From positions 1 through 64,000 of the forward strand of contig JAICQO010000005.1 in NCBI GenBank assembly GCA_025937835.1: a stretch of DNA of 64,000 nucleotides, given 5' to 3'. Under the pieces are notes generated by a model. That model was not told the DNA's origin. It was given only the letters and a program-made list of their open reading frames with translations, and did not search any database. Of this stretch, positions 1 to 64,000 are shown piece by piece; within the stretch, counting starts at the first letter, position 1, and each line of letters opens with the position of its first letter. Origin of the DNA: Polyangiaceae bacterium. Its GTDB lineage: Bacteria > Myxococcota_A > Polyangia > Polyangiales > Polyangiaceae. The translations under genes and the position numbers were made by a program.

Positions 1-1773
1 GAGCTCGACGCCTACGCGGAGAAGCTGACCCGCGTCGAAGCCGGAAAAATCCAGCAGATCGGCTTCTTGCCCTCGGAGCCGCCGTGGTTTCCGTTCGTGT
101 GGGGCTTCTACTTCGGCGGCGAGCTGTGGGACGGCCGCGAGCGCATCACGCTCGACTCGCCGGAGAACCGCCGCGCGTACCGCTGGATCCAGGGTCATGC
201 TCAGCGCTACGGAGCGGACACGCTCAGGATCCTCGAGGCGAGCTTCGGCAACTTCGCCTCGAGCTCCGATCCGTTCATGTCGGGCCGGCTCGCAATGGCG
301 CTGCAGGGGATCTGGCTCGCCAACTACATCGAGCGCTTCGCGCCGGGCATGGAGTGGGGAGCGGCGCCGTTTCCGAGTGAGCGCAAGGACCAGCCCAAGA
401 TCACCTACTGTGACACCGACATGCTGGTGATCCCGCGCGGCTCGCGGCATCCGCGCGAAGCGTTCGAGTTCATCCGCTACCTGTCCAGCCAGGCGGCGAC
501 CGAGAAGCTCGCGCTCGGGCAGCGCAAGATTTCTCCGCTGCGCGAGGTGAGCGACGACTTTTTTGCGCGCCACCGCCACCCGTTCATCCGCATGTTTCAG
601 GGGCTGGCCGCGAGCCCCGGCGCGCGCGCGCAGCCGAAAATCAGCGTCTGGAAGGAGTACCGCGAGGAGACGCGCAGCATGTTCCAGCGCGTGTGGCTGC
701 TCGAGGCGACACCGGAGGCCGCGCTCGCGGAGGCGCAAGCGCGCGTGCAACGCTCGTTCACGCGCGAAGAGAACCGGAGCCGCGCCACGCCGTCTCGAGC
801 CTTGACGTTCGCGCCGGTGGCGCTGCTCGCCGCGGTGGTCATAAGCTTCGCGATTGGCGTCGTGAAGAAGCGCCGTCGCGACCGCTCGGCGCGGCAGAAC
901 GCGTCGCTCGCGCGCGGGCTCGGCTTCTTCTCGCCGTGGGCCGTCGGGCTCACGGTGTTCACGCTGTACCCGATCCTGTCGTCGCTCGTGTACAGCTTCT
1001 GCGACTACTCGGTGCTGTCGGTGCCGCGCTGGGTCGGGCTCGCCAACTACGCCGAGCTGTTCGAGGACGCGGTGTTCTGGCGCGCGCTCGGCAATACGCT
1101 GCTCTACGCCGCGATCGCGCTGCCGGGCGGGCTCGTGGTGTCGTTCGCGGTCGCGCTGTTGCTCGACGCGCGTGTGCGATTCGGCGGGATTTACCGGACG
1201 CTCGTGTTCCTGCCGTCGCTCACGCCCGTGGTGGCGAGCGCCATGGCCTGGCTCTGGATCTTCAACGCCGAGTACGGGATCTTGAACCACTGGCTCGGCG
1301 TCTTGAGCTTCGGAACAATCGGTCCCATCCCGTGGCTCGCCGATCCGCGCACGGCGCTGCCGTCGCTGGCGTTGATGAGCGTCTGGAGCGTCGGGCACAC
1401 CGTGGTGGTGCTGCTCGCCGCCATGCAGGACGTACCGCCGGCCATGTACGAAGCCGCCGACATCGACGGCGCGAACCTCTGGCAACGCGTCCGGCACGTG
1501 ACGCTGCCGCTGGTCTCGCCGGTGCTGTACTTCAACCTGGTGATCGGCCTGATCGGCGCGCTGCAGGTGTTCAGCCAGCCGTTCGTGATGACGCATGGGG
1601 GCCCCGCGCGCGCGACCTTGACCTACTCGATGCGGCTCTACGAGAACGCCTTCAAGTTTCTGCGCATGGGCTACGCCTCGGCGATGGCCTGGGTGATGTT
1701 CCTGATCATCCTGGTCTTGACCCTGCTCCTGACGCGCGCGTCGCGGAGCCGCGTGCATTACACGGGGATCTGA
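1..1773 (+). CDS. Sugar ABC transporter: solute-binding domain fused to MalF-type permease (5' partial)
   Basis: The frame is open from base 1, so the N-terminus lies outside the window. Bases 1 to about 780 encode the C-terminal part of a family 1 extracellular solute-binding protein, for example DMLVIPRGSRHPREAFEFI. A membrane segment (FAPVALLAAVVISFAIGVV) and a KKRRR cluster follow, then a complete MalF/UgpA-like permease with several membrane segments and the ATPase-contacting EAA loop (EAADIDGANLWQRV, near 1450-1490). It is inferred to import a sugar or polyol with the next gene. Binding protein and permease are normally separate, so the single polypeptide is odd. No ATPase gene is nearby, so a shared MalK-type subunit elsewhere is likely. 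Confidence 0.85.
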   Translation, partial: ELDAYAEKLTRVEAGKIQQIGFLPSEPPWFPFVWGFYFGGELWDGRERITLDSPENRRAYRWIQGHAQRYGADTLRILEASFGNFASSSDPFMSGRLAMALQGIWLANYIERFAPGMEWGAAPFPSERKDQPKITYCDTDMLVIPRGSRHPREAFEFIRYLSSQAATEKLALGQRKISPLREVSDDFFARHRHPFIRMFQGLAASPGARAQPKISVWKEYREETRSMFQRVWLLEATPEAALAEAQARVQRSFTREENRSRATPSRALTFAPVALLAAVVISFAIGVVKKRRRDRSARQNASLARGLGFFSPWAVGLTVFTLYPILSSLVYSFCDYSVLSVPRWVGLANYAELFEDAVFWRALGNTLLYAAIALPGGLVVSFAVALLLDARVRFGGIYRTLVFLPSLTPVVASAMAWLWIFNAEYGILNHWLGVLSFGTIGPIPWLADPRTALPSLALMSVWSVGHTVVVLLAAMQDVPPAMYEAADIDGANLWQRVRHVTLPLVSPVLYFNLVIGLIGALQVFSQPFVMTHGGPARATLTYSMRLYENAFKFLRMGYASAMAWVMFLIILVLTLLLTRASRSRVHYTGI

Positions 1774-2639
1774 TGAGCGCCGCAGGTTCTGCCTTTTCGA
1801 GCACTTTTCGCGCCCGCCCGTGGTCGCGGAGCCTCGTACACGTGACGTTGATCGTGACGTGTCTGGTGTTCGTGTTTCCGATGCTGTGGATGCTTTCCAC
1901 GTCGCTCAAGCCGCTCTCCGAGACGATGCGCGCGCCGCCGCACTGGATCCCCGAAGAGCTCGCGCTCTCGAACTACGTCGAGACCGTGCGCTACATCCCG
2001 TTCTGGACCTACGCCAAGAACACCTTGCTGATCTCGGTGCTGTCCGCGTTCGGTATGACGCTCTCGAGCGCGCTCGTCGCCTACAGCTTCACGCGCCTGG
2101 AATGGCCCGGAAAAAACCTGCTGTTTGCGCTGACGCTGACCACGATGATGGTGCCGTATCCGGTGTTGATGGTGCCGCTGTACGGCTTGTTCCGGAACCT
2201 CGGTTGGACGGGGACCACGCTGCCGCTGTGGGTTCCGAACTTCTTCGGCGGCGCGTTCAACATCTTCTTGTTGCGACAGTTCTTCCAGCGCGTTCCGTCG
2301 TCGATCGCCGAAGCCATGATGCTCGACGGCGCCTCCGAGCTCGAGATTTTTCGACGCATCTACGTGCCGCTCGCGAAGAGCGCGCTGTCGGTGGTGGCGT
2401 TCTTCCAGTTCGTCTACTCGTGGAACGAGCTGCTCGGGCCGCTGCTGTATCTCACGGAGCAAAAGAGCTTCACGCTGGCGCTCGGTCTGCAAGCGTACGA
2501 GGGTCAGCTCGGCGGAACCGAGTGGCACTATCTGATGGCCGCTTCCGTGCTCACCACGCTGCCGATCGTGATCCTGTTCTTCTTGCTCCAGCGTGGCTTC
2601 TTGCGCGGCCTGAGCTCGGTGAGCAGCCTCGACGCGTGA
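1773..2639 (+). CDS. Sugar ABC transporter permease, MalG type
   Basis: This 288-residue inner-membrane permease has about six membrane segments, starting with VTLIVTCLVFVFPMLWML. The EAA loop EAMMLDGASELEIFRRI sits in the usual place before the last segments and would dock on the ATPase. The ATG overlaps the stop of the preceding fusion gene by one base (TGATG), which implies translational coupling and a heterodimeric channel. Length and hydropathy fit the MalG/UgpE family. The substrate cannot be read from the sequence. Confidence 0.92.
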   Translation: MSAAGSAFSSTFRARPWSRSLVHVTLIVTCLVFVFPMLWMLSTSLKPLSETMRAPPHWIPEELALSNYVETVRYIPFWTYAKNTLLISVLSAFGMTLSSALVAYSFTRLEWPGKNLLFALTLTTMMVPYPVLMVPLYGLFRNLGWTGTTLPLWVPNFFGGAFNIFLLRQFFQRVPSSIAEAMMLDGASELEIFRRIYVPLAKSALSVVAFFQFVYSWNELLGPLLYLTEQKSFTLALGLQAYEGQLGGTEWHYLMAASVLTTLPIVILFFLLQRGFLRGLSSVSSLDA

Positions 2640-2666
2640 GCCCATAGACCGACAGACGATTAGGAA

Positions 2667-2683
2667 TCTGCCGAATTGGCAGA
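2667..2683. promoter_or_regulatory. Perfect 6-bp dyad TCTGCC-N5-GGCAGA
   Basis: A 17-bp inverted repeat lies 28 bases after the permease stop and about 100 bases before the MutS-like gene. There is no T-run after it, so an operator or weak 3' hairpin is more likely than an intrinsic terminator. Function is unproven. Confidence 0.25.
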
Positions 2684-2781
2684 AAACTCCGACGAACGGA
2701 GTGAGCGCGTGGGGAGGGGGCGGCGCGTGCCGCCCCTGAGAACAGAAAGTTTCGGGAACTTTCGTCCGCCGCGGCTGTCCG

Positions 2782-4434
2782 GTGGTCGTGGTGAACCAAG
2801 AGCCTCGGGTTTTGGACCTCCTGCATCCAGAGCCCGTGCGACGCATCGATCTCGAGCGGACCAAGCTCGCCATCAACCTGGCCTTCGCAGGGGGGGGCTC
2901 GGGTGGGCTATTCAGCGAGGAGCTCGGGCGCGCCACGCTCGCAAGCTCGAGCTGGGAGCCGGCTGGCTTCGCAAACGACCTATTTCTCCAGCGCTTCGTG
3001 GGCGACTGCTTCCAGATCCGAATCGGCGGCCGAGAGGCGACGCTGAATACGGCCCACCTGGTGCGCCTGCTGAGTCAGCCGCCGGCCGATCCCAACGTGG
3101 TGAGCTTCCGCCGCGCGATCCTCGACGAGCTGACGCGGTCCCCGGAGCTCCGCCGCGAGCTCGAACAGCTGTACGTCAGCGTCGGCCGGGTCCGCGGGTT
3201 GCTCGAGAACGCGAGCGGCGGGCGCAACTGGGATCCGGTACGACGGCAGCTCGACATCCTGATTGGACTGCGCGAGGTGTTCAATCGCATGGCCTCGGGC
3301 TTTGCCGGTGCCCGCTCCGGTCTGTCGCGGCTCGCGGAGTTCGGTCGCGAGGTTCAGGCGAGTGAGCCGTATCGAGCGCTGGCAGATCTGCTCCACTACG
3401 ACGCGAACCTGGCCACGCTGAGCGTGAACCTCGCGGTCGGCGCCGACGGCCGGATCCGCGGCTTCGAGATCGCGGGCGTGCGCGAGAACTCGGGAAACCC
3501 CTTCGTGAGCCCGGTGTGGAAGCGCTGGCTCGGCAAGCTCGAGCTGTTCGTGCGCGGCTTCCGGTTCGGCGATGCCGAGGTGATGGCGCGGCTGGTCGAC
3601 GCCGTGTTCTCGGGCATCGACGCCGAGGCGACCGTGCTCGTGCAGCTGGTCGGCGATCTCGAATTTTACCTGGGCTCGCTCGGCTTTCGCGATCGAGCCG
3701 CGGCGGCCGGGCTCGCGGTGTGCCTGCCGGAGCTCGTGGGGCCCGACGAGCCGCGCCGCTTGCTCGGCTTGTTCAACCCGCTGCTCTTGATGAGCGGCGT
3801 CACGCCCGTGCCGTGTGATCTCGTGTCCGAGCGCTTCGCGACCACCGTGCTCGTCACGGGGCCGAACTCGGGCGGCAAGACCCGCTTGCTCCAGTCGCTG
3901 GGCCTCGCCCAGGTGCTCGCGCAAGCGGGCTCGTTCGTTCCGGCGCGTTCCGGCTCGATCGCGCTCACGGCGGGCCTCGTCGTCTCGCTGATCGAAGAGG
4001 TGCGGGCCGATCAGGGCGAAGGCCGGTTGGGGATGGAGCTGATGCGGATCCGCAGCTTGTTCGAGCGGCTGCCGCCGGGTGCGATGGTGTTGCTCGACGA
4101 GCTGTGCTCGGGGACGAATCCCTCGGAGGGTGAAGAGATCTTCGAGCTGGTGGTGGCGATGCTGACGCGGCTACGCCCGCAAGCCTTCATCACCACGCAT
4201 TTTCTGGCTTTTGCCGCGCGGCTCGAGCGCGAGAAAAAGCTGCGCGACCTCGGCTTCTTGCAAGTCGAGCTCGGGGCCGATCGCAGGCCGACCTATCAAT
4301 TCACCCCGGGCGTGGCGCGCACCTCGCTCGCGGGGCACGCCGCCGAGCGCCTCGGCGTGACGGGCGATCAGCTGCTCGCGTTGATCGAGCGCAACGTCCA
4401 GCGCTGGCAAGCCGCCCCGAACGCCCGGACCTGA
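2782..4434 (+). CDS. MutS-family ATPase (core/lever plus ATPase domain)
   Basis: The 550-residue protein resembles the C-terminal half of MutS. It has a helical lever-like region (about residues 60-330) and then an ABC-type ATPase with Walker A GPNSGGKT, a D-loop/Walker B region VLLDELCSGTNPSEGEE and a downstream histidine switch (FITTHFLAF). The N-terminal mismatch-recognition domain of true MutS is absent, and I saw no Smr nuclease domain at the C-terminus as in MutS2. It is therefore a MutS-related protein of unknown substrate. Several GTG codons cluster at the start (2782, 2788, 2791); I took the first. It lies in a co-directional run with the next genes. Confidence 0.8.
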   Translation: MVVVNQEPRVLDLLHPEPVRRIDLERTKLAINLAFAGGGSGGLFSEELGRATLASSSWEPAGFANDLFLQRFVGDCFQIRIGGREATLNTAHLVRLLSQPPADPNVVSFRRAILDELTRSPELRRELEQLYVSVGRVRGLLENASGGRNWDPVRRQLDILIGLREVFNRMASGFAGARSGLSRLAEFGREVQASEPYRALADLLHYDANLATLSVNLAVGADGRIRGFEIAGVRENSGNPFVSPVWKRWLGKLELFVRGFRFGDAEVMARLVDAVFSGIDAEATVLVQLVGDLEFYLGSLGFRDRAAAAGLAVCLPELVGPDEPRRLLGLFNPLLLMSGVTPVPCDLVSERFATTVLVTGPNSGGKTRLLQSLGLAQVLAQAGSFVPARSGSIALTAGLVVSLIEEVRADQGEGRLGMELMRIRSLFERLPPGAMVLLDELCSGTNPSEGEEIFELVVAMLTRLRPQAFITTHFLAFAARLEREKKLRDLGFLQVELGADRRPTYQFTPGVARTSLAGHAAERLGVTGDQLLALIERNVQRWQAAPNART

Positions 4435-4435
4435 G

Positions 4436-5425
4436 ATGCCGACGTTTCTCGTCACCTCGAAGATGTCGCCCGAGCTGCGCGCGCGGGTTCAGGCCAGCGT
4501 GCAGGGCCGACGCGCGGCGCCGGGCGCGCGGCTCAAGGCGCGCTCGATCTCGCTGCTGCGGGTCTCGCTCGTCACGGTGGTGGTGGTGCTGGTCTGGACC
4601 GCGGTCGCGCTCCGTGCGCGAGCGGTCGAGCGCCTGGAGGCCGAGCGGCGGCTGCTCATCGAACGCGTCGAGCGCGAATCGCTCGGCCTCACCGAGCGCG
4701 ATCGCCGCATCATCGACCGCGTGACGCCCTGGCTCGAGGCCGCGTCGGGCCGCTATCCGGGCGACAGCGTGGACGAGGCGCTGCGCTCGAACGGCGCCCT
4801 GGCAGCGACGCTGGCTCGCCCGAGCGTGTACCTTCGCGCTCCGCTCGCGAGCCTTGCGGGTGCCGAGTCGCTCTCGCGGGCGGCCTCCGCCTCGTTCAAC
4901 GACGCGCTGGTGCTGTGCTTGATCGAGCCGCCCGCGACGCGCAGCGAGAAGGCGCTGCTGTCGCGAGCCAAGAGCGCCTACGCGCGGGGCGAGCGAGCGC
5001 GTGCGGCCGCCCACGTCGAGCGCCTGAGCGACGCGCTGCTCGGGTTGCCGCTCCTGTCCCGCGAATGGCTGGCTCGCGTGCACGCGGCCGAGGATTCGTT
5101 CGCGCTCGAGCGCCTCGAAGACCATTTCTCGCGCGCACCGCTGGCCGGCGCCAAGCGAGCAGCCAAGGCCGAGCTGCTCCTGTACGCGATCGACGAGCCG
5201 GGCGAGGAAGCGGGCCCCACCGAGCTCGACGGCGAGCGCCCGCACGAGGTGCGGGTCGGCCTGGTCGACCTCAACGCCGACAAGCTGTTGCTCCGGCTGC
5301 GGCGCAAGGTCGATCCGAGCTGGATCTCGAACAGCGCGCGGGCCGAATTCGCGAGCGGGATCGACAGCTGCGGGCTGGCGCTCGACGTGCACGCTGCGGT
5401 GAGCGCAAATAGCGTGCATGGCTAG
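4436..5425 (+). CDS. Hypothetical single-pass membrane protein
   Basis: This 329-residue protein is not recognised. It has a basic N-terminal region, one membrane segment around residues 38-58 (VSLVTVVVVLVWTAVAL), then an Arg/Glu-rich, mostly helical region that looks partly coiled coil. It starts one base after the stop of the MutS-like gene and its end overlaps the prmA start by eight bases, so the three are probably one transcript. No catalytic motif is visible. Confidence 0.7.
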   Translation: MPTFLVTSKMSPELRARVQASVQGRRAAPGARLKARSISLLRVSLVTVVVVLVWTAVALRARAVERLEAERRLLIERVERESLGLTERDRRIIDRVTPWLEAASGRYPGDSVDEALRSNGALAATLARPSVYLRAPLASLAGAESLSRAASASFNDALVLCLIEPPATRSEKALLSRAKSAYARGERARAAAHVERLSDALLGLPLLSREWLARVHAAEDSFALERLEDHFSRAPLAGAKRAAKAELLLYAIDEPGEEAGPTELDGERPHEVRVGLVDLNADKLLLRLRRKVDPSWISNSARAEFASGIDSCGLALDVHAAVSANSVHG

Positions 5426-6287
5426 CTCCCCGCTGCATCTGCTCACGATCCAGATCCCCAGCAAAGACGCCGAAGCGTTCGGCGGGCTGTTGGTCGAGCT
5501 CGGGGCGGGCGCAGTCGAGGAGCGTACCGCGGGTAGGCGCGCGATGCTGTGCGTGTACGGCCCGAAGTCGCGGCTCACGATCCTGGCAGCGAAGGCCCAG
5601 CAACTCTTCGAGGGCTTCGGCATCACCCGCCGCGCGCTCACGATCGAGAAGGCGCCGATCATCGACTGGCTCGCGCCGCTCACTGAGCAGGCTCGGCCGC
5701 AGCGCTTGACCCGTCGCTTCCAGGTCGTGCCGGTCTTGAAAGGGGAGGAGAACGTCGCTTCCAAGTCGACGATCGCGATCCGTCCGGGCCTCGCCTTCGG
5801 CGACGGAGCTCACCCGACGACGCGGCTCGCCGCGCGCGCGGTCGAGGCCCTGAGCCGCGGACGCAGCGTGCTCGACGTCGGCAGCGGTAGCGGCGTGTTG
5901 TCGTTCGTGGCAGCGCTCTCGGGAGCAACGCGGGTGGTCGGCGTCGAGATTGACCGAACCGCGCTCGCGCTCGCGAAACAGAGCGCGCGTCTGAACCGGC
6001 TCGGCTGTCCCGTACGCTTCCAGCGCGCGCTTCCGGGCCCCCGAACCCGCTTCGAGCTCGTGGTCGCGAACCTCGAGCCGCGGATCCTGCTCGAGCAAGC
6101 GGGAGCCCTTTCGCGCGCCGCAGCGGGAGCCCGCTGGCTGGTCGTCACGGGCTTCCTCCACGAGCAGACGCCGGGCATCGCCGCGCGCTTCGAGCGAGAG
6201 GGCTTCCGGGTCAGCGCGCGGGCCCGCGAAAAGGGCTGGGGTTTGCTGCGTTTGTCGAAGGCCCGGCTGCGCCGCAGTCCCGGCTGA
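5418..6287 (+). CDS. prmA: Ribosomal protein L11 methyltransferase PrmA
   Basis: PrmA uses S-adenosylmethionine to trimethylate ribosomal protein L11 in the cytoplasm. The 289-residue length is normal. The N-terminal substrate-recognition domain is followed by the class I methyltransferase core: the glycine motif VLDVGSGSGVLSF, the acidic ribose-binding VGVEID, and VVANLEPRILLE in the position of the family NxxxxxL motif. The GDGAHPTT segment just before motif I (FGDGAHPTTRL) is characteristic of PrmA. The ATG overlaps the end of the upstream gene. Confidence 0.88.
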   Translation: MASSPLHLLTIQIPSKDAEAFGGLLVELGAGAVEERTAGRRAMLCVYGPKSRLTILAAKAQQLFEGFGITRRALTIEKAPIIDWLAPLTEQARPQRLTRRFQVVPVLKGEENVASKSTIAIRPGLAFGDGAHPTTRLAARAVEALSRGRSVLDVGSGSGVLSFVAALSGATRVVGVEIDRTALALAKQSARLNRLGCPVRFQRALPGPRTRFELVVANLEPRILLEQAGALSRAAAGARWLVVTGFLHEQTPGIAARFEREGFRVSARAREKGWGLLRLSKARLRRSPG

Positions 6288-6344
6288 GCCGCCAGGCTTG
6301 GCAACTGAGGAAATTTGCTATGTTCGGACCCCTCGGGCGGACCC

Positions 6345-7352
6345 ATGGGCGACGATCCTAGCGACGAGACAGAGACGGAGGTCGAGGTGCTGGAGGAGCC
6401 ACCGCCGGCCCCTCCGTCCGCTCGGATGCGCCCGCCGCCTCCGCCGTTGCGGCGCCCTCCGCCGCCTCCGCCCAGGCCGCCGGGAGCCGCCAGCGCAGGG
6501 CTCTCGTCTCCCGTGCCGCCACCCGCGGCAGTGGCGAGCCCTCCGCCGTCGCCCTCGAGGCCTCCGCCTCCGCCGTTGCGCCCTCCGAGCATCCGCCCGT
6601 CTTTCCCTCCAGGGCCTGAGCTCGGGCGAACGCTGTCGGGGCTTGGTCCGATCACGCCGGAGCCTCCGCCGGTGGATGTCAGCCCCGCGCGCGTCGGCGA
6701 GCTCCTGCGCCGGAGCGCGGATCACGAAGAGCGCGCCCGGTTGCTGCTCGCCGAGCGCGAGACGCTGCGCCTCGAGCTCAAGAACCTGACGCGAGCCAAC
6801 GAGGAGCTGCGCGAGAAGGTGACGCGGCTCGCGCAGGAGGCGAGCGCGATGGCCGCCGAGCGCGACCTGCTCGGGCGCGAGCTGGCCGACGCGCGCAGCG
6901 ACGGCGCGCGCCACGACGCGACGGCGCGCGAGGAGGCCGAGCTGCGCGTGCGCCTCGGCGAGGAGCACGCCGCCACCGTGGCAGCCCTCACGCGCCGGCT
7001 CTCCGAGCTCGAAGGGCGCAACGTCGAGCTCGAAGCGCGGCTCTTGCTCCAGGCCGAGCTCGAACGCCAGAACGCCGAGCTCGAACAGAAGCTGCGCGAC
7101 GCCGAGCAGCGAGCAGCACAGCGCGTTGACGCGCCGCGCGCTCCGAGCGGCGATGACCTGACCCGGCTCAAGGGCATCGGCCCCGGGCTCGAGAAGGCGC
7201 TGCGCGGCGCCGGTGTCACCAGCCTTTCGCAGATCGCCGCCTGGACCGAGGCCGACATCCGCGCGATTGCGCCGGTACTACGGGCGCGCCCCGAGCGCAT
7301 TCTACGCGAAGACTGGGTGGGCAACGCGCGCCGGCTGCTTCAAGGTAGCTGA
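6345..7352 (+). CDS. Proline-rich, coiled-coil protein with C-terminal helix-hairpin-helix domain
   Basis: The 335-residue protein has three parts: an acidic start followed by a Pro-rich low-complexity region (about residues 15-110), a long Glu/Arg/Leu-rich coiled coil (about 120-255), and a C-terminal domain beginning DDLTRLKGIGPGLEKAL. That last motif is the helix-hairpin-helix seen in small DNA-binding proteins annotated as flap-endonuclease-like. An in-frame TTG lies ten codons upstream, but the ATG at 6345 gives the natural acidic start. The role is unknown; DNA or nucleoid contact by the HhH domain is a reasonable guess. Its stop overlaps the next start (TGATG). Confidence 0.75.
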   Translation: MGDDPSDETETEVEVLEEPPPAPPSARMRPPPPPLRRPPPPPPRPPGAASAGLSSPVPPPAAVASPPPSPSRPPPPPLRPPSIRPSFPPGPELGRTLSGLGPITPEPPPVDVSPARVGELLRRSADHEERARLLLAERETLRLELKNLTRANEELREKVTRLAQEASAMAAERDLLGRELADARSDGARHDATAREEAELRVRLGEEHAATVAALTRRLSELEGRNVELEARLLLQAELERQNAELEQKLRDAEQRAAQRVDAPRAPSGDDLTRLKGIGPGLEKALRGAGVTSLSQIAAWTEADIRAIAPVLRARPERILREDWVGNARRLLQGS

Positions 7353-9196
7353 TGCGCATCGCGCTGATCTATCCGCCGCCCTGGAAAATCCCGCTCAAGG
7401 GTGAGCCGGCGGACTTCGGCGCCGACGGGCCGCCCGCCGAGTTCCGCGAGGGCGACCTCGACGCGGACTTCTTCCAGACGCCGTACGGGCTGTTCTCGCT
7501 GGGGGCCCAGGCCTTGCGCGCGGGCCACCAGGTCAAGGTCCTGAACCTGTCGAATTTCGCGTGGGCCGCCGCGGAAGAGGTGATCCGCAAGCTCGACGCC
7601 GACCTGTACGGCATGTCGTGCTGGACCGCGAACCGGCGCGGCGTGGCGCTGGTGGCGAACGCGATCAAGCGCCATCACCCGAACCGCCCCGTGATCATCG
7701 GCGGCCCGCACGCGACGCCGCTACCGCGCGAGATGCTCGCACACCACCCGGACATCGACGTGGTGTGCACGGGGGAGAGCGATCACACGTTCCTCGAGCT
7801 CGCCGAGCGCATCGAGCGGGGTCAGTCCATCAGCGACGTGCCCGGCACGGTGTACCGCTCGCCGAGCGGGCTCGTGACGGCCCCGCCTCGCGACTCGATC
7901 CGCGATCTGGACACGCTCGAATCGCCGCACCGCTACTTCGACACGCACATCTTGATGACGTCACACGGCTGCCCGTGGGCGTGCACGTTCTGCGGCGCCG
8001 AGACCAGCTGGGGCAGGGGGTTCCGCGGCCACTCCGTGCCCTACGTGCTCGACGCGCTGGAAGCTGCGCTGCCGCGCTACCGCGTCAAGATGGTGCAGGT
8101 GAAGGACGACACCTTCACCACCAACAAGAAGCGCGTGATCGAGCTGTGCCGCGGCATCCGCGAGCGCAAGCTGAACTTCTTGTGGAGCTGCGACACGCGC
8201 GTCGACGTGCTGAGCGAGGAGCTCTTGTACGAGATGCGCCTGGCGGGTTGCCAGCGCCTGAGCCTCGGCGTCGAGTCCGGCTCGCAGACGATCCTCGACG
8301 CGATCCACAAGAAGATCACCAAGGACGAGATCCTCCAGGCCGTCGAGATGGCCAAGAAGTACGGCGTCCACGTGCGCTTCTACATGATGCTCGGCAACCG
8401 CGGTGAGACGGTGCAGACCTTCCGCGAGACGCTCGATTTTCTACGCGAGGCGAAGCCCCATCAGTACATCTTCTCGTGCCTGTCGATCTATCCGGGCACG
8501 CACGACTTCCAGGACGCGGAGGCCGCGGGCCGCATCGATCGCTCCGTGTATTTCGAGGGCGATTTCCAGGAGCTGAAGGTGCCGTACGACGCGTCCGAAG
8601 ACGTGACGCGCGTGCTCAGCGACTGGTTTTCGCAGAACCACGGGCTGCGCGAGAACTACGTGGAGGACTCGAACGAGGCGCGCGCGGTGCTCGGGCGGCT
8701 CGGCGAACACCACGCCGCGCACCTCGACGTCGGCGGCGCGCATTTCCGCGAGGGCGCGCTCGAGCCTGCGGAATTTCACGTGCGGCGGGCGCTGGAGCTC
8801 GGCCACCCGACGCCCGGCCTCGCCTACAACTACCTGGCGCTGATCGCCCAGGCCCGCGGCGATCTCGAGGGGATGAAGGGCCACTTTCTGACCGCCGCGC
8901 GCACCGATCCGCAGCATCAGGTGCTGATCGCCAACGTCGAGGCCGCGCGCGGCTGGTTCGCGCAGCGCGGCCCCGAGCGCAACCTGCCGCTCGAGCTCGT
9001 GGGGCGTCACGATTTCCGCCTGTTCGAGCGCACCCAGCAACCGACGTTGCCCGGCCCCCTCGCCGACGACTTCCACCACTGGGAAGCGCCGGGCGTCCCG
9101 AGCCCCGACGCGGAGGCCGGCGCCGGCGCGAGCATGCGCATCGACATCAGCAACGAGTCCCTGCCGTTCGGCCAGAAGCGCCTGCCGGTGGTGTAG
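7352..9196 (+). CDS. B12-binding radical SAM protein with C-terminal TPR-like region
   Basis: The 614-residue protein has an N-terminal cobalamin-binding (Rossmann) domain with GGPHATPLP, then a radical SAM core whose CxxxCxxC iron-sulfur motif reads CPWACTFC. A SAM-contacting RLSLGVESGSQ segment is also present. About residues 440-540 look like TPR helices. B12-radical SAM enzymes of this layout carry out methylations or rearrangements in lipid, hopanoid or natural-product pathways; the substrate here cannot be assigned. The start overlaps the stop of the HhH gene, so expression is coupled. Confidence 0.85.
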   Translation: MRIALIYPPPWKIPLKGEPADFGADGPPAEFREGDLDADFFQTPYGLFSLGAQALRAGHQVKVLNLSNFAWAAAEEVIRKLDADLYGMSCWTANRRGVALVANAIKRHHPNRPVIIGGPHATPLPREMLAHHPDIDVVCTGESDHTFLELAERIERGQSISDVPGTVYRSPSGLVTAPPRDSIRDLDTLESPHRYFDTHILMTSHGCPWACTFCGAETSWGRGFRGHSVPYVLDALEAALPRYRVKMVQVKDDTFTTNKKRVIELCRGIRERKLNFLWSCDTRVDVLSEELLYEMRLAGCQRLSLGVESGSQTILDAIHKKITKDEILQAVEMAKKYGVHVRFYMMLGNRGETVQTFRETLDFLREAKPHQYIFSCLSIYPGTHDFQDAEAAGRIDRSVYFEGDFQELKVPYDASEDVTRVLSDWFSQNHGLRENYVEDSNEARAVLGRLGEHHAAHLDVGGAHFREGALEPAEFHVRRALELGHPTPGLAYNYLALIAQARGDLEGMKGHFLTAARTDPQHQVLIANVEAARGWFAQRGPERNLPLELVGRHDFRLFERTQQPTLPGPLADDFHHWEAPGVPSPDAEAGAGASMRIDISNESLPFGQKRLPVV

Positions 9197-9206
9197 GCTT
9201 CCGGCC

Positions 9207-9686
9207 ATGAGTCTCTACCAACTCGAAGTCCGATCGCTCGAGGGACAGCCCGTGCCGCTTTCGACGTTCCAGGGGCGCGTCACGCTGCTCGTGAACGTGG
9301 CCAGCGCCTGCGGCTTCACGCCGCAATACGAGGGCCTCGAGCGGCTGCACCAGATGTACGCGAGCCGCGGCTTCTCCGTGCTCGGCTTCCCGAGCAACGA
9401 CTTCGGCAAGCAGGAGCCGGGGACACCCGAGCAGATCCGCGATTTTTGCACGACCAAGTTCCACGTGACCTTCCCGATGTTCGAGAAGGTCCAGACCAAG
9501 GCCGGCGCCGGCCAATCGCCGGTCTACGCGGCGATCGCCAAGTCCGCCGTCGAGCTCCCGAAGTGGAACTTCGGAAAGTATCTGCTCGACCGCAACGGCA
9601 ACGTGATCCGCTTCTTCGCGTCCGACGTGAAGCCCGAGGATCCGGAGCTGGTCCGCGCCATCGAACAGGCGCTCGGCCCCTCCTGA
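9207..9686 (+). CDS. Glutathione peroxidase family protein (probably thioredoxin-dependent)
   Basis: This 159-residue thioredoxin-fold peroxidase reduces hydroperoxides. The peroxidatic residue is Cys35 in NVASACGFT rather than selenocysteine. Trp120-Asn121 of the catalytic tetrad are present (PKWNF). Cys81 (DFCTTKF) is in the place of the resolving Cys used by thioredoxin-dependent members. The tetrad Gln is Asp65 here (FPSNDFGKQEPG), a variant also known in other bacterial members. It follows the radical SAM gene by ten bases and is probably co-transcribed with it. Confidence 0.9.
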   Translation: MSLYQLEVRSLEGQPVPLSTFQGRVTLLVNVASACGFTPQYEGLERLHQMYASRGFSVLGFPSNDFGKQEPGTPEQIRDFCTTKFHVTFPMFEKVQTKAGAGQSPVYAAIAKSAVELPKWNFGKYLLDRNGNVIRFFASDVKPEDPELVRAIEQALGPS

Positions 9687-9705
9687 GCGGCGCCTCCCGC
9701 GCGCG

Positions 9706-10401
9706 ATGCTGCTGCCCATCGACCCCCTGCACGAGCTGGCGATCGCGGCGTCGCTCTGGTTTTTGATCCACCCCCTCGTTGCCGGCTCGGCCCTGCGGGG
9801 AAAGCTGGTCGCCCGCCTCGGTGAGCGCGGCTTTCAAGGTTTCTTTGCGTTGCTCTCGCTCGCGAGCATCAGCTGGCTGTGCGCAGCCTATTCGCGCGCC
9901 CCGTGCGCGCCGCTGTGGCAAACGCCCGCCTTCGCCTATTGGCTGCCGATCGCGATCGTTCCCTTTGCGTTCGTGCTCGCAGCGGGCGCCTTCACCGTGC
10001 CGAACCCGACCTCCGCGGGGCAAGAAGCTGCGCTAGGCCGCGAGCCGCGCGGCGTGCTCCGGATCACGCGCCACCCGTTCCTGGTGGGCGTCGCGCTCTG
10101 GTCGGCCTTGCATTTCGCGGTCAACGGCAACGTGGCCTCGGCCTGGTTCTTCGGCAGCTTCTTCTCGACCGCGGCGCGCGGCACGCTCGACATCGATCGC
10201 AAGCGCGCCGCGCAGAGTCCCGAAGCCTTCGCGCGCTACCGGGCGCAAACCTCGATCGTTCCGTTCGTAGCCATCCTCGGCGGGCGAAACCGGCTGGTGC
10301 TGCGTGAGCTCTGGCTACCGCTCGTGCTCGGCGCGCTGCTGACGGCGCTGTTGCTGGCTTTTCACCAGACCTGGTTCTACGTGAGCCCGATCCCGCGCTG
10401 A
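9706..10401 (+). CDS. nnrU: NnrU family membrane protein
   Basis: The 231-residue protein has about six membrane segments and the NnrU signature around RITRHPFLVGVALWSALH. NnrU was first found near denitrification genes and is needed for nitrite or NO reductase activity in some alphaproteobacteria; its biochemical role is unsettled. That is relevant because a nor operon lies 14 kb downstream and nrfHA lies in the same window. It starts 19 bases after the peroxidase stop and ends four bases before the convergent phoU. Confidence 0.8.
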   Translation: MLLPIDPLHELAIAASLWFLIHPLVAGSALRGKLVARLGERGFQGFFALLSLASISWLCAAYSRAPCAPLWQTPAFAYWLPIAIVPFAFVLAAGAFTVPNPTSAGQEAALGREPRGVLRITRHPFLVGVALWSALHFAVNGNVASAWFFGSFFSTAARGTLDIDRKRAAQSPEAFARYRAQTSIVPFVAILGGRNRLVLRELWLPLVLGALLTALLLAFHQTWFYVSPIPR

Positions 10402-10405
10402 CGCT

Positions 10406-11083
10406 TCAGGCCGGGTCCGGGTGCCGCACGTCTTGGCCGTTGACCATGAACACCACCATCTCTGCGATGTTGGTGGCGTGGTCGCCGATGCGCTCGATGT
10501 ATTTCCCGACCGAGAGCAGGCGGGTCGAGCGCGTCACGAGCTTCGGGTCGCTCATCATCTGGCTCAGCAGCTGCGGGAACAGCTGCGCGTAGTAGGCGTC
10601 CACCACGCCGTCCCGCTCGATCACGTCGCGCGCCTGCACGGCGTTGTAATCGACGAACGAATCCAGCGCATCGTGCACCATGCCCTGGGCGATCGCGGCC
10701 ACGACCGGGATCGGCGTGTCGTCGGCGGGCCAGGGCTCGCTCGAGAGCTCCACCACCCGCTCGCAGACGTTCACGCACAGATCGGCGATGCGCTCCAGAT
10801 CCGTGACCAGCTTGAGCGTGGTGGTGATGAAGCGCAGATCCGAAGCCACGGGCTGGCGGCGCGCCAGGATCTGCAGGCACAGCTCGTCGATGCCGATTTC
10901 GAGCTGATCGATCTGGCGGTCGAGCGGGATCGTGTTCTCCGCGATGCGCAGATCGCGCTCGGTGAACGAGCGAAACGCGAGGGTCAGCATCTCTTCCACG
11001 CGCGCTCCCATCAGCAGCACGCGCTCGCGCAGGGTCTCGAGCTCGCTTTCGAATTCGCGGTCCGTGTGTCGGCGGTCGAGCAT
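10406..11083 (-). CDS. phoU: PhoU-like phosphate signalling protein
   Basis: The 225-residue protein is made of two PhoU three-helix repeats, with the metal-contacting acidic motifs around DLERIADLCVNV and YIERIGDHATNIAE. PhoU damps PhoR/PhoB signalling and modulates Pst phosphate uptake at the inner face of the membrane. No pst or phoBR gene is adjacent in this window, so it is an isolated copy here. Length and motif spacing are normal. Confidence 0.92.
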   Translation of the reverse strand: MLDRRHTDREFESELETLRERVLLMGARVEEMLTLAFRSFTERDLRIAENTIPLDRQIDQLEIGIDELCLQILARRQPVASDLRFITTTLKLVTDLERIADLCVNVCERVVELSSEPWPADDTPIPVVAAIAQGMVHDALDSFVDYNAVQARDVIERDGVVDAYYAQLFPQLLSQMMSDPKLVTRSTRLLSVGKYIERIGDHATNIAEMVVFMVNGQDVRHPDPA

Positions 11084-11131
11084 GAGTCGAAGGGCTCCTG
11101 GTGGAGGCAGAGCAGGAGCCAGTGTAGCCAG

Positions 11132-11503
11132 CTAGGCGCTCGTCACCACCAGGTACACGGCCAGCGACAGCCCGAGCGCGGCGATCACTCCGGCGAGCGA
11201 CAGGCTCAGCCACGGGCCGTAAGAGATGCGCGGCCTCTCGTCGGGGCGGAGCTTCTTCAAAAATTCCCGAAACTGGGCGGCCGCGAGCGCGGTGAAGACG
11301 GCGCCCGACACCACCAGGCCGGAGCCGATCACCGCCGACAGCCCGCCGTGTGGCGGCGCGTGTGGTGACGCGACGAGTCGCAGGAACAAGCCGAAGCGAG
11401 CCACCACGAAGCCGAGCGCGATCACCGCCACGCCGGTGCGCACCCACGCCAGCAGCGTGCGCTCGGCCGCAAAGTAGACGCGCGGATCGTCGTTGTCGTT
11501 CAT
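11132..11503 (-). CDS. DUF202 (YidH-like) membrane protein
   Basis: The 123-residue protein begins with the DUF202 signature (YFAAERTLLAWVRTGVAVIA) and has three membrane segments: one following the signature, one near the middle and one at the C-terminus. The function of the family is not established. It lies upstream of phoU on the same strand with 48 bases between them. Confidence 0.85.
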   Translation of the reverse strand: MNDNDDPRVYFAAERTLLAWVRTGVAVIALGFVVARFGLFLRLVASPHAPPHGGLSAVIGSGLVVSGAVFTALAAAQFREFLKKLRPDERPRISYGPWLSLSLAGVIAALGLSLAVYLVVTSA

Positions 11504-11625
11504 CGTCGGAGGAACGGCGGCAATATCGCACCCCGCCCGCGTGACTGTCCAATGGCGGGCTGGGCTTAAGCGCCCGCTCGGCGAGCCGTTTCAAAGATCG
11601 CGGAGCAACGCTTCGGAACCTGCGG

Positions 11626-12492
11626 ATGGCTGAAGTTTCACGAGGTCTAGCGTCGGCGCCCACGAGGCGCACGGGCGTCGAGCCCCAGGTCCTGGCGGCG
11701 CGCTTGTCTGCGTTGTTCGCCTCGAGCGACTACCGCCCGCCGGTTCTCCCTTCGGTGGCGATGGAGCTCGTGTCGATCGCGCGACAGCCGGACGTGCCGA
11801 TCCCGACCGTGGTCAAGCTGCTGAAGAACGAGCAGATGCTGACGGCGCGCCTGCTCACTCTGTCGCAGTCGGCGCTCCACGGCCGCAGCTACGGTCCGAC
11901 GCTGACGCTCGGTCAGGTGATCTTGCGGCTCGGGCTCAAGCGCGTCGCCGACATCTTCGTCCAGGCTTCGATGGAGGTGCGCATGTTCCGCGCGCGCGGC
12001 TTCGAGCAGCCGATGAATCGACTGCGCCGCCACAGCGCCGCCACGGCGGAGATGGCGCGCATCGTCTGCCAGCGCCTGTCGCTCGACGACGATCACGCGT
12101 TCCTGTGCGGCCTGCTCCACGACGTGGGGCTCGCCGCCGCGATCATCGCGATCAGCGAGGGCGCTTCGGGCGAAGCCATCGATTTCGGCCACGCCTGGCC
12201 CGCGATCTTCGATGTGCACGAAGCCGCCGGGCGCCGGCTGGCCGAGATCTGGAAACTCCCTACCGAGCTCGGAATGGTGATCGGCAGCCACCACGGCTCT
12301 CGGCCGTTCCCGAGCGATACCGCCGCCGCCGTCGCCCTCGCGGACTTGCTCGTCAGCGAGCAGGGCGCGGGAATGGAGTCCGAGTGCGACCCCGCAGCGC
12401 TGTCTGCTGCCGCCACTCGCCTCCACCTGGGCGCGGATTCCCTCACCCAGCTGCGGCAGGACGCGGCCCGGGTCGCTGCGACGCTGACGTGA
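11626..12492 (+). CDS. HDOD-domain signalling protein
   Basis: The 288-residue protein carries an HDOD domain (about residues 35-240), starting PPVLPSVAMELVSIA and containing the HD-like motif GLLHDVGLA and later GSHHGSR. HDOD proteins are usually non-enzymatic adaptors in bacterial stress, motility or second-messenger signalling. No other domain is attached. It is divergent from the DUF202/phoU pair across 122 bases. Confidence 0.85.
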   Translation: MAEVSRGLASAPTRRTGVEPQVLAARLSALFASSDYRPPVLPSVAMELVSIARQPDVPIPTVVKLLKNEQMLTARLLTLSQSALHGRSYGPTLTLGQVILRLGLKRVADIFVQASMEVRMFRARGFEQPMNRLRRHSAATAEMARIVCQRLSLDDDHAFLCGLLHDVGLAAAIIAISEGASGEAIDFGHAWPAIFDVHEAAGRRLAEIWKLPTELGMVIGSHHGSRPFPSDTAAAVALADLLVSEQGAGMESECDPAALSAAATRLHLGADSLTQLRQDAARVAATLT

Positions 12493-12606
12493 TCGGCGTG
12501 TAGCGCCGTACGCGGCTCACGGAGCCGTGCAGTTCCGGACTGTTGGCTGGCCGGGCCGACGATCCGATTGACTTCGGGCGGCTTCCCTGGGCGTTATTGC
12601 GGCCCC

Positions 12607-13824
12607 ATGGGCAAGCTGAGCGACTACGTCGTCTTCCTCGATTCGAAACTGGCAGAGAAATTCTCGAACGATCGGATCCCGATCGACACCTTGTGGGAGG
12701 CGTACTTCGACGGCGCCGTCGACATCCCGGGTGACATCTACCGTTTGCTCGAGGATCGTCACGCCGTCGTCAAGCACCCCTTCACGCGCGAGCACGTGAA
12801 GTACTTCGTCACCAAGTTCGTGCCGGAGCTCGTGATTCACTCGCGCCAGATCGACGAGAAGCTGGTGCGCTGGCACTACGATCGCGGCGACGATTTCTTC
12901 GCGGCCTTCCTCGGCCCGCGCATGGTCTACACGTCCGGGTTCTTCACCAACAAGGACCAATCGGTCGAGCAGGCCCAGGACCAGAAGCTCGATCTGGTGT
13001 GCCAGAAGCTGATGTTGCAGCCCGGCGAGCGTCTGCTCGACATCGGCTGCGGCTGGGGCACCCTGGCCATGCACGCGGCCAAGCACTACGGCGTTCACTC
13101 GACCGGCGTCACGCTCAGCGAGAACCAGGCGGCGTTCGCCAACAAGCGCATCCAGGCCAACGGACTGACCGACAAGGTGAAGATCCTGTGCATGGACTAC
13201 CGGGAGATCCCGAAGGCCAAGTACAACAAGATCTCGAACCTCGAGATGGTCGAGCACGTCGGGATCAAGAACCTGACGCCGTTCTATTCCCAGGTCTACG
13301 ACCTGCTCGAGGACGACGGCCTGTTCCTGATGCAGTGGACCGGCCTCCGCCGCAAGAGCGCGCAGGAAGACCTGGTCTGGGGCCTGTTCATGGCCAAATA
13401 CGTGTTCGCCGGCGCCGACGCCTCGCTCCCGCTCGCCCCGATGATGGGCTACATGGAGAAGACGAACTGGGAGATCCACTCCGTCGAGAACATTTCCTAT
13501 CACTACTGCGTGACGATCCGGAAATGGCACGACAACTGGATGCAGAACAAGGAAGAGATCGTCAAAGCCTACGGCGAGCGTTGGTACCGCATCTGGCACG
13601 TGTTCCTCGCCTGGGCGACCACGATCGCGGCGCAGGGCACGGCGGCGTGCTTCCAGGTCCTCGCGCACAAGAACCTGAACCAGTTCGATCGCTCGCGCTG
13701 GGTCGGTAAGGCCAGCCTCGGTGAGCAGGGCCGCATCGCGGTCCCGGGCCGTCGCCCCGATTGGCGCGACGAGGGCACTCCGGATCGCGACGCTCCGCAG
13801 ATCCAGCCCTCGCTCCAGCACTGA
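12607..13824 (+). CDS. cfa: Cyclopropane-fatty-acyl-phospholipid synthase family methyltransferase
   Basis: The 405-residue cytoplasmic enzyme is predicted to transfer the SAM methyl group to unsaturated phospholipid acyl chains. The SAM-binding motif LLDIGCGWGTLAMHA is near residue 143, followed by the family motif GVTLSENQAAFA. An RWHYDRGDDFFAAFL segment upstream matches the family HYD/GNDFY region. An upstream in-frame ATG at 12568 exists, but the ATG at 12607 fits homologue length better. A clear hairpin terminator follows. Mycolic-acid-type modification is an alternative product of the family. Confidence 0.88.
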   Translation: MGKLSDYVVFLDSKLAEKFSNDRIPIDTLWEAYFDGAVDIPGDIYRLLEDRHAVVKHPFTREHVKYFVTKFVPELVIHSRQIDEKLVRWHYDRGDDFFAAFLGPRMVYTSGFFTNKDQSVEQAQDQKLDLVCQKLMLQPGERLLDIGCGWGTLAMHAAKHYGVHSTGVTLSENQAAFANKRIQANGLTDKVKILCMDYREIPKAKYNKISNLEMVEHVGIKNLTPFYSQVYDLLEDDGLFLMQWTGLRRKSAQEDLVWGLFMAKYVFAGADASLPLAPMMGYMEKTNWEIHSVENISYHYCVTIRKWHDNWMQNKEEIVKAYGERWYRIWHVFLAWATTIAAQGTAACFQVLAHKNLNQFDRSRWVGKASLGEQGRIAVPGRRPDWRDEGTPDRDAPQIQPSLQH

Positions 13825-13845
13825 GAAAGAAACGGAGCGCAATCG

Positions 13846-13885
13846 CCGCCCGGCGTGGATTACCCGCCGGGCGGTTTTTCTTTTG
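13846..13885 (+). terminator. Rho-independent terminator after the cfa-like gene
   Basis: A perfect 10-bp G/C stem (13846-13855 with 13865-13874, loop 13856-13864) is followed by TTTTTCTTTT. It begins 22 bases after the stop of the synthase. The downstream arm lies inside the last codons of the convergent minus-strand regulator. Confidence 0.85.
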
Positions 13886-14855
13886 TCGCGTTCCCCGAGT
13901 CGAGCGACAGGAGTTGCAGCGTCGCCAGCACCACGCGCTCGCTGGGCTGCGACTGCGCGATGATGCTGCGCACCTGACGGAAATAGGCGCGGTACAGGTC
14001 CTCGATCTTCCGTAGATCCTCGGCCGAGACGGCGAACACGTTGTACGAGAAGATGCCCTCGCCGTTCGCTGCCAGCCGCGATACTGCGAGCTCTGTCCAC
14101 CAGCGCTTGACGCGGTTTTCGGCGGCTGGCTCGCGGCGCGTGTCCACGGCCATCACCTCGCGCAACAGCAGCTTACCCTCGCTCTCGTAGACCTGCCCGG
14201 TGCGCGAGAGCAGCTCGAGACACTCGCGCTCTTGCTCGACAGAGATGCCGATCCGGCGCGCAATCCAGCCGGGCACGTGACGCTCGAGGCGGGTGTAGTC
14301 GCTGAGCTCGAGCGCGCGCAACACCGCTTGCGTCCACGGCACGTCGTAGGCGGCGCGACGCGCGGCTTCGAGCTCTTGCCAGCTCTGCGCGACCGAGGGC
14401 AGCGCGCGCGGATCGGTGAACGCCGCCAGAAAATCCAGCAGGCGCAGCGAGGTCTTGTCGATCAACAGCAAGAACTCGGGCAGCTTCGGCTCGGCGTCGC
14501 CGTTCAACCAGCGCGCCACGGCGAAGCGGCTCTTGCCCGCGGCGCGCGCCAGATCGACGATCGACGTGCGGCCGCGCAGCTCGTCGAGCAACGCCGATGC
14601 GCCCGCGGGGCTCACCAGGTCGACGCGCTCCGCGAAGGCGGGCTTCTGCCGGTTGAACTCCGTCAGCGCCCGAACCACGTCCACGCCGCACGCGCGCGCT
14701 AGCCGCAACGTGTCCGCGGCCGTCGGGAAGTTGCGCCCGGATTCCCAGGCGTAGGCCACGTTCGTGCTGTACCCGAGCCGCCGGCTGAGCGCCGCCTGGG
14801 ATCGGCGCCCCCGCAGCGCTCTCACGAATTCTCGGGAAATCTGGGGGTAGTCCAT
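13860..14855 (-). CDS. DUF4423/TIGR02147-type HTH regulator
   Basis: The 331-residue protein has an N-terminal XRE-like helix-turn-helix (RRSQAALSRRLGYSTNVAYAW) and a second HTH-like segment near residue 95 (IVDLARAAGKSRFAVARWL). A DUF4423-like C-terminal region (residues 150-310) follows. The family is expanded in myxobacteria and Fibrobacteres and its ligands are unknown. It is divergent from a lipoprotein gene with an AT-rich 100-base gap that probably holds both promoters. It may regulate that neighbour; this is inference from arrangement. Confidence 0.8.
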   Translation of the reverse strand: MDYPQISREFVRALRGRRSQAALSRRLGYSTNVAYAWESGRNFPTAADTLRLARACGVDVVRALTEFNRQKPAFAERVDLVSPAGASALLDELRGRTSIVDLARAAGKSRFAVARWLNGDAEPKLPEFLLLIDKTSLRLLDFLAAFTDPRALPSVAQSWQELEAARRAAYDVPWTQAVLRALELSDYTRLERHVPGWIARRIGISVEQERECLELLSRTGQVYESEGKLLLREVMAVDTRREPAAENRVKRWWTELAVSRLAANGEGIFSYNVFAVSAEDLRKIEDLYRAYFRQVRSIIAQSQPSERVVLATLQLLSLDSGNATKEKPPGG

Positions 14856-14959
14856 TTACTTATCATGCTAATTTGCACATCCAGGCGTGGATCGCCCAGA
14901 GAAAATGTGCGAATCAGCACTGGTCAAGCGGGGCGAGACACTGCATCCTCAGATTCGAG

Positions 14960-16240
14960 ATGAGTGTGGTGCCGATCCTCCGTGCCCTCGTGACGAGCCG
15001 CTGGCTCGGCGCGCTGCTGCTCGCGGGTTGCCTCGGCGGCCAGACGGGTACGGAAGGCATCGTCGACAATCCCCGGGAGGGTGGCGGCGTGGGTTCGCCG
15101 ACCAACGGCGAGGACGCTGCCTGTGAAGAGACGGAGCAAGATGTCGCCGCCGACGACGCTTCGCTCGGCTTCGCGTTCGAGGACGTCGCAGCTTTCGTGA
15201 TCGGCGAGCACGACACGGACCTCGCCTGGGCCGATGCCACCCAGAGCGTGAGCTTCGGACCCGAAACCGGCACCAGCTCGCTGACGCTCGGCATCGACTG
15301 GTCGGGCAAGGTGAAGCGCATCCACTCCGTGCCGCGTCAGGACAGCGGCGGCGCAGGGCCGGAGATCGCGATCGGTTGTCCTCCCGATCGTCTCGCAGCC
15401 GACGTGACGTTGCGCTTGAACAGCGGCGGCGGTGCGCTCGCCGAGTCGGTGCCGGCGCGGGTGTTCGTGGCGAGCGCCGAGCGCGCCGTGCTGAGCGCGT
15501 CGATCCCGATCGAGCAGGTGGGCGGCACGTTCCGCGTCACGCTCACGCCGGGCAGTCTGACTCGCGCGCTGGTGATCCGTGCGGCGTTCACGGAGCTCGG
15601 TTTGGCCGGCGAGCTGAGCGGTAGCATCGAGAGCCAAGGCGACGGGAGCGCGAGCCAGCGCGGCGTGACCTACGCGCGTTTCCCCGCGGAAAATCCCTGT
15701 GAACGAGGCACCCTCCAGGTTCCGGTGCCGCTCACGGCCCCCGGCGCCTCGGAGCTCACGGGCTTCCTCGCGGAGCTCCGTGACGAGGAGCGCTCCCTGA
15801 CGTGGCGCTCGGGGCCGACCACGACCATCGACTTCGAAGTCGCGCCGGTGGAGGTCGCGTGTCAGGCCGGCGACGACGGCACGGGGATGGGTTCCGCGCT
15901 GTCACTGCCGCTCGCGCTCGCGCTGCGAACGGGTGACGGACGCATCGACACGATGCTCGCAGGCAGCGTGACGAGTAACGCGAGCGGCATCTCACTGCGG
16001 GCGGGGCGCAGCTGCGACGGAGCGACCGTGTCCGAGCAGCTCGAGAGCTGTGGGCTCGGGGACTTCGATACCAGCGCTCACGAGGATTTGTCTCTGGCGC
16101 TGACCGCGACACCTGCCATGGGCGGTGGCTTGCGCGGCAGCCTCGACGTGCTCGGGATCCCGGTCACCAACTGCCAACCGACTTCAATGTCGGCGTGTGG
16201 GCGCCCGGGGCCGGTGAGCATCGACGCGGGGCTTTTCTAG
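14960..16240 (+). CDS. Hypothetical lipoprotein
   Basis: The frame extends upstream to 14873, but the ATG at 14960 gives a lipoprotein signal with lipobox LLAGC (Cys24), so I chose it. The mature part of about 400 residues is acidic and rich in Ser, Gly and Thr with several paired cysteines, and looks beta-rich. No catalytic motif is seen. It is divergent from the DUF4423 regulator and precedes the Cys-rich protein by 44 bases. Outer-membrane or periplasmic location is inferred from the lipobox. Confidence 0.75.
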   Translation: MSVVPILRALVTSRWLGALLLAGCLGGQTGTEGIVDNPREGGGVGSPTNGEDAACEETEQDVAADDASLGFAFEDVAAFVIGEHDTDLAWADATQSVSFGPETGTSSLTLGIDWSGKVKRIHSVPRQDSGGAGPEIAIGCPPDRLAADVTLRLNSGGGALAESVPARVFVASAERAVLSASIPIEQVGGTFRVTLTPGSLTRALVIRAAFTELGLAGELSGSIESQGDGSASQRGVTYARFPAENPCERGTLQVPVPLTAPGASELTGFLAELRDEERSLTWRSGPTTTIDFEVAPVEVACQAGDDGTGMGSALSLPLALALRTGDGRIDTMLAGSVTSNASGISLRAGRSCDGATVSEQLESCGLGDFDTSAHEDLSLALTATPAMGGGLRGSLDVLGIPVTNCQPTSMSACGRPGPVSIDAGLF

Positions 16241-16284
16241 GGCAATCGGGGTTCTTTGGTAAATACTTTCGAACAAAGGGAACG

Positions 16285-17445
16285 ATGGGAATCATGGGCA
16301 TGCACAATCAGGCGGATCGGTTGAAATTCGGACGGACGTCGGCGCTCGCGGGGCTGTTCTGGCTCTCGGCGGTCGGTAGCGCTCTGGCGGCGGAGCCGTG
16401 TGGCGACACGAGCTGTCCCAAGGGCTACGCTTGCGAAGAGGTGCAGGCGGGCTGCCCCGCCATCGACTGCCCACCGGGCAGCGACTGTCCGCCCTGCGCG
16501 GGGACGACGCTGGCTTGCGTTGCCGAGCCCTGCGATAGCGACAGCGACTGCGAAACGGACATGGTCTGCCTGAAGCAGACCCGCGAGGAGTGCTCGGGCG
16601 AGGCCGCGCCGGCCTGTCCCCCGGGCGCCACCTGCGATGCGCCGGAGCCCAAGCCGCCCGTGTGCAACACCGTGAGCACGAGCCAGTGCGTACCGCGCTG
16701 GTCGCTGCCGTGTTCCACGGACGCGAGCTGCGGCGAGGGTTTCGCGTGCGTCGAGCAAGAGAGCTGCAGCTGCTCGGGCAGCGCCGGCGGCGGGAGCAGC
16801 GGAAGCGGTGGGGCGTCGAGCGGCGGAGCAACGCCGCCGTCTCCTGGCACAGACCCCGTGCCCCCTTCGGACCCCGACGACTCCGGGGCGGAAGACCGAG
16901 CTCCCCAGCCGGAGCCGGCCCCGTCGGAACCGCCCGGCTTCGCGGCGCCGGCGCCCCTTCCGCCCGACTGCGTGTGCGAGCCGAGCGGCAAGAAGGCCTG
17001 CGTGCCGAACGAGGTGGCCTGCGACGCGGACTCCGACTGCCCGAGCGGCTGGAGCTGCGCCGATAACCCCGAGGGCGTGTGCTGGTCGGGTCCCAACGGC
17101 GACGCGGGTTGCAGCCCCGGCGATCCGCCGAAGCTGTGCATGCCTCCGTACGTGAACCTCGGCGGCGGCTACCCGGCGCGCGGCGAGGACTCGAACGGCT
17201 CGGGGTCACCCGGTACGCCGACGTCTTCCGGTGACGCCGCGGGCGGGCCCAACCCGAACCCGTTGCCTCCGGGGTTCGAGGGAGAGAGCGAGACCGCCTC
17301 AAACGCTGACACCGAGAGCGAGAGCGGTTGCAGCGTCGCCCTTGGACCAACTCCCGGCTCGGGCACTTCGGGCCTGGCCGCGCTCGGCGCGCTGGTCGCG
17401 CTGGTGCTCGGCCGCTGCGTGCGCACGCGGCGCGCCGCTCGTTGA
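16285..17445 (+). CDS. Cys-rich secreted protein with MYXO-CTERM-like anchor
   Basis: The 386-residue protein starts with a Sec signal (hydrophobic ALAGLFWLSAVGSALA). Four or more Cys-rich units of the type CDSDSDCETDMVCL and CSTDASCGEGFACVE follow. A Gly/Ser then Pro-rich linker divides the Cys-rich blocks, and the C-terminus has a hydrophobic segment and RTRRAAR. The ending resembles MYXO-CTERM or GlyGly-CTERM sorting tails, so it is probably displayed on the surface. The Cys units recur widely in myxobacterial exoproteins; their function is unknown. Confidence 0.75.
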   Translation: MGIMGMHNQADRLKFGRTSALAGLFWLSAVGSALAAEPCGDTSCPKGYACEEVQAGCPAIDCPPGSDCPPCAGTTLACVAEPCDSDSDCETDMVCLKQTREECSGEAAPACPPGATCDAPEPKPPVCNTVSTSQCVPRWSLPCSTDASCGEGFACVEQESCSCSGSAGGGSSGSGGASSGGATPPSPGTDPVPPSDPDDSGAEDRAPQPEPAPSEPPGFAAPAPLPPDCVCEPSGKKACVPNEVACDADSDCPSGWSCADNPEGVCWSGPNGDAGCSPGDPPKLCMPPYVNLGGGYPARGEDSNGSGSPGTPTSSGDAAGGPNPNPLPPGFEGESETASNADTESESGCSVALGPTPGSGTSGLAALGALVALVLGRCVRTRRAAR

Positions 17446-17456
17446 ACGGAAGGACC

Positions 17457-17485
17457 GCGGGCGCGGTTCAGACGACCGCGCCCGC
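17457..17485. terminator. Hairpin between convergent genes
   Basis: An 11-bp perfect G/C stem (17457-17467 with 17475-17485) with a 7-base loop sits at the meeting point of the plus-strand Cys-rich gene and the minus-strand phosphatase. It has no T-run on either side, so it may be a bidirectional, Rho-assisted end signal. Confidence 0.45.
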
Positions 17486-19651
17486 CGTCACCTCGACGAG
17501 CGACAGATCGTCGAACGACGGATTGTCGCCGCGAAACTCGACGACCGCACCGAGCAGCGAGCCGAACACCTCGTCGGGGGTGTGCTGCGCTGCGATCGCG
17601 GAGGCGCGCTCGAGCCCGAACAGCTCGTTCTTCGTGCTCTGAGTCTCGATCAGGCCGTCGGAAAAGCACAGGATCCGGTCGCCGGACTCGAGCGAAAGCG
17701 TCACGCCCGCCACGTCCAGCTCACGGCTCGGCACGGTGCCGAGCGGCAGATCGCTCGAATGGATCTGGCGCAAGCGTTCGGACTGCTGCGAGCACACGAA
17801 GACCGGCGGCATTCCGCCGTTCCAGATCCACAGCTTCTTGCCGTCGGGGGAGAGCTCGAGCAGCACCGCGGCGCAGAAGAAGCCGCGCGGCAAGAGCGCG
17901 AGCAGCGTGTCGTTCATGGTCGACACCACCTCGGCCATCGGCACATTCTTGGCGGCGGTCGCGTAGAAGACCGAGCTCAGCGGCAAGCCGCCGAGGGCGG
18001 CGGGCAGCCCGTGGCCCACGCAGTCCCCGAGCATCCAGCGCAGTCCGCCGTTCTTCGAGCGTGCGGCCAGCGCCAGATCGCCGTTGAAGAAGGCGGTGGC
18101 GGCCAAGTGGTAGCGGATGCCCGGCCCGTCGAGGCAGCCTTCGTGGAGCAAGCGCCGCACGATGTGACGCGCGAGCTCCTGCTCTTCGCGCTGCCGCGCG
18201 CGCTCCCGCTCGAGCTCGAGCGTGCGGCGATTGGCGAGATCCGCGCTGATCCAGGCCGACAACACCGGCGCCAGGCGGCGCGCCACCGTCTCCAGTCGTT
18301 GCGCATCGCGCTCGACGTACGCCGAGGTGGGCGAGCCCGTGCCGCGGTTCGCGACCTGCACGACTCCGAGCAGCTTGTCGCCGTGGGCGATCGGCACCAC
18401 CAGTGAGCGCTCGAGCGGGGAGCCGCCGCGAAACCCGGAGTGCGGATTATTTTCGATGCGGGTGCGTCGGTCTTCTAGCGCTTCCCACCACAGGCGGGCC
18501 CACTGTCCGGGGGCGAGCCGCACGACCGCGCCGTCCCGGCTCTCGTCGTGGGTGAGCACCACCAGCTCTTCCGACTCGGTGAGGTAGCCGAAAAAGCCGA
18601 CGGGTGAGTCGCTGATGCGCAGCGCGAGGTCGAGCGTCTCCGCGAAGAACGCCTCGGGCGTGGCGCGTTCCAGCACGCGATCCGTCTCCAGCTCGATCGT
18701 GCGCGTCTCCCAGCTCGACAGCGCCGCGAAGGCGTTCGGCGCCGAGTTGCGGCTGCGCCGATCGAGCCTCGCGCGGGCCACGGCGACGTTGCCGCGCCCG
18801 AGAAACTCGAGAGAGTCGAAGGCCAGCGTGCGCGACAGCGCGATCCCGCGGCCGCACGGCGCGTCCGGATCCGACGGCGCGGCGTCCTCCTGCGCCTTCC
18901 AGTCGAAGCCGGGTCCCTGATCTTCGCAGACGATTTCGACATGGTCGGCCGAGCGACGCAGCCAGACCGTGACCTCGCGCTCGGCGAAGCGCGGATCCAG
19001 AGAGCGCTGAGCGACGGCGCTATGAAACTTGCCGGCGCGCACGAGCGCGGCCTTGTCCTGCCCGCTGATCTCCAGGCTGCCGTGCTCGATCGCGTTCAGT
19101 AGCAGCTCCGACACACCGAGCGCCTGGCGCGCGGGCTGTGGGCACAGCTCGGAGACGAACGCCGAGACCAGCTGCGCCTCGGCGAGCGACCGCACCGAGA
19201 GCACGATCTCCTTCACGTGCGGCATGCTCTGCACGAACACGGCGAGCGCCGGATCCGGCTCGGCCTTTGGACTCACCACCGCGCTCGCGGCCCGCAGCAT
19301 CGCGCCGAGCAGCGCGCGATCCACGGGCTCGAGGAAGCAGTAGAACGCGCCCGAGCGCACGCAAGCAGCGATCTGCTCCTCGCGCCCCTGCGACAGGACC
19401 GTGAGCACCGGCACGCGCGACAGCGACGGCTCGTCGCGGATCGTCAAGAGGTCCGACAACACCTCGATCAGCCTGCCAGCGACGATCACGCACTCGATGC
19501 AGGACTCGCGCGCTTCGGCGATCAGCTCGTTGACGGTCGGCACGAGCCGGCCGCTCTCGGCCAAGAGCCAGTTGCCGAGCGGCGACTGGCGCTCGAAGCC
19601 GACTCCGACGCAATTGCGCGCCGTGCTGCCGTTCGGTCCGTCCGGCATCAA
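17468..19651 (-). CDS. SpoIIE-type phosphatase with pseudo-receiver, anti-sigma-like kinase and GAF domains
   Basis: This 727-residue protein has four parts. Residues 1-130 have a receiver fold, but the phospho-acceptor Asp is missing (CVIVAGRL) and the conserved Lys is Glu (FLEPVD). Residues 130-300 form an RsbW-like HATPase with the N-box ELLLNAIEHG and the G1-like CEDQGPGFDW. Residues 335-480 form a GAF domain. Residues 490-727 form a SpoIIE PP2C domain with the metal sites LGDCVGHG, FSDGLIE and DDLSLVEV. Kinase and phosphatase activities of a partner-switching module are thus on one chain. Its ATG overlaps the STAS gene stop by four bases, so STAS is the likely substrate. Confidence 0.85.
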   Translation of the reverse strand: MMPDGPNGSTARNCVGVGFERQSPLGNWLLAESGRLVPTVNELIAEARESCIECVIVAGRLIEVLSDLLTIRDEPSLSRVPVLTVLSQGREEQIAACVRSGAFYCFLEPVDRALLGAMLRAASAVVSPKAEPDPALAVFVQSMPHVKEIVLSVRSLAEAQLVSAFVSELCPQPARQALGVSELLLNAIEHGSLEISGQDKAALVRAGKFHSAVAQRSLDPRFAEREVTVWLRRSADHVEIVCEDQGPGFDWKAQEDAAPSDPDAPCGRGIALSRTLAFDSLEFLGRGNVAVARARLDRRSRNSAPNAFAALSSWETRTIELETDRVLERATPEAFFAETLDLALRISDSPVGFFGYLTESEELVVLTHDESRDGAVVRLAPGQWARLWWEALEDRRTRIENNPHSGFRGGSPLERSLVVPIAHGDKLLGVVQVANRGTGSPTSAYVERDAQRLETVARRLAPVLSAWISADLANRRTLELERERARQREEQELARHIVRRLLHEGCLDGPGIRYHLAATAFFNGDLALAARSKNGGLRWMLGDCVGHGLPAALGGLPLSSVFYATAAKNVPMAEVVSTMNDTLLALLPRGFFCAAVLLELSPDGKKLWIWNGGMPPVFVCSQQSERLRQIHSSDLPLGTVPSRELDVAGVTLSLESGDRILCFSDGLIETQSTKNELFGLERASAIAAQHTPDEVFGSLLGAVVEFRGDNPSFDDLSLVEVTAGAVV

Positions 19652-19941
19652 TCGAAACGGAAGAGTTTGTGAAAGTTGGCGATGCGGAGCACCTGCTCCG
19701 GTTGCCCGTGGCTGCCGCTGATCGTCACGCGCGACGCTTCGCCTGCGTGGTCGCGAAGCAAGAGCAGCATGCCGAGCGCCGCGCTATCGACGTACTCGAC
19801 GCCGCTCATGTCGATCACGAAGCTCGAGCCTGCGGGCGACTGCGAATACGCCGCGCGAAAAGCCTCACGGCACGAAAAGTCGAATCGTCCCGTCAATCGG
19901 ACCCGCCAAAGCTCCCCTTCGTTCGCGCTAGTGATGGCCAT
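19648..19941 (-). CDS. STAS-domain anti-sigma factor antagonist-like protein
   Basis: This 97-residue single-domain STAS protein resembles SpoIIAA/RsbV. The phosphorylatable Ser is in YVDSAALGML. In partner switching the unphosphorylated form binds an anti-sigma kinase. The overlapping downstream gene carries both an RsbW-like kinase and a PP2C phosphatase, so the two probably form a closed module. No sigma factor gene is adjacent. Confidence 0.87.
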   Translation of the reverse strand: MAITSANEGELWRVRLTGRFDFSCREAFRAAYSQSPAGSSFVIDMSGVEYVDSAALGMLLLLRDHAGEASRVTISGSHGQPEQVLRIANFHKLFRFD

Positions 19942-20081
19942 GATGTGCTGGCTTGCGTGCTCCCTCTACTCTCGACGAGCGGCCCGGAGCCCGACTCACT
20001 TAATGGGCAACGTCGCGTAAAGTCCGGCAGACGCCGGCCGTTTCCGGGGATCGTGCGGATACCCATGCTGCGAGTGAGCCA

Positions 20082-20702
20082 GTGAAATCGATCGCGGAGC
20101 CGGCGCGTCGCCTGTCGTACGACGACGGACATTGGACCCTCGAGACCACCGAGCTGATGCGGCTGGACCGCGACCTGTACCGCCCTGAAAAGCGCCGCAT
20201 CGACGGCACCGAGGCGATCCTGGCTCACCTGCGCAGCAGGGGTGAAGGTGCGCTGTTGTCCTCCGCCGAACGGCTGATTCGCGTCTCGGACCTCGACGGC
20301 AGCACCTACGAAGCCCAGGACGGCGAGTGGGTGGTGTCGGAGCCGAGTATCCCGCCGGGCCGGCCCAGTCGGTCGGAAGCGCTCTCGCACGACGTGGACG
20401 AGCTCCGCGCCGAGGTCGTGTTGCTGCGCGCGGCCTATTCCGGCTTGACGAGTCGGCTCCGCAAGCTCGAGCGGTTCATGACCGAGATCGAGGCCGGCCG
20501 CGTGCGTGTGCCGCCGGCTGGAGTGCCCGTCGCGCCGCAGATCCACGAGCTCGCTGAGCAGGATCCCGCCGCAGGCGCGCCGGTCATCCCTGCTGCGGTC
20601 GCCGCGCCCGGCCAAGAGCTGCGGCAGGATCTCACGCTGCAGTCCGGGGGGACGCCGGACGACGTCGTCGGAGGCGCCGAGGCTGCTGCGGCGGAAAGCT
20701 GA
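20082..20702 (+). CDS. Hypothetical protein with short coiled coil
   Basis: The 206-residue protein starts at a GTG (20082). Residues 100-140 (DELRAEVVLLRAAYSGLTSRL) have heptad spacing, and the last 60 residues are Pro/Ala-rich and probably disordered. The N-terminal 80 residues look folded but match no family I know. It is divergent from the STAS/SpoIIE pair and convergent with the REC-EAL gene, so it has its own promoter. Confidence 0.6.
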   Translation: MKSIAEPARRLSYDDGHWTLETTELMRLDRDLYRPEKRRIDGTEAILAHLRSRGEGALLSSAERLIRVSDLDGSTYEAQDGEWVVSEPSIPPGRPSRSEALSHDVDELRAEVVLLRAAYSGLTSRLRKLERFMTEIEAGRVRVPPAGVPVAPQIHELAEQDPAAGAPVIPAAVAAPGQELRQDLTLQSGGTPDDVVGGAEAAAAES

Positions 20703-20736
20703 CCTCGCGTTTCACGGAGCCAGGACGAGACCACCG

Positions 20737-21927
20737 TCAGTTTGCGGGTGCGAAGATGCTCGCGCGCCGGAACTGGCGCTCGGGGCGCCCGAACAGGTAG
20801 CCCTGCAGCAGATCGGCGCCGAGTGATTCGAGCGTGTCGCGTTCTTCTTTGGTCTCCACGCCCTCGCAGACCACGCTCGTGCCGAGCTCCTCGCGGCAGA
20901 CCGAGATCATCGAACGAACGAGGCTGGCCTTGCGCGTCGAGGCATTGATCCCGCGGATCAGCGACATGTCGAGCTTGGCGATGTCCGGCTCGAGCTGGCT
21001 GAAGCTCGAAAGCCCGGCGTATCCAGCGCCGAGGTCGTCGACCGCGATCTGAAAGCCCAGCCGGCGCAGGTTCTCGATCCGGCCTCGCAGGTTGGTGATG
21101 CGATGCAAGGAGGCACGCTCGGTGACCTCGAGCACCACGCGCTCGGCGTGCTTCGAGAGCGGCGAGCCCGCGGCGAACAGCTCGTCGTCCCCGAGGTCCG
21201 CGGAGTGGAGGTTCACGAAGATGGTGGACTCGGTCGGGGCCGAGGGGATGCAGTTCGAGACCGCGCCGCGGATCGCGCGCCCGAGCTCCTGCACGCGGCC
21301 CAGGCGTTCGGCCGCTTCGAAGAGCAGGCCAGGGTTATTGAGCGTGGGCTCGGTCGAGCGCACCAGCGCCTCGTAGCCGAACACGACCTGATTCGGCCAG
21401 CGAATGATCGGCTGGAAGGCGATCCATAGCTCGCCGAGCGCCCGATCGAAGTGCGCGTCCAGGCCAGCCGCGTCGCCGATCAACCAGGCCCCGGCCTCGC
21501 ACAGCTCCAGGGCGCGCCGCTTCAGCACCGCCAGCCGGTGCATGCCCGCGGCAGAGCGCACGATTTCGACGATCTGGTCGTTGTTGAAGGGCTTGGCCAG
21601 ATAGCGAAAACCGCCGTACTGCACGGCCGACATCGCGCTCTCGAGCGTCGGGTTGCCGGTCAGAATGATCACCGGCACGTCCAGATCGCGTTCCCGCACC
21701 ATCCGCAAGAAATCGATGCCCTTGATGCCCGGCATCTCGAGATCAGTGAGGATGGCGTTGAATTGTTCGCCGGAGCGCAGCCGTTCGAGCGCCGCCTGCG
21801 CGTGCTCGGCCGAGCTGACGTTGAAACCGGCTCGGGACAGCACCCGGACGATCGCTTCCCGAACCCCCTGCTCGTCGTCCACTACCAAAATCGACTGCGT
21901 CGTCACCGCCGACCTCTCTTCTTTCAA
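20737..21927 (-). CDS. Response regulator with EAL phosphodiesterase domain
   Basis: The 396-residue protein has a receiver (residues 10-130; Asp in ILTDLEMPG, Lys in YLAKPF) and an EAL domain (about 150-390). The EAL catalytic and metal residues appear intact: FGYEALVR, VNLH, EVTER, DDLGAGY, KLD, CEGVET and QGYLFGRP. It should hydrolyse cyclic di-GMP to pGpG under control of a cognate kinase. The hybrid kinase starting at 22443 is divergent from it and is a candidate partner. Confidence 0.93.
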   Translation of the reverse strand: MKEERSAVTTQSILVVDDEQGVREAIVRVLSRAGFNVSSAEHAQAALERLRSGEQFNAILTDLEMPGIKGIDFLRMVRERDLDVPVIILTGNPTLESAMSAVQYGGFRYLAKPFNNDQIVEIVRSAAGMHRLAVLKRRALELCEAGAWLIGDAAGLDAHFDRALGELWIAFQPIIRWPNQVVFGYEALVRSTEPTLNNPGLLFEAAERLGRVQELGRAIRGAVSNCIPSAPTESTIFVNLHSADLGDDELFAAGSPLSKHAERVVLEVTERASLHRITNLRGRIENLRRLGFQIAVDDLGAGYAGLSSFSQLEPDIAKLDMSLIRGINASTRKASLVRSMISVCREELGTSVVCEGVETKEERDTLESLGADLLQGYLFGRPERQFRRASIFAPAN

Positions 21928-22442
21928 ACCGCACCCTTGGAGACGAGGTCGGGCGACGGATCGCCGAGAGCTCGATCTCGAACAGTATTCTTATCTTGTT
22001 TCCAGAGAGCGCAGCCTGTCCAGGTTCGAGTGATCCATCGCGCAGAGTTGTGATCGATTCCGGAGGTACGACACGCGCCTCCCTCGGGGAAACAGTCTCG
22101 AGACGAGTCTCAAGATCCTGTGTTTCGACGCCTTCTGACACATCCTGGGGCTCATTTTGAGAACGTGAGGTAGCCTTCGCTGGCCATGCCTGGTCAGTCC
22201 CCCAGCGAGCTCTCGGACTCGCCGCAGCCCGTGTCAGTCGGCGCTTCGGTGCGACGCGGCGCGGGTGTCGTGGCAGCCCCTCGGGCTCGCAGCGCTCACG
22301 AAGGGCGAGGCCTTGCTCGCCGTCGTCAAGCTGCTGCCCGCGGGCAAGCTGATGCTCGGATGTTTCGACCGGTGTCTCGATTCGGGATGAGCCGGTCGCA
22401 CACCAAGCAAATGACCGGACGCGGCCCCTAGCCCGAGGTACG
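21928..22442. other. Long intergenic region between REC-EAL and hybrid kinase genes
   Basis: These 515 bases separate two divergent signalling genes and must hold their promoters. Frames of up to about 80 codons exist on the plus strand, but their composition is Arg/Pro-rich and shadow-like. No repeat, RNA gene or strong hairpin was recognised. Confidence 0.5.
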
Positions 22443-24161
22443 GTGTCGCGCACGATGCAAGAGTCGCGGATGCGCCGGCTGCTCGGCTTCGCCCGCAAGC
22501 TGCAGCGAGCGAACGCCTTCCGAGAGCTGCTCGACGTGACCCAAACGGAAGCGAAAGAGGTCACCGGCTACGCACACGTGTGGCTCATCATCGGCGAGGA
22601 CGAGTCGCTCCAGACGCTGCGGTTGATCGACATGTCGGGGGCGCAGCGGGACGTGGCCTGGGAGGTCACGCCGATCCTCACCGTCAAGGGTGACGCTTTC
22701 CTCGAAGAGCTGGTGCGCAGCGAGACGCCGCTCGTGATCGAGGACGCGCGCACGGATCCGCGCACCGACAAGGACATCGTCGCAAAGCTCGAGAACCGGA
22801 CGATCATCAACATTCCGCTGCAGATCTTCGACCGCCCCCTCGGGTGGTTCGGGATCGGCACGTTCGGCGCCGAGGGCTGCCGCGCCCCGTCTCCCGACGA
22901 CCTCGACTACCTGGTCGGCATGGCCGCACAGCTCACGGTCGCGGCCAGCCGGATCCGGCTGCTCGACGGGCGCACACGCGCCGAGCGCGAGCGGCAAGAG
23001 CTCGAACGCAAGCTACTTCAGGTTCAGAAGCTCGAGAGCCTCGGCATGCTCGCGGGCGGCATCGCCCACGATTTCAACAACCTGTTGACGGTCATCCTGT
23101 CGAGCGCATCCCTCGCCGAGGCGCGGATGGGCGAGCCGGAAGCGCGGGAAGACGTGGCCGCCGTGATCGTGGCGGCGTCGCGAGCCAAGGACCTCACGCG
23201 GCAGTTGCTCGCGATGAGCCGCTCGCAGGAGCTCGATCTGAAGCCGCTCGACGCCAACCAGCGCCTGACCGAGCTGCTCCAGCTCGCGCGCCGGATCTTG
23301 CCCGAGAACATCCGCATCGATCTGATCGAAGCCGCGCACCTGCCGCTGATCGAAGGCGACGCCTCGCAGCTCGATCAGGTGTTCATGAACCTCCTGATCA
23401 ACGCCCGCGACGCCATGCCCGAAGGCGGCCGCCTCACGGTCGAGACCGAGCAGGTCGTGATCAACGGCGCGTACACCCAGAGCCATCCGTGGGCCAAATC
23501 CGGGCGCTACGTGCTCGTCACCGTCACCGACACGGGCATCGGCATGACGCGCGAGGTGCTCGACCGCATCTTCGAGCCGTTCTTCACGACCAAGGCCGAG
23601 CGCGCCGGCACGGGCCTCGGGCTCGCGGTCGCGTACGGCATCGTGCGCCAGCACCGCGGCATGCTGCACTGTTACAGCGAGTACGGCGTTGGCACGACCT
23701 TCAAGGTCTACCTCCCCGCCTTGTCCCGTCGCGCCGAGGCGATCGGCACCAAGCTGCAGAGCGCCGTCCGCACCGGCAACGAGAAAATCCTGGTTGCTGA
23801 AGACGACGAGCTCGTCCTCGGCGTCGCGCTCCGGATCCTGCGCGGCGCGGGCTATCAGGTCACCGGCGTCGAGAACGGCGACGCTGCCTGCCGCGCGGCC
23901 GCAACCAGCGAATTCGACCTCGTGATCCTCGACCTCGTGATGCCCGGCATGCCCTGTCGCGAAGTCGTCCAGCGCTTGCGCGCTCTGCGACCCAACCTCC
24001 CGATCCTGCTCGCGAGCGGCTACGCAGCCACCGAAAACGTCACCGCGCTCGCGCAGGAAGAACACCTGCAATTGCTCGGCAAACCCTACGACCCCGACCA
24101 GGTTCTCCGCGCCGTCCGCTCCGTCCTCGACGGCGACCCCCGGCCCCCTTCCGCAGCCTGA
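22443..24161 (+). CDS. Hybrid sensor histidine kinase (GAF-HisKA-HATPase-REC)
   Basis: The 572-residue soluble kinase starts at GTG 22443. A GAF-like sensor spans about residues 15-175. A short coiled coil leads to the HisKA H-box GGIAHDFNNLLTVI. The ATPase has the N-box MNLLINARDAMPEG, G1 VTDTGIGM and G2 TGLGLAVAYG. A C-terminal receiver has Asp in VILDLVMPGM and Lys in LLGKPYD. No membrane segment is present, so it senses a cytoplasmic signal. It is divergent from the REC-EAL gene and followed by the tRNA. Confidence 0.92.
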   Translation: MSRTMQESRMRRLLGFARKLQRANAFRELLDVTQTEAKEVTGYAHVWLIIGEDESLQTLRLIDMSGAQRDVAWEVTPILTVKGDAFLEELVRSETPLVIEDARTDPRTDKDIVAKLENRTIINIPLQIFDRPLGWFGIGTFGAEGCRAPSPDDLDYLVGMAAQLTVAASRIRLLDGRTRAERERQELERKLLQVQKLESLGMLAGGIAHDFNNLLTVILSSASLAEARMGEPEAREDVAAVIVAASRAKDLTRQLLAMSRSQELDLKPLDANQRLTELLQLARRILPENIRIDLIEAAHLPLIEGDASQLDQVFMNLLINARDAMPEGGRLTVETEQVVINGAYTQSHPWAKSGRYVLVTVTDTGIGMTREVLDRIFEPFFTTKAERAGTGLGLAVAYGIVRQHRGMLHCYSEYGVGTTFKVYLPALSRRAEAIGTKLQSAVRTGNEKILVAEDDELVLGVALRILRGAGYQVTGVENGDAACRAAATSEFDLVILDLVMPGMPCREVVQRLRALRPNLPILLASGYAATENVTALAQEEHLQLLGKPYDPDQVLRAVRSVLDGDPRPPSAA

Positions 24162-24221
24162 GACCGCCGGAATCCGGAGCCGCTTGAACGGCGCAAGACC
24201 GCGTGCAATCTTCCGCCCGCC

Positions 24222-24295
24222 GCCCCCGTAGCTCAGTTGGATAGAGCAGGGCTTTCCTAAAGCCAAGGTCGCAAGTTCGATTCTTGCTGGGGGCG
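24222..24295 (+). tRNA. tRNA-Arg (anticodon CCT)
   Basis: The cloverleaf folds well: acceptor 24222-24228 with 24288-24294 (one G-T pair at 7:66), D arm GCTC/GAGC, anticodon loop TTCCTAA at 24254-24260 with CCT at 24256-24258, and T arm GCAAG-TTCGATT-CTTGC. The first anticodon-stem pair (27:43) is a G/A mismatch. It reads AGG codons. The discriminator base is G and CC follows directly, so the final A is added by enzyme. The nor locus begins about 460 bases downstream. Confidence 0.93.
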
Positions 24296-24376
24296 CCGAG
24301 AAAACGCGGATGATCGGCGCGGGTGGCCTGGGATCCGGTCTCGGCGCGGCGGTCGTATACAACGACAATGGTGCGC

Positions 24377-24493
24377 CTATTTCTTCGCGAAGCTGCGGAC
24401 GTATTTGACAAGCTCGTCGGCCACGGCCGGCTTCGATTGTAGATCCGGGCTCGAACCGTCCACAGACAAGAGTTCGTCATAGCGTTTTTTCAT
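24377..24493 (-). CDS. Possible 38-residue small protein
   Basis: An ATG at 24493 preceded by AAGGCGAAAG opens a 38-residue frame starting MKKRYDELLSV and ending VKYVRSFAKK. Its composition (Lys, Asp, Glu, Val) is less skewed than the Arg/Pro shadow frames around it. It could be a real small gene or the tail of a lost one. No homologue is recognised. Confidence 0.25.
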   Translation of the reverse strand: MKKRYDELLSVDGSSPDLQSKPAVADELVKYVRSFAKK

Positions 24494-24613
24494 CTTTCGC
24501 CTTGGTGGCAACCGCGCGCTCGCTCGAAAAGGAAAGGCGGCGCGGGGCGATCGACGACATGCCATCGCGGTTCCCTTCGATGCGGCAAGTCTTTCGGTGC
24601 TTCCGTGGGGATT

Positions 24614-24630
24614 GTCACCACCCGTGTGAC
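24614..24630. promoter_or_regulatory. Dyad GTCAC-N7-GTGAC upstream of the nor operon
   Basis: This perfect 5-bp inverted repeat with a 7-base spacer lies 128 bases before the first gene of the nor operon. It resembles but does not match the NorR site, since GTCA and TGAC are nine rather than seven bases apart. An operator for a dimeric regulator is a reasonable guess. Confidence 0.35.
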
Positions 24631-24758
24631 GCCGGCGGGACATGACGGATCACCGGAGCGCGGCGCCAGCGGTTCTTTTTTGCTGCGGTATCGGGGCAGG
24701 CTGTTGTAGCGTCCTCGACGGGAACGCGTGCCCCCCGGGGCGAAGCGTGGAGAAGAGC

Positions 24759-24884
24759 ATGCAATCCACATCGGTCCACACGCCGTTGAAAGTAGTCGCG
24801 CTCGTCGTCCTGCTGCTGCTGCTCGGCGCCGCGCTATTTGCCGGGTACATGGCGATTACGCACTGGACCGGGATCGGCGTTTAG
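24759..24884 (+). CDS. 41-residue membrane protein at the head of the nor operon
   Basis: The ATG at 24759 follows GGAG at 24749-24752 with good spacing. The product has a short polar N-terminus, one membrane helix (VVALVVLLLLLGAALFAGYM) and a short tail ITHWTGIGV. The frame extends upstream, but only this start has a ribosome site. Its stop TAG lies inside the AGGAGG of norC, so the two are translationally linked. It recalls the tiny extra subunits of haem-copper oxidases such as CcoQ, but shows no sequence match I can name. A role in NorCB assembly or stability is inference. Confidence 0.65.
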   Translation: MQSTSVHTPLKVVALVVLLLLLGAALFAGYMAITHWTGIGV

Positions 24885-24888
24885 GAGG
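24883..24888 (+). promoter_or_regulatory. Strong ribosome-binding site of norC
   Basis: AGGAGG overlaps the stop codon of the small membrane protein gene and lies eight bases before GTG 24897. It fixes the unusual GTG start of norC and couples the two genes. Confidence 0.75.
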
Positions 24889-24896
24889 GCCCCGCG

Positions 24897-25760
24897 GTGA
24901 ACAAGAAACAGACTCGCTTCTTCGCGTTCGCAGCTTCAGGTGTGGCGGCGCTCGCGTTCATCGGCATGACCCTCCACAGTCATACGCGCTTCGGCGAGCT
25001 CACGAACGCGCAGAACATCACGCCGGCCGTCGTGCACGGTAAGGACGTGTGGCACAAGTACAACTGCATCAATTGCCATACGTTGTTCGGCGAGGGCGCC
25101 TACTACGCGCCTGATCTGACGAAGATCACGCAGCATCGAGGTGCGGCCTACCTGCAGGCATACATGCGCGACCCCTCGAAGTTCTACGACGAGAATCGTC
25201 ACCGCCGGCTGATGCCGAAGCAGGACCTCTCGGAGCAGGAGATCACGGATCTGATCTTGTTCCTGGACTGGGTCTCCAAGGTAGACAATCAGAATTGGCC
25301 TCCGCGTCCGATCCTGGTCGTCGGCGCGTCGATCCCCGGTAGCGACTTCAGCGCGCAGCAGCAGACCGCCAACGCCATCCAGGGGGGCGCGCAGCCACCC
25401 GGCGCTCGCCCGGTGAACCCGGACTTGAACCCGATCGCGCTCGGTCAGGCGCTTTTTCGAAAGGTGGCTCCCGCGTGCGTGGCGTGCCACTCGGTAGCTG
25501 ACGGCGTGAACATGGCGGGTCCCTCCCTCGCCGGCATCGGCGCCCGCGCGAAGGAGCGCATCGCCGCTGCGGAGTACACGGGGCAGGCCAAGGATGCTGC
25601 GGCCTATATCCGGGAGTCGATCGAGAAGCCGAGCGCCTACGTAGTGCCGGGCGCGATGTACTCGGCCAACGGCCAGTCGTTCATGCCAACGACCTACGCC
25701 AAGGATCTGAAGCCCGAGCAGATCGAGCAGCTGGTCGCCTATCTCTCGTCGCTCGAGTGA
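24897..25760 (+). CDS. norC: Nitric oxide reductase cytochrome c subunit NorC, extended two-haem form
   Basis: NorC passes electrons from periplasmic donors to NorB. An N-terminal membrane anchor (residues 9-27) is followed by a NorC domain with haem site CINCH (57-61) and ligand candidate Met in RRLMPKQDLSEQE. Typical NorC of about 150 residues ends soon after this. Here a Pro/Ala linker (about 140-180) leads to a second cytochrome c domain with CVACH (194-198) and QSFMPTTYAK. The total is 287 residues. The extra haem may act as a built-in electron donor; that is inference. Confidence 0.9.
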   Translation: MNKKQTRFFAFAASGVAALAFIGMTLHSHTRFGELTNAQNITPAVVHGKDVWHKYNCINCHTLFGEGAYYAPDLTKITQHRGAAYLQAYMRDPSKFYDENRHRRLMPKQDLSEQEITDLILFLDWVSKVDNQNWPPRPILVVGASIPGSDFSAQQQTANAIQGGAQPPGARPVNPDLNPIALGQALFRKVAPACVACHSVADGVNMAGPSLAGIGARAKERIAAAEYTGQAKDAAAYIRESIEKPSAYVVPGAMYSANGQSFMPTTYAKDLKPEQIEQLVAYLSSLE

Positions 25761-25774
25761 GAACAGGATCAGTC

Positions 25775-27151
25775 ATGAGGTATCGTTCGCAGGAAGTCGC
25801 CTACTGGTATTTCGCGGTCGCCATGCTGCTGTTCGGTCTGCAGCTCGTGTTCGGTCTGCTCGCCGCCACGAAATACCTCGGGCCGGACCCGCTCTTGTAC
25901 ATTCTGCCCTTCGACGTCGCGAAGGTGATCCACACCAATCTGCTGATCGTGTGGGTTCTGACCGGGTTCATGGGCGCGACGTACTGGATGGTGCCCGACG
26001 AGTCGCGCACGGAGCTCTACAGCGTCAAGCTCGCGTACGCGCAACTCGGGCTGTGGGTGCTGATGGGTGTAACGGCCGTGATCGGCTATTTTTTCCGATA
26101 CGGTACCGGCAACAAGCTGCTCGAGCAGCCGTTGCCGCACAAGATCGCGATCGTGGTCGTGATGTTGATGTTTCTCTACAACATCGGGATGACGATCCGA
26201 AAGTCGGGTCGCTTCACCACCACCGAGGGCGTGTTGCTCGGCGGGTTGGGGCTCGCGGCCGTGCTCTATGTTCCAGCGTTGCTCGAGTTCGAAAACTACT
26301 CGATCTCGATCTTCTACCGCTGGTGGACCATCCACCTCTGGGTGGAGGGCGTGTGGGAAATGATCCAGGGCGGCTTCCTTGCTTACCTGTTAATCAGGCT
26401 CTCGGGCGCCGATCGCGAGGTGATGGAGAAGTGGCTCTACGTGATCGTGGGGTTGGTGTTCATCGCCGGGATCATCGGCACGGCTCACCACTACTATTGG
26501 GTCGGAGTACCGAGCTACTGGCTGCCGATCGGAGGCATCTTCAGCGCGCTGGAGCCGCTAGCGTTGCTCGGCATGGCCGTCTACGCCTACACCGCCATGC
26601 GCCGTGCCGGGTTGTCGCATCCCAACACGCTGGCCTTGCACTGGACGCTCGGTAGCGCCGTATTTACGCTGTTCGGTGCCGGCGTGCTCGGGCTCGCGCA
26701 TACCTGGCCATCCGTCAACAAGTGGACGCACGGAACGCTGATCACGGCCATGCACGGCCACGCCGCCTTCTACGGCGCCTACGCCATGATCGTGATGGCG
26801 ATGATCACGTACGCGCTACCATCGATCACGCCCGGGCGGCGCGAAGGCGGAACGGCCCTGGGCTACTGGGCCTTCTGGTTACAAGTGGGAGGCATGTTCG
26901 GGATGACCATGGCCTTCGCCGCCGCCGGCATCGGCCAAGTCTACCTCGAGCGCATTCTGGGTCTCGGTTACCTCGACGCTCAGCTCAAGATCCAGGTGCA
27001 CTTCCTGATGCTGCTCGCCACTGCCACCGTCTTTTCTACTGGTGTCGGCATGTTCGTGTGGGACTTCTTCCGGTTCCGGCCGAAGTTCGAGCTGGCCGCC
27101 GACGCCGACGATGCGCGTGCAGCGAATGCCATCGCAGCGGGCTCCGCGTAG
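25775..27151 (+). CDS. norB: Nitric oxide reductase catalytic subunit NorB (cNOR type)
   Basis: NorB reduces 2 NO to N2O in the inner membrane. The 458 residues form about twelve helices. All metal ligands are present: His53 (low-spin haem b, VIHTNLLIVW), His187 and Glu191 (HLWVEGVWE), His238-His239 (AHHYYWVG) for FeB, and His327 and His329 (HGHAAFYGAY) for haem b3 and haem b. It lacks the N-terminal quinol-oxidising extension of qNOR, which agrees with the NorC gene upstream. A GTG at 25757 overlapping the norC stop is an alternative start. Confidence 0.95.
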   Translation: MRYRSQEVAYWYFAVAMLLFGLQLVFGLLAATKYLGPDPLLYILPFDVAKVIHTNLLIVWVLTGFMGATYWMVPDESRTELYSVKLAYAQLGLWVLMGVTAVIGYFFRYGTGNKLLEQPLPHKIAIVVVMLMFLYNIGMTIRKSGRFTTTEGVLLGGLGLAAVLYVPALLEFENYSISIFYRWWTIHLWVEGVWEMIQGGFLAYLLIRLSGADREVMEKWLYVIVGLVFIAGIIGTAHHYYWVGVPSYWLPIGGIFSALEPLALLGMAVYAYTAMRRAGLSHPNTLALHWTLGSAVFTLFGAGVLGLAHTWPSVNKWTHGTLITAMHGHAAFYGAYAMIVMAMITYALPSITPGRREGGTALGYWAFWLQVGGMFGMTMAFAAAGIGQVYLERILGLGYLDAQLKIQVHFLMLLATATVFSTGVGMFVWDFFRFRPKFELAADADDARAANAIAAGSA

Positions 27152-27153
27152 GT

Positions 27154-27963
27154 ATGGAGGGCGTCCCCGCGCGCTTGCACGCGCCGGCCGACGAACCTTT
27201 CTACCTGCCCGTCGGGGGCGAGGTAGCCCTGTTCGAACAGTGTCACGCGGGCGAGCTGGCCGTGATGTTGAAAGGGCCCACCGGCTGCGGCAAGACGCGC
27301 TTCGTCGAGTACATGGCGTGGCGTTTGAAGCGGCCACTCGTCAGCGTCGCCTGCCATGACGATCTGTCCGCGAGCGATCTCGTCGGCCGTTACCTGATCC
27401 ACCACGACAGCACCGCCTGGCACGACGGGCCCCTGACCCGCGCCGCGCGTGAGGGGGCCATTTGCTACTTGGACGAGGTGGTCGAGGCGCGCGCAGACAC
27501 CGTGGTCGTGTTGCACTCGCTCACCGACCACCGCCGGCTGCTGCCGATAGACAAGACTGGCGAGCTCCTGCGTGCAGCGCCCGGCTTCATGCTGGTGGTC
27601 TCGTACAATCCCGGCTATCAGCGGGTGCTGAAGGATCTGAAACCGAGCACGCGCCAGCGCTTCGTGGCCCTGGAGTTCGACTTTCCCGCGCCGGACGTCG
27701 AGGCACGGATCATCGAACGCGAGAGCGGCGTGGGTCACGCGGACGCGGTCGCCCTGGTCGGTCTGGCCAGGCGGCTGCGGGAGCTTCAGGACCGAGGCCT
27801 GGCCGAGGTGCCCAGCACGCGCTTGCTCGTCGCGGCCGCTCGGCTGTCGGTGTCCGGGATCGACTTGCGCACGGCCTGCGCGGCTGCCCTCGTGGCCCCA
27901 CTGTCGGACGAACCTTCGCTGGTCTGGGCGATGCGCGACCTCGTCAACGCTACGTTCGTCTGA
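27154..27963 (+). CDS. norQ: NorQ, MoxR-type AAA+ ATPase for NO reductase activation
   Basis: The 269-residue AAA+ protein belongs to the NorQ/NirQ/CbbQ group. Walker A is GPTGCGKT (41-48), Walker B is ICYLDEVVEA, and sensor-type residues are in SYNPGYQ. With NorD it acts as a chaperone that inserts the non-haem iron into NorB. It begins two bases after the norB stop. The arginine-finger region STRQRFVALEFDFP is present. Confidence 0.93.
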   Translation: MEGVPARLHAPADEPFYLPVGGEVALFEQCHAGELAVMLKGPTGCGKTRFVEYMAWRLKRPLVSVACHDDLSASDLVGRYLIHHDSTAWHDGPLTRAAREGAICYLDEVVEARADTVVVLHSLTDHRRLLPIDKTGELLRAAPGFMLVVSYNPGYQRVLKDLKPSTRQRFVALEFDFPAPDVEARIIERESGVGHADAVALVGLARRLRELQDRGLAEVPSTRLLVAAARLSVSGIDLRTACAAALVAPLSDEPSLVWAMRDLVNATFV

Positions 27964-27989
27964 GCGACGTCGCCCGCGCGGAGTCAGGC

Positions 27990-29975
27990 ATGGCCGAAGC
28001 CGAGGACGTGATCGTCGATGCCGCCCGTCACGCGACGGAGTACCTCCAGAGCGTCTGGAGCCGGAGGCGCGGCGGACAAGGCAGCACTGAGCCAGGTCTG
28101 GTCGAGCACGCACCACGCCTGTCGTTCCTGCTTCGGGCGCTCCATGCAAGGGACTGGTCCCTGCGTGCGGCGCAGGTTCCCGCGCCGACCACCGCGCTCG
28201 CCCGCGTGTTCGCGCGCGGGCAGAGGCCGTGGGCCACCCTTGCGGTGCCGAGCGGCGCGGAGACCACCCTCTGGTTGCCGTCGCGGCTGGCCGGGCTGAC
28301 CGGGGAGCGCGCCGCGGAAATTTATCGCGCGATGGCCGTCCAACAAGCGACGCGCGCGCACTTACGCACGGCCGATCTGCGCGAGCGCTTGCCGAGCGCG
28401 CTCTCCCGGGAAATGTACCTGGTCCTCGAGGCCGAGTCGGCAGACGCCGCGCTCGGGCGCTCGCTGCCGGGCTTGGTCCCGGCGCTCTCCGCGCTGCGCG
28501 ATGAAGCGCTGCTCCGCCGCCCGCCGGTCGCCGAGTTTGCAGCGAGACGGGTGCCACTCGAGAGCTGGTACTCGAGTCGCGCTCAGGGCGTCGAGCGCGC
28601 CACGCCGTTCGAGCTCGAGGCGCTGGTCGACGCCGCCCGGAGGCTCGCCGAGGCAAACCCGCAAGCTTCTGCCGCAGTGCCGTTGTTCAAGGACTGGTGG
28701 ACGGGCGACTGGCCGTCGCGCGAGTCGTTCGGCTCGTCGTTGTTCCGCGGGGACGCGGCCACGGGTGTTGCGCCCGACGCTCGCAGCGCCCGCCTCGCGC
28801 GCCGCCCCAAAGTCCGGGAGCCCGAGCCCGGCGAGGACGACGCCGAACCCGGCGCGTTCATGATTCAGACTGCGCAGCCGCACGAGCACGCCGAGGACCC
28901 GATGGGCGCGCAGCGTCCGACGGATCGCGACGCCGACAGCGCCGCCGAGGGACACGCCGAATCCGTCGCCGAGCTCGCGGAGGCGCGGCTCGTGCGGAGC
29001 CCGCAGCCTGCTCACGAAGTCCTGCTATCCGACGACGCCCCGCCCCGTGCGCCAGAACCGCAGCGGACCCAGAGCGACGGCGCGGCCGGCGCGATCCGAT
29101 ATCCAGAGTGGGACTACCGGCGCAACGCCTACCGCGACGGCGCAGTCACGGTCTGGCGATCGCTCGCGGCGCCGGGCCCGGACGCCTGGGTAGCGCGAAC
29201 CCTGGCGGCCCAGCGCGCGATGCACGTGCATGTCCGGCGCCAGTTCGAAATGTTGCGAGCCCGGCGCGTGACCTTGCACCGCCAGGAAGACGGCGATGAG
29301 CTCGACATCGACGCTTGCGTCGAGGCCTGGAGCGATCTGCGCGGCGGCGCCGCCATGCCGCAGAAACTCTACCAGCGAAGCGGCGTTGCCCGACGCGACG
29401 CCGCAATCCTCGTGCTCATCGACATCAGCGGCTCGACGGACGGATGGCTCGCCGGCAACCGGCGCATCATCGACGTGGAGCGCGAGGCGCTGCTGGCGCT
29501 TTCCTTCGCCCTCGACGGCCTCGCGCAACCTTACGCGATCGTGGCCTTTTCCGGCGAAGGGCCGCATCAGGTCGTCGCTCGCGACGTCAAGCGCTTCGAC
29601 GAACCTCACAGCGAAGCGGTCGCGCTGAGAATCGCCGGGCTCGAGCCGGAGCGCTACACCCGCGCGGGCGCCGCGCTTCGCCACGCCGCGACCCTGCTAG
29701 CCGAGCAAACCGCGCGGCATCGCCTGCTCCTGCTACTATCTGACGGCAAGCCGAACGACTGCGACGAATACGAAGGGCGCTACGGCGTCGAAGACCTGCG
29801 GCAAGCCGTGTTGGAAACCCGCCAGGCCGGGCTTTCCACCTACTGCCTCACCGTCGACCGCCAAGCGGCCGCTTACCTGCCGCGGGTCTTCGGCACGCAC
29901 CAGTATGCGCTCCTGCAGCAGCCCGAACGCCTCCCAGTCGTTTTGCTGGACTGGATGCGCCGCTTGCTCAGATAG
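27990..29975 (+). CDS. norD: NorD, VWA-domain partner of NorQ
   Basis: The 661-residue cytoplasmic protein ends in a von Willebrand A domain (about 470-661) with the MIDAS motif DISGST, a Thr-containing loop TRAGAALRHA and LLLLSDGKPND. The N-terminal half is helical, and the middle (about 270-360) is a low-complexity acidic/Pro linker. NorD recruits NorQ to NorB. The frame runs far upstream, but the ATG at 27990, 27 bases after the norQ stop, is the sensible start. Confidence 0.92.
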   Translation: MAEAEDVIVDAARHATEYLQSVWSRRRGGQGSTEPGLVEHAPRLSFLLRALHARDWSLRAAQVPAPTTALARVFARGQRPWATLAVPSGAETTLWLPSRLAGLTGERAAEIYRAMAVQQATRAHLRTADLRERLPSALSREMYLVLEAESADAALGRSLPGLVPALSALRDEALLRRPPVAEFAARRVPLESWYSSRAQGVERATPFELEALVDAARRLAEANPQASAAVPLFKDWWTGDWPSRESFGSSLFRGDAATGVAPDARSARLARRPKVREPEPGEDDAEPGAFMIQTAQPHEHAEDPMGAQRPTDRDADSAAEGHAESVAELAEARLVRSPQPAHEVLLSDDAPPRAPEPQRTQSDGAAGAIRYPEWDYRRNAYRDGAVTVWRSLAAPGPDAWVARTLAAQRAMHVHVRRQFEMLRARRVTLHRQEDGDELDIDACVEAWSDLRGGAAMPQKLYQRSGVARRDAAILVLIDISGSTDGWLAGNRRIIDVEREALLALSFALDGLAQPYAIVAFSGEGPHQVVARDVKRFDEPHSEAVALRIAGLEPERYTRAGAALRHAATLLAEQTARHRLLLLLSDGKPNDCDEYEGRYGVEDLRQAVLETRQAGLSTYCLTVDRQAAAYLPRVFGTHQYALLQQPERLPVVLLDWMRRLLR

Positions 29976-30115
29976 GCTGCGAGCGCGCGCTCGACTGCCG
30001 GTGCAAACGGCGCGCTGGCAGCGTCCCTGGCGCAAATCTCGCGCTGACGCCGCGGGTGCACCGCGCCGCATTTGCTGAACGACGACCCGGGCACGAGCGT
30101 TGCACGGTTCGCGGC

Positions 30116-31243
30116 GTGTCTGCCGCAAGTACCAGCTCCGCGCCGGGGAAGTTCGACGCACGACCGTTTCTCGCGATCTGGGAGACGACGCAAGCGTGCG
30201 ACCTGATCTGCAAACACTGCCGCGCCTGCGCGCAGGCGGCTCGCAACCCTCAGGAGTTAACGACTGAAGAGGGTAAAGGCCTGCTCGATCAGTTCGCGAG
30301 CGGCGGCGTGCCGCTGGTCGTCTTGACGGGCGGCGATCCGGCAAAGCGACCCGACCTGCTGGAGCTCGTCGAGCATGGAATCCGAGCGGGGCTCAACCTC
30401 GGACTGACGCCGTCTGCGACGCCGCTCGTGACGGATGCACTGGTCGCCGAGCTTGCCGCCCTGGGCTTGTCGCGCCTCGCCATCAGCATCGACGGACCGA
30501 CGCCCGCGGTTCACGACGATTTTCGGGGCGTCGATGGCAGCTTCGCGGAAGCGCGGCGCATCCTCGCGGCCGCCAGACGCGCCGGGCTCGCCACCCAGGC
30601 GAACACCACCATTCACGCGGGCAACATCGGCCAGCTCTCGGCGATGGCCGCGCTCGTCGAAGAGCTCGGAGCGCGGTTGTGGAGCGTCTTCTACGTCGTT
30701 CCGACCGGTCGCGCCCAGGCTGACATGCTCCCGGACGCCGATTCGGTAGAAGCCTCGTTGCAAGAGCTCGCGCAGATCGCGGCGCGGGTGCGCTTCGGGG
30801 TGAAGACCACTGCCGCCCCCCATTACCGCAGGGTCCTGGCTCAGCGCGCCAAGCGCGGCGACGGGCGGATCCAGCACGGCACGTACGGCGCCACGGCCAT
30901 TCGCATCAATGACGGCCGCGGTTTCGTCTTCGTCTCGCATCAGGGAGAGATTTTCCCGAGTGGTTTTTTACCTGTGGCTTGCGGCAACGTGCGCAATGAC
31001 CCGGTGCTGGACGTCTATCGAAACCATCCCGTCTTCACGGCGCTTCGGGACACGGAGCGGCTGCGCGGGAAATGCGGAGCCTGCGAGTACCGGAACCTGT
31101 GCGGCGGGTCTCGCGCGCGCGCCTACGCGTTGACCAACGATTATCTGCGATCCGACGAGCTCTGCTCGTACGTTCCGCCCGGATACACCGGGCCGCTGGG
31201 GCTCGAACGCGAGCCGCTGAGGCTGAGGCTCGTCGAGACCTAG
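30116..31243 (+). CDS. Radical SAM/SPASM protein related to haem-modifying NirJ/AhbD enzymes
   Basis: The radical SAM motif is CDLICKHC near residue 30 of a 375-residue protein. A C-terminal SPASM-like cluster has Cys in GKCGACEYRNLCGG and DELCSY, fitting extra 4Fe-4S centres. The closest families I know handle haem d1 or haem b side chains (NirJ, AhbC/D). Location after norD supports a haem-related or nitrogen-oxide role, but no nirS or haem d1 genes are visible. GTG 30116 is chosen because the family starts close before RPFLAIWETTQAC; GTG 30056 is an alternative. Confidence 0.8.
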   Translation: MSAASTSSAPGKFDARPFLAIWETTQACDLICKHCRACAQAARNPQELTTEEGKGLLDQFASGGVPLVVLTGGDPAKRPDLLELVEHGIRAGLNLGLTPSATPLVTDALVAELAALGLSRLAISIDGPTPAVHDDFRGVDGSFAEARRILAAARRAGLATQANTTIHAGNIGQLSAMAALVEELGARLWSVFYVVPTGRAQADMLPDADSVEASLQELAQIAARVRFGVKTTAAPHYRRVLAQRAKRGDGRIQHGTYGATAIRINDGRGFVFVSHQGEIFPSGFLPVACGNVRNDPVLDVYRNHPVFTALRDTERLRGKCGACEYRNLCGGSRARAYALTNDYLRSDELCSYVPPGYTGPLGLEREPLRLRLVET

Positions 31244-31472
31244 CCGGCGCGGCGCGGCGCGGCGCGGCTCGCGCATGGCGTCGGCGATGATCGGAGCACA
31301 GAACCCCGAGGCTGAGCTCGCAGGCCGCGGCTGAGCGCCGAAGTTGGCGGGAGCGCAAAGCTTGCGTCCGCCTGCCCCGACGCGCGCGTGGATTGCACCA
31401 TCGATCCGCCGCGCGACGGATTCGAGCCAACGAGGCCGGGAACGGATTCTGCACACCCAGGCTCGATGAGCA
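31244..31472. other. Intergenic region with short GGCGC repeat
   Basis: GGCGC is repeated four times at 31246-31265 directly after the radical SAM stop. The rest shows no gene, hairpin terminator or RNA. It precedes the decayed regulator. Confidence 0.45.
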
Positions 31473-32013
31473 TTGTTCGCCTGGCGCGCCGGAGACACCG
31501 CACGAAACATCACAGTGGTTCGAAGCGGCCTGATCAAGCCCTCGCGGCTCTCCGGCAACGGCCGCATGAACCTGTGCGGCTTATTCGGAGCGCCGGAATC
31601 AATCGGGGATCTCGTGATGCTGCGCGGCGCGCCCTACCCAGTCAACGCAATCGTCGCGACCGATTCCGCCTGCCTCGTGGCCTTGCCGCGGCAGCTCGTG
31701 CTCGCCGCTATCGCAGAACGCCCTGAGTTCGTCGAGTCCCTGACCTCGAGCATTACCCCACCCCTGAACGGTTACGCGTTCACCATCATCTCTCCCACGT
31801 CCTCATCGAGCGCCGCCTCGCCCGCCGCATCTGCAACGCAAGCGGTTCGTGCGCCAATTCGACGAGGTGGATCGAATTCTCACTGATCTCGCGTCCGAGC
31901 GGCTCGAGCCGATATCGAAACTGCTCGGCCACTCGACGGTGGCGGCGAAGCGCGACGCGATTGCGACCGCACCGTGCAGCCGATTCTTCGATTCGCTCTT
32001 GACAGCTTTTTGA
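31473..32013 (+). pseudogene. Decayed Crp/Fnr-family regulator
   Basis: Bases 31473-31788 encode a recognisable cyclic-nucleotide-binding-like beta-roll (FAWRAGDTARNITVVRSGLI, then LFGAPESIGDLVMLRGAPYP). A TGA sits just upstream in frame (31467), removing the normal N-terminal 25-30 residues. At about 31785 similarity moves to another frame (SHVLIERRLARRIC), the region before the HTH. From about 31828 a third frame reads to a stop at 32011-32013 (ERLEPISKLLGHSTVAAKR). At least two frameshifts and a lost start mean no functional regulator. Fnr/Dnr proteins often control nor genes, so this may be the former local regulator. Confidence 0.6.
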
Positions 32014-32184
32014 GCGCACGGGCGTTGCTGGTCGCCGCTCAGGTATTCATCGGCCTACGCACGCGTTGTGCGCCCGTTCTCGGAGCGTTTGCAGGGCGCA
32101 ATGACTTCGATGCCGTTCGTCGCTGCAATCGCGCATCCGTGCTCGAATACGGGGCTCCGAAATCACGGGTGTACAGTGTCATTC

Positions 32185-33378
32185 ATGAATGCTGTTGAAT
32201 CGGTGTGTTCAGGCTTGGTCCCTACTGAGCTTTCCGACGGCGATTTGCTCGCCGCCACGCGACGGCTCGTTGGTCGCTCGAATCAGCTCCTGGCAAGCCT
32301 GCTTGCGCACCTCGGAGAGGTGGAGGCGCGCGGCATTCACCGCAACCGTGCCTGCGCGAGCCTTTATACCTATTGCATTTACGAGCTTCGGTTCTCGGAA
32401 GACGAAGCGTTCCGTCGGGTCTCTGCAGCGCGGCTCGTGCGGCGCTTTCCGGCGCTCCTGGATGCCGTCTCCGCGGGCGAGCTCCATCTTACGGGTTTGT
32501 TGATGCTCGGCCCGCACCTCACCGCCGAGAATCTGGCTGAAGTGCTGGCGCGCGCGAAGCATCGGACCAAGAAGGAAATCGTCCGTCTCGTCCGGCAGCT
32601 CGATCCGCTGCCCCATGTCCCGCCGCGCATCGAGCCGCTCGGGCCCGAGCCTCCTCAGCTTGTCCCTCCTTCGCCGTGCTGGGAGCAGTTCGCGAGCTCG
32701 CTGAATCCAGTCCGCGAATTGGAGCCGGGCGAGCGGCCGCGCGACTGGGCGGAGCCAATGGACGGGACCGAGCAGACGGAGAACGCGCCCGCCAACGACG
32801 GGACCGAAGTGCCGCTGAACCCCCCCGCGCCGGCGCGGGTCGATCCTCAGCGGTACCGGGTGCAGTTCGAGGCGGGGGACGAGTACGTGGAGCTCGTCGA
32901 GAGAGCGAAAGCTCTGCTGTCTCACGCCGCCCCCGGCACCAGCCTCGTAGAGCTGCACCTCTGCGCAATGCGGTCGCTGGTCGCCGAGCTAGAGCGCCAG
33001 AAATACGCCGTCACCCCCCGACCGCGACCGGCCGCCGCCAGCAAGACAGCCACCGAGACGAAGCTCGAGCGCGCACCCGGAGTTCCGCGCCAGCGCGGAA
33101 GACACGTTCCCAACGCGATCCGCCGCGCCGTTTTCGTGCGCGACGCTGGGCGCTGCACTTACAGGGCCGAATCGGGGGAACGCTGTCGTGAAACCTCGCG
33201 TCTCGAGCTGCACCACACGAAAGCGTTCGCGCGAGGTGGCGAGCATCGGCTGGAAAACGTAACTCTGCGCTGCCGCGCCCACAACGCCTTGGCCGCAGAA
33301 GAGGATTTCGGAAGAGGTTTCATGGCCAGGGCCAGCGACTCGAGCTCGCACGAGCCATGGGCCAACGGTGACTCTTGA
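32185..33378 (+). CDS. HNH endonuclease domain protein
   Basis: The 397-residue protein has a helical N-terminal domain (1-170, DUF222-like layout), a Pro-rich middle, and a C-terminal HNH domain: Cys in RCTYRAESGERC, then LELHHTKAFARGG and ENVTLRCRAHN, with the His-His, Asn and His residues in place. ATG 32185 is preferred over upstream in-frame starts. Such proteins are multicopy in myxobacteria and actinobacteria and are suspected mobile or defence-related nucleases; the target is unknown. It lies beside a decayed regulator. Confidence 0.8.
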   Translation: MNAVESVCSGLVPTELSDGDLLAATRRLVGRSNQLLASLLAHLGEVEARGIHRNRACASLYTYCIYELRFSEDEAFRRVSAARLVRRFPALLDAVSAGELHLTGLLMLGPHLTAENLAEVLARAKHRTKKEIVRLVRQLDPLPHVPPRIEPLGPEPPQLVPPSPCWEQFASSLNPVRELEPGERPRDWAEPMDGTEQTENAPANDGTEVPLNPPAPARVDPQRYRVQFEAGDEYVELVERAKALLSHAAPGTSLVELHLCAMRSLVAELERQKYAVTPRPRPAAASKTATETKLERAPGVPRQRGRHVPNAIRRAVFVRDAGRCTYRAESGERCRETSRLELHHTKAFARGGEHRLENVTLRCRAHNALAAEEDFGRGFMARASDSSSHEPWANGDS

Positions 33379-33492
33379 TCCCCGTCACCTGTCGAAGTTT
33401 CCGGAGTTTGCTTGCCAAGGTTTACCAGGCGGTGGCCGCCAATAGCACGAGCCCGGATTCGCCAGCGCGCCTCCCCGGGTCGCGCTCAGCCT

Positions 33493-34359
33493 TCACCCCG
33501 CCCGCCGCTTCGTCACCCTGCGCGTCACGGCGGCGCAGGCTGCGAGCACGAACGCCGCTAGTTGAAAGCTGCCGCCGCGACGGCGCGTGCCGAGGGTGCA
33601 GGCGCCGGACTCGCTGTTGACGCGGATCGGCTCGGTGCGGGGGCTTTCGTTGCCGGCGGCGTCGAGGGTGGTGACGGTGAGCCACGCCTCGGAGTCGGAC
33701 CACTTGTCGTCGAGTAGGGTCCAGAGGGCGGGGTCGCCGAACTCGGACACTTGGAGCAGGATTTCGGGGACGGGCGCGGTGGCGGCTTTGGTTTTGGAGG
33801 TGGCGAGGTAGACGGCGTAGACGAGCGCGAGGGATGGGACGTGATCGTCGGTGGCGGGTTCGATGGCGACGCGGAGCTCGGTGTATTCGCCGCAGCTGCT
33901 GGTGCCGCAGCCATCGTCGTTGAATTCGATGGAGCCGCTCAGGACCTTGGGTGCGGTCGGGGCTTGGTCGTCTACGTAGTCACCGATGACCAGGCCGGCC
34001 GCGAGGGCGCCTGCGGGTGCGGGCTCGGTCAGGACGTAGAGATGTCCGCGCCGGGAGCGGCCCATCGGGTACTCGCCGAGCTGCTCCACTTGGAGGCTGA
34101 GGGGGTTGCCGTCTTCGTCTTGAGCCTCGAGAAAGGGTGCGCCGATCTCGTCTACGGCGGGTCCCTCGAGCAGGAAGGCCAGGTTCTGCGGGAGCTCGAA
34201 GTCGTCGAGCTCGTCGTCGCTGCGCACCACGACGAGCGCGCCGGATGCGGAAATCGACGACTCCGCGAACTCGCAGGCCGAGGCTTCCCGCGTGGGGAGC
34301 ATCGACGCCGCTGAAAGCAGGCAAACCGAGAACAGAAAGCTCGACCCTCTCGCGACCAT
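33493..34359 (-). CDS. Secreted protein with MYXO-CTERM-like tail
   Basis: The ATG at 34359 (a second at 34362) follows GGAGGT at 34367-34372 on the minus strand. The 288-residue product has a signal peptide (SSFLFSVCLLSAASMLPTREASA) of which the hydrophobic part spans about residues 6-20. A beta-rich region follows, with a probable fibronectin-type segment near the end (WLTVTTLDAAGNESP). The tail has a Cys, a hydrophobic segment (FQLAAFVLAACAAV) and TRRVTKRR. Surface display is inferred. Function is unknown. Confidence 0.75.
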   Translation of the reverse strand: MVARGSSFLFSVCLLSAASMLPTREASACEFAESSISASGALVVVRSDDELDDFELPQNLAFLLEGPAVDEIGAPFLEAQDEDGNPLSLQVEQLGEYPMGRSRRGHLYVLTEPAPAGALAAGLVIGDYVDDQAPTAPKVLSGSIEFNDDGCGTSSCGEYTELRVAIEPATDDHVPSLALVYAVYLATSKTKAATAPVPEILLQVSEFGDPALWTLLDDKWSDSEAWLTVTTLDAAGNESPRTEPIRVNSESGACTLGTRRRGGSFQLAAFVLAACAAVTRRVTKRRAG

Positions 34360-34755
34360 CATCACCACCTCCGGCACTAGGAATACACCATCGGAACGGA
34401 TCTTGCCCACGCGATCTCGATGCTGCACGCTCAAGGACCGCGTCCTTCGGAGATCCCGCAACCGCCGCCGCAGCCGGAGCACGAGCCCCCGGCGAAAGAC
34501 CCGCCGCCCCGAGAGCCTCCGGTGGAGGAGCCGCCGCCCCCCAAGCCGCCGGGGCCGGAGCCGCCGCCCGCCGGTGATCCGCCCGAAAAGCATCCGCCGA
34601 CTGGCGATCCGCCGCGCGAACCGCCCGTTCGAACCGCGGTTCGGTGACTTGCCGGGGCGTGGCGCGAATGCGCGAGCGTGCGCGAGCGCCGTGCTGGGCA
34701 GCGCACCCTGAAAAATAGCTGGCCGGATTTCTGTGCCTCGAGGGTCCACGGGGGC
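34360..34755. repeat. Divergent intergenic region with Pro-pentad-encoding repeat
   Basis: This 396-base gap separates divergent surface-protein genes. Bases 34470-34630 are an imperfect 15-base periodic run. Read on the plus strand inside the small frame 34420-34647, it encodes units ending in Asp/Glu/Lys-Pro-Pro; on the minus strand it is Gly-rich. No ribosome site precedes the frame. It may be a small Pro-rich gene or gene debris. Confidence 0.35.
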
Positions 34756-36627
34756 ATGAGTTCATTCCGCTCGGCTCTCGGCTCCAAGCTGGCAACGCGG
34801 CTGGCGTCCGGTCTCTCGTTTGGCGTGGTGGCGTGGGCGTGCAGTGGCACGGCGGACGAACCGGCGGACGGGGCTGGGGGCGCGACGTCGACCGGAGGCG
34901 CGAGCTCCGGCATCGCGGGGTCGACGGGTGGCCGCTCCGCGGGCTTGCCTTCGGGCGGCGCGGTTTCGTCGGCCACGGGAGGCCTGGGTTCGACTCCGCC
35001 TTCGGGTGGTCAACCTGCGGGCGGGGGCGCGAGCGGCGGGCAGAGCGCGAGCGCGAGCGGCGGGAGCTCGAGTAGCGGCGCCGCGACGGGCGGCAGCAAC
35101 GCGACGGCCTCGGGTGGCGGCACAGGCGAGGGGGCGAAGAGCAACGGTGGCGCTGGCGGAATGCCGGCAGCGGGGGGTGGCCAGAGCCAAACTGAGGGCG
35201 GCGCAGCGAGCGGCGGCTCGGGCGGCGGGAGCGTCGCGTTCGGCAAGCCCCAGGGCAAGATCCCGAATCAGGCCCAGCCCGAGTCGAGCACGAACCTGCC
35301 CAAGGATCAGTGGCAGAAGGGCATCGTCTCGCCGTCGATGCAGAAGGGGCATCAGATCAACCAATCCTCGGTGGTCAACGGCTATCTGCTCGTGGGCGGC
35401 AACGAGGAGTTCTGGTTTTACGACGTGTCGAACCCGGCCGCGCCGAAGCAGCTCTCCACGTTTGCGACGCCGAACCGCACCGGAGGCGAAGCGGAGACGC
35501 ACAGCATCTCGTACGCTCGCTACGGAGATAGCTTCTACGCCGTGACCATCGGCGGGCGCGGGATCGACACCTGGGACGTGACGGACCCGATGAAGCCGGC
35601 GCACCTGCAGCAGCTCAAGATCACCGGTGTCAACTACGGCGACTACACCGAGGCGGTCTGGGGGGTCGCGTGGCAGGGCCAGTACATCTACGTCGGCGCC
35701 ACCAACAACGGCATCAAGGTGGTCGACGCGGCCGATCCGCGCGCGCTGCGCATCGTGGCGGAGGTGCCGACCTCGCAGTATGGCGGTGTGAGCGCCGGGC
35801 CGGTGGACGCGATCGGTAATGTGCTGGTCGTGACGACTCCCAAAGAGAGCGGAGGGATCGCCACGCTCGACATCAGCAACCCGACCCAGCCGAAGCGGCT
35901 CGCGTCCTTCACCACGGACAAGGCGTACATCGGCGCGTTTTACCGGCGCTACGCGTTCTTGATCGGCGTCAAAGCCTGGGACGTGCTTTCGAACCCGAAG
36001 AGCATCGGCAGCGGCACGACGCCGATCGGAAGCCTGGGTACGGAAGGCGCCGAGTACATGGCGTTCAGCGACGACAACATGTTCCTCGGTCACCTGCGCA
36101 GCGAGATCAGCGGCACGCCCGGGGCGTCGAAGATCAGCGTGGAAGACCCGCGCAAGATGAAGGTGGTCAACCGGATCTGGGGCAGGCGAGACCTCGGCAA
36201 CCTGAATGACGACCAGTTCGTGTTCCCGTTCGGCAACCTGCTCGTGATCGGCGATGACCAGACGCCCTATCCGGGTTGGTTCATCGCTGTGCACCAGGCG
36301 GAGCCGGACACGAAGCCACCCGTGATCGACACGGTGATCCCGAACGACGCGTCGACCGCCAACGCGGTCACGTCGCGCATCGGCGTGTCGCTCTCCGACA
36401 ACATCGAGCTCGCGACCGTCAACGCCGCGTCCTTCATCGTTCGGCCGATGGGCGGCCAGCCGCTCACCGGCAAGTACGGCGTGCGCAACACGGTCATCAA
36501 TTTCGATCCCGACGAGGAGCTGAAGCCCGGCACCACCTACGAGGTGGTATTGCCCGCAGGTGGTATCGCCGATCTCGTGGGCAACACGCTGGCCGCCACC
36601 TGGCAGTCCACGTTCACGACGAACTGA
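34756..36627 (+). CDS. LVIVD-repeat beta-propeller lipoprotein with Ig-like domain
   Basis: The ATG at 34756 starts a lipoprotein signal with Cys29 (VVAWAC). A long Gly/Ser/Ala-rich linker (about 30-160) tethers a beta-propeller of LVIVD-type repeats (for example GRGIDTWDVTDPMKPAHL, GIKVVDAADPRALRIV, GGIATLDISNPTQPKRL). The last 100 residues resemble a bacterial Ig-like (Big_5) domain starting PPVIDTVIPNDAS. It is probably exposed on the outer membrane. It begins a same-strand cluster with the two cytochrome genes that follow. Confidence 0.8.
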   Translation: MSSFRSALGSKLATRLASGLSFGVVAWACSGTADEPADGAGGATSTGGASSGIAGSTGGRSAGLPSGGAVSSATGGLGSTPPSGGQPAGGGASGGQSASASGGSSSSGAATGGSNATASGGGTGEGAKSNGGAGGMPAAGGGQSQTEGGAASGGSGGGSVAFGKPQGKIPNQAQPESSTNLPKDQWQKGIVSPSMQKGHQINQSSVVNGYLLVGGNEEFWFYDVSNPAAPKQLSTFATPNRTGGEAETHSISYARYGDSFYAVTIGGRGIDTWDVTDPMKPAHLQQLKITGVNYGDYTEAVWGVAWQGQYIYVGATNNGIKVVDAADPRALRIVAEVPTSQYGGVSAGPVDAIGNVLVVTTPKESGGIATLDISNPTQPKRLASFTTDKAYIGAFYRRYAFLIGVKAWDVLSNPKSIGSGTTPIGSLGTEGAEYMAFSDDNMFLGHLRSEISGTPGASKISVEDPRKMKVVNRIWGRRDLGNLNDDQFVFPFGNLLVIGDDQTPYPGWFIAVHQAEPDTKPPVIDTVIPNDASTANAVTSRIGVSLSDNIELATVNAASFIVRPMGGQPLTGKYGVRNTVINFDPDEELKPGTTYEVVLPAGGIADLVGNTLAATWQSTFTTN

Positions 36628-36650
36628 CGCTCGTGAGCTTTCGTCTTTCG

Positions 36651-39206
36651 ATGGTCGGGTCCCGACTCGCGCTCGCGGCCTTGTTCCTCGCGTCCTCGCT
36701 GACGAGCGCGCCGGCGCTGGCGCTGGGGCTCGACGTGACGAACCCGGGGCCTTCGGTGGTCGGCGAGCCGCACGTTTTCACCGCGGTCGTGAGCGACGCG
36801 ATGGGCGAGGTGACGTTCGCCTGGAAGCTCGGAGAGAGCGAGCCACAACAGGCCGGACCCGCGCAGATGACGCACACGTTCACGGCGCCGGGGCACTACA
36901 GCATCACCGTAGAAGCGACGGATTCCATCGGTGACACCAGCAGCTGGTCGTTCCAGCACCTGGTCCACCACCCGCTCACCGAGAAGCGGCCGACCTCCTC
37001 GTCACCGATCATTTACGACAGCGTTCGAAAGCGCGTTTATTCCGCCAATCAGGACAACGACACCGTCACGTCGATCGACGCAGAGGCGCTCGTCAAGCTC
37101 GCGGAGCTTCCGGTGTACCGGCGCCCCGAGGCGCTCGCGCTCTCTCCGGAGGGCAAGCTCTGGGTGGTTCACCAGGACGACTACGCGGTCGCCGTCGTCG
37201 ATCCCGAGCGCTTCGAGATCGAGCGCGGGTTCCGGCTGCCGTACGCGTCGCAGCCAATCGGGCTCGCGTTCAGCCCCACGGGGGACGCGGCGTACGTGAG
37301 CCTGATGGCTCTCGGCAAGGTATTGAAGCTCGATCCGAGCAGCGGCGCCGTGACGGGCGAGTGCGAGGTCGGTCCGCGCCCGCGCGGAATCGCCGTCTCG
37401 CACGACGGCCGCGAGGTCTACGTGACACGCTTCATCTCCTCCGACACGGCGGGTGAAGTCGTGAAGCTCGACGCAGCAGCGATGCAGGTGGCCGCCCGCA
37501 TCGCGCTCCCGCTAGACACGCAGACGATGGACGGCCCGCAGGGTGCGCGAGGGCTTCCCAACTACCTCTTCTCCGTCGCGCTCACGCCCGACGGACGCCA
37601 GGCGTGGGTGCCTGGGAAGAAGGACAACGTGCTGCGCGGGCAGTTCCGCGACGGCCAGAAGCTGACGCACGACACCACCGTCAGGCCGCTAGTTTCGATT
37701 CTCGACGTGCAGGCCGCACAGGAGCTCATCGCCAGCCGCGTCGATCTCGACGACCGCAGCTTGCCCATTCACGTCGAGTTCTCTCCCTACGGGAACCTCG
37801 CGATCGTCACGCTGGCCGGCTCGAATCGCGTCGAGCTCCGCGACGTGAACCGACCGACCCAGGTCTTCTCGGCGATCGCCGACGCGGGGAGCTTTCCGCG
37901 CGCATCCGTGCTGACACCGAACTCGCGCCTGTTCGTTCAGGGCTCGCTGAGCCGCGACATCCTCGTGTACAACCTGTCCGCGGCGCTCGACTATTACGAC
38001 AAGGCGTCGCCCAGCCTGGTCGAGACGATCCCCGCGGTCGCAAGCGAAAAGCTGCCGGTGGACGTGCTGGCTGGAAAGAAAATCTTCAATAACTCCGAAG
38101 ATTTGCGAATGACCGCCGAGGGGTACATGAGCTGCGGCGTGTGCCATTTCGAAGGCACCGACGACGGCCGGGTTTGGGATTTCGGGGACCGCGGTGAGGG
38201 CCTGCGCAACACGATGGCCGTGCTCGGGCGTCGCGGGACGATGCACGGGCGGCTCGACTGGAGCGGCAACCTGGACGAGGTGCAGGACTTCGAGCATCAG
38301 ATCCGCACGCTGTTCCTCGGCCGCGGCTTCCTGCCGGAGGACGTGTTCGCGGCGGGCACGCGTTCCCAACCGTTCGGCGATCCGAAGGCGGGGCTCAGCA
38401 CCGAGCTCGACGCGCTGGCCGCGTACGTGGCGTCACTCGATCACGTCAATCCGAGCCCGCACAAGAACCCGGACGGCACGCTGACTGCGGCCGGTGTCGC
38501 GGGCCGGGTCGCCTTCGAGAAGCTGGGATGCGATTTCTGTCACGGCGGCGCTGAGCTGACCGACAGCGCGCGCGGCGTTCTGCACGACGTCGGGACGCTC
38601 GGTGCCGCGTCCGGCTCGAGAGCGAGTGAGCCGCTATTCGGGTTCGATACGCCGACTCTGCTCGGGATCTGGGAGACCGCGCCGTACCTCCACGACGGCT
38701 CTGCGGCCACGCTGCGCGACGTTCTGGTCGCCAAGAATCCGGACGGCCTTCACGGTTACGTGGCCGGGCTGTCCGCGCAGGAGCTCGACGATCTCGTCAC
38801 TTACTTGCTCCAGATCGACGGCGACCAGCCGCTGCGCCGCTTGCCGTTCGAGCCGCCTTTGCCCGCTGGCGGTGGACCGGGCGTGAGCGTCGCCGGCAAC
38901 GCCGGAGCTCCGGCTGGCACGAACGGAGGCGGTGCGAACGGAGGCAGCGCGAACGGAGGCAGCGCGAACGGAGGCAGCGCGAACGGCGGTGCGCCCGCTG
39001 GGAGCTCGGGAGGCCTGGTCGCCGGCGGACAACCGCCTGCCACGCCGGCGCCTGCGGCAGATTCCAGCGCGCGCTGCACGTTCCGCGTTCCCTCCCGCGC
39101 CGCGCGCGGTGCCGAGGCGCCCGCGATGCTGGCCTGCGTGCTCCTGGTAGTGGCGGCGGGTGCCCGGCGGCGTCGTTCGCGCCACGGCGAGGGGCGTGGC
39201 TCATGA
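36651..39206 (+). CDS. PKD/beta-propeller protein with di-haem peroxidase-like domain and MYXO-CTERM-like tail
   Basis: After a signal peptide (LALAALFLASSLTSAPALA) come a PKD-like domain (30-110), a YVTN-type seven-bladed propeller (about 115-470) and a MauG/CcpA-like cytochrome domain with haem sites CGVCH (495-499) and CDFCH (627-631). The peroxidase-family segment ETAPYLHDGSAATLRDVL is present. An Asn-Gly-Gly repeat tail precedes Cys, a hydrophobic stretch and RRRRSRH. It probably performs peroxide- or substrate-linked electron transfer at the surface. GTG 36633 is an alternative start. Its stop overlaps the next ATG by four bases. Confidence 0.8.
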   Translation: MVGSRLALAALFLASSLTSAPALALGLDVTNPGPSVVGEPHVFTAVVSDAMGEVTFAWKLGESEPQQAGPAQMTHTFTAPGHYSITVEATDSIGDTSSWSFQHLVHHPLTEKRPTSSSPIIYDSVRKRVYSANQDNDTVTSIDAEALVKLAELPVYRRPEALALSPEGKLWVVHQDDYAVAVVDPERFEIERGFRLPYASQPIGLAFSPTGDAAYVSLMALGKVLKLDPSSGAVTGECEVGPRPRGIAVSHDGREVYVTRFISSDTAGEVVKLDAAAMQVAARIALPLDTQTMDGPQGARGLPNYLFSVALTPDGRQAWVPGKKDNVLRGQFRDGQKLTHDTTVRPLVSILDVQAAQELIASRVDLDDRSLPIHVEFSPYGNLAIVTLAGSNRVELRDVNRPTQVFSAIADAGSFPRASVLTPNSRLFVQGSLSRDILVYNLSAALDYYDKASPSLVETIPAVASEKLPVDVLAGKKIFNNSEDLRMTAEGYMSCGVCHFEGTDDGRVWDFGDRGEGLRNTMAVLGRRGTMHGRLDWSGNLDEVQDFEHQIRTLFLGRGFLPEDVFAAGTRSQPFGDPKAGLSTELDALAAYVASLDHVNPSPHKNPDGTLTAAGVAGRVAFEKLGCDFCHGGAELTDSARGVLHDVGTLGAASGSRASEPLFGFDTPTLLGIWETAPYLHDGSAATLRDVLVAKNPDGLHGYVAGLSAQELDDLVTYLLQIDGDQPLRRLPFEPPLPAGGGPGVSVAGNAGAPAGTNGGGANGGSANGGSANGGSANGGAPAGSSGGLVAGGQPPATPAPAADSSARCTFRVPSRAARGAEAPAMLACVLLVVAAGARRRRSRHGEGRGS
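38921..38995 (+). repeat. Five tandem 15-bp units encoding Gly/Asn repeats
   Basis: Units GAACGGAGGC(A/G)G(C/T)GC run head to tail within the linker of the peroxidase-like protein; the middle three are identical. They encode Asn-Gly-Gly-Ser-Ala and are likely to vary in copy number between strains. Confidence 0.85.
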
Positions 39207-40699
39207 GGCTCCGCGGTGCGCTGTCAGATGCGGGATGGAGCGCGCGCTGCGCCGGTCTCGTAGTCGCGCTGTTGGCGAGCGCGACCGCCTGCGGACCGCA
39301 AGATCCGCAAGAGCCAGCACCGCCGGTGGACCCGGGTGTTCCAGCTCCGAGCGGCGGCGGCGCTGGTGGCGGCGGTGGTGCGCAGAACACGGACGCTTGG
39401 TCGAGCCTCCCGCCAAACCTGCACACGGACGTCGAGCTCGCACCGCTCGGCGTGCGCGAAGCGACTTACACGCGCGTTTGTGAGCGGGCGCGCGGCGACC
39501 AGTTCGCGAAAGCGCTGTGCGGGGTCGGAGGCCGCCCAGAGATTGCGGATCTCGCGGGGCTCCTTGCCCTCGCCGGCCTCGACCAGCAGCGCGCCTTCGC
39601 GCTGACCGGCAACTCGACCTCGCTGGTTTCGATGAGCGTTTCGGCGATCAACCCGCGGATCTTGGTGTTTCCGCGGGTCGCTGACGGCGCGCCGCGCCCG
39701 CAAAGCATGACCAGCGTCGGTTTCGTGCGCGGCGAGCAATTCGTGGAGATAGTCAGTCGCGACGAGCTCACGGACGACCTCAACTTTTACCTGCTCGCGT
39801 TCGAGCAACCGTGCAGCTACCAGCCGAACGGCTGCGACCTGGCGAGCCTGCTCACCGAAGAGATCGAGCACGGCTGGACCGCCTACAGCGTTTACGATCA
39901 AGACGATCTCGAACGCACCTCGTTCGATTGCCTGTCGTGCCACCAACCCGGCGGGCATGGCACGAAGCGCATGCTGCGCATGCAGGAGCTCTCGGCGCCC
40001 TGGATGCACTGGTTTCCACAGCGCTTCGTGCAACGGACGGAGTCGGATCGCGTGCTCGGCATGCAGTTCGCGGAGGCCCACCAGAGCGACGCTCAGTACG
40101 GTGGCGTGCCCATCGCCACCATCGCAAACGCCCTCGACGAGGGCAGCGGTGCTCAGCTCGAGGCGCTGCTGCGGGCGGAAGGCTTTGCCGAGCAACCGAA
40201 CCCCTTCGACGCGCACATCGCCGCCGAGATGAAGAGCGGAACCAGCGCGACCTGGCAATCGCGCTTCGACGCTCACTTGCGCGGTGAAGCCATCGCCGTG
40301 CCCTTCCCCTCGATCGACGTCACGGACGCGGCTCTGCGGACTGCTGCCGTCCAATCGTACCTGAACGTGGTCGAAGGCGGCGCGCCGCGCGAGAGCCTGC
40401 TCGACCTGCGCCGGGTCTTCTCTCCGGACGCGGAACGAAAGCTCAGCTTCGTTCCGCAGCCCGGAGCGGACGGGCGCACCGTTCTGCAGCAGATGTGCGC
40501 GCGCTGCCACGACGGGCGCGGCAACCCGGCGTTGCGGAAGAACCAATTCAACGTGCTGCGGCTCGCGGAAATGCCGCGCGCACTCAAAGATCTGGCGATC
40601 GAGCGCATCGATTCGGAGACCGCGGTCATGCCGCCGAAGCGCGCCGGTTACCTCCCGCCCGAGGCCAAAGAAGCCGCCAAATCGGAGCTACGGAAGTAG
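39203..40699 (+). CDS. Di-haem cytochrome c lipoprotein
   Basis: The 498-residue protein has lipobox ATAC (Cys30) after a signal peptide, then a Pro/Gly-rich linker. Haem sites are CLSCH (243-247) and CARCH (432-436). The second lies in a cytochrome c-like tail with ETAVMPPKRAGYLPPEA. No named family is recognised. The ATG overlaps the stop of the preceding di-haem gene (ATGA), so the two should be made together and may exchange electrons. Location is probably the outer membrane. Confidence 0.8.
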   Translation: MRLRGALSDAGWSARCAGLVVALLASATACGPQDPQEPAPPVDPGVPAPSGGGAGGGGGAQNTDAWSSLPPNLHTDVELAPLGVREATYTRVCERARGDQFAKALCGVGGRPEIADLAGLLALAGLDQQRAFALTGNSTSLVSMSVSAINPRILVFPRVADGAPRPQSMTSVGFVRGEQFVEIVSRDELTDDLNFYLLAFEQPCSYQPNGCDLASLLTEEIEHGWTAYSVYDQDDLERTSFDCLSCHQPGGHGTKRMLRMQELSAPWMHWFPQRFVQRTESDRVLGMQFAEAHQSDAQYGGVPIATIANALDEGSGAQLEALLRAEGFAEQPNPFDAHIAAEMKSGTSATWQSRFDAHLRGEAIAVPFPSIDVTDAALRTAAVQSYLNVVEGGAPRESLLDLRRVFSPDAERKLSFVPQPGADGRTVLQQMCARCHDGRGNPALRKNQFNVLRLAEMPRALKDLAIERIDSETAVMPPKRAGYLPPEAKEAAKSELRK

Positions 40700-40744
40700 C
40701 GTGCTGCGTCGATTTTTCTCGGCCACTCCGGGGCGCCGCGCGCG

Positions 40745-41335
40745 TCACGGGGCTCGTTCGCAGATGTACGGCACCTTGAGCGAGCAAGCTCGGTCGTTCC
40801 AATCATCGGCGGGGGTGAGCGCGAGGCAACGCTCCGGATCCGGCGAAGTCGTGCTCTCGTTGTTCGGCTCTCCAGCTTTCCAGAAGCTGAACGCGCCGGG
40901 CTCCGTCATCCCGTCGGGGCCGCCCCGCCAGAAGACGGCGCCCGATGGCCAGCTCCAGACCAGCGCGTCGTCGCGCCTGCCGCCCAGCCACCAATCTCCG
41001 AGCATCACGCTCTCCGACCGAGCAGCGACGAAGTCGTTTTCCTCTCGAGACTCGAGCGCTGCGAGTGTGGCGTCCCGGCGCGCGCAGTCCGCGACGGCTT
41101 CTGCGTTGTCGAGCCGTTCGGGACACACCAGGTACTCGCGCGATGCCGACGTGAACAGCTCGCACGGCGAAAGGACGGGGCCGCCGCCCTCGCCGCCGCC
41201 GCCGACCGACACGCTGGGATCGAGCGTGGTCGTGCAAGAGAACGTGGCCAACGCAGACAGCGCGAGCGCGAACCGCACCACACCGAGCCCTGTCAGCGGG
41301 GTGAAGTCTGGGAAGCCGCGGGTCTCGAAGCGCAT
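40745..41335 (-). CDS. C-type-lectin-like lipoprotein
   Basis: The 196-residue protein has a lipobox at LATFSC and a C-type lectin fold: paired Cys, WWLGGRRDD, the WND-like DDWNDRACS and the ending PYICER. The EPN motif is present in AGEPNNES, so carbohydrate or calcium binding is possible. ATG 41335 is preferred to the upstream GTG at 41359. It is convergent with the cytochrome cluster and divergent from the sigma factor. Confidence 0.8.
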   Translation of the reverse strand: MRFETRGFPDFTPLTGLGVVRFALALSALATFSCTTTLDPSVSVGGGGEGGGPVLSPCELFTSASREYLVCPERLDNAEAVADCARRDATLAALESREENDFVAARSESVMLGDWWLGGRRDDALVWSWPSGAVFWRGGPDGMTEPGAFSFWKAGEPNNESTTSPDPERCLALTPADDWNDRACSLKVPYICERAP

Positions 41336-41436
41336 GCGCCGGGATCCGAGAGATGCCACACGACTCGGCAGGTGGACGCAAATAATCGCGTGGAAAAACC
41401 GGGCCGTCGAACCCCCTCGCCGGGAGTCCTGCTAAG

Positions 41437-42066
41437 GTGTCGGCCGTGCGGCGGACGCGCACTTCCACCGAGCCGCAGCCCGAGCAGCGGGTCGACGCAG
41501 CCCGGCTCTTGCTGGTGCCGCGTGAAGCGAGCGAGGCGCAGGTCGTTTACGAGCGAGTGGCGCCGGTCGTCAATCGCATGGTCTGGATTTACCTCGCGAC
41601 CGATCCCGAGCGCGACGACATTGCACAGGACATCTTCGTAGCCATCGCGCGCCGCCACGCCGCCGTACGGGACCCTTCGCGGCTCGAGGCCTGGGCCGCG
41701 AGCGTCGCATTCAACACCATCTGTCACGCCTTTCGCCGGCGCAAGTTCAGGCGTTGGTTCTCGCTCGAGGTCGTGCTCGAGAGCGAGCAACCCCGCTACG
41801 AGGCCGATCTCGAAGGGCGCGATCTCGTGGCCCGCGCTCAGCGCCTCCTCGAGAAGTTGCCGCTCGCACAGCGGATGCCGCTGACCCTCGAGCTCTTCAG
41901 CAGCTCGAGCCAGCCGGAAATCGCCCGGCTGTGCGGGTGCTCGGAGCGCACGTTGAGGCGGCGGCTGCACGCCGCGCGCGAGCGCTTCGCGCTCCTCGTC
42001 CAGCGCGATCCAGCGCTCGCTGGCCGGCTCGCGGACGGTTCGCCGGAGGCCCCAGTCGATGGCTGA
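41437..42066 (+). CDS. ECF-type RNA polymerase sigma factor
   Basis: The 209-residue protein has sigma region 2 (YLATDPERDDIAQDIFVAIA, the core-binding DD.AQ.. motif) and region 4 with an HTH (SQPEIARLCGCSERTLRRRL). It starts at GTG 41437. The stop overlaps the next ATG, which encodes a FecR-like membrane protein, the usual anti-sigma partner. Target promoters are not known. Confidence 0.9.
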   Translation: MSAVRRTRTSTEPQPEQRVDAARLLLVPREASEAQVVYERVAPVVNRMVWIYLATDPERDDIAQDIFVAIARRHAAVRDPSRLEAWAASVAFNTICHAFRRRKFRRWFSLEVVLESEQPRYEADLEGRDLVARAQRLLEKLPLAQRMPLTLELFSSSSQPEIARLCGCSERTLRRRLHAARERFALLVQRDPALAGRLADGSPEAPVDG

Positions 42067-43231
42067 CCTGGACGCTCTCGCGAAGGCGCTCCGAAAGGAG
42101 CTCGGCACCCCGCCGGAGGCGTGGCAGAAGGCGCAGCGTGAGCGCATGCGCGAGGTCCTCGCCGCGAAGCCCGAGCGCCCGCTGCTCGTGCGTCTCGCTC
42201 CGGTGTTCGCGCTTTCGCTCGTGGCCGCCAGCGTGCTGCTCTGGTTCGGCTTCTCGCGCCCGCACACCGACGGCGACCAAGCTTCGCTCGTTGCGAACGG
42301 CCTTGCCGCGCCGATCCGCCTCGAGGACGGCAGCAGCATCGTTCTCGCCAAGGGGGGGCGCGGTCGTCTCGTCAGCGAGGAGACCACGGTGCGTTTCGAG
42401 CTCGAAGCCGGCCGCGCCGATTTCGACGTCGTGCCGAACCAGAAGCGAAAGTGGACGATCACGGCGGGAAAGAACGTCGTGACGGTCATCGGCACGCGCT
42501 TCAGCGTCTCTTACGAGCCGTCCGGCACGTTCGAAGTCGACGTCGAACGCGGCGTCGTCTCCGTACGGGTGCCGGAGCGGCGGGCGAGCGTCGAGCTCAA
42601 GGCGGGCGACCATCTGCGCGGCGCTCCGGGACGGATGGAGGTCGTTCAAGGAGCGCCCAGCGCGCCCGAGCCGGCAGCAGCGGCGAGTGTCCCGGGCGAG
42701 GCGCCCGAACCCACGCCGGAGGCGATTGGTTCCGCGGCTCCGGCCGCCCCTGGTTCGAGCGCGCCGCCGAAATCTCCCGAGTGGCGCGACCGTTATCGAG
42801 ACGGCAAGTACGCCGAGGCGCTCGCGCTGCTCCGGGCGGATCGCGAAGCCGAGCGCCTCGAGAGCCTCGGGCCGCGCCTGCTCGCAGACATCGCGGACGT
42901 GGCTCGTCTGGGCGGCGATCTCAAGCTGGCCGCCCGTGCCCTCGCCGTGCTGCTCCGGCAGTATCCTGGGGCCCGCGAGGCGCGCGACGCTCAGTTCCTG
43001 CTCGGGCGCGTGCACGCGCTGTCCGGTGATCGCGCCTCGGCCATCCGGGCTTTCGAGGCCTACCTCGAGACCGGGAGCTCGAGGCGATACGCGAATGAAG
43101 CGGCTGGCCGCCTGATGGAGCTTTACACCGAGCGCGGCGACACCGAGCGGGCCCGGGCGATGGCGCAGCGCTACCTTGCGAGCGCGCCGAACGGTCCCTA
43201 TCGCCGACTGGCGCACTCTCTGATTCGATAA
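42059..43231 (+). CDS. FecR-domain membrane protein with TPR region
   Basis: The 390-residue protein has a short cytoplasmic segment, one membrane helix (46-65) and a periplasmic FecR domain (about 75-200, IGTRFSVSYEPSGTFEVDVE). After a Pro/Ala linker come TPR-like repeats (245-390). In FecR systems the cytoplasmic part binds the sigma factor and the periplasmic part receives the signal. The gene overlaps the sigma gene by eight bases. Confidence 0.88.
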   Translation: MADLDALAKALRKELGTPPEAWQKAQRERMREVLAAKPERPLLVRLAPVFALSLVAASVLLWFGFSRPHTDGDQASLVANGLAAPIRLEDGSSIVLAKGGRGRLVSEETTVRFELEAGRADFDVVPNQKRKWTITAGKNVVTVIGTRFSVSYEPSGTFEVDVERGVVSVRVPERRASVELKAGDHLRGAPGRMEVVQGAPSAPEPAAAASVPGEAPEPTPEAIGSAAPAAPGSSAPPKSPEWRDRYRDGKYAEALALLRADREAERLESLGPRLLADIADVARLGGDLKLAARALAVLLRQYPGAREARDAQFLLGRVHALSGDRASAIRAFEAYLETGSSRRYANEAAGRLMELYTERGDTERARAMAQRYLASAPNGPYRRLAHSLIR

Positions 43232-43250
43232 GGGGCGTCGAATCGCTGTC

Positions 43251-44297
43251 ATGGTCGGGCCGCGCCGCTCGCTTCTTCATGCCGCAATCGCGGGAACCGC
43301 GCTGTCTCTGCTCTGGGCGGGCGGCGCCCTGGCGGATGTCAGCGTCTCGCTTCGCTACGAGTCCGCCGCCGAGCTCGAGCACGCCCGGCGCGTCGCCTCG
43401 GAGCTCGCGAGCGAAGGCTACGCCGTCGACCTCGGTGACACACCCGAGCCGTCACCCTGCGACCCGAACGCGCCGCGCCTCGCCAGCATCCCAAGGGACG
43501 CCAGGGCGTGGATCCGCCTGGCACCCGATCCGGCGGACGCTGAACGGGTCGTCGCCTTCATCTGCTTTCTCGGAGCGCAACCCTTGCTTCAGCAGGCGGT
43601 GCCGAGCGCGCCTCGCTCGAACGGTGAACAGCTCGCCCTGGCCGCTGCCGAGGCGCTGAACGGACTGCGCGTCCGATTACCCCCGGTTCAGAACGAGCCC
43701 CGGCGGGCTCCTCCTGCTCCCGAGCCGAGCCCGCCAGCTCCGCTCGCCCCGGATGCGCGCCTCGAACCGCTTCCAAAACGCGTGGTGAACAGCCTGGTGC
43801 TCGGCCCGGGTATCGTCCGCAGCTTTCCGGACTTTCCGACCACTCTGGGCCTGTCGGCGCGCGGCGCGCTCGGCATCGTGCCTTCGCTCGGGCTCGTGAT
43901 CGAAGCGTTCGTCCCCGCCACTTCCGGAGAGCTCGCGAGCGACACGGTGACGTCTGAGCTCCGAACGACCTGGGTGCGCGTTGGCCCGCGCCTAGGCTGG
44001 GAGCTCGGCGATTTCGAGCTCTCCGTGGCTGCGCTCGCGGGCCCCGCGTTCACGTGGGCAACGGCCGTCGCCGTTCCGCCACGTCAGGGCACAGCCGACG
44101 TGTCCGCGGGCGCGATCCTGACGCTCGGCGCTTTCCTCCAGTACCCCGCGCAGGGCGCGCTGTTCGGCAGTGCTTCGGTGTCCGGCTCCGCGTTGTTGCC
44201 GGCGCCGCGCGTGGAGCTCGCCGACGACGCGCGGGCTCCGCGCGGCTATTTCCCGCTGGAAGCGTCGCTCGGTCTCGGCGTTCGCTGGGGTGGCTGA
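43251..44297 (+). CDS. Probable outer-membrane beta-barrel protein
   Basis: The 348-residue protein has a signal peptide (about 28 residues, ending AGGALA), a periplasmic N-terminal domain (30-130), a Pro-rich linker and a C-terminal half with alternating hydrophobic strands ending LGLGVRWGG, as in small barrels. It follows the FecR/TPR gene by 19 bases and is probably the third member of that unit. Ligand and role are unknown. Confidence 0.7.
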   Translation: MVGPRRSLLHAAIAGTALSLLWAGGALADVSVSLRYESAAELEHARRVASELASEGYAVDLGDTPEPSPCDPNAPRLASIPRDARAWIRLAPDPADAERVVAFICFLGAQPLLQQAVPSAPRSNGEQLALAAAEALNGLRVRLPPVQNEPRRAPPAPEPSPPAPLAPDARLEPLPKRVVNSLVLGPGIVRSFPDFPTTLGLSARGALGIVPSLGLVIEAFVPATSGELASDTVTSELRTTWVRVGPRLGWELGDFELSVAALAGPAFTWATAVAVPPRQGTADVSAGAILTLGAFLQYPAQGALFGSASVSGSALLPAPRVELADDARAPRGYFPLEASLGLGVRWGG

Positions 44298-44327
44298 ACC
44301 GGTTCGCGCCTCAGGTCAAGATGCAGC

Positions 44328-45572
44328 GTGGCCCCGCCTGAAGAGCCTCATTCCGCGAGCGCCGTCGAGCAGCTGCAGCGCGTGCTCCGCGTGTTGCGTC
44401 CGGTGCTCGACATCGTGAGCTCGCCGGTCGAGGACGGAGCGGCGCCCGCTTGGTGCGAGCGGCGCGGCTGGTCGGAATTTTTGTCGTCACTCAGCGACGA
44501 CGAGCTCCACGCTGGTGAAGCGACGGGGCTCGAGTCGGGCATCCTCGAGCTCGGCCGCGCTCCCGAGGATTTTCGTCGGCTGTTTGCCGAGGTGCGAAGC
44601 GTGACCCGCTTGCCCTGGCTCGAGGCCGCACCGCTCTCCGTGCCGGCGGAGGCGCTCCGTGGCGTCCCAGCCCGCAAACGCGAGCAACTTCGGACCTTGT
44701 TGGGCGCCCTGGCTCCTTCCGCCGCCCGCGCCACGCGGATCGTCGATGTCGGAGCTGGCAGCGGCCACTTTTCGCGACTCTCGGCGGAGCTGTTTCAGCG
44801 ACGGACGGTGGCTGTCGACCGCAATCCGGCGCTCGTTCGCAACGGTCGAGAACGCAGCCAGCAGCGCTCGCGCGCCGTCGGTGCGCTCGCCGTCGACTTC
44901 CTGACCGCAGACCTCACCTGGGAGCCGCTGACGCTCAGGGCCTCCGATCTGGCGGTGGGACTGCACGCTTGCGGAGAGTTGGGCGACCAGCTCGTGCTCG
45001 CCGCTGCCGAAGCCGGCTGCCAGCTCGCGCTAGTCTCCTGCTGCTTGCAGAAAATCGAGGCACCGGAACGCGGGGCGCTCTCGCGTGCAGCAAGCGGTTT
45101 TCGACTCCGGAAGGCCGACCTCGGACTCACGAACTTGACGGCACGGCGCGACGGCGTGGAAGCGTCCCTCGCAGAAAACCTGCGCGCGCGCGAAGCGAGG
45201 CTCGCATTGCGGCGCCTGCTGCGGGCACGCGGGTTCGACGTCCGGCCCGGCGAGGAGATGCGCGGCGTGAACCGGCGCCGGGCGCACGCGGGGTTTCGGG
45301 AGCTCGCAGCGCGCGTCCTCGAGAGCCGCGGTTTGGCACCGGCCACGGACGCCGAGCTCACTCTGCACGGAGAAAACGCTCGTACGGAGCAGCTTTCGAT
45401 GCGACGATTTTCCTTGCCGCGCCATCTGCTGTCGCGACTCGTCGAGCTTTCCGTAGTGTTCGATCGCGCGGCGTTACTCGAAGAACACGGCTCCGCCGTC
45501 CAGGTCTTGCAGCTCTTCGAAGCTGCGGTCACTCCGCGGAACACGCTACTCTTCGCCGAGCAGCGAGCATGA
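44328..45572 (+). CDS. SAM-dependent methyltransferase, METTL25/RRNAD1-like
   Basis: The 414-residue protein starts at GTG 44328. The Rossmann motif IVDVGAGSGHFSRL lies near residue 138, followed by VAVDRNP, VGLHACGELGDQLV and SCCLQK. The last two are typical of the Methyltransf_32 group with METTL25 and RRNAD1. The substrate is not known; RNA or a small molecule is possible. Its stop overlaps the start of the lipoprotein gene downstream. Confidence 0.75.
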   Translation: MAPPEEPHSASAVEQLQRVLRVLRPVLDIVSSPVEDGAAPAWCERRGWSEFLSSLSDDELHAGEATGLESGILELGRAPEDFRRLFAEVRSVTRLPWLEAAPLSVPAEALRGVPARKREQLRTLLGALAPSAARATRIVDVGAGSGHFSRLSAELFQRRTVAVDRNPALVRNGRERSQQRSRAVGALAVDFLTADLTWEPLTLRASDLAVGLHACGELGDQLVLAAAEAGCQLALVSCCLQKIEAPERGALSRAASGFRLRKADLGLTNLTARRDGVEASLAENLRAREARLALRRLLRARGFDVRPGEEMRGVNRRRAHAGFRELAARVLESRGLAPATDAELTLHGENARTEQLSMRRFSLPRHLLSRLVELSVVFDRAALLEEHGSAVQVLQLFEAAVTPRNTLLFAEQRA

Positions 45573-46531
45573 GCGTTTTCCGAGCCACGACCGTACGGGA
45601 AGCACTCTCAATCTCCCTTCTTCTCGCGGCCCTGGTCGGGCTTGCTGCTTGCGGCGAGGCGGAGGCGGGGCCAAGCGAGGCGGCGTCCGCGGGGGGCGGC
45701 GGCGGAGGCGCGCCCGCTCCGGCGAAGGAGCGCGCGCTCTGCAGCGGAGCCGATGCCTTCACGTTCCAGCGCGTGAACGCCGAAGCGGGCTGGCAGGGCT
45801 CGGCGTTCGGCATCCTCTGGCGGAACGGCTACGCGTACCTGCGCGTGGACGGCCATTGTAACTATTACGCCTACGATTCGCATCGGAACGACCCGATCGT
45901 CACGGGCGTGCTGACCGGAGCCGAGGCGCAGGCGCTCGCCGCGGAGACTGGTTACGCGACCTGGCCCAGCTACGACGGTCTCGTCGCCAACGGCGGCATC
46001 TTCGACGCTTCCACCGAGGTGCTCAACGACGGCTGGCACGAGCTATTTTGTCGCCAGGGTTGTCGCGACTTGCCCGCGGAGAGCGATGTCGAGGCCGCGC
46101 GCGTACTCGAACCGATGCTCGACGCCGCAGACGCGTGGCGCGATCGCCTGCTCGCTCGGGGAGTGCCCCTCGGCGGGAGCGTGCGTTTCGCCGTCGCCAT
46201 CCAGAACGAGGCCGTTCACGGCGGTGTGTTCCTCGAGTGGCCTCTGGCGACGCCGATCGAAGCCTACGCCGTGGACCCGACGATTTCGAAGGAAGACGAG
46301 GACTACGACCCGATCACGACCGGCTATCTCGCAGAAGGCGAAGACGCAGCGGCGTTGCGAGCCCTTCGTGCGCAAGCGGTCGCCACTGCGCTGAAGGGCT
46401 CGCAGACCGAAGGCTGGATCAGCATCGACGCGCCCGGCGATACCTTCTACGAAGTCGTCGTCGCCGACGTCTTGCCCTACGAAGACGAGACCGGCGTCGT
46501 GCCTCGCCGCTTCTCACAGCTCGCTGAATAG
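45569..46531 (+). CDS. Hypothetical lipoprotein
   Basis: The ATG overlaps the methyltransferase stop (ATGA). Signal and lipobox VGLAAC (Cys28) are followed by a Gly/Pro linker and about 260 residues of mixed fold with paired Cys (LFCRQGCRDL). No family is recognised. The reading frame is open far upstream, but only this start gives a signal peptide. Confidence 0.75.
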   Translation: MSVFRATTVREALSISLLLAALVGLAACGEAEAGPSEAASAGGGGGGAPAPAKERALCSGADAFTFQRVNAEAGWQGSAFGILWRNGYAYLRVDGHCNYYAYDSHRNDPIVTGVLTGAEAQALAAETGYATWPSYDGLVANGGIFDASTEVLNDGWHELFCRQGCRDLPAESDVEAARVLEPMLDAADAWRDRLLARGVPLGGSVRFAVAIQNEAVHGGVFLEWPLATPIEAYAVDPTISKEDEDYDPITTGYLAEGEDAAALRALRAQAVATALKGSQTEGWISIDAPGDTFYEVVVADVLPYEDETGVVPRRFSQLAE

Positions 46532-46542
46532 GCGCTGCGGGC

Positions 46543-48180
46543 TCACTGCGGCGGCGAAAACCGCCCGCACAAGCTGGCGATCACGGCCACGAGCTCGCTC
46601 GAGGGGGCGGGCTTGGAGACGTGGGCGCTGAAGCCGGCGCGCAGCGCCGTGGCGCGATCCTCGCCGCGGGCGTAGGCGGTGAGCGCGACGACGGGCAGCT
46701 GGGCTCCGGCTTTGGCGAGCCGCGCTCGGACTTTGCGGATCAGGGAGAAGCCGTCTTCGCCCGGCATGCCGATGTCGGAGACCATGAGATCGGGGAGCTC
46801 GCCCTCGAGCCGCGCCAGGGCAGCCTCGGCGGTGTTGACGGCTTCGATCTTGGCGCCCGCGCTGGTGAGGAGCTGTTCGGCGACTTCTCGACTGTCGTCG
46901 TCGTCGTCCACCAGGAGGATGCGCAGCCCGTCGAGCTCCTGCCGGCCGCGGCCGAGCAGCGAGGTGGGCGTGCGGCGCTGGGACTCGGTGGTGGCGTTGC
47001 TGGCGGAGCTCAAATAGATGCGGAACGTGGCGCCGCGCCCCGCACCGGCGCTCTCGGCCTTCACCTCTCCGCCGTGGAGCTCGAGCAGGTGCTTGACGAT
47101 CGCCAGGCCCAGACCGAGCCCGCCGTAGCGGCGCGTCATGCTGCCCTCGGCCTGGCGGAAGCGATCGAAAATGTGGGGGAGGACCTCGGGATCGATGCCG
47201 CGGCCGTTGTCGGTGACGACCAGCGAGACGACGCCGTTGCTCGACAAGCGCATGTCTACGGAGCCGTCGGACGGCGTGAACTTCACGGCGTTGCTCAGCA
47301 AGTTCCAGACGACCTGCTGCAGTCGCCAGGCGTCGCCGATCACCGTGTAGTTGCCGGGCTCGACGCTGAGCCCGAACTGGATGTTCTTGGCGCGCGCGGT
47401 CGGCTCCACGGCGTCGCGCGCGAGGCGCACCACCGACTCGAAATTGAGGGGCTCCATCTGTACGTGGAGCTTGCCGGAGATGATGCGGCTGACATCGAGC
47501 AGGTCGTCGATCAGCTGCGCTTGAGCGCGCGCGTTGCGGTCGATGGTCGCGAGCGCGTGTCGAGACTTTTCCTCGGTCAGCGTGCCGCTCTTCAAGAGCT
47601 CGACCCAGCCCGAAATCGCGTTCAGCGGCGTGCGGAGCTCGTGCGAGACGACGGCGAGAAAGTCGTCCTTCACGCGGTTGGCCTGCTCGGCGCGGGTCCA
47701 TCCGTCCTGGGCGTGCGCGAGTAGGCGCTCGCGGTCGGCGTTGAGCGCGCTCAGCCGCTGCCGCTCGGTCTGCAGGTCTTCGTAGAGCCGCCGAGCCCGG
47801 CTCAGTCCGCCGACGCGCGCCAAGAGCTCCGCCGGGTCGTACGGTTTGGTGAGGTAGTCGTTGGCGCCCGCCGACAGGGCTTCCACGATGTCGGCCTTGT
47901 TGCCCTGCACCGTCAGCATCAGGATCGGCAACGTCGCTTCATCGACGCTGCTGCGGAGGAAGCGGCAAATCTCGAGACCGCTCATGCCGGGGAGCTGTCC
48001 GTCCAGGATCAGGATGCTCGGGCCGCCGTGGGTCGAGCGGCGCTCGAGCATCGACGGCCCGTCCGGAAAAACCTCGATGTCGAACCCCGGTAGGGCGCGC
48101 TTCACGACCTCCGCCTCGAGCGGGCTGTCCTCGACCAACCAAATGGAATGGCGGCGGTGCGAAGGCGGGGCGGTCTCCAA
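46543..48180 (-). CDS. Hybrid histidine kinase (REC-HisKA-HATPase-REC)
   Basis: About 545 residues: an N-terminal receiver (IWLVEDSPLEAE; Asp in LILDGQLPGM; Lys in LTKPYDP), a short coiled coil, HisKA (VSHELRTPLNAI), HATPase (NLLSNAVKFTP, VTDNGRGI, GLGLGLAIVK) and a second receiver (LLVDDDDDSRE; VSDIGMPG; VSKPAP). The frame extends to 48381 but would overlap the divergent cheY, so TTG 48180 is the likely start. It shares a 112-base divergent promoter region with the che operon, which suggests linked function. Confidence 0.88.
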   Translation of the reverse strand: METAPPSHRRHSIWLVEDSPLEAEVVKRALPGFDIEVFPDGPSMLERRSTHGGPSILILDGQLPGMSGLEICRFLRSSVDEATLPILMLTVQGNKADIVEALSAGANDYLTKPYDPAELLARVGGLSRARRLYEDLQTERQRLSALNADRERLLAHAQDGWTRAEQANRVKDDFLAVVSHELRTPLNAISGWVELLKSGTLTEEKSRHALATIDRNARAQAQLIDDLLDVSRIISGKLHVQMEPLNFESVVRLARDAVEPTARAKNIQFGLSVEPGNYTVIGDAWRLQQVVWNLLSNAVKFTPSDGSVDMRLSSNGVVSLVVTDNGRGIDPEVLPHIFDRFRQAEGSMTRRYGGLGLGLAIVKHLLELHGGEVKAESAGAGRGATFRIYLSSASNATTESQRRTPTSLLGRGRQELDGLRILLVDDDDDSREVAEQLLTSAGAKIEAVNTAEAALARLEGELPDLMVSDIGMPGEDGFSLIRKVRARLAKAGAQLPVVALTAYARGEDRATALRAGFSAHVSKPAPSSELVAVIASLCGRFSPPQ

Positions 48181-48292
48181 TCCGCTGCCGAGCCTAGCTG
48201 ACGCCTGAAGCCGGGGGATGAGGAATTTTGCCCAGTCACCCCACCGGTTTGATTCCCTCGTGGTTCCCGGCGAGCTGAGGTAAATAGCGCGA

Positions 48293-48667
48293 GTGAAAGA
48301 GTTGCTCGTCGTCGATGACAGCAAGGTCATGCGCGACATGGTCGTGGCCTGCCTGCGCGGCATCTCGGACGCCCGGTTCACTCAAGCGGCCAGCGGTCTC
48401 GAGGCCATCGAACGCCTGTCTCTCGGCCGGTTCGACCTGGTGGTCCTGGATTTGAACATGCCGGACATTTCCGGGATCGAGGTGCTGGAGTTCGTGCGGT
48501 CCCAGGACAACCTGAAGGCACTGCCGATCGTGGTGGTGACGACCCGCGGGGACGAGGCTTCGCGCGCCAGCGCCCTGGCCGCGGGCGCCACTCTGTTCAT
48601 GACCAAGCCGTTTACGCCTGAAGCGATCGTCGCAGAAGCGCAACGCTTGCTCGGCGCCGGGGCTTGA
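48293..48667 (+). CDS. cheY: Single-domain response regulator (CheY-like)
   Basis: The 124-residue receiver starts at GTG 48293. The acidic pair (VVDDSKVMRD), phospho-acceptor Asp (VVLDLNMPDI), Thr (VVTTRG) and Lys (FMTKPFTPE) are all present. It is the first gene of the che operon, and its stop overlaps the cheA start, so it is the likely phosphate acceptor of this CheA. Confidence 0.92.
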   Translation: MKELLVVDDSKVMRDMVVACLRGISDARFTQAASGLEAIERLSLGRFDLVVLDLNMPDISGIEVLEFVRSQDNLKALPIVVVTTRGDEASRASALAAGATLFMTKPFTPEAIVAEAQRLLGAGA

Positions 48668-50703
48668 GCGAGGTGGTCGAGGGCGGCTTTCAGGAGTTCG
48701 TCGCCGCGTACGTGCTCGAGGCCGAGGAACACCTCGAAACCGCGACCAATCAACTGCTGTCGATCGAGACCGCGCTGCGCTCCGGCGGCGCCAACCTGAA
48801 GGGGCTGCGCGAGGCGTTTCGCTCGCTCCACACGATCAAGGGGCTGTCGGCCATGGTTGGTGTCGAGCCGGTGGTGAGCATCGCCCACCGGATGGAGACG
48901 CTGCTGAGGTCCTGCGATCGGCGCTCGGCGAAGCTGCCGATCGAGTCGATCGACGTCTTGCTCGGCGGGCTGCGCGCGATCCGGAGTCGGGTCCGCGCCT
49001 TCGGCGAGGGCAAGCCAGTGCCCTTGCCGGAGCCGGAGCTGCTCCGCGCGCTCGACGAGCTCGACGACGAGCACGGAGCCGACTCCGCGGAGATCCCGCC
49101 GCTCGAGCTCGAGCCGGCGCTGGCGAGCAAGCTCGGAGCGCTCGAGGTCGAGCAGCTCCGCGCGGGCCTCGCCGAAGGCCAGCGCGCCGTGCGGGTGGAT
49201 TTCAACCCCTCGGTCGAGAAGTCCGCGCGCGGCGTGACCATCAACCAGGTTCGCGAGCGCGTTCAACAGCTCGGAGAGCTGGTGAAGGTGTTCCCGACCT
49301 CCAAGCCCCCGAGCGGCGAGCAGCCGGGCGGGCTGGCGTTCGTGATCGTGCTGCTCACTCGCGCGCCCGATGCGGCCGTCGCGGAGGCGGCCAGCGTGGA
49401 GCCCGACTCCGTTCAGCTCCTGGCTTCGCCGCCGAGCCGTGAGGCATTGCTCGCCAGCAAGCAGCGGGCGCTCGGCGAGTTCGATGCCAATAACCCCGCG
49501 AACGAAGAGATCGCGGCCCCGCAGCGCGGCGTCGTGCGCGTCGAGGTGTCGCGGCTCGACGAGACGGTCGACGGCCTTTCGGCGCTGATCGTCACGCGCT
49601 TCCGGCTTTCGCGCGCGGTGCGTGCGCTCCGCGACAAGGGAATCGACACGCGCGAGCTCGAGGAGATCGTCGGTGACAACGGGCGGCAGCTCAGGAACCT
49701 GCGCGCGGCGATCTTGCGGGTGCGCATGGTGCCGGTCTCGGAGCTCCTCGATCGCATCCCGCTGATCGTCCGCAGCTTGAAGCGCAGCATGAACCGGCTG
49801 GTCGAGCTCGACCTGGACTCGGGCGGGACCGAGGTGGACAAGGCCGTCGCGGAGCGGCTGTTTCCCGCCGTCGTGCACCTGATCCGCAACGCGGTCGATC
49901 ACGCCATCGAGACGCCGGACGAGCGAGTACGCCGGGGAAAGCCCCAGGAGGGGTCGATCCGCGTCGAGTGCTCGAACCGCTCGAACCGCTGGCTCGAGAT
50001 GCGCATCACCGACGACGGTCGCGGCATCGATGCGGAAGCAGTGGCGCGCCGCGGCGGCGTCCCGGTGCCTGCGACCTCGGCGGGTCTTTTGGCTTTGATC
50101 TGCCGCTCGGGGCTGAGCACGCGGGACGTCGCGACCACGACCAGCGGGCGCGGGATGGGCATGGAGATCGTCGAGCGCATCGTGACCCAGCAGCTCGGCG
50201 GCGAGCTCTCGCTGTCGACCGAGTTCGGCAAGGGCACGACGTTCACGCTGCTCGTGCCGCTGACCATCACCGTCGTCGACGCTTTCTCCTTCATCAGCGG
50301 CGGTCAGCGCTTCGTGACTCCGGTCGCCACCATCGATGAGATCGTGGAGCTGGATCGGAGCACGCTCCAGGGCCCGACGCTGTCCGGGAAGTCCGCCGTC
50401 AAGCTGATGGCGCGGCGCGGACGGCCCGTTCCCGTGCTGTCGCTGGCCGAGGTGTTTCGCATGCCGGCGCCCGAGAATGAGGCAAAAGCCCTGATCGTGC
50501 GCTCCGGCGACGAGATCGTGGCGTTCTCGATTGACCGCATGCTCGGGCAGCAAGAGATCGTGGTTCGGCCGCTCAACGACTCCCTGGTCAAGGTCCCCGG
50601 GGTCTCGGGGGCCACCGATCTCGGGGACGGAAAGCCGACGCTGGTGCTCGACCTGATCTCTCTCGGAAGCCGACTTGGAGAACGCGGAGGACTTCACGCA
50701 TGA
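48664..50703 (+). CDS. cheA: Chemotaxis histidine kinase CheA
   Basis: The 679-residue protein has an HPt domain with His56 (FRSLHTIKGLSAMVG), a middle linker/P2-like region, a dimerisation helix pair, the HATPase core (HLIRNAVDHAIE, ITDDGRGID, GRGMGMEIV) and a C-terminal CheW-like regulatory domain (about 540-675). It starts at TTG 48664 overlapping the cheY stop, with GTG 48673 as an alternative. It phosphorylates CheY and CheB of this operon. Confidence 0.94.
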   Translation: MSEVVEGGFQEFVAAYVLEAEEHLETATNQLLSIETALRSGGANLKGLREAFRSLHTIKGLSAMVGVEPVVSIAHRMETLLRSCDRRSAKLPIESIDVLLGGLRAIRSRVRAFGEGKPVPLPEPELLRALDELDDEHGADSAEIPPLELEPALASKLGALEVEQLRAGLAEGQRAVRVDFNPSVEKSARGVTINQVRERVQQLGELVKVFPTSKPPSGEQPGGLAFVIVLLTRAPDAAVAEAASVEPDSVQLLASPPSREALLASKQRALGEFDANNPANEEIAAPQRGVVRVEVSRLDETVDGLSALIVTRFRLSRAVRALRDKGIDTRELEEIVGDNGRQLRNLRAAILRVRMVPVSELLDRIPLIVRSLKRSMNRLVELDLDSGGTEVDKAVAERLFPAVVHLIRNAVDHAIETPDERVRRGKPQEGSIRVECSNRSNRWLEMRITDDGRGIDAEAVARRGGVPVPATSAGLLALICRSGLSTRDVATTTSGRGMGMEIVERIVTQQLGGELSLSTEFGKGTTFTLLVPLTITVVDAFSFISGGQRFVTPVATIDEIVELDRSTLQGPTLSGKSAVKLMARRGRPVPVLSLAEVFRMPAPENEAKALIVRSGDEIVAFSIDRMLGQQEIVVRPLNDSLVKVPGVSGATDLGDGKPTLVLDLISLGSRLGERGGLHA

Positions 50704-51239
50704 GCGCGCTGTACGTGGTGTTCGTGGTGGGCGGGGCGGAGTACGCGCTGCCCGCGTCGGTGGTGCTCCAGCTCGAGCCGTTCCAGGGCGCGACGCCGGT
50801 CCCCGGTACGCCCGACTACGTCGCGGGGATCGTGCAGGTGCGCGGCCACGTGATCCCGGTCATCGATCTGAGCCGGCTCTTCGGTGGTGAGGCGCTGACC
50901 CCGACTTTCGATACACGGATCGTGGTCACCGAGCGCGGCGCGCGCCGCGTGGGGCTTTTGGTCGAAAAGAGCCGCGAGGTGCTGCGCGTCGAGCCGGCCT
51001 CGCTGCAGGCGACGCCCGGTGTCATCGAAGAGAACTCCCGCGGCTTCGTCGAGGGGCTGGCTCAGATGGGTGCGCGGACGCTGATGCTGATCAGCTTGAG
51101 CAAGGTGATAGGAGAGGACGAGTTGAATGTCGAATCCCCAAAGCATCTCGAACCCGGTTCCAGCGGCGTCCCCGAGCTCCCCGGCGCAGTCGCTGCGGGC
51201 GTCGCTCGAAACGATGGCGGCGCTCGTCCAGAACACTGA
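50700..51239 (+). CDS. cheW: CheW coupling protein
   Basis: The 179-residue protein contains a standard CheW SH3-like domain (about 1-145; [16 protein letters not shown]). The last 35 residues (from about 145) are a Pro/Gly-rich tail without counterpart in normal CheW. That tail is encoded in a different frame over the start of the MCP gene for 113 bases. It links CheA to the MCP. The ATG overlaps the cheA stop. Confidence 0.92.
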
Positions 51240-53637
51240 AGAGACGCTCGGGCGGCTGGTCTCGACGAGCAACGAGAGCGCCGCTCAACGCGAGCAGACG
51301 CGCTCCGCGCTCGAGGCGATCGCCGCGGCGTTGCAGCAGGCCGCGGCCGCGGTGCAGAGCCTCGCGGCCGACCAGACCACCGTGGGGGCTGCCGCTCAGA
51401 CCTTGCAGAAGGGCGGCGAGGAGACGAGCGCCGGTTTGAGGGAGCTGGCTGCGTCGATCGGCTCCGTGCGCACGGATACGGCGGCCCTCGTCGGCTCGGC
51501 CGAGTCGCTGACGGAGCTGTTCGGTCGCACGTCCCGCTCCGCCAAGAGCATGAACAGCAACGCCGAGGAGCTCGCGGCGGCGAGCGAGGAGTTGCAGGCG
51601 ACGATCTCCAGCAGCTCGAGCGTGCTAGCCGAGATGGCCCAGCGCGGGACCAGCGCGGCCGCCACTGTCGAAGAGGTGGCCGCGACGATCGAGGAGATGT
51701 CGAAGGGCATCGGCGGGCTGGCCAAGGACGCCGACACCATCTCGGGCAAGATGGGCGAAGTGGCTGGCGCGGCGGCAGCGCTGAGCGAGAGCCTGGGCGC
51801 GACCGCGCGAGGCACGACGGAGATGTCCGCCTCGGTGGACTCGGTGACGGCCGCGGTGGAAGAGTCGTCGCGCTCGGTCAAGACCCTGGCCGAGAGCGCC
51901 AAGGCGATCGAGACCGCGAGCGCCGAAACGGCCGGGACGCTAGCCGAAATCGCCGCCTCGGTCGAAGAAGTGGCCGCGACCTCCGCCAAGAACGCGAACA
52001 CGATCGACGGCAACGCGGCGTCGATCGAGCAGCTCGCGCGCTCCTCTCAGCGCGTCGTGCAGAGCATCCGCGAGATCAACGCGCTCGCCGAGACCAGCGC
52101 CAGCGCCTCGAGGCAGCTCGAGGAGAGCGCGCGCCGCATCGCAACCCGCGGCGAGGACGCGCGCAACCTCGGAGAACGCGCGGGAGTCAGCGCCAAGGAG
52201 GGCGGCGCCACCGTGGCCAAGTCGATCCGCGGACTCGGCACGATGCGAGCGGCGATCGAGTCGTCGGCGACCGTGATGCAGGACATGGGCAAGCGCGCCG
52301 AGCAGATCGGCGACATCGTCCAGACCATCAACCTGATCGCGGATCGTACCAACCTGCTGTCGCTCAACGCCAGCATCGAGGCCGCGCGAGCCGGCGAGCA
52401 CGGCCGGGGCTTCGCGGTCGTCGCGGAAGAGATCCGGATCTTGGCCGACCGCGCCGCGACGGCGAGCTCGGACGTCGCGAAGATCATCCGTGAGCTACAA
52501 AACGCAGCGCGCGACGCCACGGCCAGCACGGCCGGCAACCTGCGCATCGCCGACGACGGCGTGCGGCTCGCCAACGACGCCGAGCTCGCCTTGAGCTCGA
52601 TCGTCGACGGCGTGCAACAGCTCGGACAGGCCGTACGCGAGATCTCCGGGGCGGCGTCCGAGCAGGTGACGGCGGCAGCGGCCCTCGGCCAAGCCACCGC
52701 CAAGGTCCGCGAGCACAGCCACCAGATCGCGACGGCGGCCGACGAGCAGGCGCAAGCCACGCAGGTGATGGTCCGGGGCGCGAGCGAGATGCGCACGATG
52801 GCGCGCGAGACCACGCAAGCCACGGCCGAGCAGTCGCAAGCCCTGCGGAACGCGGTGCGAATGAACAAGCAGCTGGCTTCGGGGGTCGAGCAGATCGCGC
52901 GCTCGGCAGCCGAGCAGTCCGCGGCCACGGCGGACATGGCACGGCTCGCGGTTCAGATGCGCAACGCGACCAAGCTCAACGCGCTCGCCATCCAGGAGCA
53001 AACCAAGAACGTCGAGAAGCTCTCGGTCTCGGCGCAGGAGGTGCTGCGCTACACCGAGCGGACCGTGGCGGGCCTGTCCGAGCAGGCCAACGGCGCGCGC
53101 GAGGTGGCGAAGGCGATGGACGCCGCCAGGAAAGAGGCGGCGCTCACGGCGCGCTCGATCGCCGAGCAAAACCACGGCAGCGCGCAGATGGCGAAGGCCG
53201 CCAAAGAAGTCGCGAAGCTCGCGGCGCAGGTCAGCTCCTCGTCCACCGCGCAACGCACGGACATGGGCGAGGCGGCCCAGCTCACCGAGAAGCTGCAGCT
53301 CTTCACGCGCCAGACCGCGCGGGCGCTCTCCGAGCAGACGCAGGCCGTGGACAGCCTGGCGGAAGAGAGCTCGCGCCAGGTGACTGCGCTGAAGAGCGTG
53401 GCCATCTCCAGCCAACAACAAGCCACGGCCAGCGGGCAGCTCGTGAACGCGCTCGCGCAGGTCAAGGTTCGGCTGGACGAGCTGATGAAGGTGAACCTGG
53501 AGCAGAGCAAGAGCTCGGGCGCGTTGCTCGAGGAGCTCCGCGCCAGCGCGCAACAGCTGTCGCACCTCCGCCAGCTGCAGACCGACCAGAAACACGCAGT
53601 GGCCGAGCTCGTCGAACCGGGTTTCGGCCAGGGATGA
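51127..53637 (+). CDS. Very long cytoplasmic methyl-accepting chemotaxis protein
   Basis: The 836-residue protein has no membrane segment and no recognisable sensor domain. It is nearly all Ala/Glu/Ser heptad coiled coil. The conserved hairpin tip ([20 protein letters not shown]) lies near residue 421, so the two arms are each about 400 residues, far longer than in classical receptors. A strong ribosome site GGAGAGGA at 51111-51118 supports ATG 51127 inside cheW. It could span a long cytoplasmic array or contain the sensor within the bundle. It resembles FrzCD in being soluble but is twice its size. Confidence 0.9.
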
Positions 53638-55955
53638 CCCTGCTCACCTCTCCGGACGAGAAAGCCGCCCTGGCCGAGGTCGAGCGCTTCGCCGAGCCGG
53701 GCGCGGCCGCCACCGAGCGCCTGATCGAGCTCTTGTCGCACCGGAGCTGGACGGTGCGCCGGGCCGTCGTGGCGGCGCTCTCGCGAGGGAACGCCGAATC
53801 CCTGGCGCGGAGCGTGGCCGCGCTGATCGAGCAGCGTTCGAGCGAGCCGGTCGTGGCGGGGCTGGTGGACGCGCTCTCCGCGGCTTCACCAGAGGCCGAT
53901 CCTTTGATCCGCGCCTTGCTCCTCGATCGGCGCCCGCCCGTGTTGTGCGACGCGATCCAGATCATCGGCCGGCGGCGCGATCGCGAGTCGGCGGCGCGCG
54001 TGACCGAGCTCACCGAGCACCAAGACGACAACGTCGCGCTGGCGGCGGTGGAGGCGCTCGGCCGGATCGGCGGCACCGAGGCCGTGGAGCGCCTGATCGG
54101 GCTCGCGGAGAGCGGCAATTTCTTCCGCGCGTTCCCGGCGATCGAGGTGCTCGGTCGCTCACGAGATCCGCGCGCGCTGCCGGCGCTGCGCAGCCTGCTC
54201 CAGCAGCCGCTGTACGCGCCGGAAGCCGCGCGCGCCCTCGGGCGGCTCGGTAGCCCGCTCGCCGTACCCGCGCTGGTGAAGGCGATGGAGACCGGCTCGG
54301 AGTCGCTGCTGCGGATCGGCGCGCGAAGCCTGGTGGCGCTCGACGAGAACGACGAGCACGGCGGCTCGGCGGTGGGCCGCGCCGTCCCGGAGCACGCGGG
54401 CCCGTCGTTGCGCGCGCGGGTGACCCGCGCGCTGTCCGACGCCGACGAGCAGGAATCGATTGCGCTCGGGCGCGTGCTGGTGTGGCTGGCGAGCGAGGAC
54501 AGCATCGACGATTTCGTGCGCTTGCTGGGCGGTCGCGAGGAGGTGTCGGCGCTCGCGCTGGCGGGCCTGAGCAAGCTGTTTGCGCTCGGCGATCAGCGCG
54601 TGCTCGATTGCCTCGTACAGGGCGACAGCGAGCTGCGCGCTCGCCTGCTCCCGGCCATGATGGGCATCACCGCGGCTGCCGGCGCGATCCTGCTGTGTCT
54701 CGACGACGAGCAGGCGACCGTGCGGACGCTGGCCTGTCACGCGCTGGCACGCAGCCGCGAGCGGGCGGCGGTGCCGCGCTTGTTCGAGCTTTTGGCGGAT
54801 CCCGATCTGGGCGTCGTCCACGCCGCAGTGGGAGCCATTCAGTCGCTCGGCAGCGAACACACGGAGGAGCTCGCGCTCGCCGCGGTGCGGTCTCCGAAGC
54901 TCGGCGTGCGGCGAGCGGCGCTGCGGATCATCACCTATTTCGGCTACGACGCGACGTTCGAGCTGTGCCTGGAGGCGCTCGAGAGCGACGACGAACGCCT
55001 GCGCGACATCGCGATCGCCGGCCTGCCGGCGCTCGAAGAGCCGCGCGTGCCGGCGGTGTTGGTGCGGGCCGCTCGGGGCCCGTCGGAGCGCACGCGTGCG
55101 GCCGCAGTGCGCGCGCTCGGGCACGTTCCGGCTACCGCCGAGACCGAAGGGCTGTTGGTCGCGTCGCTCGACGACACGGACGCATGGGTCCGCTACTATG
55201 CGTGTCAATCGCTCGGGCGGCTCGGGCGCGTCGCCGCGGTGGCCGCGATCGCACGCAAGCTCCAGGATCCGGCCGGGCAGGTGCAGATGGCCGCGATCGA
55301 GGCGCTGGCCGCGATCCCGGGCGACGCCGCCGGCAACGAGCTCGCGCGCCTCACGCAGGCGGACGACCTCGAGGTGAGGCGAGCGGCCGTGGTCGGCGTG
55401 GGTGAGCGCCGCGATCCGAAGCTGCAGGCGGTGCTGGTCTCCGCGCTTTCGAGCGCCGATCCGGCGATCCGTCTGGTCGCGGTCTCCAGCGTCTCGCGCT
55501 TCGAGGGCACGGAGCGGGAGCTCGGCGCAGCGGCCGCGAACGACGCGGATCCGTCGGTTCGCAGCGCGGCGATCGAGCTGCTCGCGCAGCGCTCGAACGA
55601 CCAGGCGACACGGATCTTGCTCGACCTCTTGGAGCGAGAGCCGACCGCGAAGAAGCTTCAGGCAGCGCTGGTCCGCGAGCTGGATCGGCGCATTCCCGCG
55701 GTGATGGCCCGGCTCCAGACGGCCGACGATGCCTACGCCAGAGCCCTCGTCGGTCTGCTGACACACTCCGAGTCGCGGCTCGCGAGAGCGGCGCTGGACG
55801 ATGCCTTCACCTCGCGAAACGCCCCCGCTCGCCGGGCCGCGGCGCGCGCCTTGAGTCTGGTGCTGGACGACGCGGCGCGCTCCATGCTGGCACGGGCCGC
55901 GACCACCGACAGCGACGCAGAGGTCCGCCGCATCTGCGCGGCCGTGCTCTCATGA
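53634..55955 (+). CDS. HEAT-repeat protein of the che operon
   Basis: The 773-residue protein consists of about twenty or more HEAT repeats (for example [48 protein letters not shown]). No enzymatic domain is present. Such solenoids act as scaffolds, and the PBS-lyase-like variety occurs in the Che7 cluster of Myxococcus as I recall it. It lies between mcp and cheR with four-base overlaps at both ends, so stoichiometric co-expression with the receptor is likely. Confidence 0.9.
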
Positions 55956-56767
55956 GCAACCTGCCCGCGCTCACCCCACAGGTGTTCTCGATCCTGAGCG
56001 CGTTGATCGAGGACCGCCTCGGACTGTTCTTCGGACCCGATTACCTGGACCTCGTGGCCGAGAAGCTCGGACCCCGCGTGGTCGAGCGCGGCTTCGAGTC
56101 GATGCTCGACTACTACTATTTCCTCCGCTACGACCCCGCGGCCGAGGAAGAGCTTCGGGCCGTGGCGGATCTTCTGACCGTCAACGAGACCTATTTCTTC
56201 CGCGAGCTCACCCCGCTCGAGGCGCTGATCGGCGAGTTCGTGGCGCCGCTCGCGGCAACGGGCAAGCGGGTGCGGGTCTGGTGCGCCGCCTGCTCGACCG
56301 GGGAGGAGCCGATCACGCTCGCCTCCTTGCTCGAAGAACGCGGCTTGCTCGAGCAGGTGGAGATCGTCGCCAGCGACGTCAGCTCGCGGGCGCTCGCCGT
56401 CGCGAACCGCGGCGTGTACTCCGGGCGTTCTCTGCGGGCGATCGCCTCGCCGCCGAGCTGGCTCGTCGATCAAGGGGGTCATCAACTCGTCTCCGAACGC
56501 CTGCGGCGCGCCGTCGATTGGCGGCTCGTGAACCTGCTCGACGACGACGCCGTCGGGGCGCTCGGCGTGTTCGACGCGATCGTCTGCCGGAACGTGCTCA
56601 TCTATTTCCGCGACGAAACGACGACCCGCGTCCTCGGCCGGCTCCACCGAGCGCTGACGCCGGAGGGTCGCCTGCTGGTCGGGGTGTCGGAGTCGTTGAT
56701 CCGTCTCGGTACGGCTTTTCAATGCGAGGAGCGGCGCGGCGCGTTCTTCTATCGAAAGAGCCCATGA
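55952..56767 (+). CDS. cheR: Chemoreceptor glutamate methyltransferase CheR
   Basis: The 271-residue protein has the CheR N-terminal helical domain (1-85, with LTVNETYFFRE) and a SAM-binding domain (VWCAACSTGEEPITLA; VASDVSSRALAVA; IVCRNVLIYF). It methylates receptor Glu residues, here presumably on the long MCP. There is no C-terminal pentapeptide-binding extension or TPR region. ATG overlaps the HEAT gene stop. Confidence 0.94.
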   Translation: MSNLPALTPQVFSILSALIEDRLGLFFGPDYLDLVAEKLGPRVVERGFESMLDYYYFLRYDPAAEEELRAVADLLTVNETYFFRELTPLEALIGEFVAPLAATGKRVRVWCAACSTGEEPITLASLLEERGLLEQVEIVASDVSSRALAVANRGVYSGRSLRAIASPPSWLVDQGGHQLVSERLRRAVDWRLVNLLDDDAVGALGVFDAIVCRNVLIYFRDETTTRVLGRLHRALTPEGRLLVGVSESLIRLGTAFQCEERRGAFFYRKSP

Positions 56768-57822
56768 CGATCCGCGTCTTGGTCGTCGACGATTCGGCCT
56801 TCGCGCGCAAAGTGATGCGCGACGTGCTGCAAGCCGCGCGCGGCATCGAGGTGGTGGGGACGGCCCGCGACGGCCTCGACGCCCTCGCCAAGATCCAGGA
56901 GCTCGACCCCGACGTCGTGACACTGGACCTGGTCATGCCGCATCTGGACGGCCTCGACACCCTGCGAGCGCTCTCCGGCCGCGAGCGACCGCGCGTGGTC
57001 GTGGTGTGCATGGCGGAGGCCGACAGCGATCTGGCCCTGTCGGCGCTCGAGGCGGGCGCGCTCGACATCGTCCACAAGCCCACCGCGCTCGCGACCGAGC
57101 GACTCTACGACCTGTCGAAAGAGTTGGTCTTCAAGGTGCAGGCGGCCGCCGCCGCGCGCTCGTCCCTGACGCCGGCCATTCCGGTGCCCAATGCAGCCGG
57201 AAAGACCGCCGACCCCGCGTCGCTCGCGGCTCGAGCGTGCGAAATCTTGGTGATCGGCGGCTCCACCGGCGGACCGAGCGCCATCACGCGCTTGCTGAAG
57301 GTGCTGCCCGTCGATTTCCCGGTGCCGATTGCGGTCGTGGTCCACCTGCCCGCGGGATTCACGGCGAGCTTCGCGGAGCGCCTGGACCAGGAGTGCGCGC
57401 TTCAGGTGGTGGAAGCCACGGAGGGCGTCCGGTTGACGCCCGGCAAGGCGGTGATCGCCCATGGCGACACGCACCTCTTGGTTCAGCGCGACGCGCGCGG
57501 GCTCTACGGCTCGCTCTCGATCGAACCGTCGTCCCTGCATCGTCCCTCCGTGGACCAGCTGTTTGCGAGCGCCGCCGCCGCGGCCGGCGAGCGCGTGCTC
57601 GCGGTCGTGCTCACCGGCATGGGCGACGACGGCTTCGAGGGCGGGCAGGCGTTGCATCGCGCCGGCGCCAGCATCTTGGTGGAGTCGGAGGCGTCCTGTG
57701 TCGTCTACGGCATGCCCCGAGTCGTCAAAGAAGCCGGCCTGGCCAGCGGCCAGTTCCCGATCGACGAAATGGCATTCCAGATCTTGGCTCGCCTTTCACG
57801 CGGCAAGCCGCCCTGGGCGTGA
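56764..57822 (+). CDS. cheB: Protein-glutamate methylesterase CheB
   Basis: The 352-residue protein has a receiver (Asp10, Asp55 in LDLVMPHL) and a methylesterase domain with triad Ser167 (GGSTGGP), His194 (VVHLPAGF) and Asp near 288 (GMGDDG). The receiver switch position usually Ser/Thr is in VVVVCMAEAD, where Cys-Met stands instead. It demethylates or deamidates the receptor when phosphorylated by CheA. It is the last gene of the operon and ends eight bases before the convergent HAD gene. Confidence 0.94.
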   Translation: MTIRVLVVDDSAFARKVMRDVLQAARGIEVVGTARDGLDALAKIQELDPDVVTLDLVMPHLDGLDTLRALSGRERPRVVVVCMAEADSDLALSALEAGALDIVHKPTALATERLYDLSKELVFKVQAAAAARSSLTPAIPVPNAAGKTADPASLAARACEILVIGGSTGGPSAITRLLKVLPVDFPVPIAVVVHLPAGFTASFAERLDQECALQVVEATEGVRLTPGKAVIAHGDTHLLVQRDARGLYGSLSIEPSSLHRPSVDQLFASAAAAAGERVLAVVLTGMGDDGFEGGQALHRAGASILVESEASCVVYGMPRVVKEAGLASGQFPIDEMAFQILARLSRGKPPWA

Positions 57823-57829
57823 TCCAGAG

Positions 57830-58657
57830 CTAGCTCGAGTCCCTGGCGATCCGCCCCAGGATGCCCTTGACCGTGACGTCCAGCTGGCTGCCTTCGCGGT
57901 AGTCCGCGGGAACGACGAAGTCGGAGCGGTTCTCGGCGATCAGGTTGTAGACGGTGGGCTGCGCCTTCAGCTCTTCCCACTTCTTCGGATCGAAGACGGC
58001 GATGGAGTGGCCGCCCTGATGACGGACCATCTTCATCGAGGGAATGTCGGTGTCTCCGTCCCCCAGGTAGATCATGCGGGTGAAGGGGACCGGGCGCCGG
58101 TCGACGGGGATCCAGCGGTTCACGGACTCGTCGTCCCACGTCGTCTGGACGCCCTTGTTGATGCGGAACAAGAACTGCGTCTTGGTCGTGTAGTTGACGA
58201 CGACCGCGGGCCACACCGCGAAGCCGTTCTCGTCGTACAAGTAGCGGGAGCCAAACACCTTCTCGAAATGGCGGAAGATCTCGCAGCCGCGGATGATCTC
58301 CTCGTTGCCGGAGGTGACGACGTAGTGTTCGAGGGAAAGGCCCTGTTTTTCCGCATGGCCGTCGATGCGCGAGAACCAGTCGAGCACTCCCGGCATGTAC
58401 GGTAGCGTCTTGCCGTGCTCGGCCAGGGACGACGCCGTGATCGGCTTGTTCGCCGCGAGGGAGCGGCGCACCATCTCCCGCATGTAGATCAGGATCTGGT
58501 CGGCGTCGTGCTCTTGTTTCAGCCGCGCGACGTCACGCCAGAACTCTTCCCTCGTGCAGTTGACGTGGTTCGGCAGGAAGCTGTGCTCCTGCATGTTGTC
58601 GCGGACCAGGGTCCCGTCGAAGTCGTAGACGAGCGCGGTGCGAAGCAGTTCTTTCAT
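57830..58657 (-). CDS. HAD-family phosphatase coupled to nrfA
   Basis: The 275-residue HAD hydrolase has motif I YDFDGTLV with both Asp residues, motif II in VVTSGN, a Lys in FDPKKW or KTQF, and motif [13 protein letters not shown]. Its substrate is probably a small phosphorylated metabolite. The ATG overlaps the nrfA stop by four bases, so it is the last gene of a four-gene operon with nrfHA. A link between a phosphatase and nitrite reduction is not known to me. Confidence 0.85.
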
Positions 58658-60255
58658 CTGGGGGCGGATGCGGAGGGTGCGGGCGGCGGAGCGGACGCCG
58701 GCGGAGCGGACGCCGGCGGAGCGGATGCGGCTGCGCTGCCCGCCGCGGCGGGCATGGCTGCCGGAGCGGGTGTGCCGGGTGGCGTACTCCCCGTTGCGCC
58801 GCCGAGCAACGCAAGCTGCCCCTGCCGCGCGTAGTCGATGGCTTCCGCCAGGATCCGGGCCGCCTCCTGCGGCGCATGGAAGCCCATGCTGTTTTCCGCC
58901 GCGATGAAGTCGAGGCGCCACTGCGATTTGCGCTGGAAGTCCTGAGCCTGCCGCAGCCGATCTTCCGGCACTGCCGCAGCCTTGGCCGCCACGTACGCGT
59001 CGATCAGCTGCACGATCGCCGCGCCGCCGCGCTGCATGAGGTCGTAGTTTCGCTGCTGGATCGCGTCCACTCGGCTCTTCATTTCCTCTTCGCTCGCGCG
59101 ATGGCAGGTCTGGCAGGCGCGGTTGACGTTCAGCAGCGGGCTCCGGACCCAGTGGTCGCTGATCTTGGTCGCGCCCTCGCGCATGTACGGCATGTGGCAG
59201 TCCGCACAAGACACGCCACTGCGCGCGTGGATGCCCTGGTTCCAGAGCTCGAACTCGGGGTGCTGAGCCTTGAGCACCGGGGCGCCGGTCTCGCTGTGCG
59301 AGTAGTCGCTGAACGCTTCGCCGTTCGGGAACTTGGTCTCGTTCCAGAAAGCTTCGATGTCGTCCGCCTTCAGGCCCTTCCCCCAGGGAAAGGTCAGCGG
59401 CATCTTGCTCGCGCAGTAGTACTCCACGTGGCACTGCCCGCAGACGAAGGAGCGGAGCTCGTTGCGCGAAGCGTCGCTGTTCGGGTCGTAGGGTCGATCG
59501 CGCTTGCCGCTGCGCCAGAGCGCGATCGACGGCAGCGCCGGCACCGCCGCTTCGGAGCTGGCGAGCGCCTGGATCCCGCGGATGAACCCGGGGCGCGTGA
59601 CGCGCAGCCCCATGTCCTTCGGATCGTGGCAATCGACGCAGCCGAGCGGGTGCCCGTGGCCCGAGTCGTGGAGCTTTTTGTTCAGCTCCTGGTAGCTGAG
59701 CGCGAAGGTCTGCTCGAAGCCGGCCATCACGTCGCCCCCGCCGAGCTCTCGATACACGGGGATGATCGAGGCGTGGCAGTGCAGGCACGAGCCGGACTGC
59801 GGCTTCGACAAGCGCTTGGTCACCTCCTGATCCGCGAGCATGTGGGCGTGGCCGCGCCGGTCGCGGTAGTCGATCGAGAAGGCGTAGCCGAGGAACATGC
59901 GCTTGAGCCACGGGTCGCGCGCGATTTTCTCTTCCGGCAGCGCTTCGCTGCCCGCGTGTCCGCCGAAGCGCGTGCGCGTCGGGAACGCGGTGCGCCGGTA
60001 GCCGTCGTACTGCAGCGGCCAGTTGCGCCCCCACTTGGCCGAGTCGGTGTCGTTCTCCCCCACCTCGACCACGCGCACGTAGGGGTTTCGCTGTTCGGAC
60101 TTGCGCGTGAAGATGTTGACCAGCAGCGCCGTCACCCCTGCGGTCAACGCAACTGCCGCGACGAGCGACAGGACGAGGGCGCGTCGCGTGGCCCAGAACG
60201 GAGGAGGCAGGGAAGGGGAAGGATTGGGAGAAGGGTTGGGAGGCGTGGAAGTCAT
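58654..60255 (-). CDS. nrfA: Ammonia-forming cytochrome c nitrite reductase NrfA (CxxCH type)
   Basis: NrfA reduces nitrite to ammonium with six electrons in the periplasm. The 533-residue protein has an N-terminal membrane anchor (about 24-48). Five haem sites are CLHCH (157-161), CVDCH (206-210), CGQCH (272-276), CADCH (350-354) and CQTCH (381-385). The first site is the active-site haem, normally CxxCK in enteric NrfA; here it is CxxCH as in several other NrfA clades. CHVEYY and KAQHPEFE carry the calcium and active-site residues. The C-terminal 40 residues are an Ala/Pro/Ser tail. SD AAGGAGAAG precedes ATG 60255. Confidence 0.94.
58686..58730 (-). repeat. Three 15-bp tandem units in the nrfA tail
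   Basis: Units GCGGAGCGGACGCCG repeat head to tail (the third slightly changed) and encode the Ala-Pro-Pro-Ala-Ser pentads at the NrfA C-terminus. The tail is outside the catalytic core. Confidence 0.7.
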
Positions 60256-60785
60256 GGCTTCTCCTTCGGATCGAGCTCGCTTCTGAGCAGGCGTCCGCCG
60301 AGGCGCGCGGCTTCGCCGTGTCCGACGGTGCGGTGGCAGTGCAGGCAATCGGCCGACTCGCCGTGTCCGAGGCCGGGCGCGTTCATTTCGGCGACCAGAG
60401 ACTCATGACACCGCACGCAGTTGTCTCGAAGGATCTCGACGCCCGCGGGCTGAACGATGATCGGCTCGACGAAATTTTGGGACGTGAACTTCTGGCTGTG
60501 GCGGTAGCCATTCTCCGCCTTGGCCACGTACTTGGGCAGGAAGTCATGCGGCAGGTGGCAGTCGATGCAGACCGCGATCGCGTGGTGGCTGGCCTTTTGC
60601 CAGCCGTCGTACTGCGGGCGCATGATGTGGCAGTTCACGCATGCGCGCGGGTCGGTGCTGAAGTACGAGAGGCCTTCGGCGTACCGGAAAGTGAAACCGC
60701 CGACGCCGAGCAGGACGCCGAGGGCCACCGCCAGCGCCACGAGCAGGCGCTGCCGCGCGCTGCGCCGCTCGGCCTGGGACGTCAT
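60252..60785 (-). CDS. nrfH: NrfH, membrane quinol dehydrogenase for NrfA
   Basis: The 177-residue NapC/NrfH-type cytochrome has one membrane helix (about 13-33) and four haem sites: CVNCH (49-53, followed by Met55 as in NrfH), CIDCH (73-77), CVRCH (123-127) and CLHCH (147-151). It oxidises menaquinol and passes electrons to NrfA. The ATG at 60785 overlaps the upstream phosphoesterase stop, and its stop overlaps the nrfA ATG, both by four bases. Confidence 0.94.
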
Positions 60786-61825
60786 GCGGCCGGCCTCACC
60801 TCGAAAACGGCAGCGGTGTCTCCGGCGGCGATCAGCAGGTTCGCTTGCGCGCCCGTCCAGGTCCCCACGTCGATGATCACGACCGGGCGCCCGCCGCACG
60901 GTGCCCACGACACCGCAGCCTCCGTGCCGTGTCCCGCCAGGATCACGTCGGCGCGGCGCTCGCGCGAAGCATCGAGCCGCTCCAGCTCGCGCACCACGCA
61001 GAGCAGCTGCTCACCCGAGCGGCGCTCCACGAACGAGGCGCACGCCACTCCAGCGGGCAGCGGTCGCTCGTCCATCTGGCGCGACTCGGGCGGCGGATCG
61101 GCGCGCAGCGTACCGAGGGATTGCTGGAGCCAGCGCTTTACGGCCGGAGAAATCCGCATCATCTCGACGAGCGCGCAGAAGCTGGCCTTTCCCGGCACGA
61201 GCTCCGCAAGCGTCGTTGCCAGAGCGTGCAGGCGCTGCTCGTGCTCCGCCGCCGGTTCGCTGCCGAACACCAGCTCGGCTTCGTGACCATGCAGCGCGTA
61301 AACTTTGCCGCCCACCCAAAACCCGAGCCGGAAGCGCTCCGGCTCGTGAGCGCGCAGCGACGGGACCTCTGCCAGGAAGCAGGCGTCGTGATTGCCAATC
61401 ACGTGCGAGAGCCCCATCTTCGCGTCCAGGCGCAAAATTAGCTCGTAGGCCGCGACGTTTTCAATGCGTGAAATGGCGTCAGCGGTAGAGCCGCCTGCGG
61501 CCGTCTCGAAGACGTCGAACCAATCCCCGAGCTGGAGGACGCGTTGTCCCATCGGATGCCGCGCGCACAGCTCGTCGATCGCCGTGAGCGTCGCAGCGAG
61601 TCGCTGGGGCTTGTCGGGACCTCCGGACGCGAAGCGATCGTTCGGGCCGCCGTCACCCAGCCGCACGCTGGGCAGAGCTACGATGGCCGTCTCGAACACG
61701 GGACGGTCGAACACGACCTTGACCTGCGCGCCCGGAGAACCGCGGACCAGCGCCGGTGCCAGCCGGTAGCCGTGTTTCCCGTGAAGCGTGCAGAGCTCAC
61801 GCACTGTCTCGTCGAACGCGGTCAT
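60782..61825 (-). CDS. Metallophosphoesterase-like protein with altered metal motifs, first gene of the nrf operon
   Basis: The 347-residue calcineurin-like fold has GDWFD, GNHD and LHGHE. The first metal motif, normally DxH before LG, reads PSVRLGDGGPNDRF, so the Asp and His are replaced. The last motif, normally GHxH, reads AGHGTE and lacks the second His. At least one metal site should be weakened, so it may bind rather than hydrolyse a ligand, or use a different metal set. No signal peptide is seen. It overlaps nrfH by four bases. Confidence 0.8.
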   Translation of the reverse strand: MTAFDETVRELCTLHGKHGYRLAPALVRGSPGAQVKVVFDRPVFETAIVALPSVRLGDGGPNDRFASGGPDKPQRLAATLTAIDELCARHPMGQRVLQLGDWFDVFETAAGGSTADAISRIENVAAYELILRLDAKMGLSHVIGNHDACFLAEVPSLRAHEPERFRLGFWVGGKVYALHGHEAELVFGSEPAAEHEQRLHALATTLAELVPGKASFCALVEMMRISPAVKRWLQQSLGTLRADPPPESRQMDERPLPAGVACASFVERRSGEQLLCVVRELERLDASRERRADVILAGHGTEAAVSWAPCGGRPVVIIDVGTWTGAQANLLIAAGDTAAVFEVRPAA

Positions 61826-61948
61826 CGCGCCCCGAGTTTCCTCCTCCGTCGCCCAGTTGCGACGCGAGCGTGCACCCTACCTTCGGGCACTCGAATGTAA
61901 AGCGAAATGATTGCGCGCACGGACCTCGGGTCTCTAGCCCTCAGTCCG

Positions 61949-63154
61949 TTAGTCGAGCTTTGCCAGGGAGCGCGGGAGTGACTGGACCGACACCAGCATC
62001 CACACGCCCACCAGCAGAAACAAAGTCGGATAGCTCGTCGCATTCGCGACCAGGCCGCCACCGAACAGGATCAGCCCGCCACCGAAATAGAACGCGCCAT
62101 TCAGCAACGTCAGCATCGCGCCGCGCCGCGCCGGATCCGAGCGTTCCGCGGCGAGCGCGACGAGCGACGGATACAACAGGCCGTGAGCGATGCCGAACGC
62201 GAAACCGAACAGCTCGAGGTAGCCCGGCACCAGGAAGGCTACGGAACAGACAACGAGCGCGTAAAATGCGAATGAATACCGCGCCACGAGCGCGCGACCG
62301 AATCGGTCGGCGGCGTTTCCGAACAAGAGCCGCACCGCGACCGCCGCCACGGTATAGCCCACGAAGAACCCAGAGACGCGCAGCGAGCCCAGGTCGAGGG
62401 CGTGGGGCGGCGTGAACGTGAAGAGCGTGGCGAAGCCGGCGCCGTTCAGCAGCGCTGCATAGGTGATGCGCTTGGCGCCGCGCTTCGGGATCGAGACCGT
62501 GGCGCTGGCCTGCAGCCGCGGTGTTTCGGGGACGCCGAGGCCGATCGCGAAGGACAGCGCGGCCATAGCGGCCGCTGCGATGAACACCGCGCTCCAACCG
62601 AACGTCAGCGCGGCCGACTCGGCGAGCGCCGGCGCCACCGCGTTCGAGACGAGCGACGCCGTGCCCAGCATGCCGATGGCTTCGCCGAGCCGCGCACCGC
62701 TCGCAAGATCGGCGGTCGCCGCCGAGGCCGCGTTGAACACCAGCGCGAACCCGACCCCCTGAACGATGCGCACCGAGAACAGCGTGGCATCGACCGCGTG
62801 CGCGAACGGCATCGCCAGCGACGACACACAGGTGATCACGCTGCCCAGCAACAGCGCCGGGCGGCGCCCGACCCGGTCGAGCATCGCCGCCACCAGCGGA
62901 GTGGCCAACACGCTGGCCCACATCGCGCTCGCGCCCACGGCGCCGATCGCGGCCGCGCCAGCGTGGAGCTCGGTGGTCAAATACTTCGGAAGCAGGAAGT
63001 AAACGGAGAACGAAAGGCCGAAACAGAACTGGACCGCCAGCAGCCGCACGAAGGCTGCCGTGTACAGCGTCGGTGGTGGCTCCGGCACGGCCGGCAGGCC
63101 CGCGAGGCGCGGCTCGGCCGTGATAGGCAATGGAGTCGGACTTGGAGACGACAT
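61949..63154 (-). CDS. MFS transporter
   Basis: The 401-residue protein has twelve predicted membrane segments after a Pro-rich N-terminus of about 30 residues. The MFS motif A is DRVGRRPALLLG between segments 2 and 3, with a second copy NAADRFGRAL in the other half. Substrate is unknown; NarK-type nitrate/nitrite signatures are not evident. It lies upstream of the nrf operon on the same strand with a 123-base gap, so it is probably separately transcribed. Confidence 0.87.
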   Translation of the reverse strand: MSSPSPTPLPITAEPRLAGLPAVPEPPPTLYTAAFVRLLAVQFCFGLSFSVYFLLPKYLTTELHAGAAAIGAVGASAMWASVLATPLVAAMLDRVGRRPALLLGSVITCVSSLAMPFAHAVDATLFSVRIVQGVGFALVFNAASAATADLASGARLGEAIGMLGTASLVSNAVAPALAESAALTFGWSAVFIAAAAMAALSFAIGLGVPETPRLQASATVSIPKRGAKRITYAALLNGAGFATLFTFTPPHALDLGSLRVSGFFVGYTVAAVAVRLLFGNAADRFGRALVARYSFAFYALVVCSVAFLVPGYLELFGFAFGIAHGLLYPSLVALAAERSDPARRGAMLTLLNGAFYFGGGLILFGGGLVANATSYPTLFLLVGVWMLVSVQSLPRSLAKLD

Positions 63155-63489
63155 GTCGAGGTTTCCCTCGGCCGACAGAGCTCCAAAATCAGCGAACCCT
63201 CTCGGCCGTATCGGCGGAGAGGGTTTCGTTCAGACCTTGGCTAAGACCGAGGCACCCTCATCCGCCGCCAGGGCGAATGACCCACTTCTGGGCGGCAAGG
63301 TGCTTTCGACAAGCCATGGGCCGATTCAATAGTCTAACGAGAGCGTTTCGTCAATTCGCCGCACGCAGCAAACCCGCGCAAATCCAGTGAGCCCGTAGCG
63401 GAGCGCCACGCGCTTCCCGCCGCTGTCGCGGCAGCCGCCTGAATGATTGGCTCGACGAATGCCAATCACGTCGTTACGTTGGCCGAACG
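63155..63489. other. Divergent intergenic region between MFS gene and ftsH
   Basis: These 335 bases hold the promoters of two divergent genes. A strong hairpin lies at 63195-63225. The remainder shows no gene and no other recognisable element. Confidence 0.5.
63195..63225. promoter_or_regulatory. Strong hairpin in the MFS leader region
   Basis: A perfect 9-bp stem AACCCTCTC/GAGAGGGTT (63195-63203 with 63217-63225) encloses an inner GCCG/CGGC stem with a TAT loop. It sits about 40 bases upstream of the MFS ATG on the minus strand. No T-run of terminator length follows. It could be a 5' UTR regulatory hairpin. Confidence 0.4.
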
Positions 63490-64000
63490 ATGCCGCCCGC
63501 CCTGGGGTCACGCCCGCCGCCTCCGCCGCCGGAAACGCGCCCTCCGCCTCAAAACCAAGTCCCCGAGCCCGGTAACGCTCGCCCGAGCTGGCGAGGCTGG
63601 ATCGTGCTCGGGCTCTTGCTCGCGACCTTCTACCTGTGGACCCGCTACGCCGCGAACGAAGAGGCGCAGCCTTCGATCGCGTACACCAGCTTCTACAAGG
63701 CGATCGAGGAGCAGAAGATCCAGTCGGTGACGATGAAGGGGCAGACCATCACCGGTCGCTTCCTCAAGCCGACACCCATCGAAGGCCGCACCCTCGATAC
63801 GTTCCGCACGCTCGTTCCGCTGCAGGAGGATCGCGACCTGATGCCGCTGCTCCGCGACAAGGGCGTGGTGGTGAACGTGAAGAGCGAGGAGCAGCCGTTC
63901 GGCGTTCAGGTGATCGTCTCGCTCTTGCCGTTCGCGCTGATCATCGGTGCCTGGGTGTGGCTGTCGCGCAGGGCGCAGAGCATGATGGGCCCCGGCGGTC
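63490..64000 (+). CDS. ftsH: FtsH-type membrane AAA protease, N-terminal part (3' partial)
   Basis: ATG 63490 opens a frame that runs off the window after 170 codons. A Pro-rich cytoplasmic lead (1-34) precedes a membrane helix (WIVLGLLLATFYLW), then the FtsH extracellular domain (about 57-135; SIAYTSFYKAIEEQKIQSV) and a second membrane helix (VSLLPFALIIGAWVWL). The last residues, SRRAQSMMGPGG, are the usual linker before the AAA domain. Domain order fits FtsH; the ATPase and protease parts lie outside the window. Confidence 0.88.
   Translation, partial: MPPALGSRPPPPPPETRPPPQNQVPEPGNARPSWRGWIVLGLLLATFYLWTRYAANEEAQPSIAYTSFYKAIEEQKIQSVTMKGQTITGRFLKPTPIEGRTLDTFRTLVPLQEDRDLMPLLRDKGVVVNVKSEEQPFGVQVIVSLLPFALIIGAWVWLSRRAQSMMGPGG

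Follow-up and report, generated by a model that had tools for sequence, protein, structure and literature searches.

A conserved pair of propeller and di-haem proteins in a Polyangiaceae bacterium, nearest in its haem member to hydrazine synthase beta-gamma

The window analysed here, a stretch of 64,000 nucleotides from a Polyangiaceae bacterium (contig JAICQO010000005.1), contains three successive genes, termed A, B and C. All are called on the forward strand, in keeping with the original prediction of three exported proteins in a row. Their computed structure, in positions of the window, is as follows.

34756..36627, + strand: gene A, 623 aa; probable lipoprotein with a Ser/Gly-rich linker, an LVIVD beta-propeller and a C-terminal Ig-like (Big_5) domain, no haem
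36651..39206, + strand: gene B, 851 aa from ATG; signal peptide, PKD domain, seven-bladed YVTN propeller, two-haem domain, Gly-rich linker and a tail of Cys, hydrophobic stretch and RRRR
36741..36953, + strand: PKD domain of B, approximately residues 31-101 (PF00801, 1.4e-10; the match covers residues 32-101 of a query protein begun one codon earlier)
36996..37970, + strand: YVTN propeller of B, residues ~116-440; closest solved structure hydrazine synthase (HZS) beta, 5c2v_B
38034..38822, + strand: di-haem domain of B, residues ~462-724
Haem motifs of B, + strand: haem 1, C495-H499 (CXXCH 495-499); haem 2, C627-H631 (CXXCH 627-631)
Other sites in the di-haem domain of B, + strand: Trp537, acidic/Gln patch D542-E548, likely distal His701
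39203..40699, + strand: gene C, 498 aa; two-haem lipoprotein, ATGA overlap with B
Haem motifs of C, + strand: CXXCH 243-247 and 432-436; candidate distal ligands H269 and M476

The overlap of B and C is the four-base one that had been predicted, and an ATGA or GTGA overlap is likewise kept in the related loci L001-L004. There is no CXXCH motif in A and there are two each in B and C, so the trio has the expected four haems, together with the expected two propellers (LVIVD in A, YVTN in B). The A protein exceeds the Pfam cut-off for LVIVD (PF08309; 36.4 bits against 20.2, 3.3e-09) and matches Big_5 (3e-21); a six-frame search of the genome with PF08309 reported no match, although the protein itself lies above the cut-off. 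In the family alignment, Trp273, Trp306 and several Tyr residues of A are near-invariant, and no Cys is conserved.

Relatives were gathered by a single scan of GTDB species genomes with B alone, from which 80 of 126 confirmed loci were kept. At 30 of these (L049-L080 minus L065 and L077), nearly all titled Planctomycetota, B is matched only beyond its PKD domain, and A was found upstream in none of the 28 with at least 1 kb of upstream sequence. Of the remaining 50 loci, the 44 whose upstream sequence reaches 1 kb or more form the base for counting the pair. A lies just upstream of B, or in frame with it, at 43 of the 44, the single exception being L041 (Sphaerotilus natans), and at 12 of the 43 the two proteins share a single open frame. 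A tblastn search with the window's A found 40 of the 43 A-bearing loci; in the last three (L028, L030 and L034), and in L022, the A matches are weak and partial. The titles of carriers of the pair include Polyangiaceae, Sorangium, Polyangium, Splendidivirga, Planctomycetota, Variovorax, Porticoccus, Fibrobacteres and Verrucomicrobia, and the titles of MAGs are fallible, L003 being titled Nocardioidaceae yet holding a Sorangium-like A-B-C set. The natural A-B fusion of L012 was predicted as one body (1151 aa, pLDDT 90.6, pTM 0.90), for which Foldseek returned mostly large multi-propeller eukaryotic proteins. A and B are one conserved unit. Both CXXCH motifs of B are invariant in the 46 aligned B proteins, as the original prediction required of its homologues, and these motifs and the near-universal linkage of A and B take the observation of the trio beyond chance.

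An all-against-all comparison of open reading frames gave no conserved neighbours besides A-B among its top 25 components; the components found at many loci were mixed, lay on other frames over A-B, or came from near relatives. Across 282 Myxococcota genomes, a related haem domain occurs at E <= 1e-3 in 225 and the B family proper (E < 1e-36, read by eye) in 58. The window's genome has one full copy of B.

The co-conservation expected of all three genes holds for A and B but not for C, which follows B in only four of the 80 loci (L001-L004), all of them Sorangium/Polyangiaceae-like. In the 50-locus group, 45 loci offer 1.6 kb or more of downstream sequence; C is present at three of these, to which L003, a truncated case, is added. 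Matches to the C family occur in seven of the 282 genomes, the window's own included, with several paralogues per genome, and none of these paralogues neighboured A or B in the 11 stretches inspected. A universal partnership of C with A-B was ruled out by this rarity and by the position of its relatives away from A and B. As a two-haem lipoprotein, C belongs to a family of its own that is joined to A-B only in this lineage. Most A-B relatives have no second multi-haem open reading frame nearby, and a dedicated donor is therefore no general feature. C matches Cytochrome_CBB3 in Pfam, a class-I cytochrome, and no close solved structure was found for it. Its two CXXCH motifs, H269, M476 (within MPP) and four further Cys are invariant in 17 aligned members; these residues suggest one His/His and one His/Met haem, and C would then be an electron carrier.

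B had originally been described as a MauG/CcpA-like domain in an unusual fusion with a propeller. Such fusions have proved widespread; those of the HZS beta-gamma type are described as highly prevalent in environmental bacteria in the available text of Hagglund et al. 2025 (PMC12758564). In Pfam, B matches PKD, RoxA-like_Cyt-c (PF21419; 34.4 against a cut-off of 26.7) and, weakly, propeller and CCP_MauG families. The PF21419 match is a short motif of only about 31 residues, common to HZS gamma and peroxidases in sequence alignments. Among NCBIfam models, that of the fused hydrazine synthase beta-gamma subunit scores highest on B (80.9 bits, 6e-23), and the curated HZS cut-offs are not reached (80.9 against 1250 for NF052342, 74.2 against 625 for NF052341).

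The structure of B predicted from 46 family members (pLDDT 91.6, pTM 0.93) has a propeller whose top PDB match is HZS beta (Z 38.2, rmsd 1.9 A over 304 residues, 22% identity; model residues 93-422, equivalent to B residues 118-447). An archaeal YVTN protein ranks behind it (Z 35.8), and Foldseek also placed HZS beta first; by sequence alone, the archaeal YVTN protein 1l0q is nearer to this propeller than HZS beta. Against PDB sequences, the haem domain has HZS gamma as its best match (6.2e-22), the best peroxidase being CcpA (2.1e-11). HZS gamma is absent from the best 50 structural matches of the B model, which cover mainly the propeller, and the haem-domain match to HZS gamma therefore rests on sequence. 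A haem-domain tree of 82 tips, with its root placed on the peroxidases, gave HZS gamma an unsupported position (0.37, long branch) and was left out of the evidence on the relationships of B. Mere likeness between propellers is unremarkable. It is the joint match that is remarkable, because propeller (by structure) and haem domain (by sequence) are each closest to HZS and stand in beta-gamma order. The nearest characterised relative of B is hydrazine synthase beta-gamma, not MauG/CcpA. Like HZS beta-gamma (fused in Ca. Scalindua; PDB 5c2v chains B and C), B carries a seven-bladed propeller and then a two-haem domain on one chain. It differs in its extra PKD domain and surface tail, and in having the haem-free LVIVD protein A as its partner instead of the haem-bearing HZS alpha.

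The likeness to HZS extends only partly into the haem site. According to the available texts of PMC12758564 and PMC12607021, the key residues of HZS gamma near haem I are His144, Cys165, which binds haem gamma I through a third bond, and the distal-pocket residue Asp168, and the ligands of haem II are His229 and His332. Equivalents of His144, Cys165 and Asp168 are missing from the 46-member B alignment; L556 and L561 of the window's B align with Cys165 and Asp168, and the family has no Cys or Asp at these positions. The His332 position is shared, His701 of B aligning with it and being kept in 38 of 46. Near haem 1, D542, E543, Q545 and D546 are each present in 46 of 46, and Trp537 in 45. The adjacent residue 536 is His in 41 of 46 and Asp in the window's B. 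Trp537 stands in the His144 stretch, although phmmer sets W537 three columns off H144 and L535 under it; that Trp537 may be the exact counterpart of His144 rests on the statement in PMC12758564, as far as its available text goes, that Trp replaces His144 in other HZS beta-gamma homologues. The same text calls a Trp important for catalysis in CCP and MauG.

B is also related to the bacterial di-haem cytochrome c peroxidases (hhalign 99.3%), and shares with the CcpA-type enzymes (3o5c, 1iqc, 1eb7) two CXXCH motifs, a related profile and a Trp between the haems. These peroxidases are small, soluble, periplasmic proteins which, unlike B, have no propeller; they carry a distal Gln/Glu and a Met on the C-terminal haem. 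The Met of 1eb7, which we take to be that ligand and whose position was read from the phmmer alignment, has no conserved counterpart at B residues 690-702 in the 46 members, the conserved His701 being found there instead. The hhalign alignment of the peroxidase Gln/Glu with the acidic patch of B is unreliable. On these residues, the active site of B looks more peroxidase-like than HZS-like, with the inter-haem Trp and an HZS-type His ligand kept.

The homologues of Hagglund et al. 2025 (PMC12758564) are, like B, propeller/di-haem fusions with the Trp substitution, but their co-located partners, in the available text, are HZS-alpha-like and FG-GAP proteins, unlike the LVIVD partner A. The main text of that paper contains no myxococc-, sorangium, polyangi-, PKD or LVIVD. 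No HZS alpha subunit (PF18582, HZS_alpha) is encoded alongside B in the window: the only match in the genome is on another contig (C70, the window being on C22), and A shows no relation to this HZS-alpha-like protein (hhalign probability 0.4%). PF18582 is found in 50 of the 282 Myxococcota genomes and B in 58, with 15 having both (odds ratio 1.9, one-sided Fisher p = 0.055). A link of HZS-alpha to A-B was rejected, given the separate contig, the lack of clear co-occurrence and the unrelatedness of A.

Ten B tails, picked by eye, were tested for sorting tags. MYXO-CTERM (TIGR03901, cut-off 20) was matched in L012 (22.5 bits) and L035 (29.6 bits), fell below the cut-off in L001, L002 and L009, and gave no match in the window, L005 or L011. 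The tail of L007 is of T9SS type A (40.6 bits against 23), and that of L022 has a weak GlyGly-CTERM-type match. The Cys, hydrophobic stretch and RRRR of the window's own tail resemble tagged tails by eye only. Many relatives stop right after the haem domain, with no tail. In the Variovorax chain of L013 there are additional ricin-type lectin and laminin-G domains, and in the Verrucomicrobia chain of L034 additional laminin-G and other domains. That the C-terminus of B bears sorting tags of unrelated kinds (MYXO-CTERM, T9SS) from one phylum to another supports a probable cell-surface location. The predicted combination of lipid and C-terminal anchors is borne out in relatives, which have canonical lipoboxes (LAAC in A of L001, LSGC and LAAC in C of L002 and L004) and MYXO-CTERM tails, but less so in the window, where the lipoboxes are non-canonical (AWAC in A, by eye; ATAC in C) and the tail is not recognised by the model.

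The trio may, as first suggested, serve electron transfer or oxidative modification at the surface. We tentatively favour, with somewhat less than even confidence, a surface-anchored di-haem oxidoreductase unit of peroxidase type on an HZS beta-gamma scaffold, with C as donor or wire in this lineage and A as cap. A and B would be two halves of one cell-surface enzyme unit, the LVIVD propeller being joined to the beta-gamma-type scaffold. Electrons, we infer, would enter at the C-terminal haem of B, predicted to be bis-His (His631/His701), and pass by way of Trp537 to an open N-terminal haem (His499), near which the invariant acidic residues and Gln545 would sit. The reaction at this open haem would be the reduction of a small oxidant, most likely hydrogen peroxide. 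This wiring is modelled on descriptions of HZS gamma and CCP, and peroxide as substrate is its least certain step. The co-translated C, with His/His and His/Met haems, may act as donor or wire, and A may bind or cap the haem side of B or serve as a docking propeller. A, with the lipid and C-terminal anchors, would hold the enzyme on the outer face of the outer membrane. Counted against this peroxidase-type reading are the lack of a Met ligand as far as the alignment shows, the unreliable alignment of its acidic patch with the peroxidase Gln/Glu, the lack of a donor frame in most relatives, the position of C paralogues apart from A and B, and the tail of the window's B, unrecognised as MYXO-CTERM.

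The two-haem domain might instead use peroxide to reach a high-valent state and oxidise a residue side chain in a partner, which could be A or a different protein at the surface. MauG and MbnH, which share a superfamily with B, act on a partner protein, and neither is known to have a propeller on the same chain. The inter-haem Trp is kept, A is linked to B as a cis substrate would be and offers its near-invariant Trp and Tyr residues, and both family models match B weakly. B is nevertheless far under their cut-offs (24.8 against 443.85 bits for MauG, TIGR03791; 36.6 against 362.85 for MbnH, NCBIfam), the second haem of MauG has a Tyr ligand where B likely has His as in HZS gamma, and A lacks conserved Cys, so that we regard this chemistry as unlikely. 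Rather less probable still is a non-enzymatic conduit in which B and C relay electrons over the surface, with minerals, other cells or a soluble acceptor as their destination. A run of four haems in probable surface proteins and the carrier-like C would suit it, but C is missing from 42 of the 45 relatives with enough downstream DNA, and the strong conservation around haem 1 suggests catalysis over mere conduction.

Reduction of NO or another N-oxide at haem 1, with A in place of HZS alpha, would follow the closest characterised relatives of B, and the His at the His332 position, the nearly constant propeller partner and the HZS_alpha-domain gene elsewhere in the genome could be cited for it. 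With gamma His144, Cys165 and Asp168 not kept, A haem-free and unrelated to the HZS-alpha-like protein, and the co-occurrence of HZS_alpha and B so slight, such nitrogen chemistry seems very improbable. We give as little credence to an oxygenase resembling RoxA or RoxB that splits an extracellular polymer or lipid: PF21419 is above its cut-off and the lectin and laminin-G domains of L013 and L034 could aim at a polymer, but that match is a short shared motif and the NCBIfam RoxA, RoxB and RoxC models give B 15.7-23.8 bits against cut-offs of 900-1000.

For a long time hydrazine synthase was believed to stand alone; a 2025 study then identified distant relatives of the fused beta-gamma type (PMC12758564, available text). 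A-B is a relative of this kind in non-anammox bacteria, including Sorangium, Polyangium, Variovorax and Porticoccus by record title; its propeller partner is haem-free and almost constant, and it carries surface tags. Fused beta-gamma-like proteins were already known; the open-licence literature searched yielded no account of the LVIVD-PKD-YVTN-di-haem unit or of the fusions and surface tags that go with it. A bolder reading, speculative and in our judgement doubtful, is that A-B represents a widespread, undescribed class of extracellular enzymes on the HZS scaffold, in which A would be the haem-free counterpart of HZS alpha and the Trp site of B a pre-recruitment state of the HZS gamma site. 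If this is true, the peroxidase-like Trp site of B shows the gamma site before it was recruited for the making of hydroxylamine. As some carriers are cultured strains, the A-B protein can be expressed and assayed, and it offers a practical route to the role of the HZS beta-gamma scaffold outside anammox and to how its active site changed.

The three-gene A-B-C set, which runs from the LVIVD propeller protein (A) through the propeller and two-haem fusion (B) to the two-haem lipoprotein (C), is adjoined in the window by a C-type-lectin gene, beyond which lie two overlapping genes:

40745-41359, minus strand: C-type-lectin gene
41437-43231, plus strand: ECF sigma factor gene and FecR/TPR gene, overlapping

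An A-B-C set of Sorangium-like type was also met at locus L003, on a contig titled Nocardioidaceae, and this title most likely reflects a binning error.

Elsewhere in the window's own genome (G000), a profile match places a gene with the domain of the hydrazine synthase alpha subunit on another contig, C70:

L135, 2389-4767, minus strand: HZS_alpha-domain (PF18582) gene

By eye, its product is lipoprotein-like with two CXXCH motifs, the gene after it resembles a HEAT-type repeat protein, and no two-haem beta-gamma-like gene was seen on this 7.2 kb contig. A large expansion of the domain, with 28 matches, occurs in G311, a single genome that entered through the planctomycete-type locus L062.

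The C family (window 39203-40699 and its relatives in L104-L114) had no specific Pfam or NCBIfam model in the scans made. Immediately downstream of one paralogue, in a same-family genome, lies a gene that matches a cytolysin model:

L104, 9459-11114, plus strand: gene with Thiol_cytolysin (PF01289) match, 8.2e-47

Some Myxococcota carry an amplified C family, reaching a maximum of six matches in a single genome.
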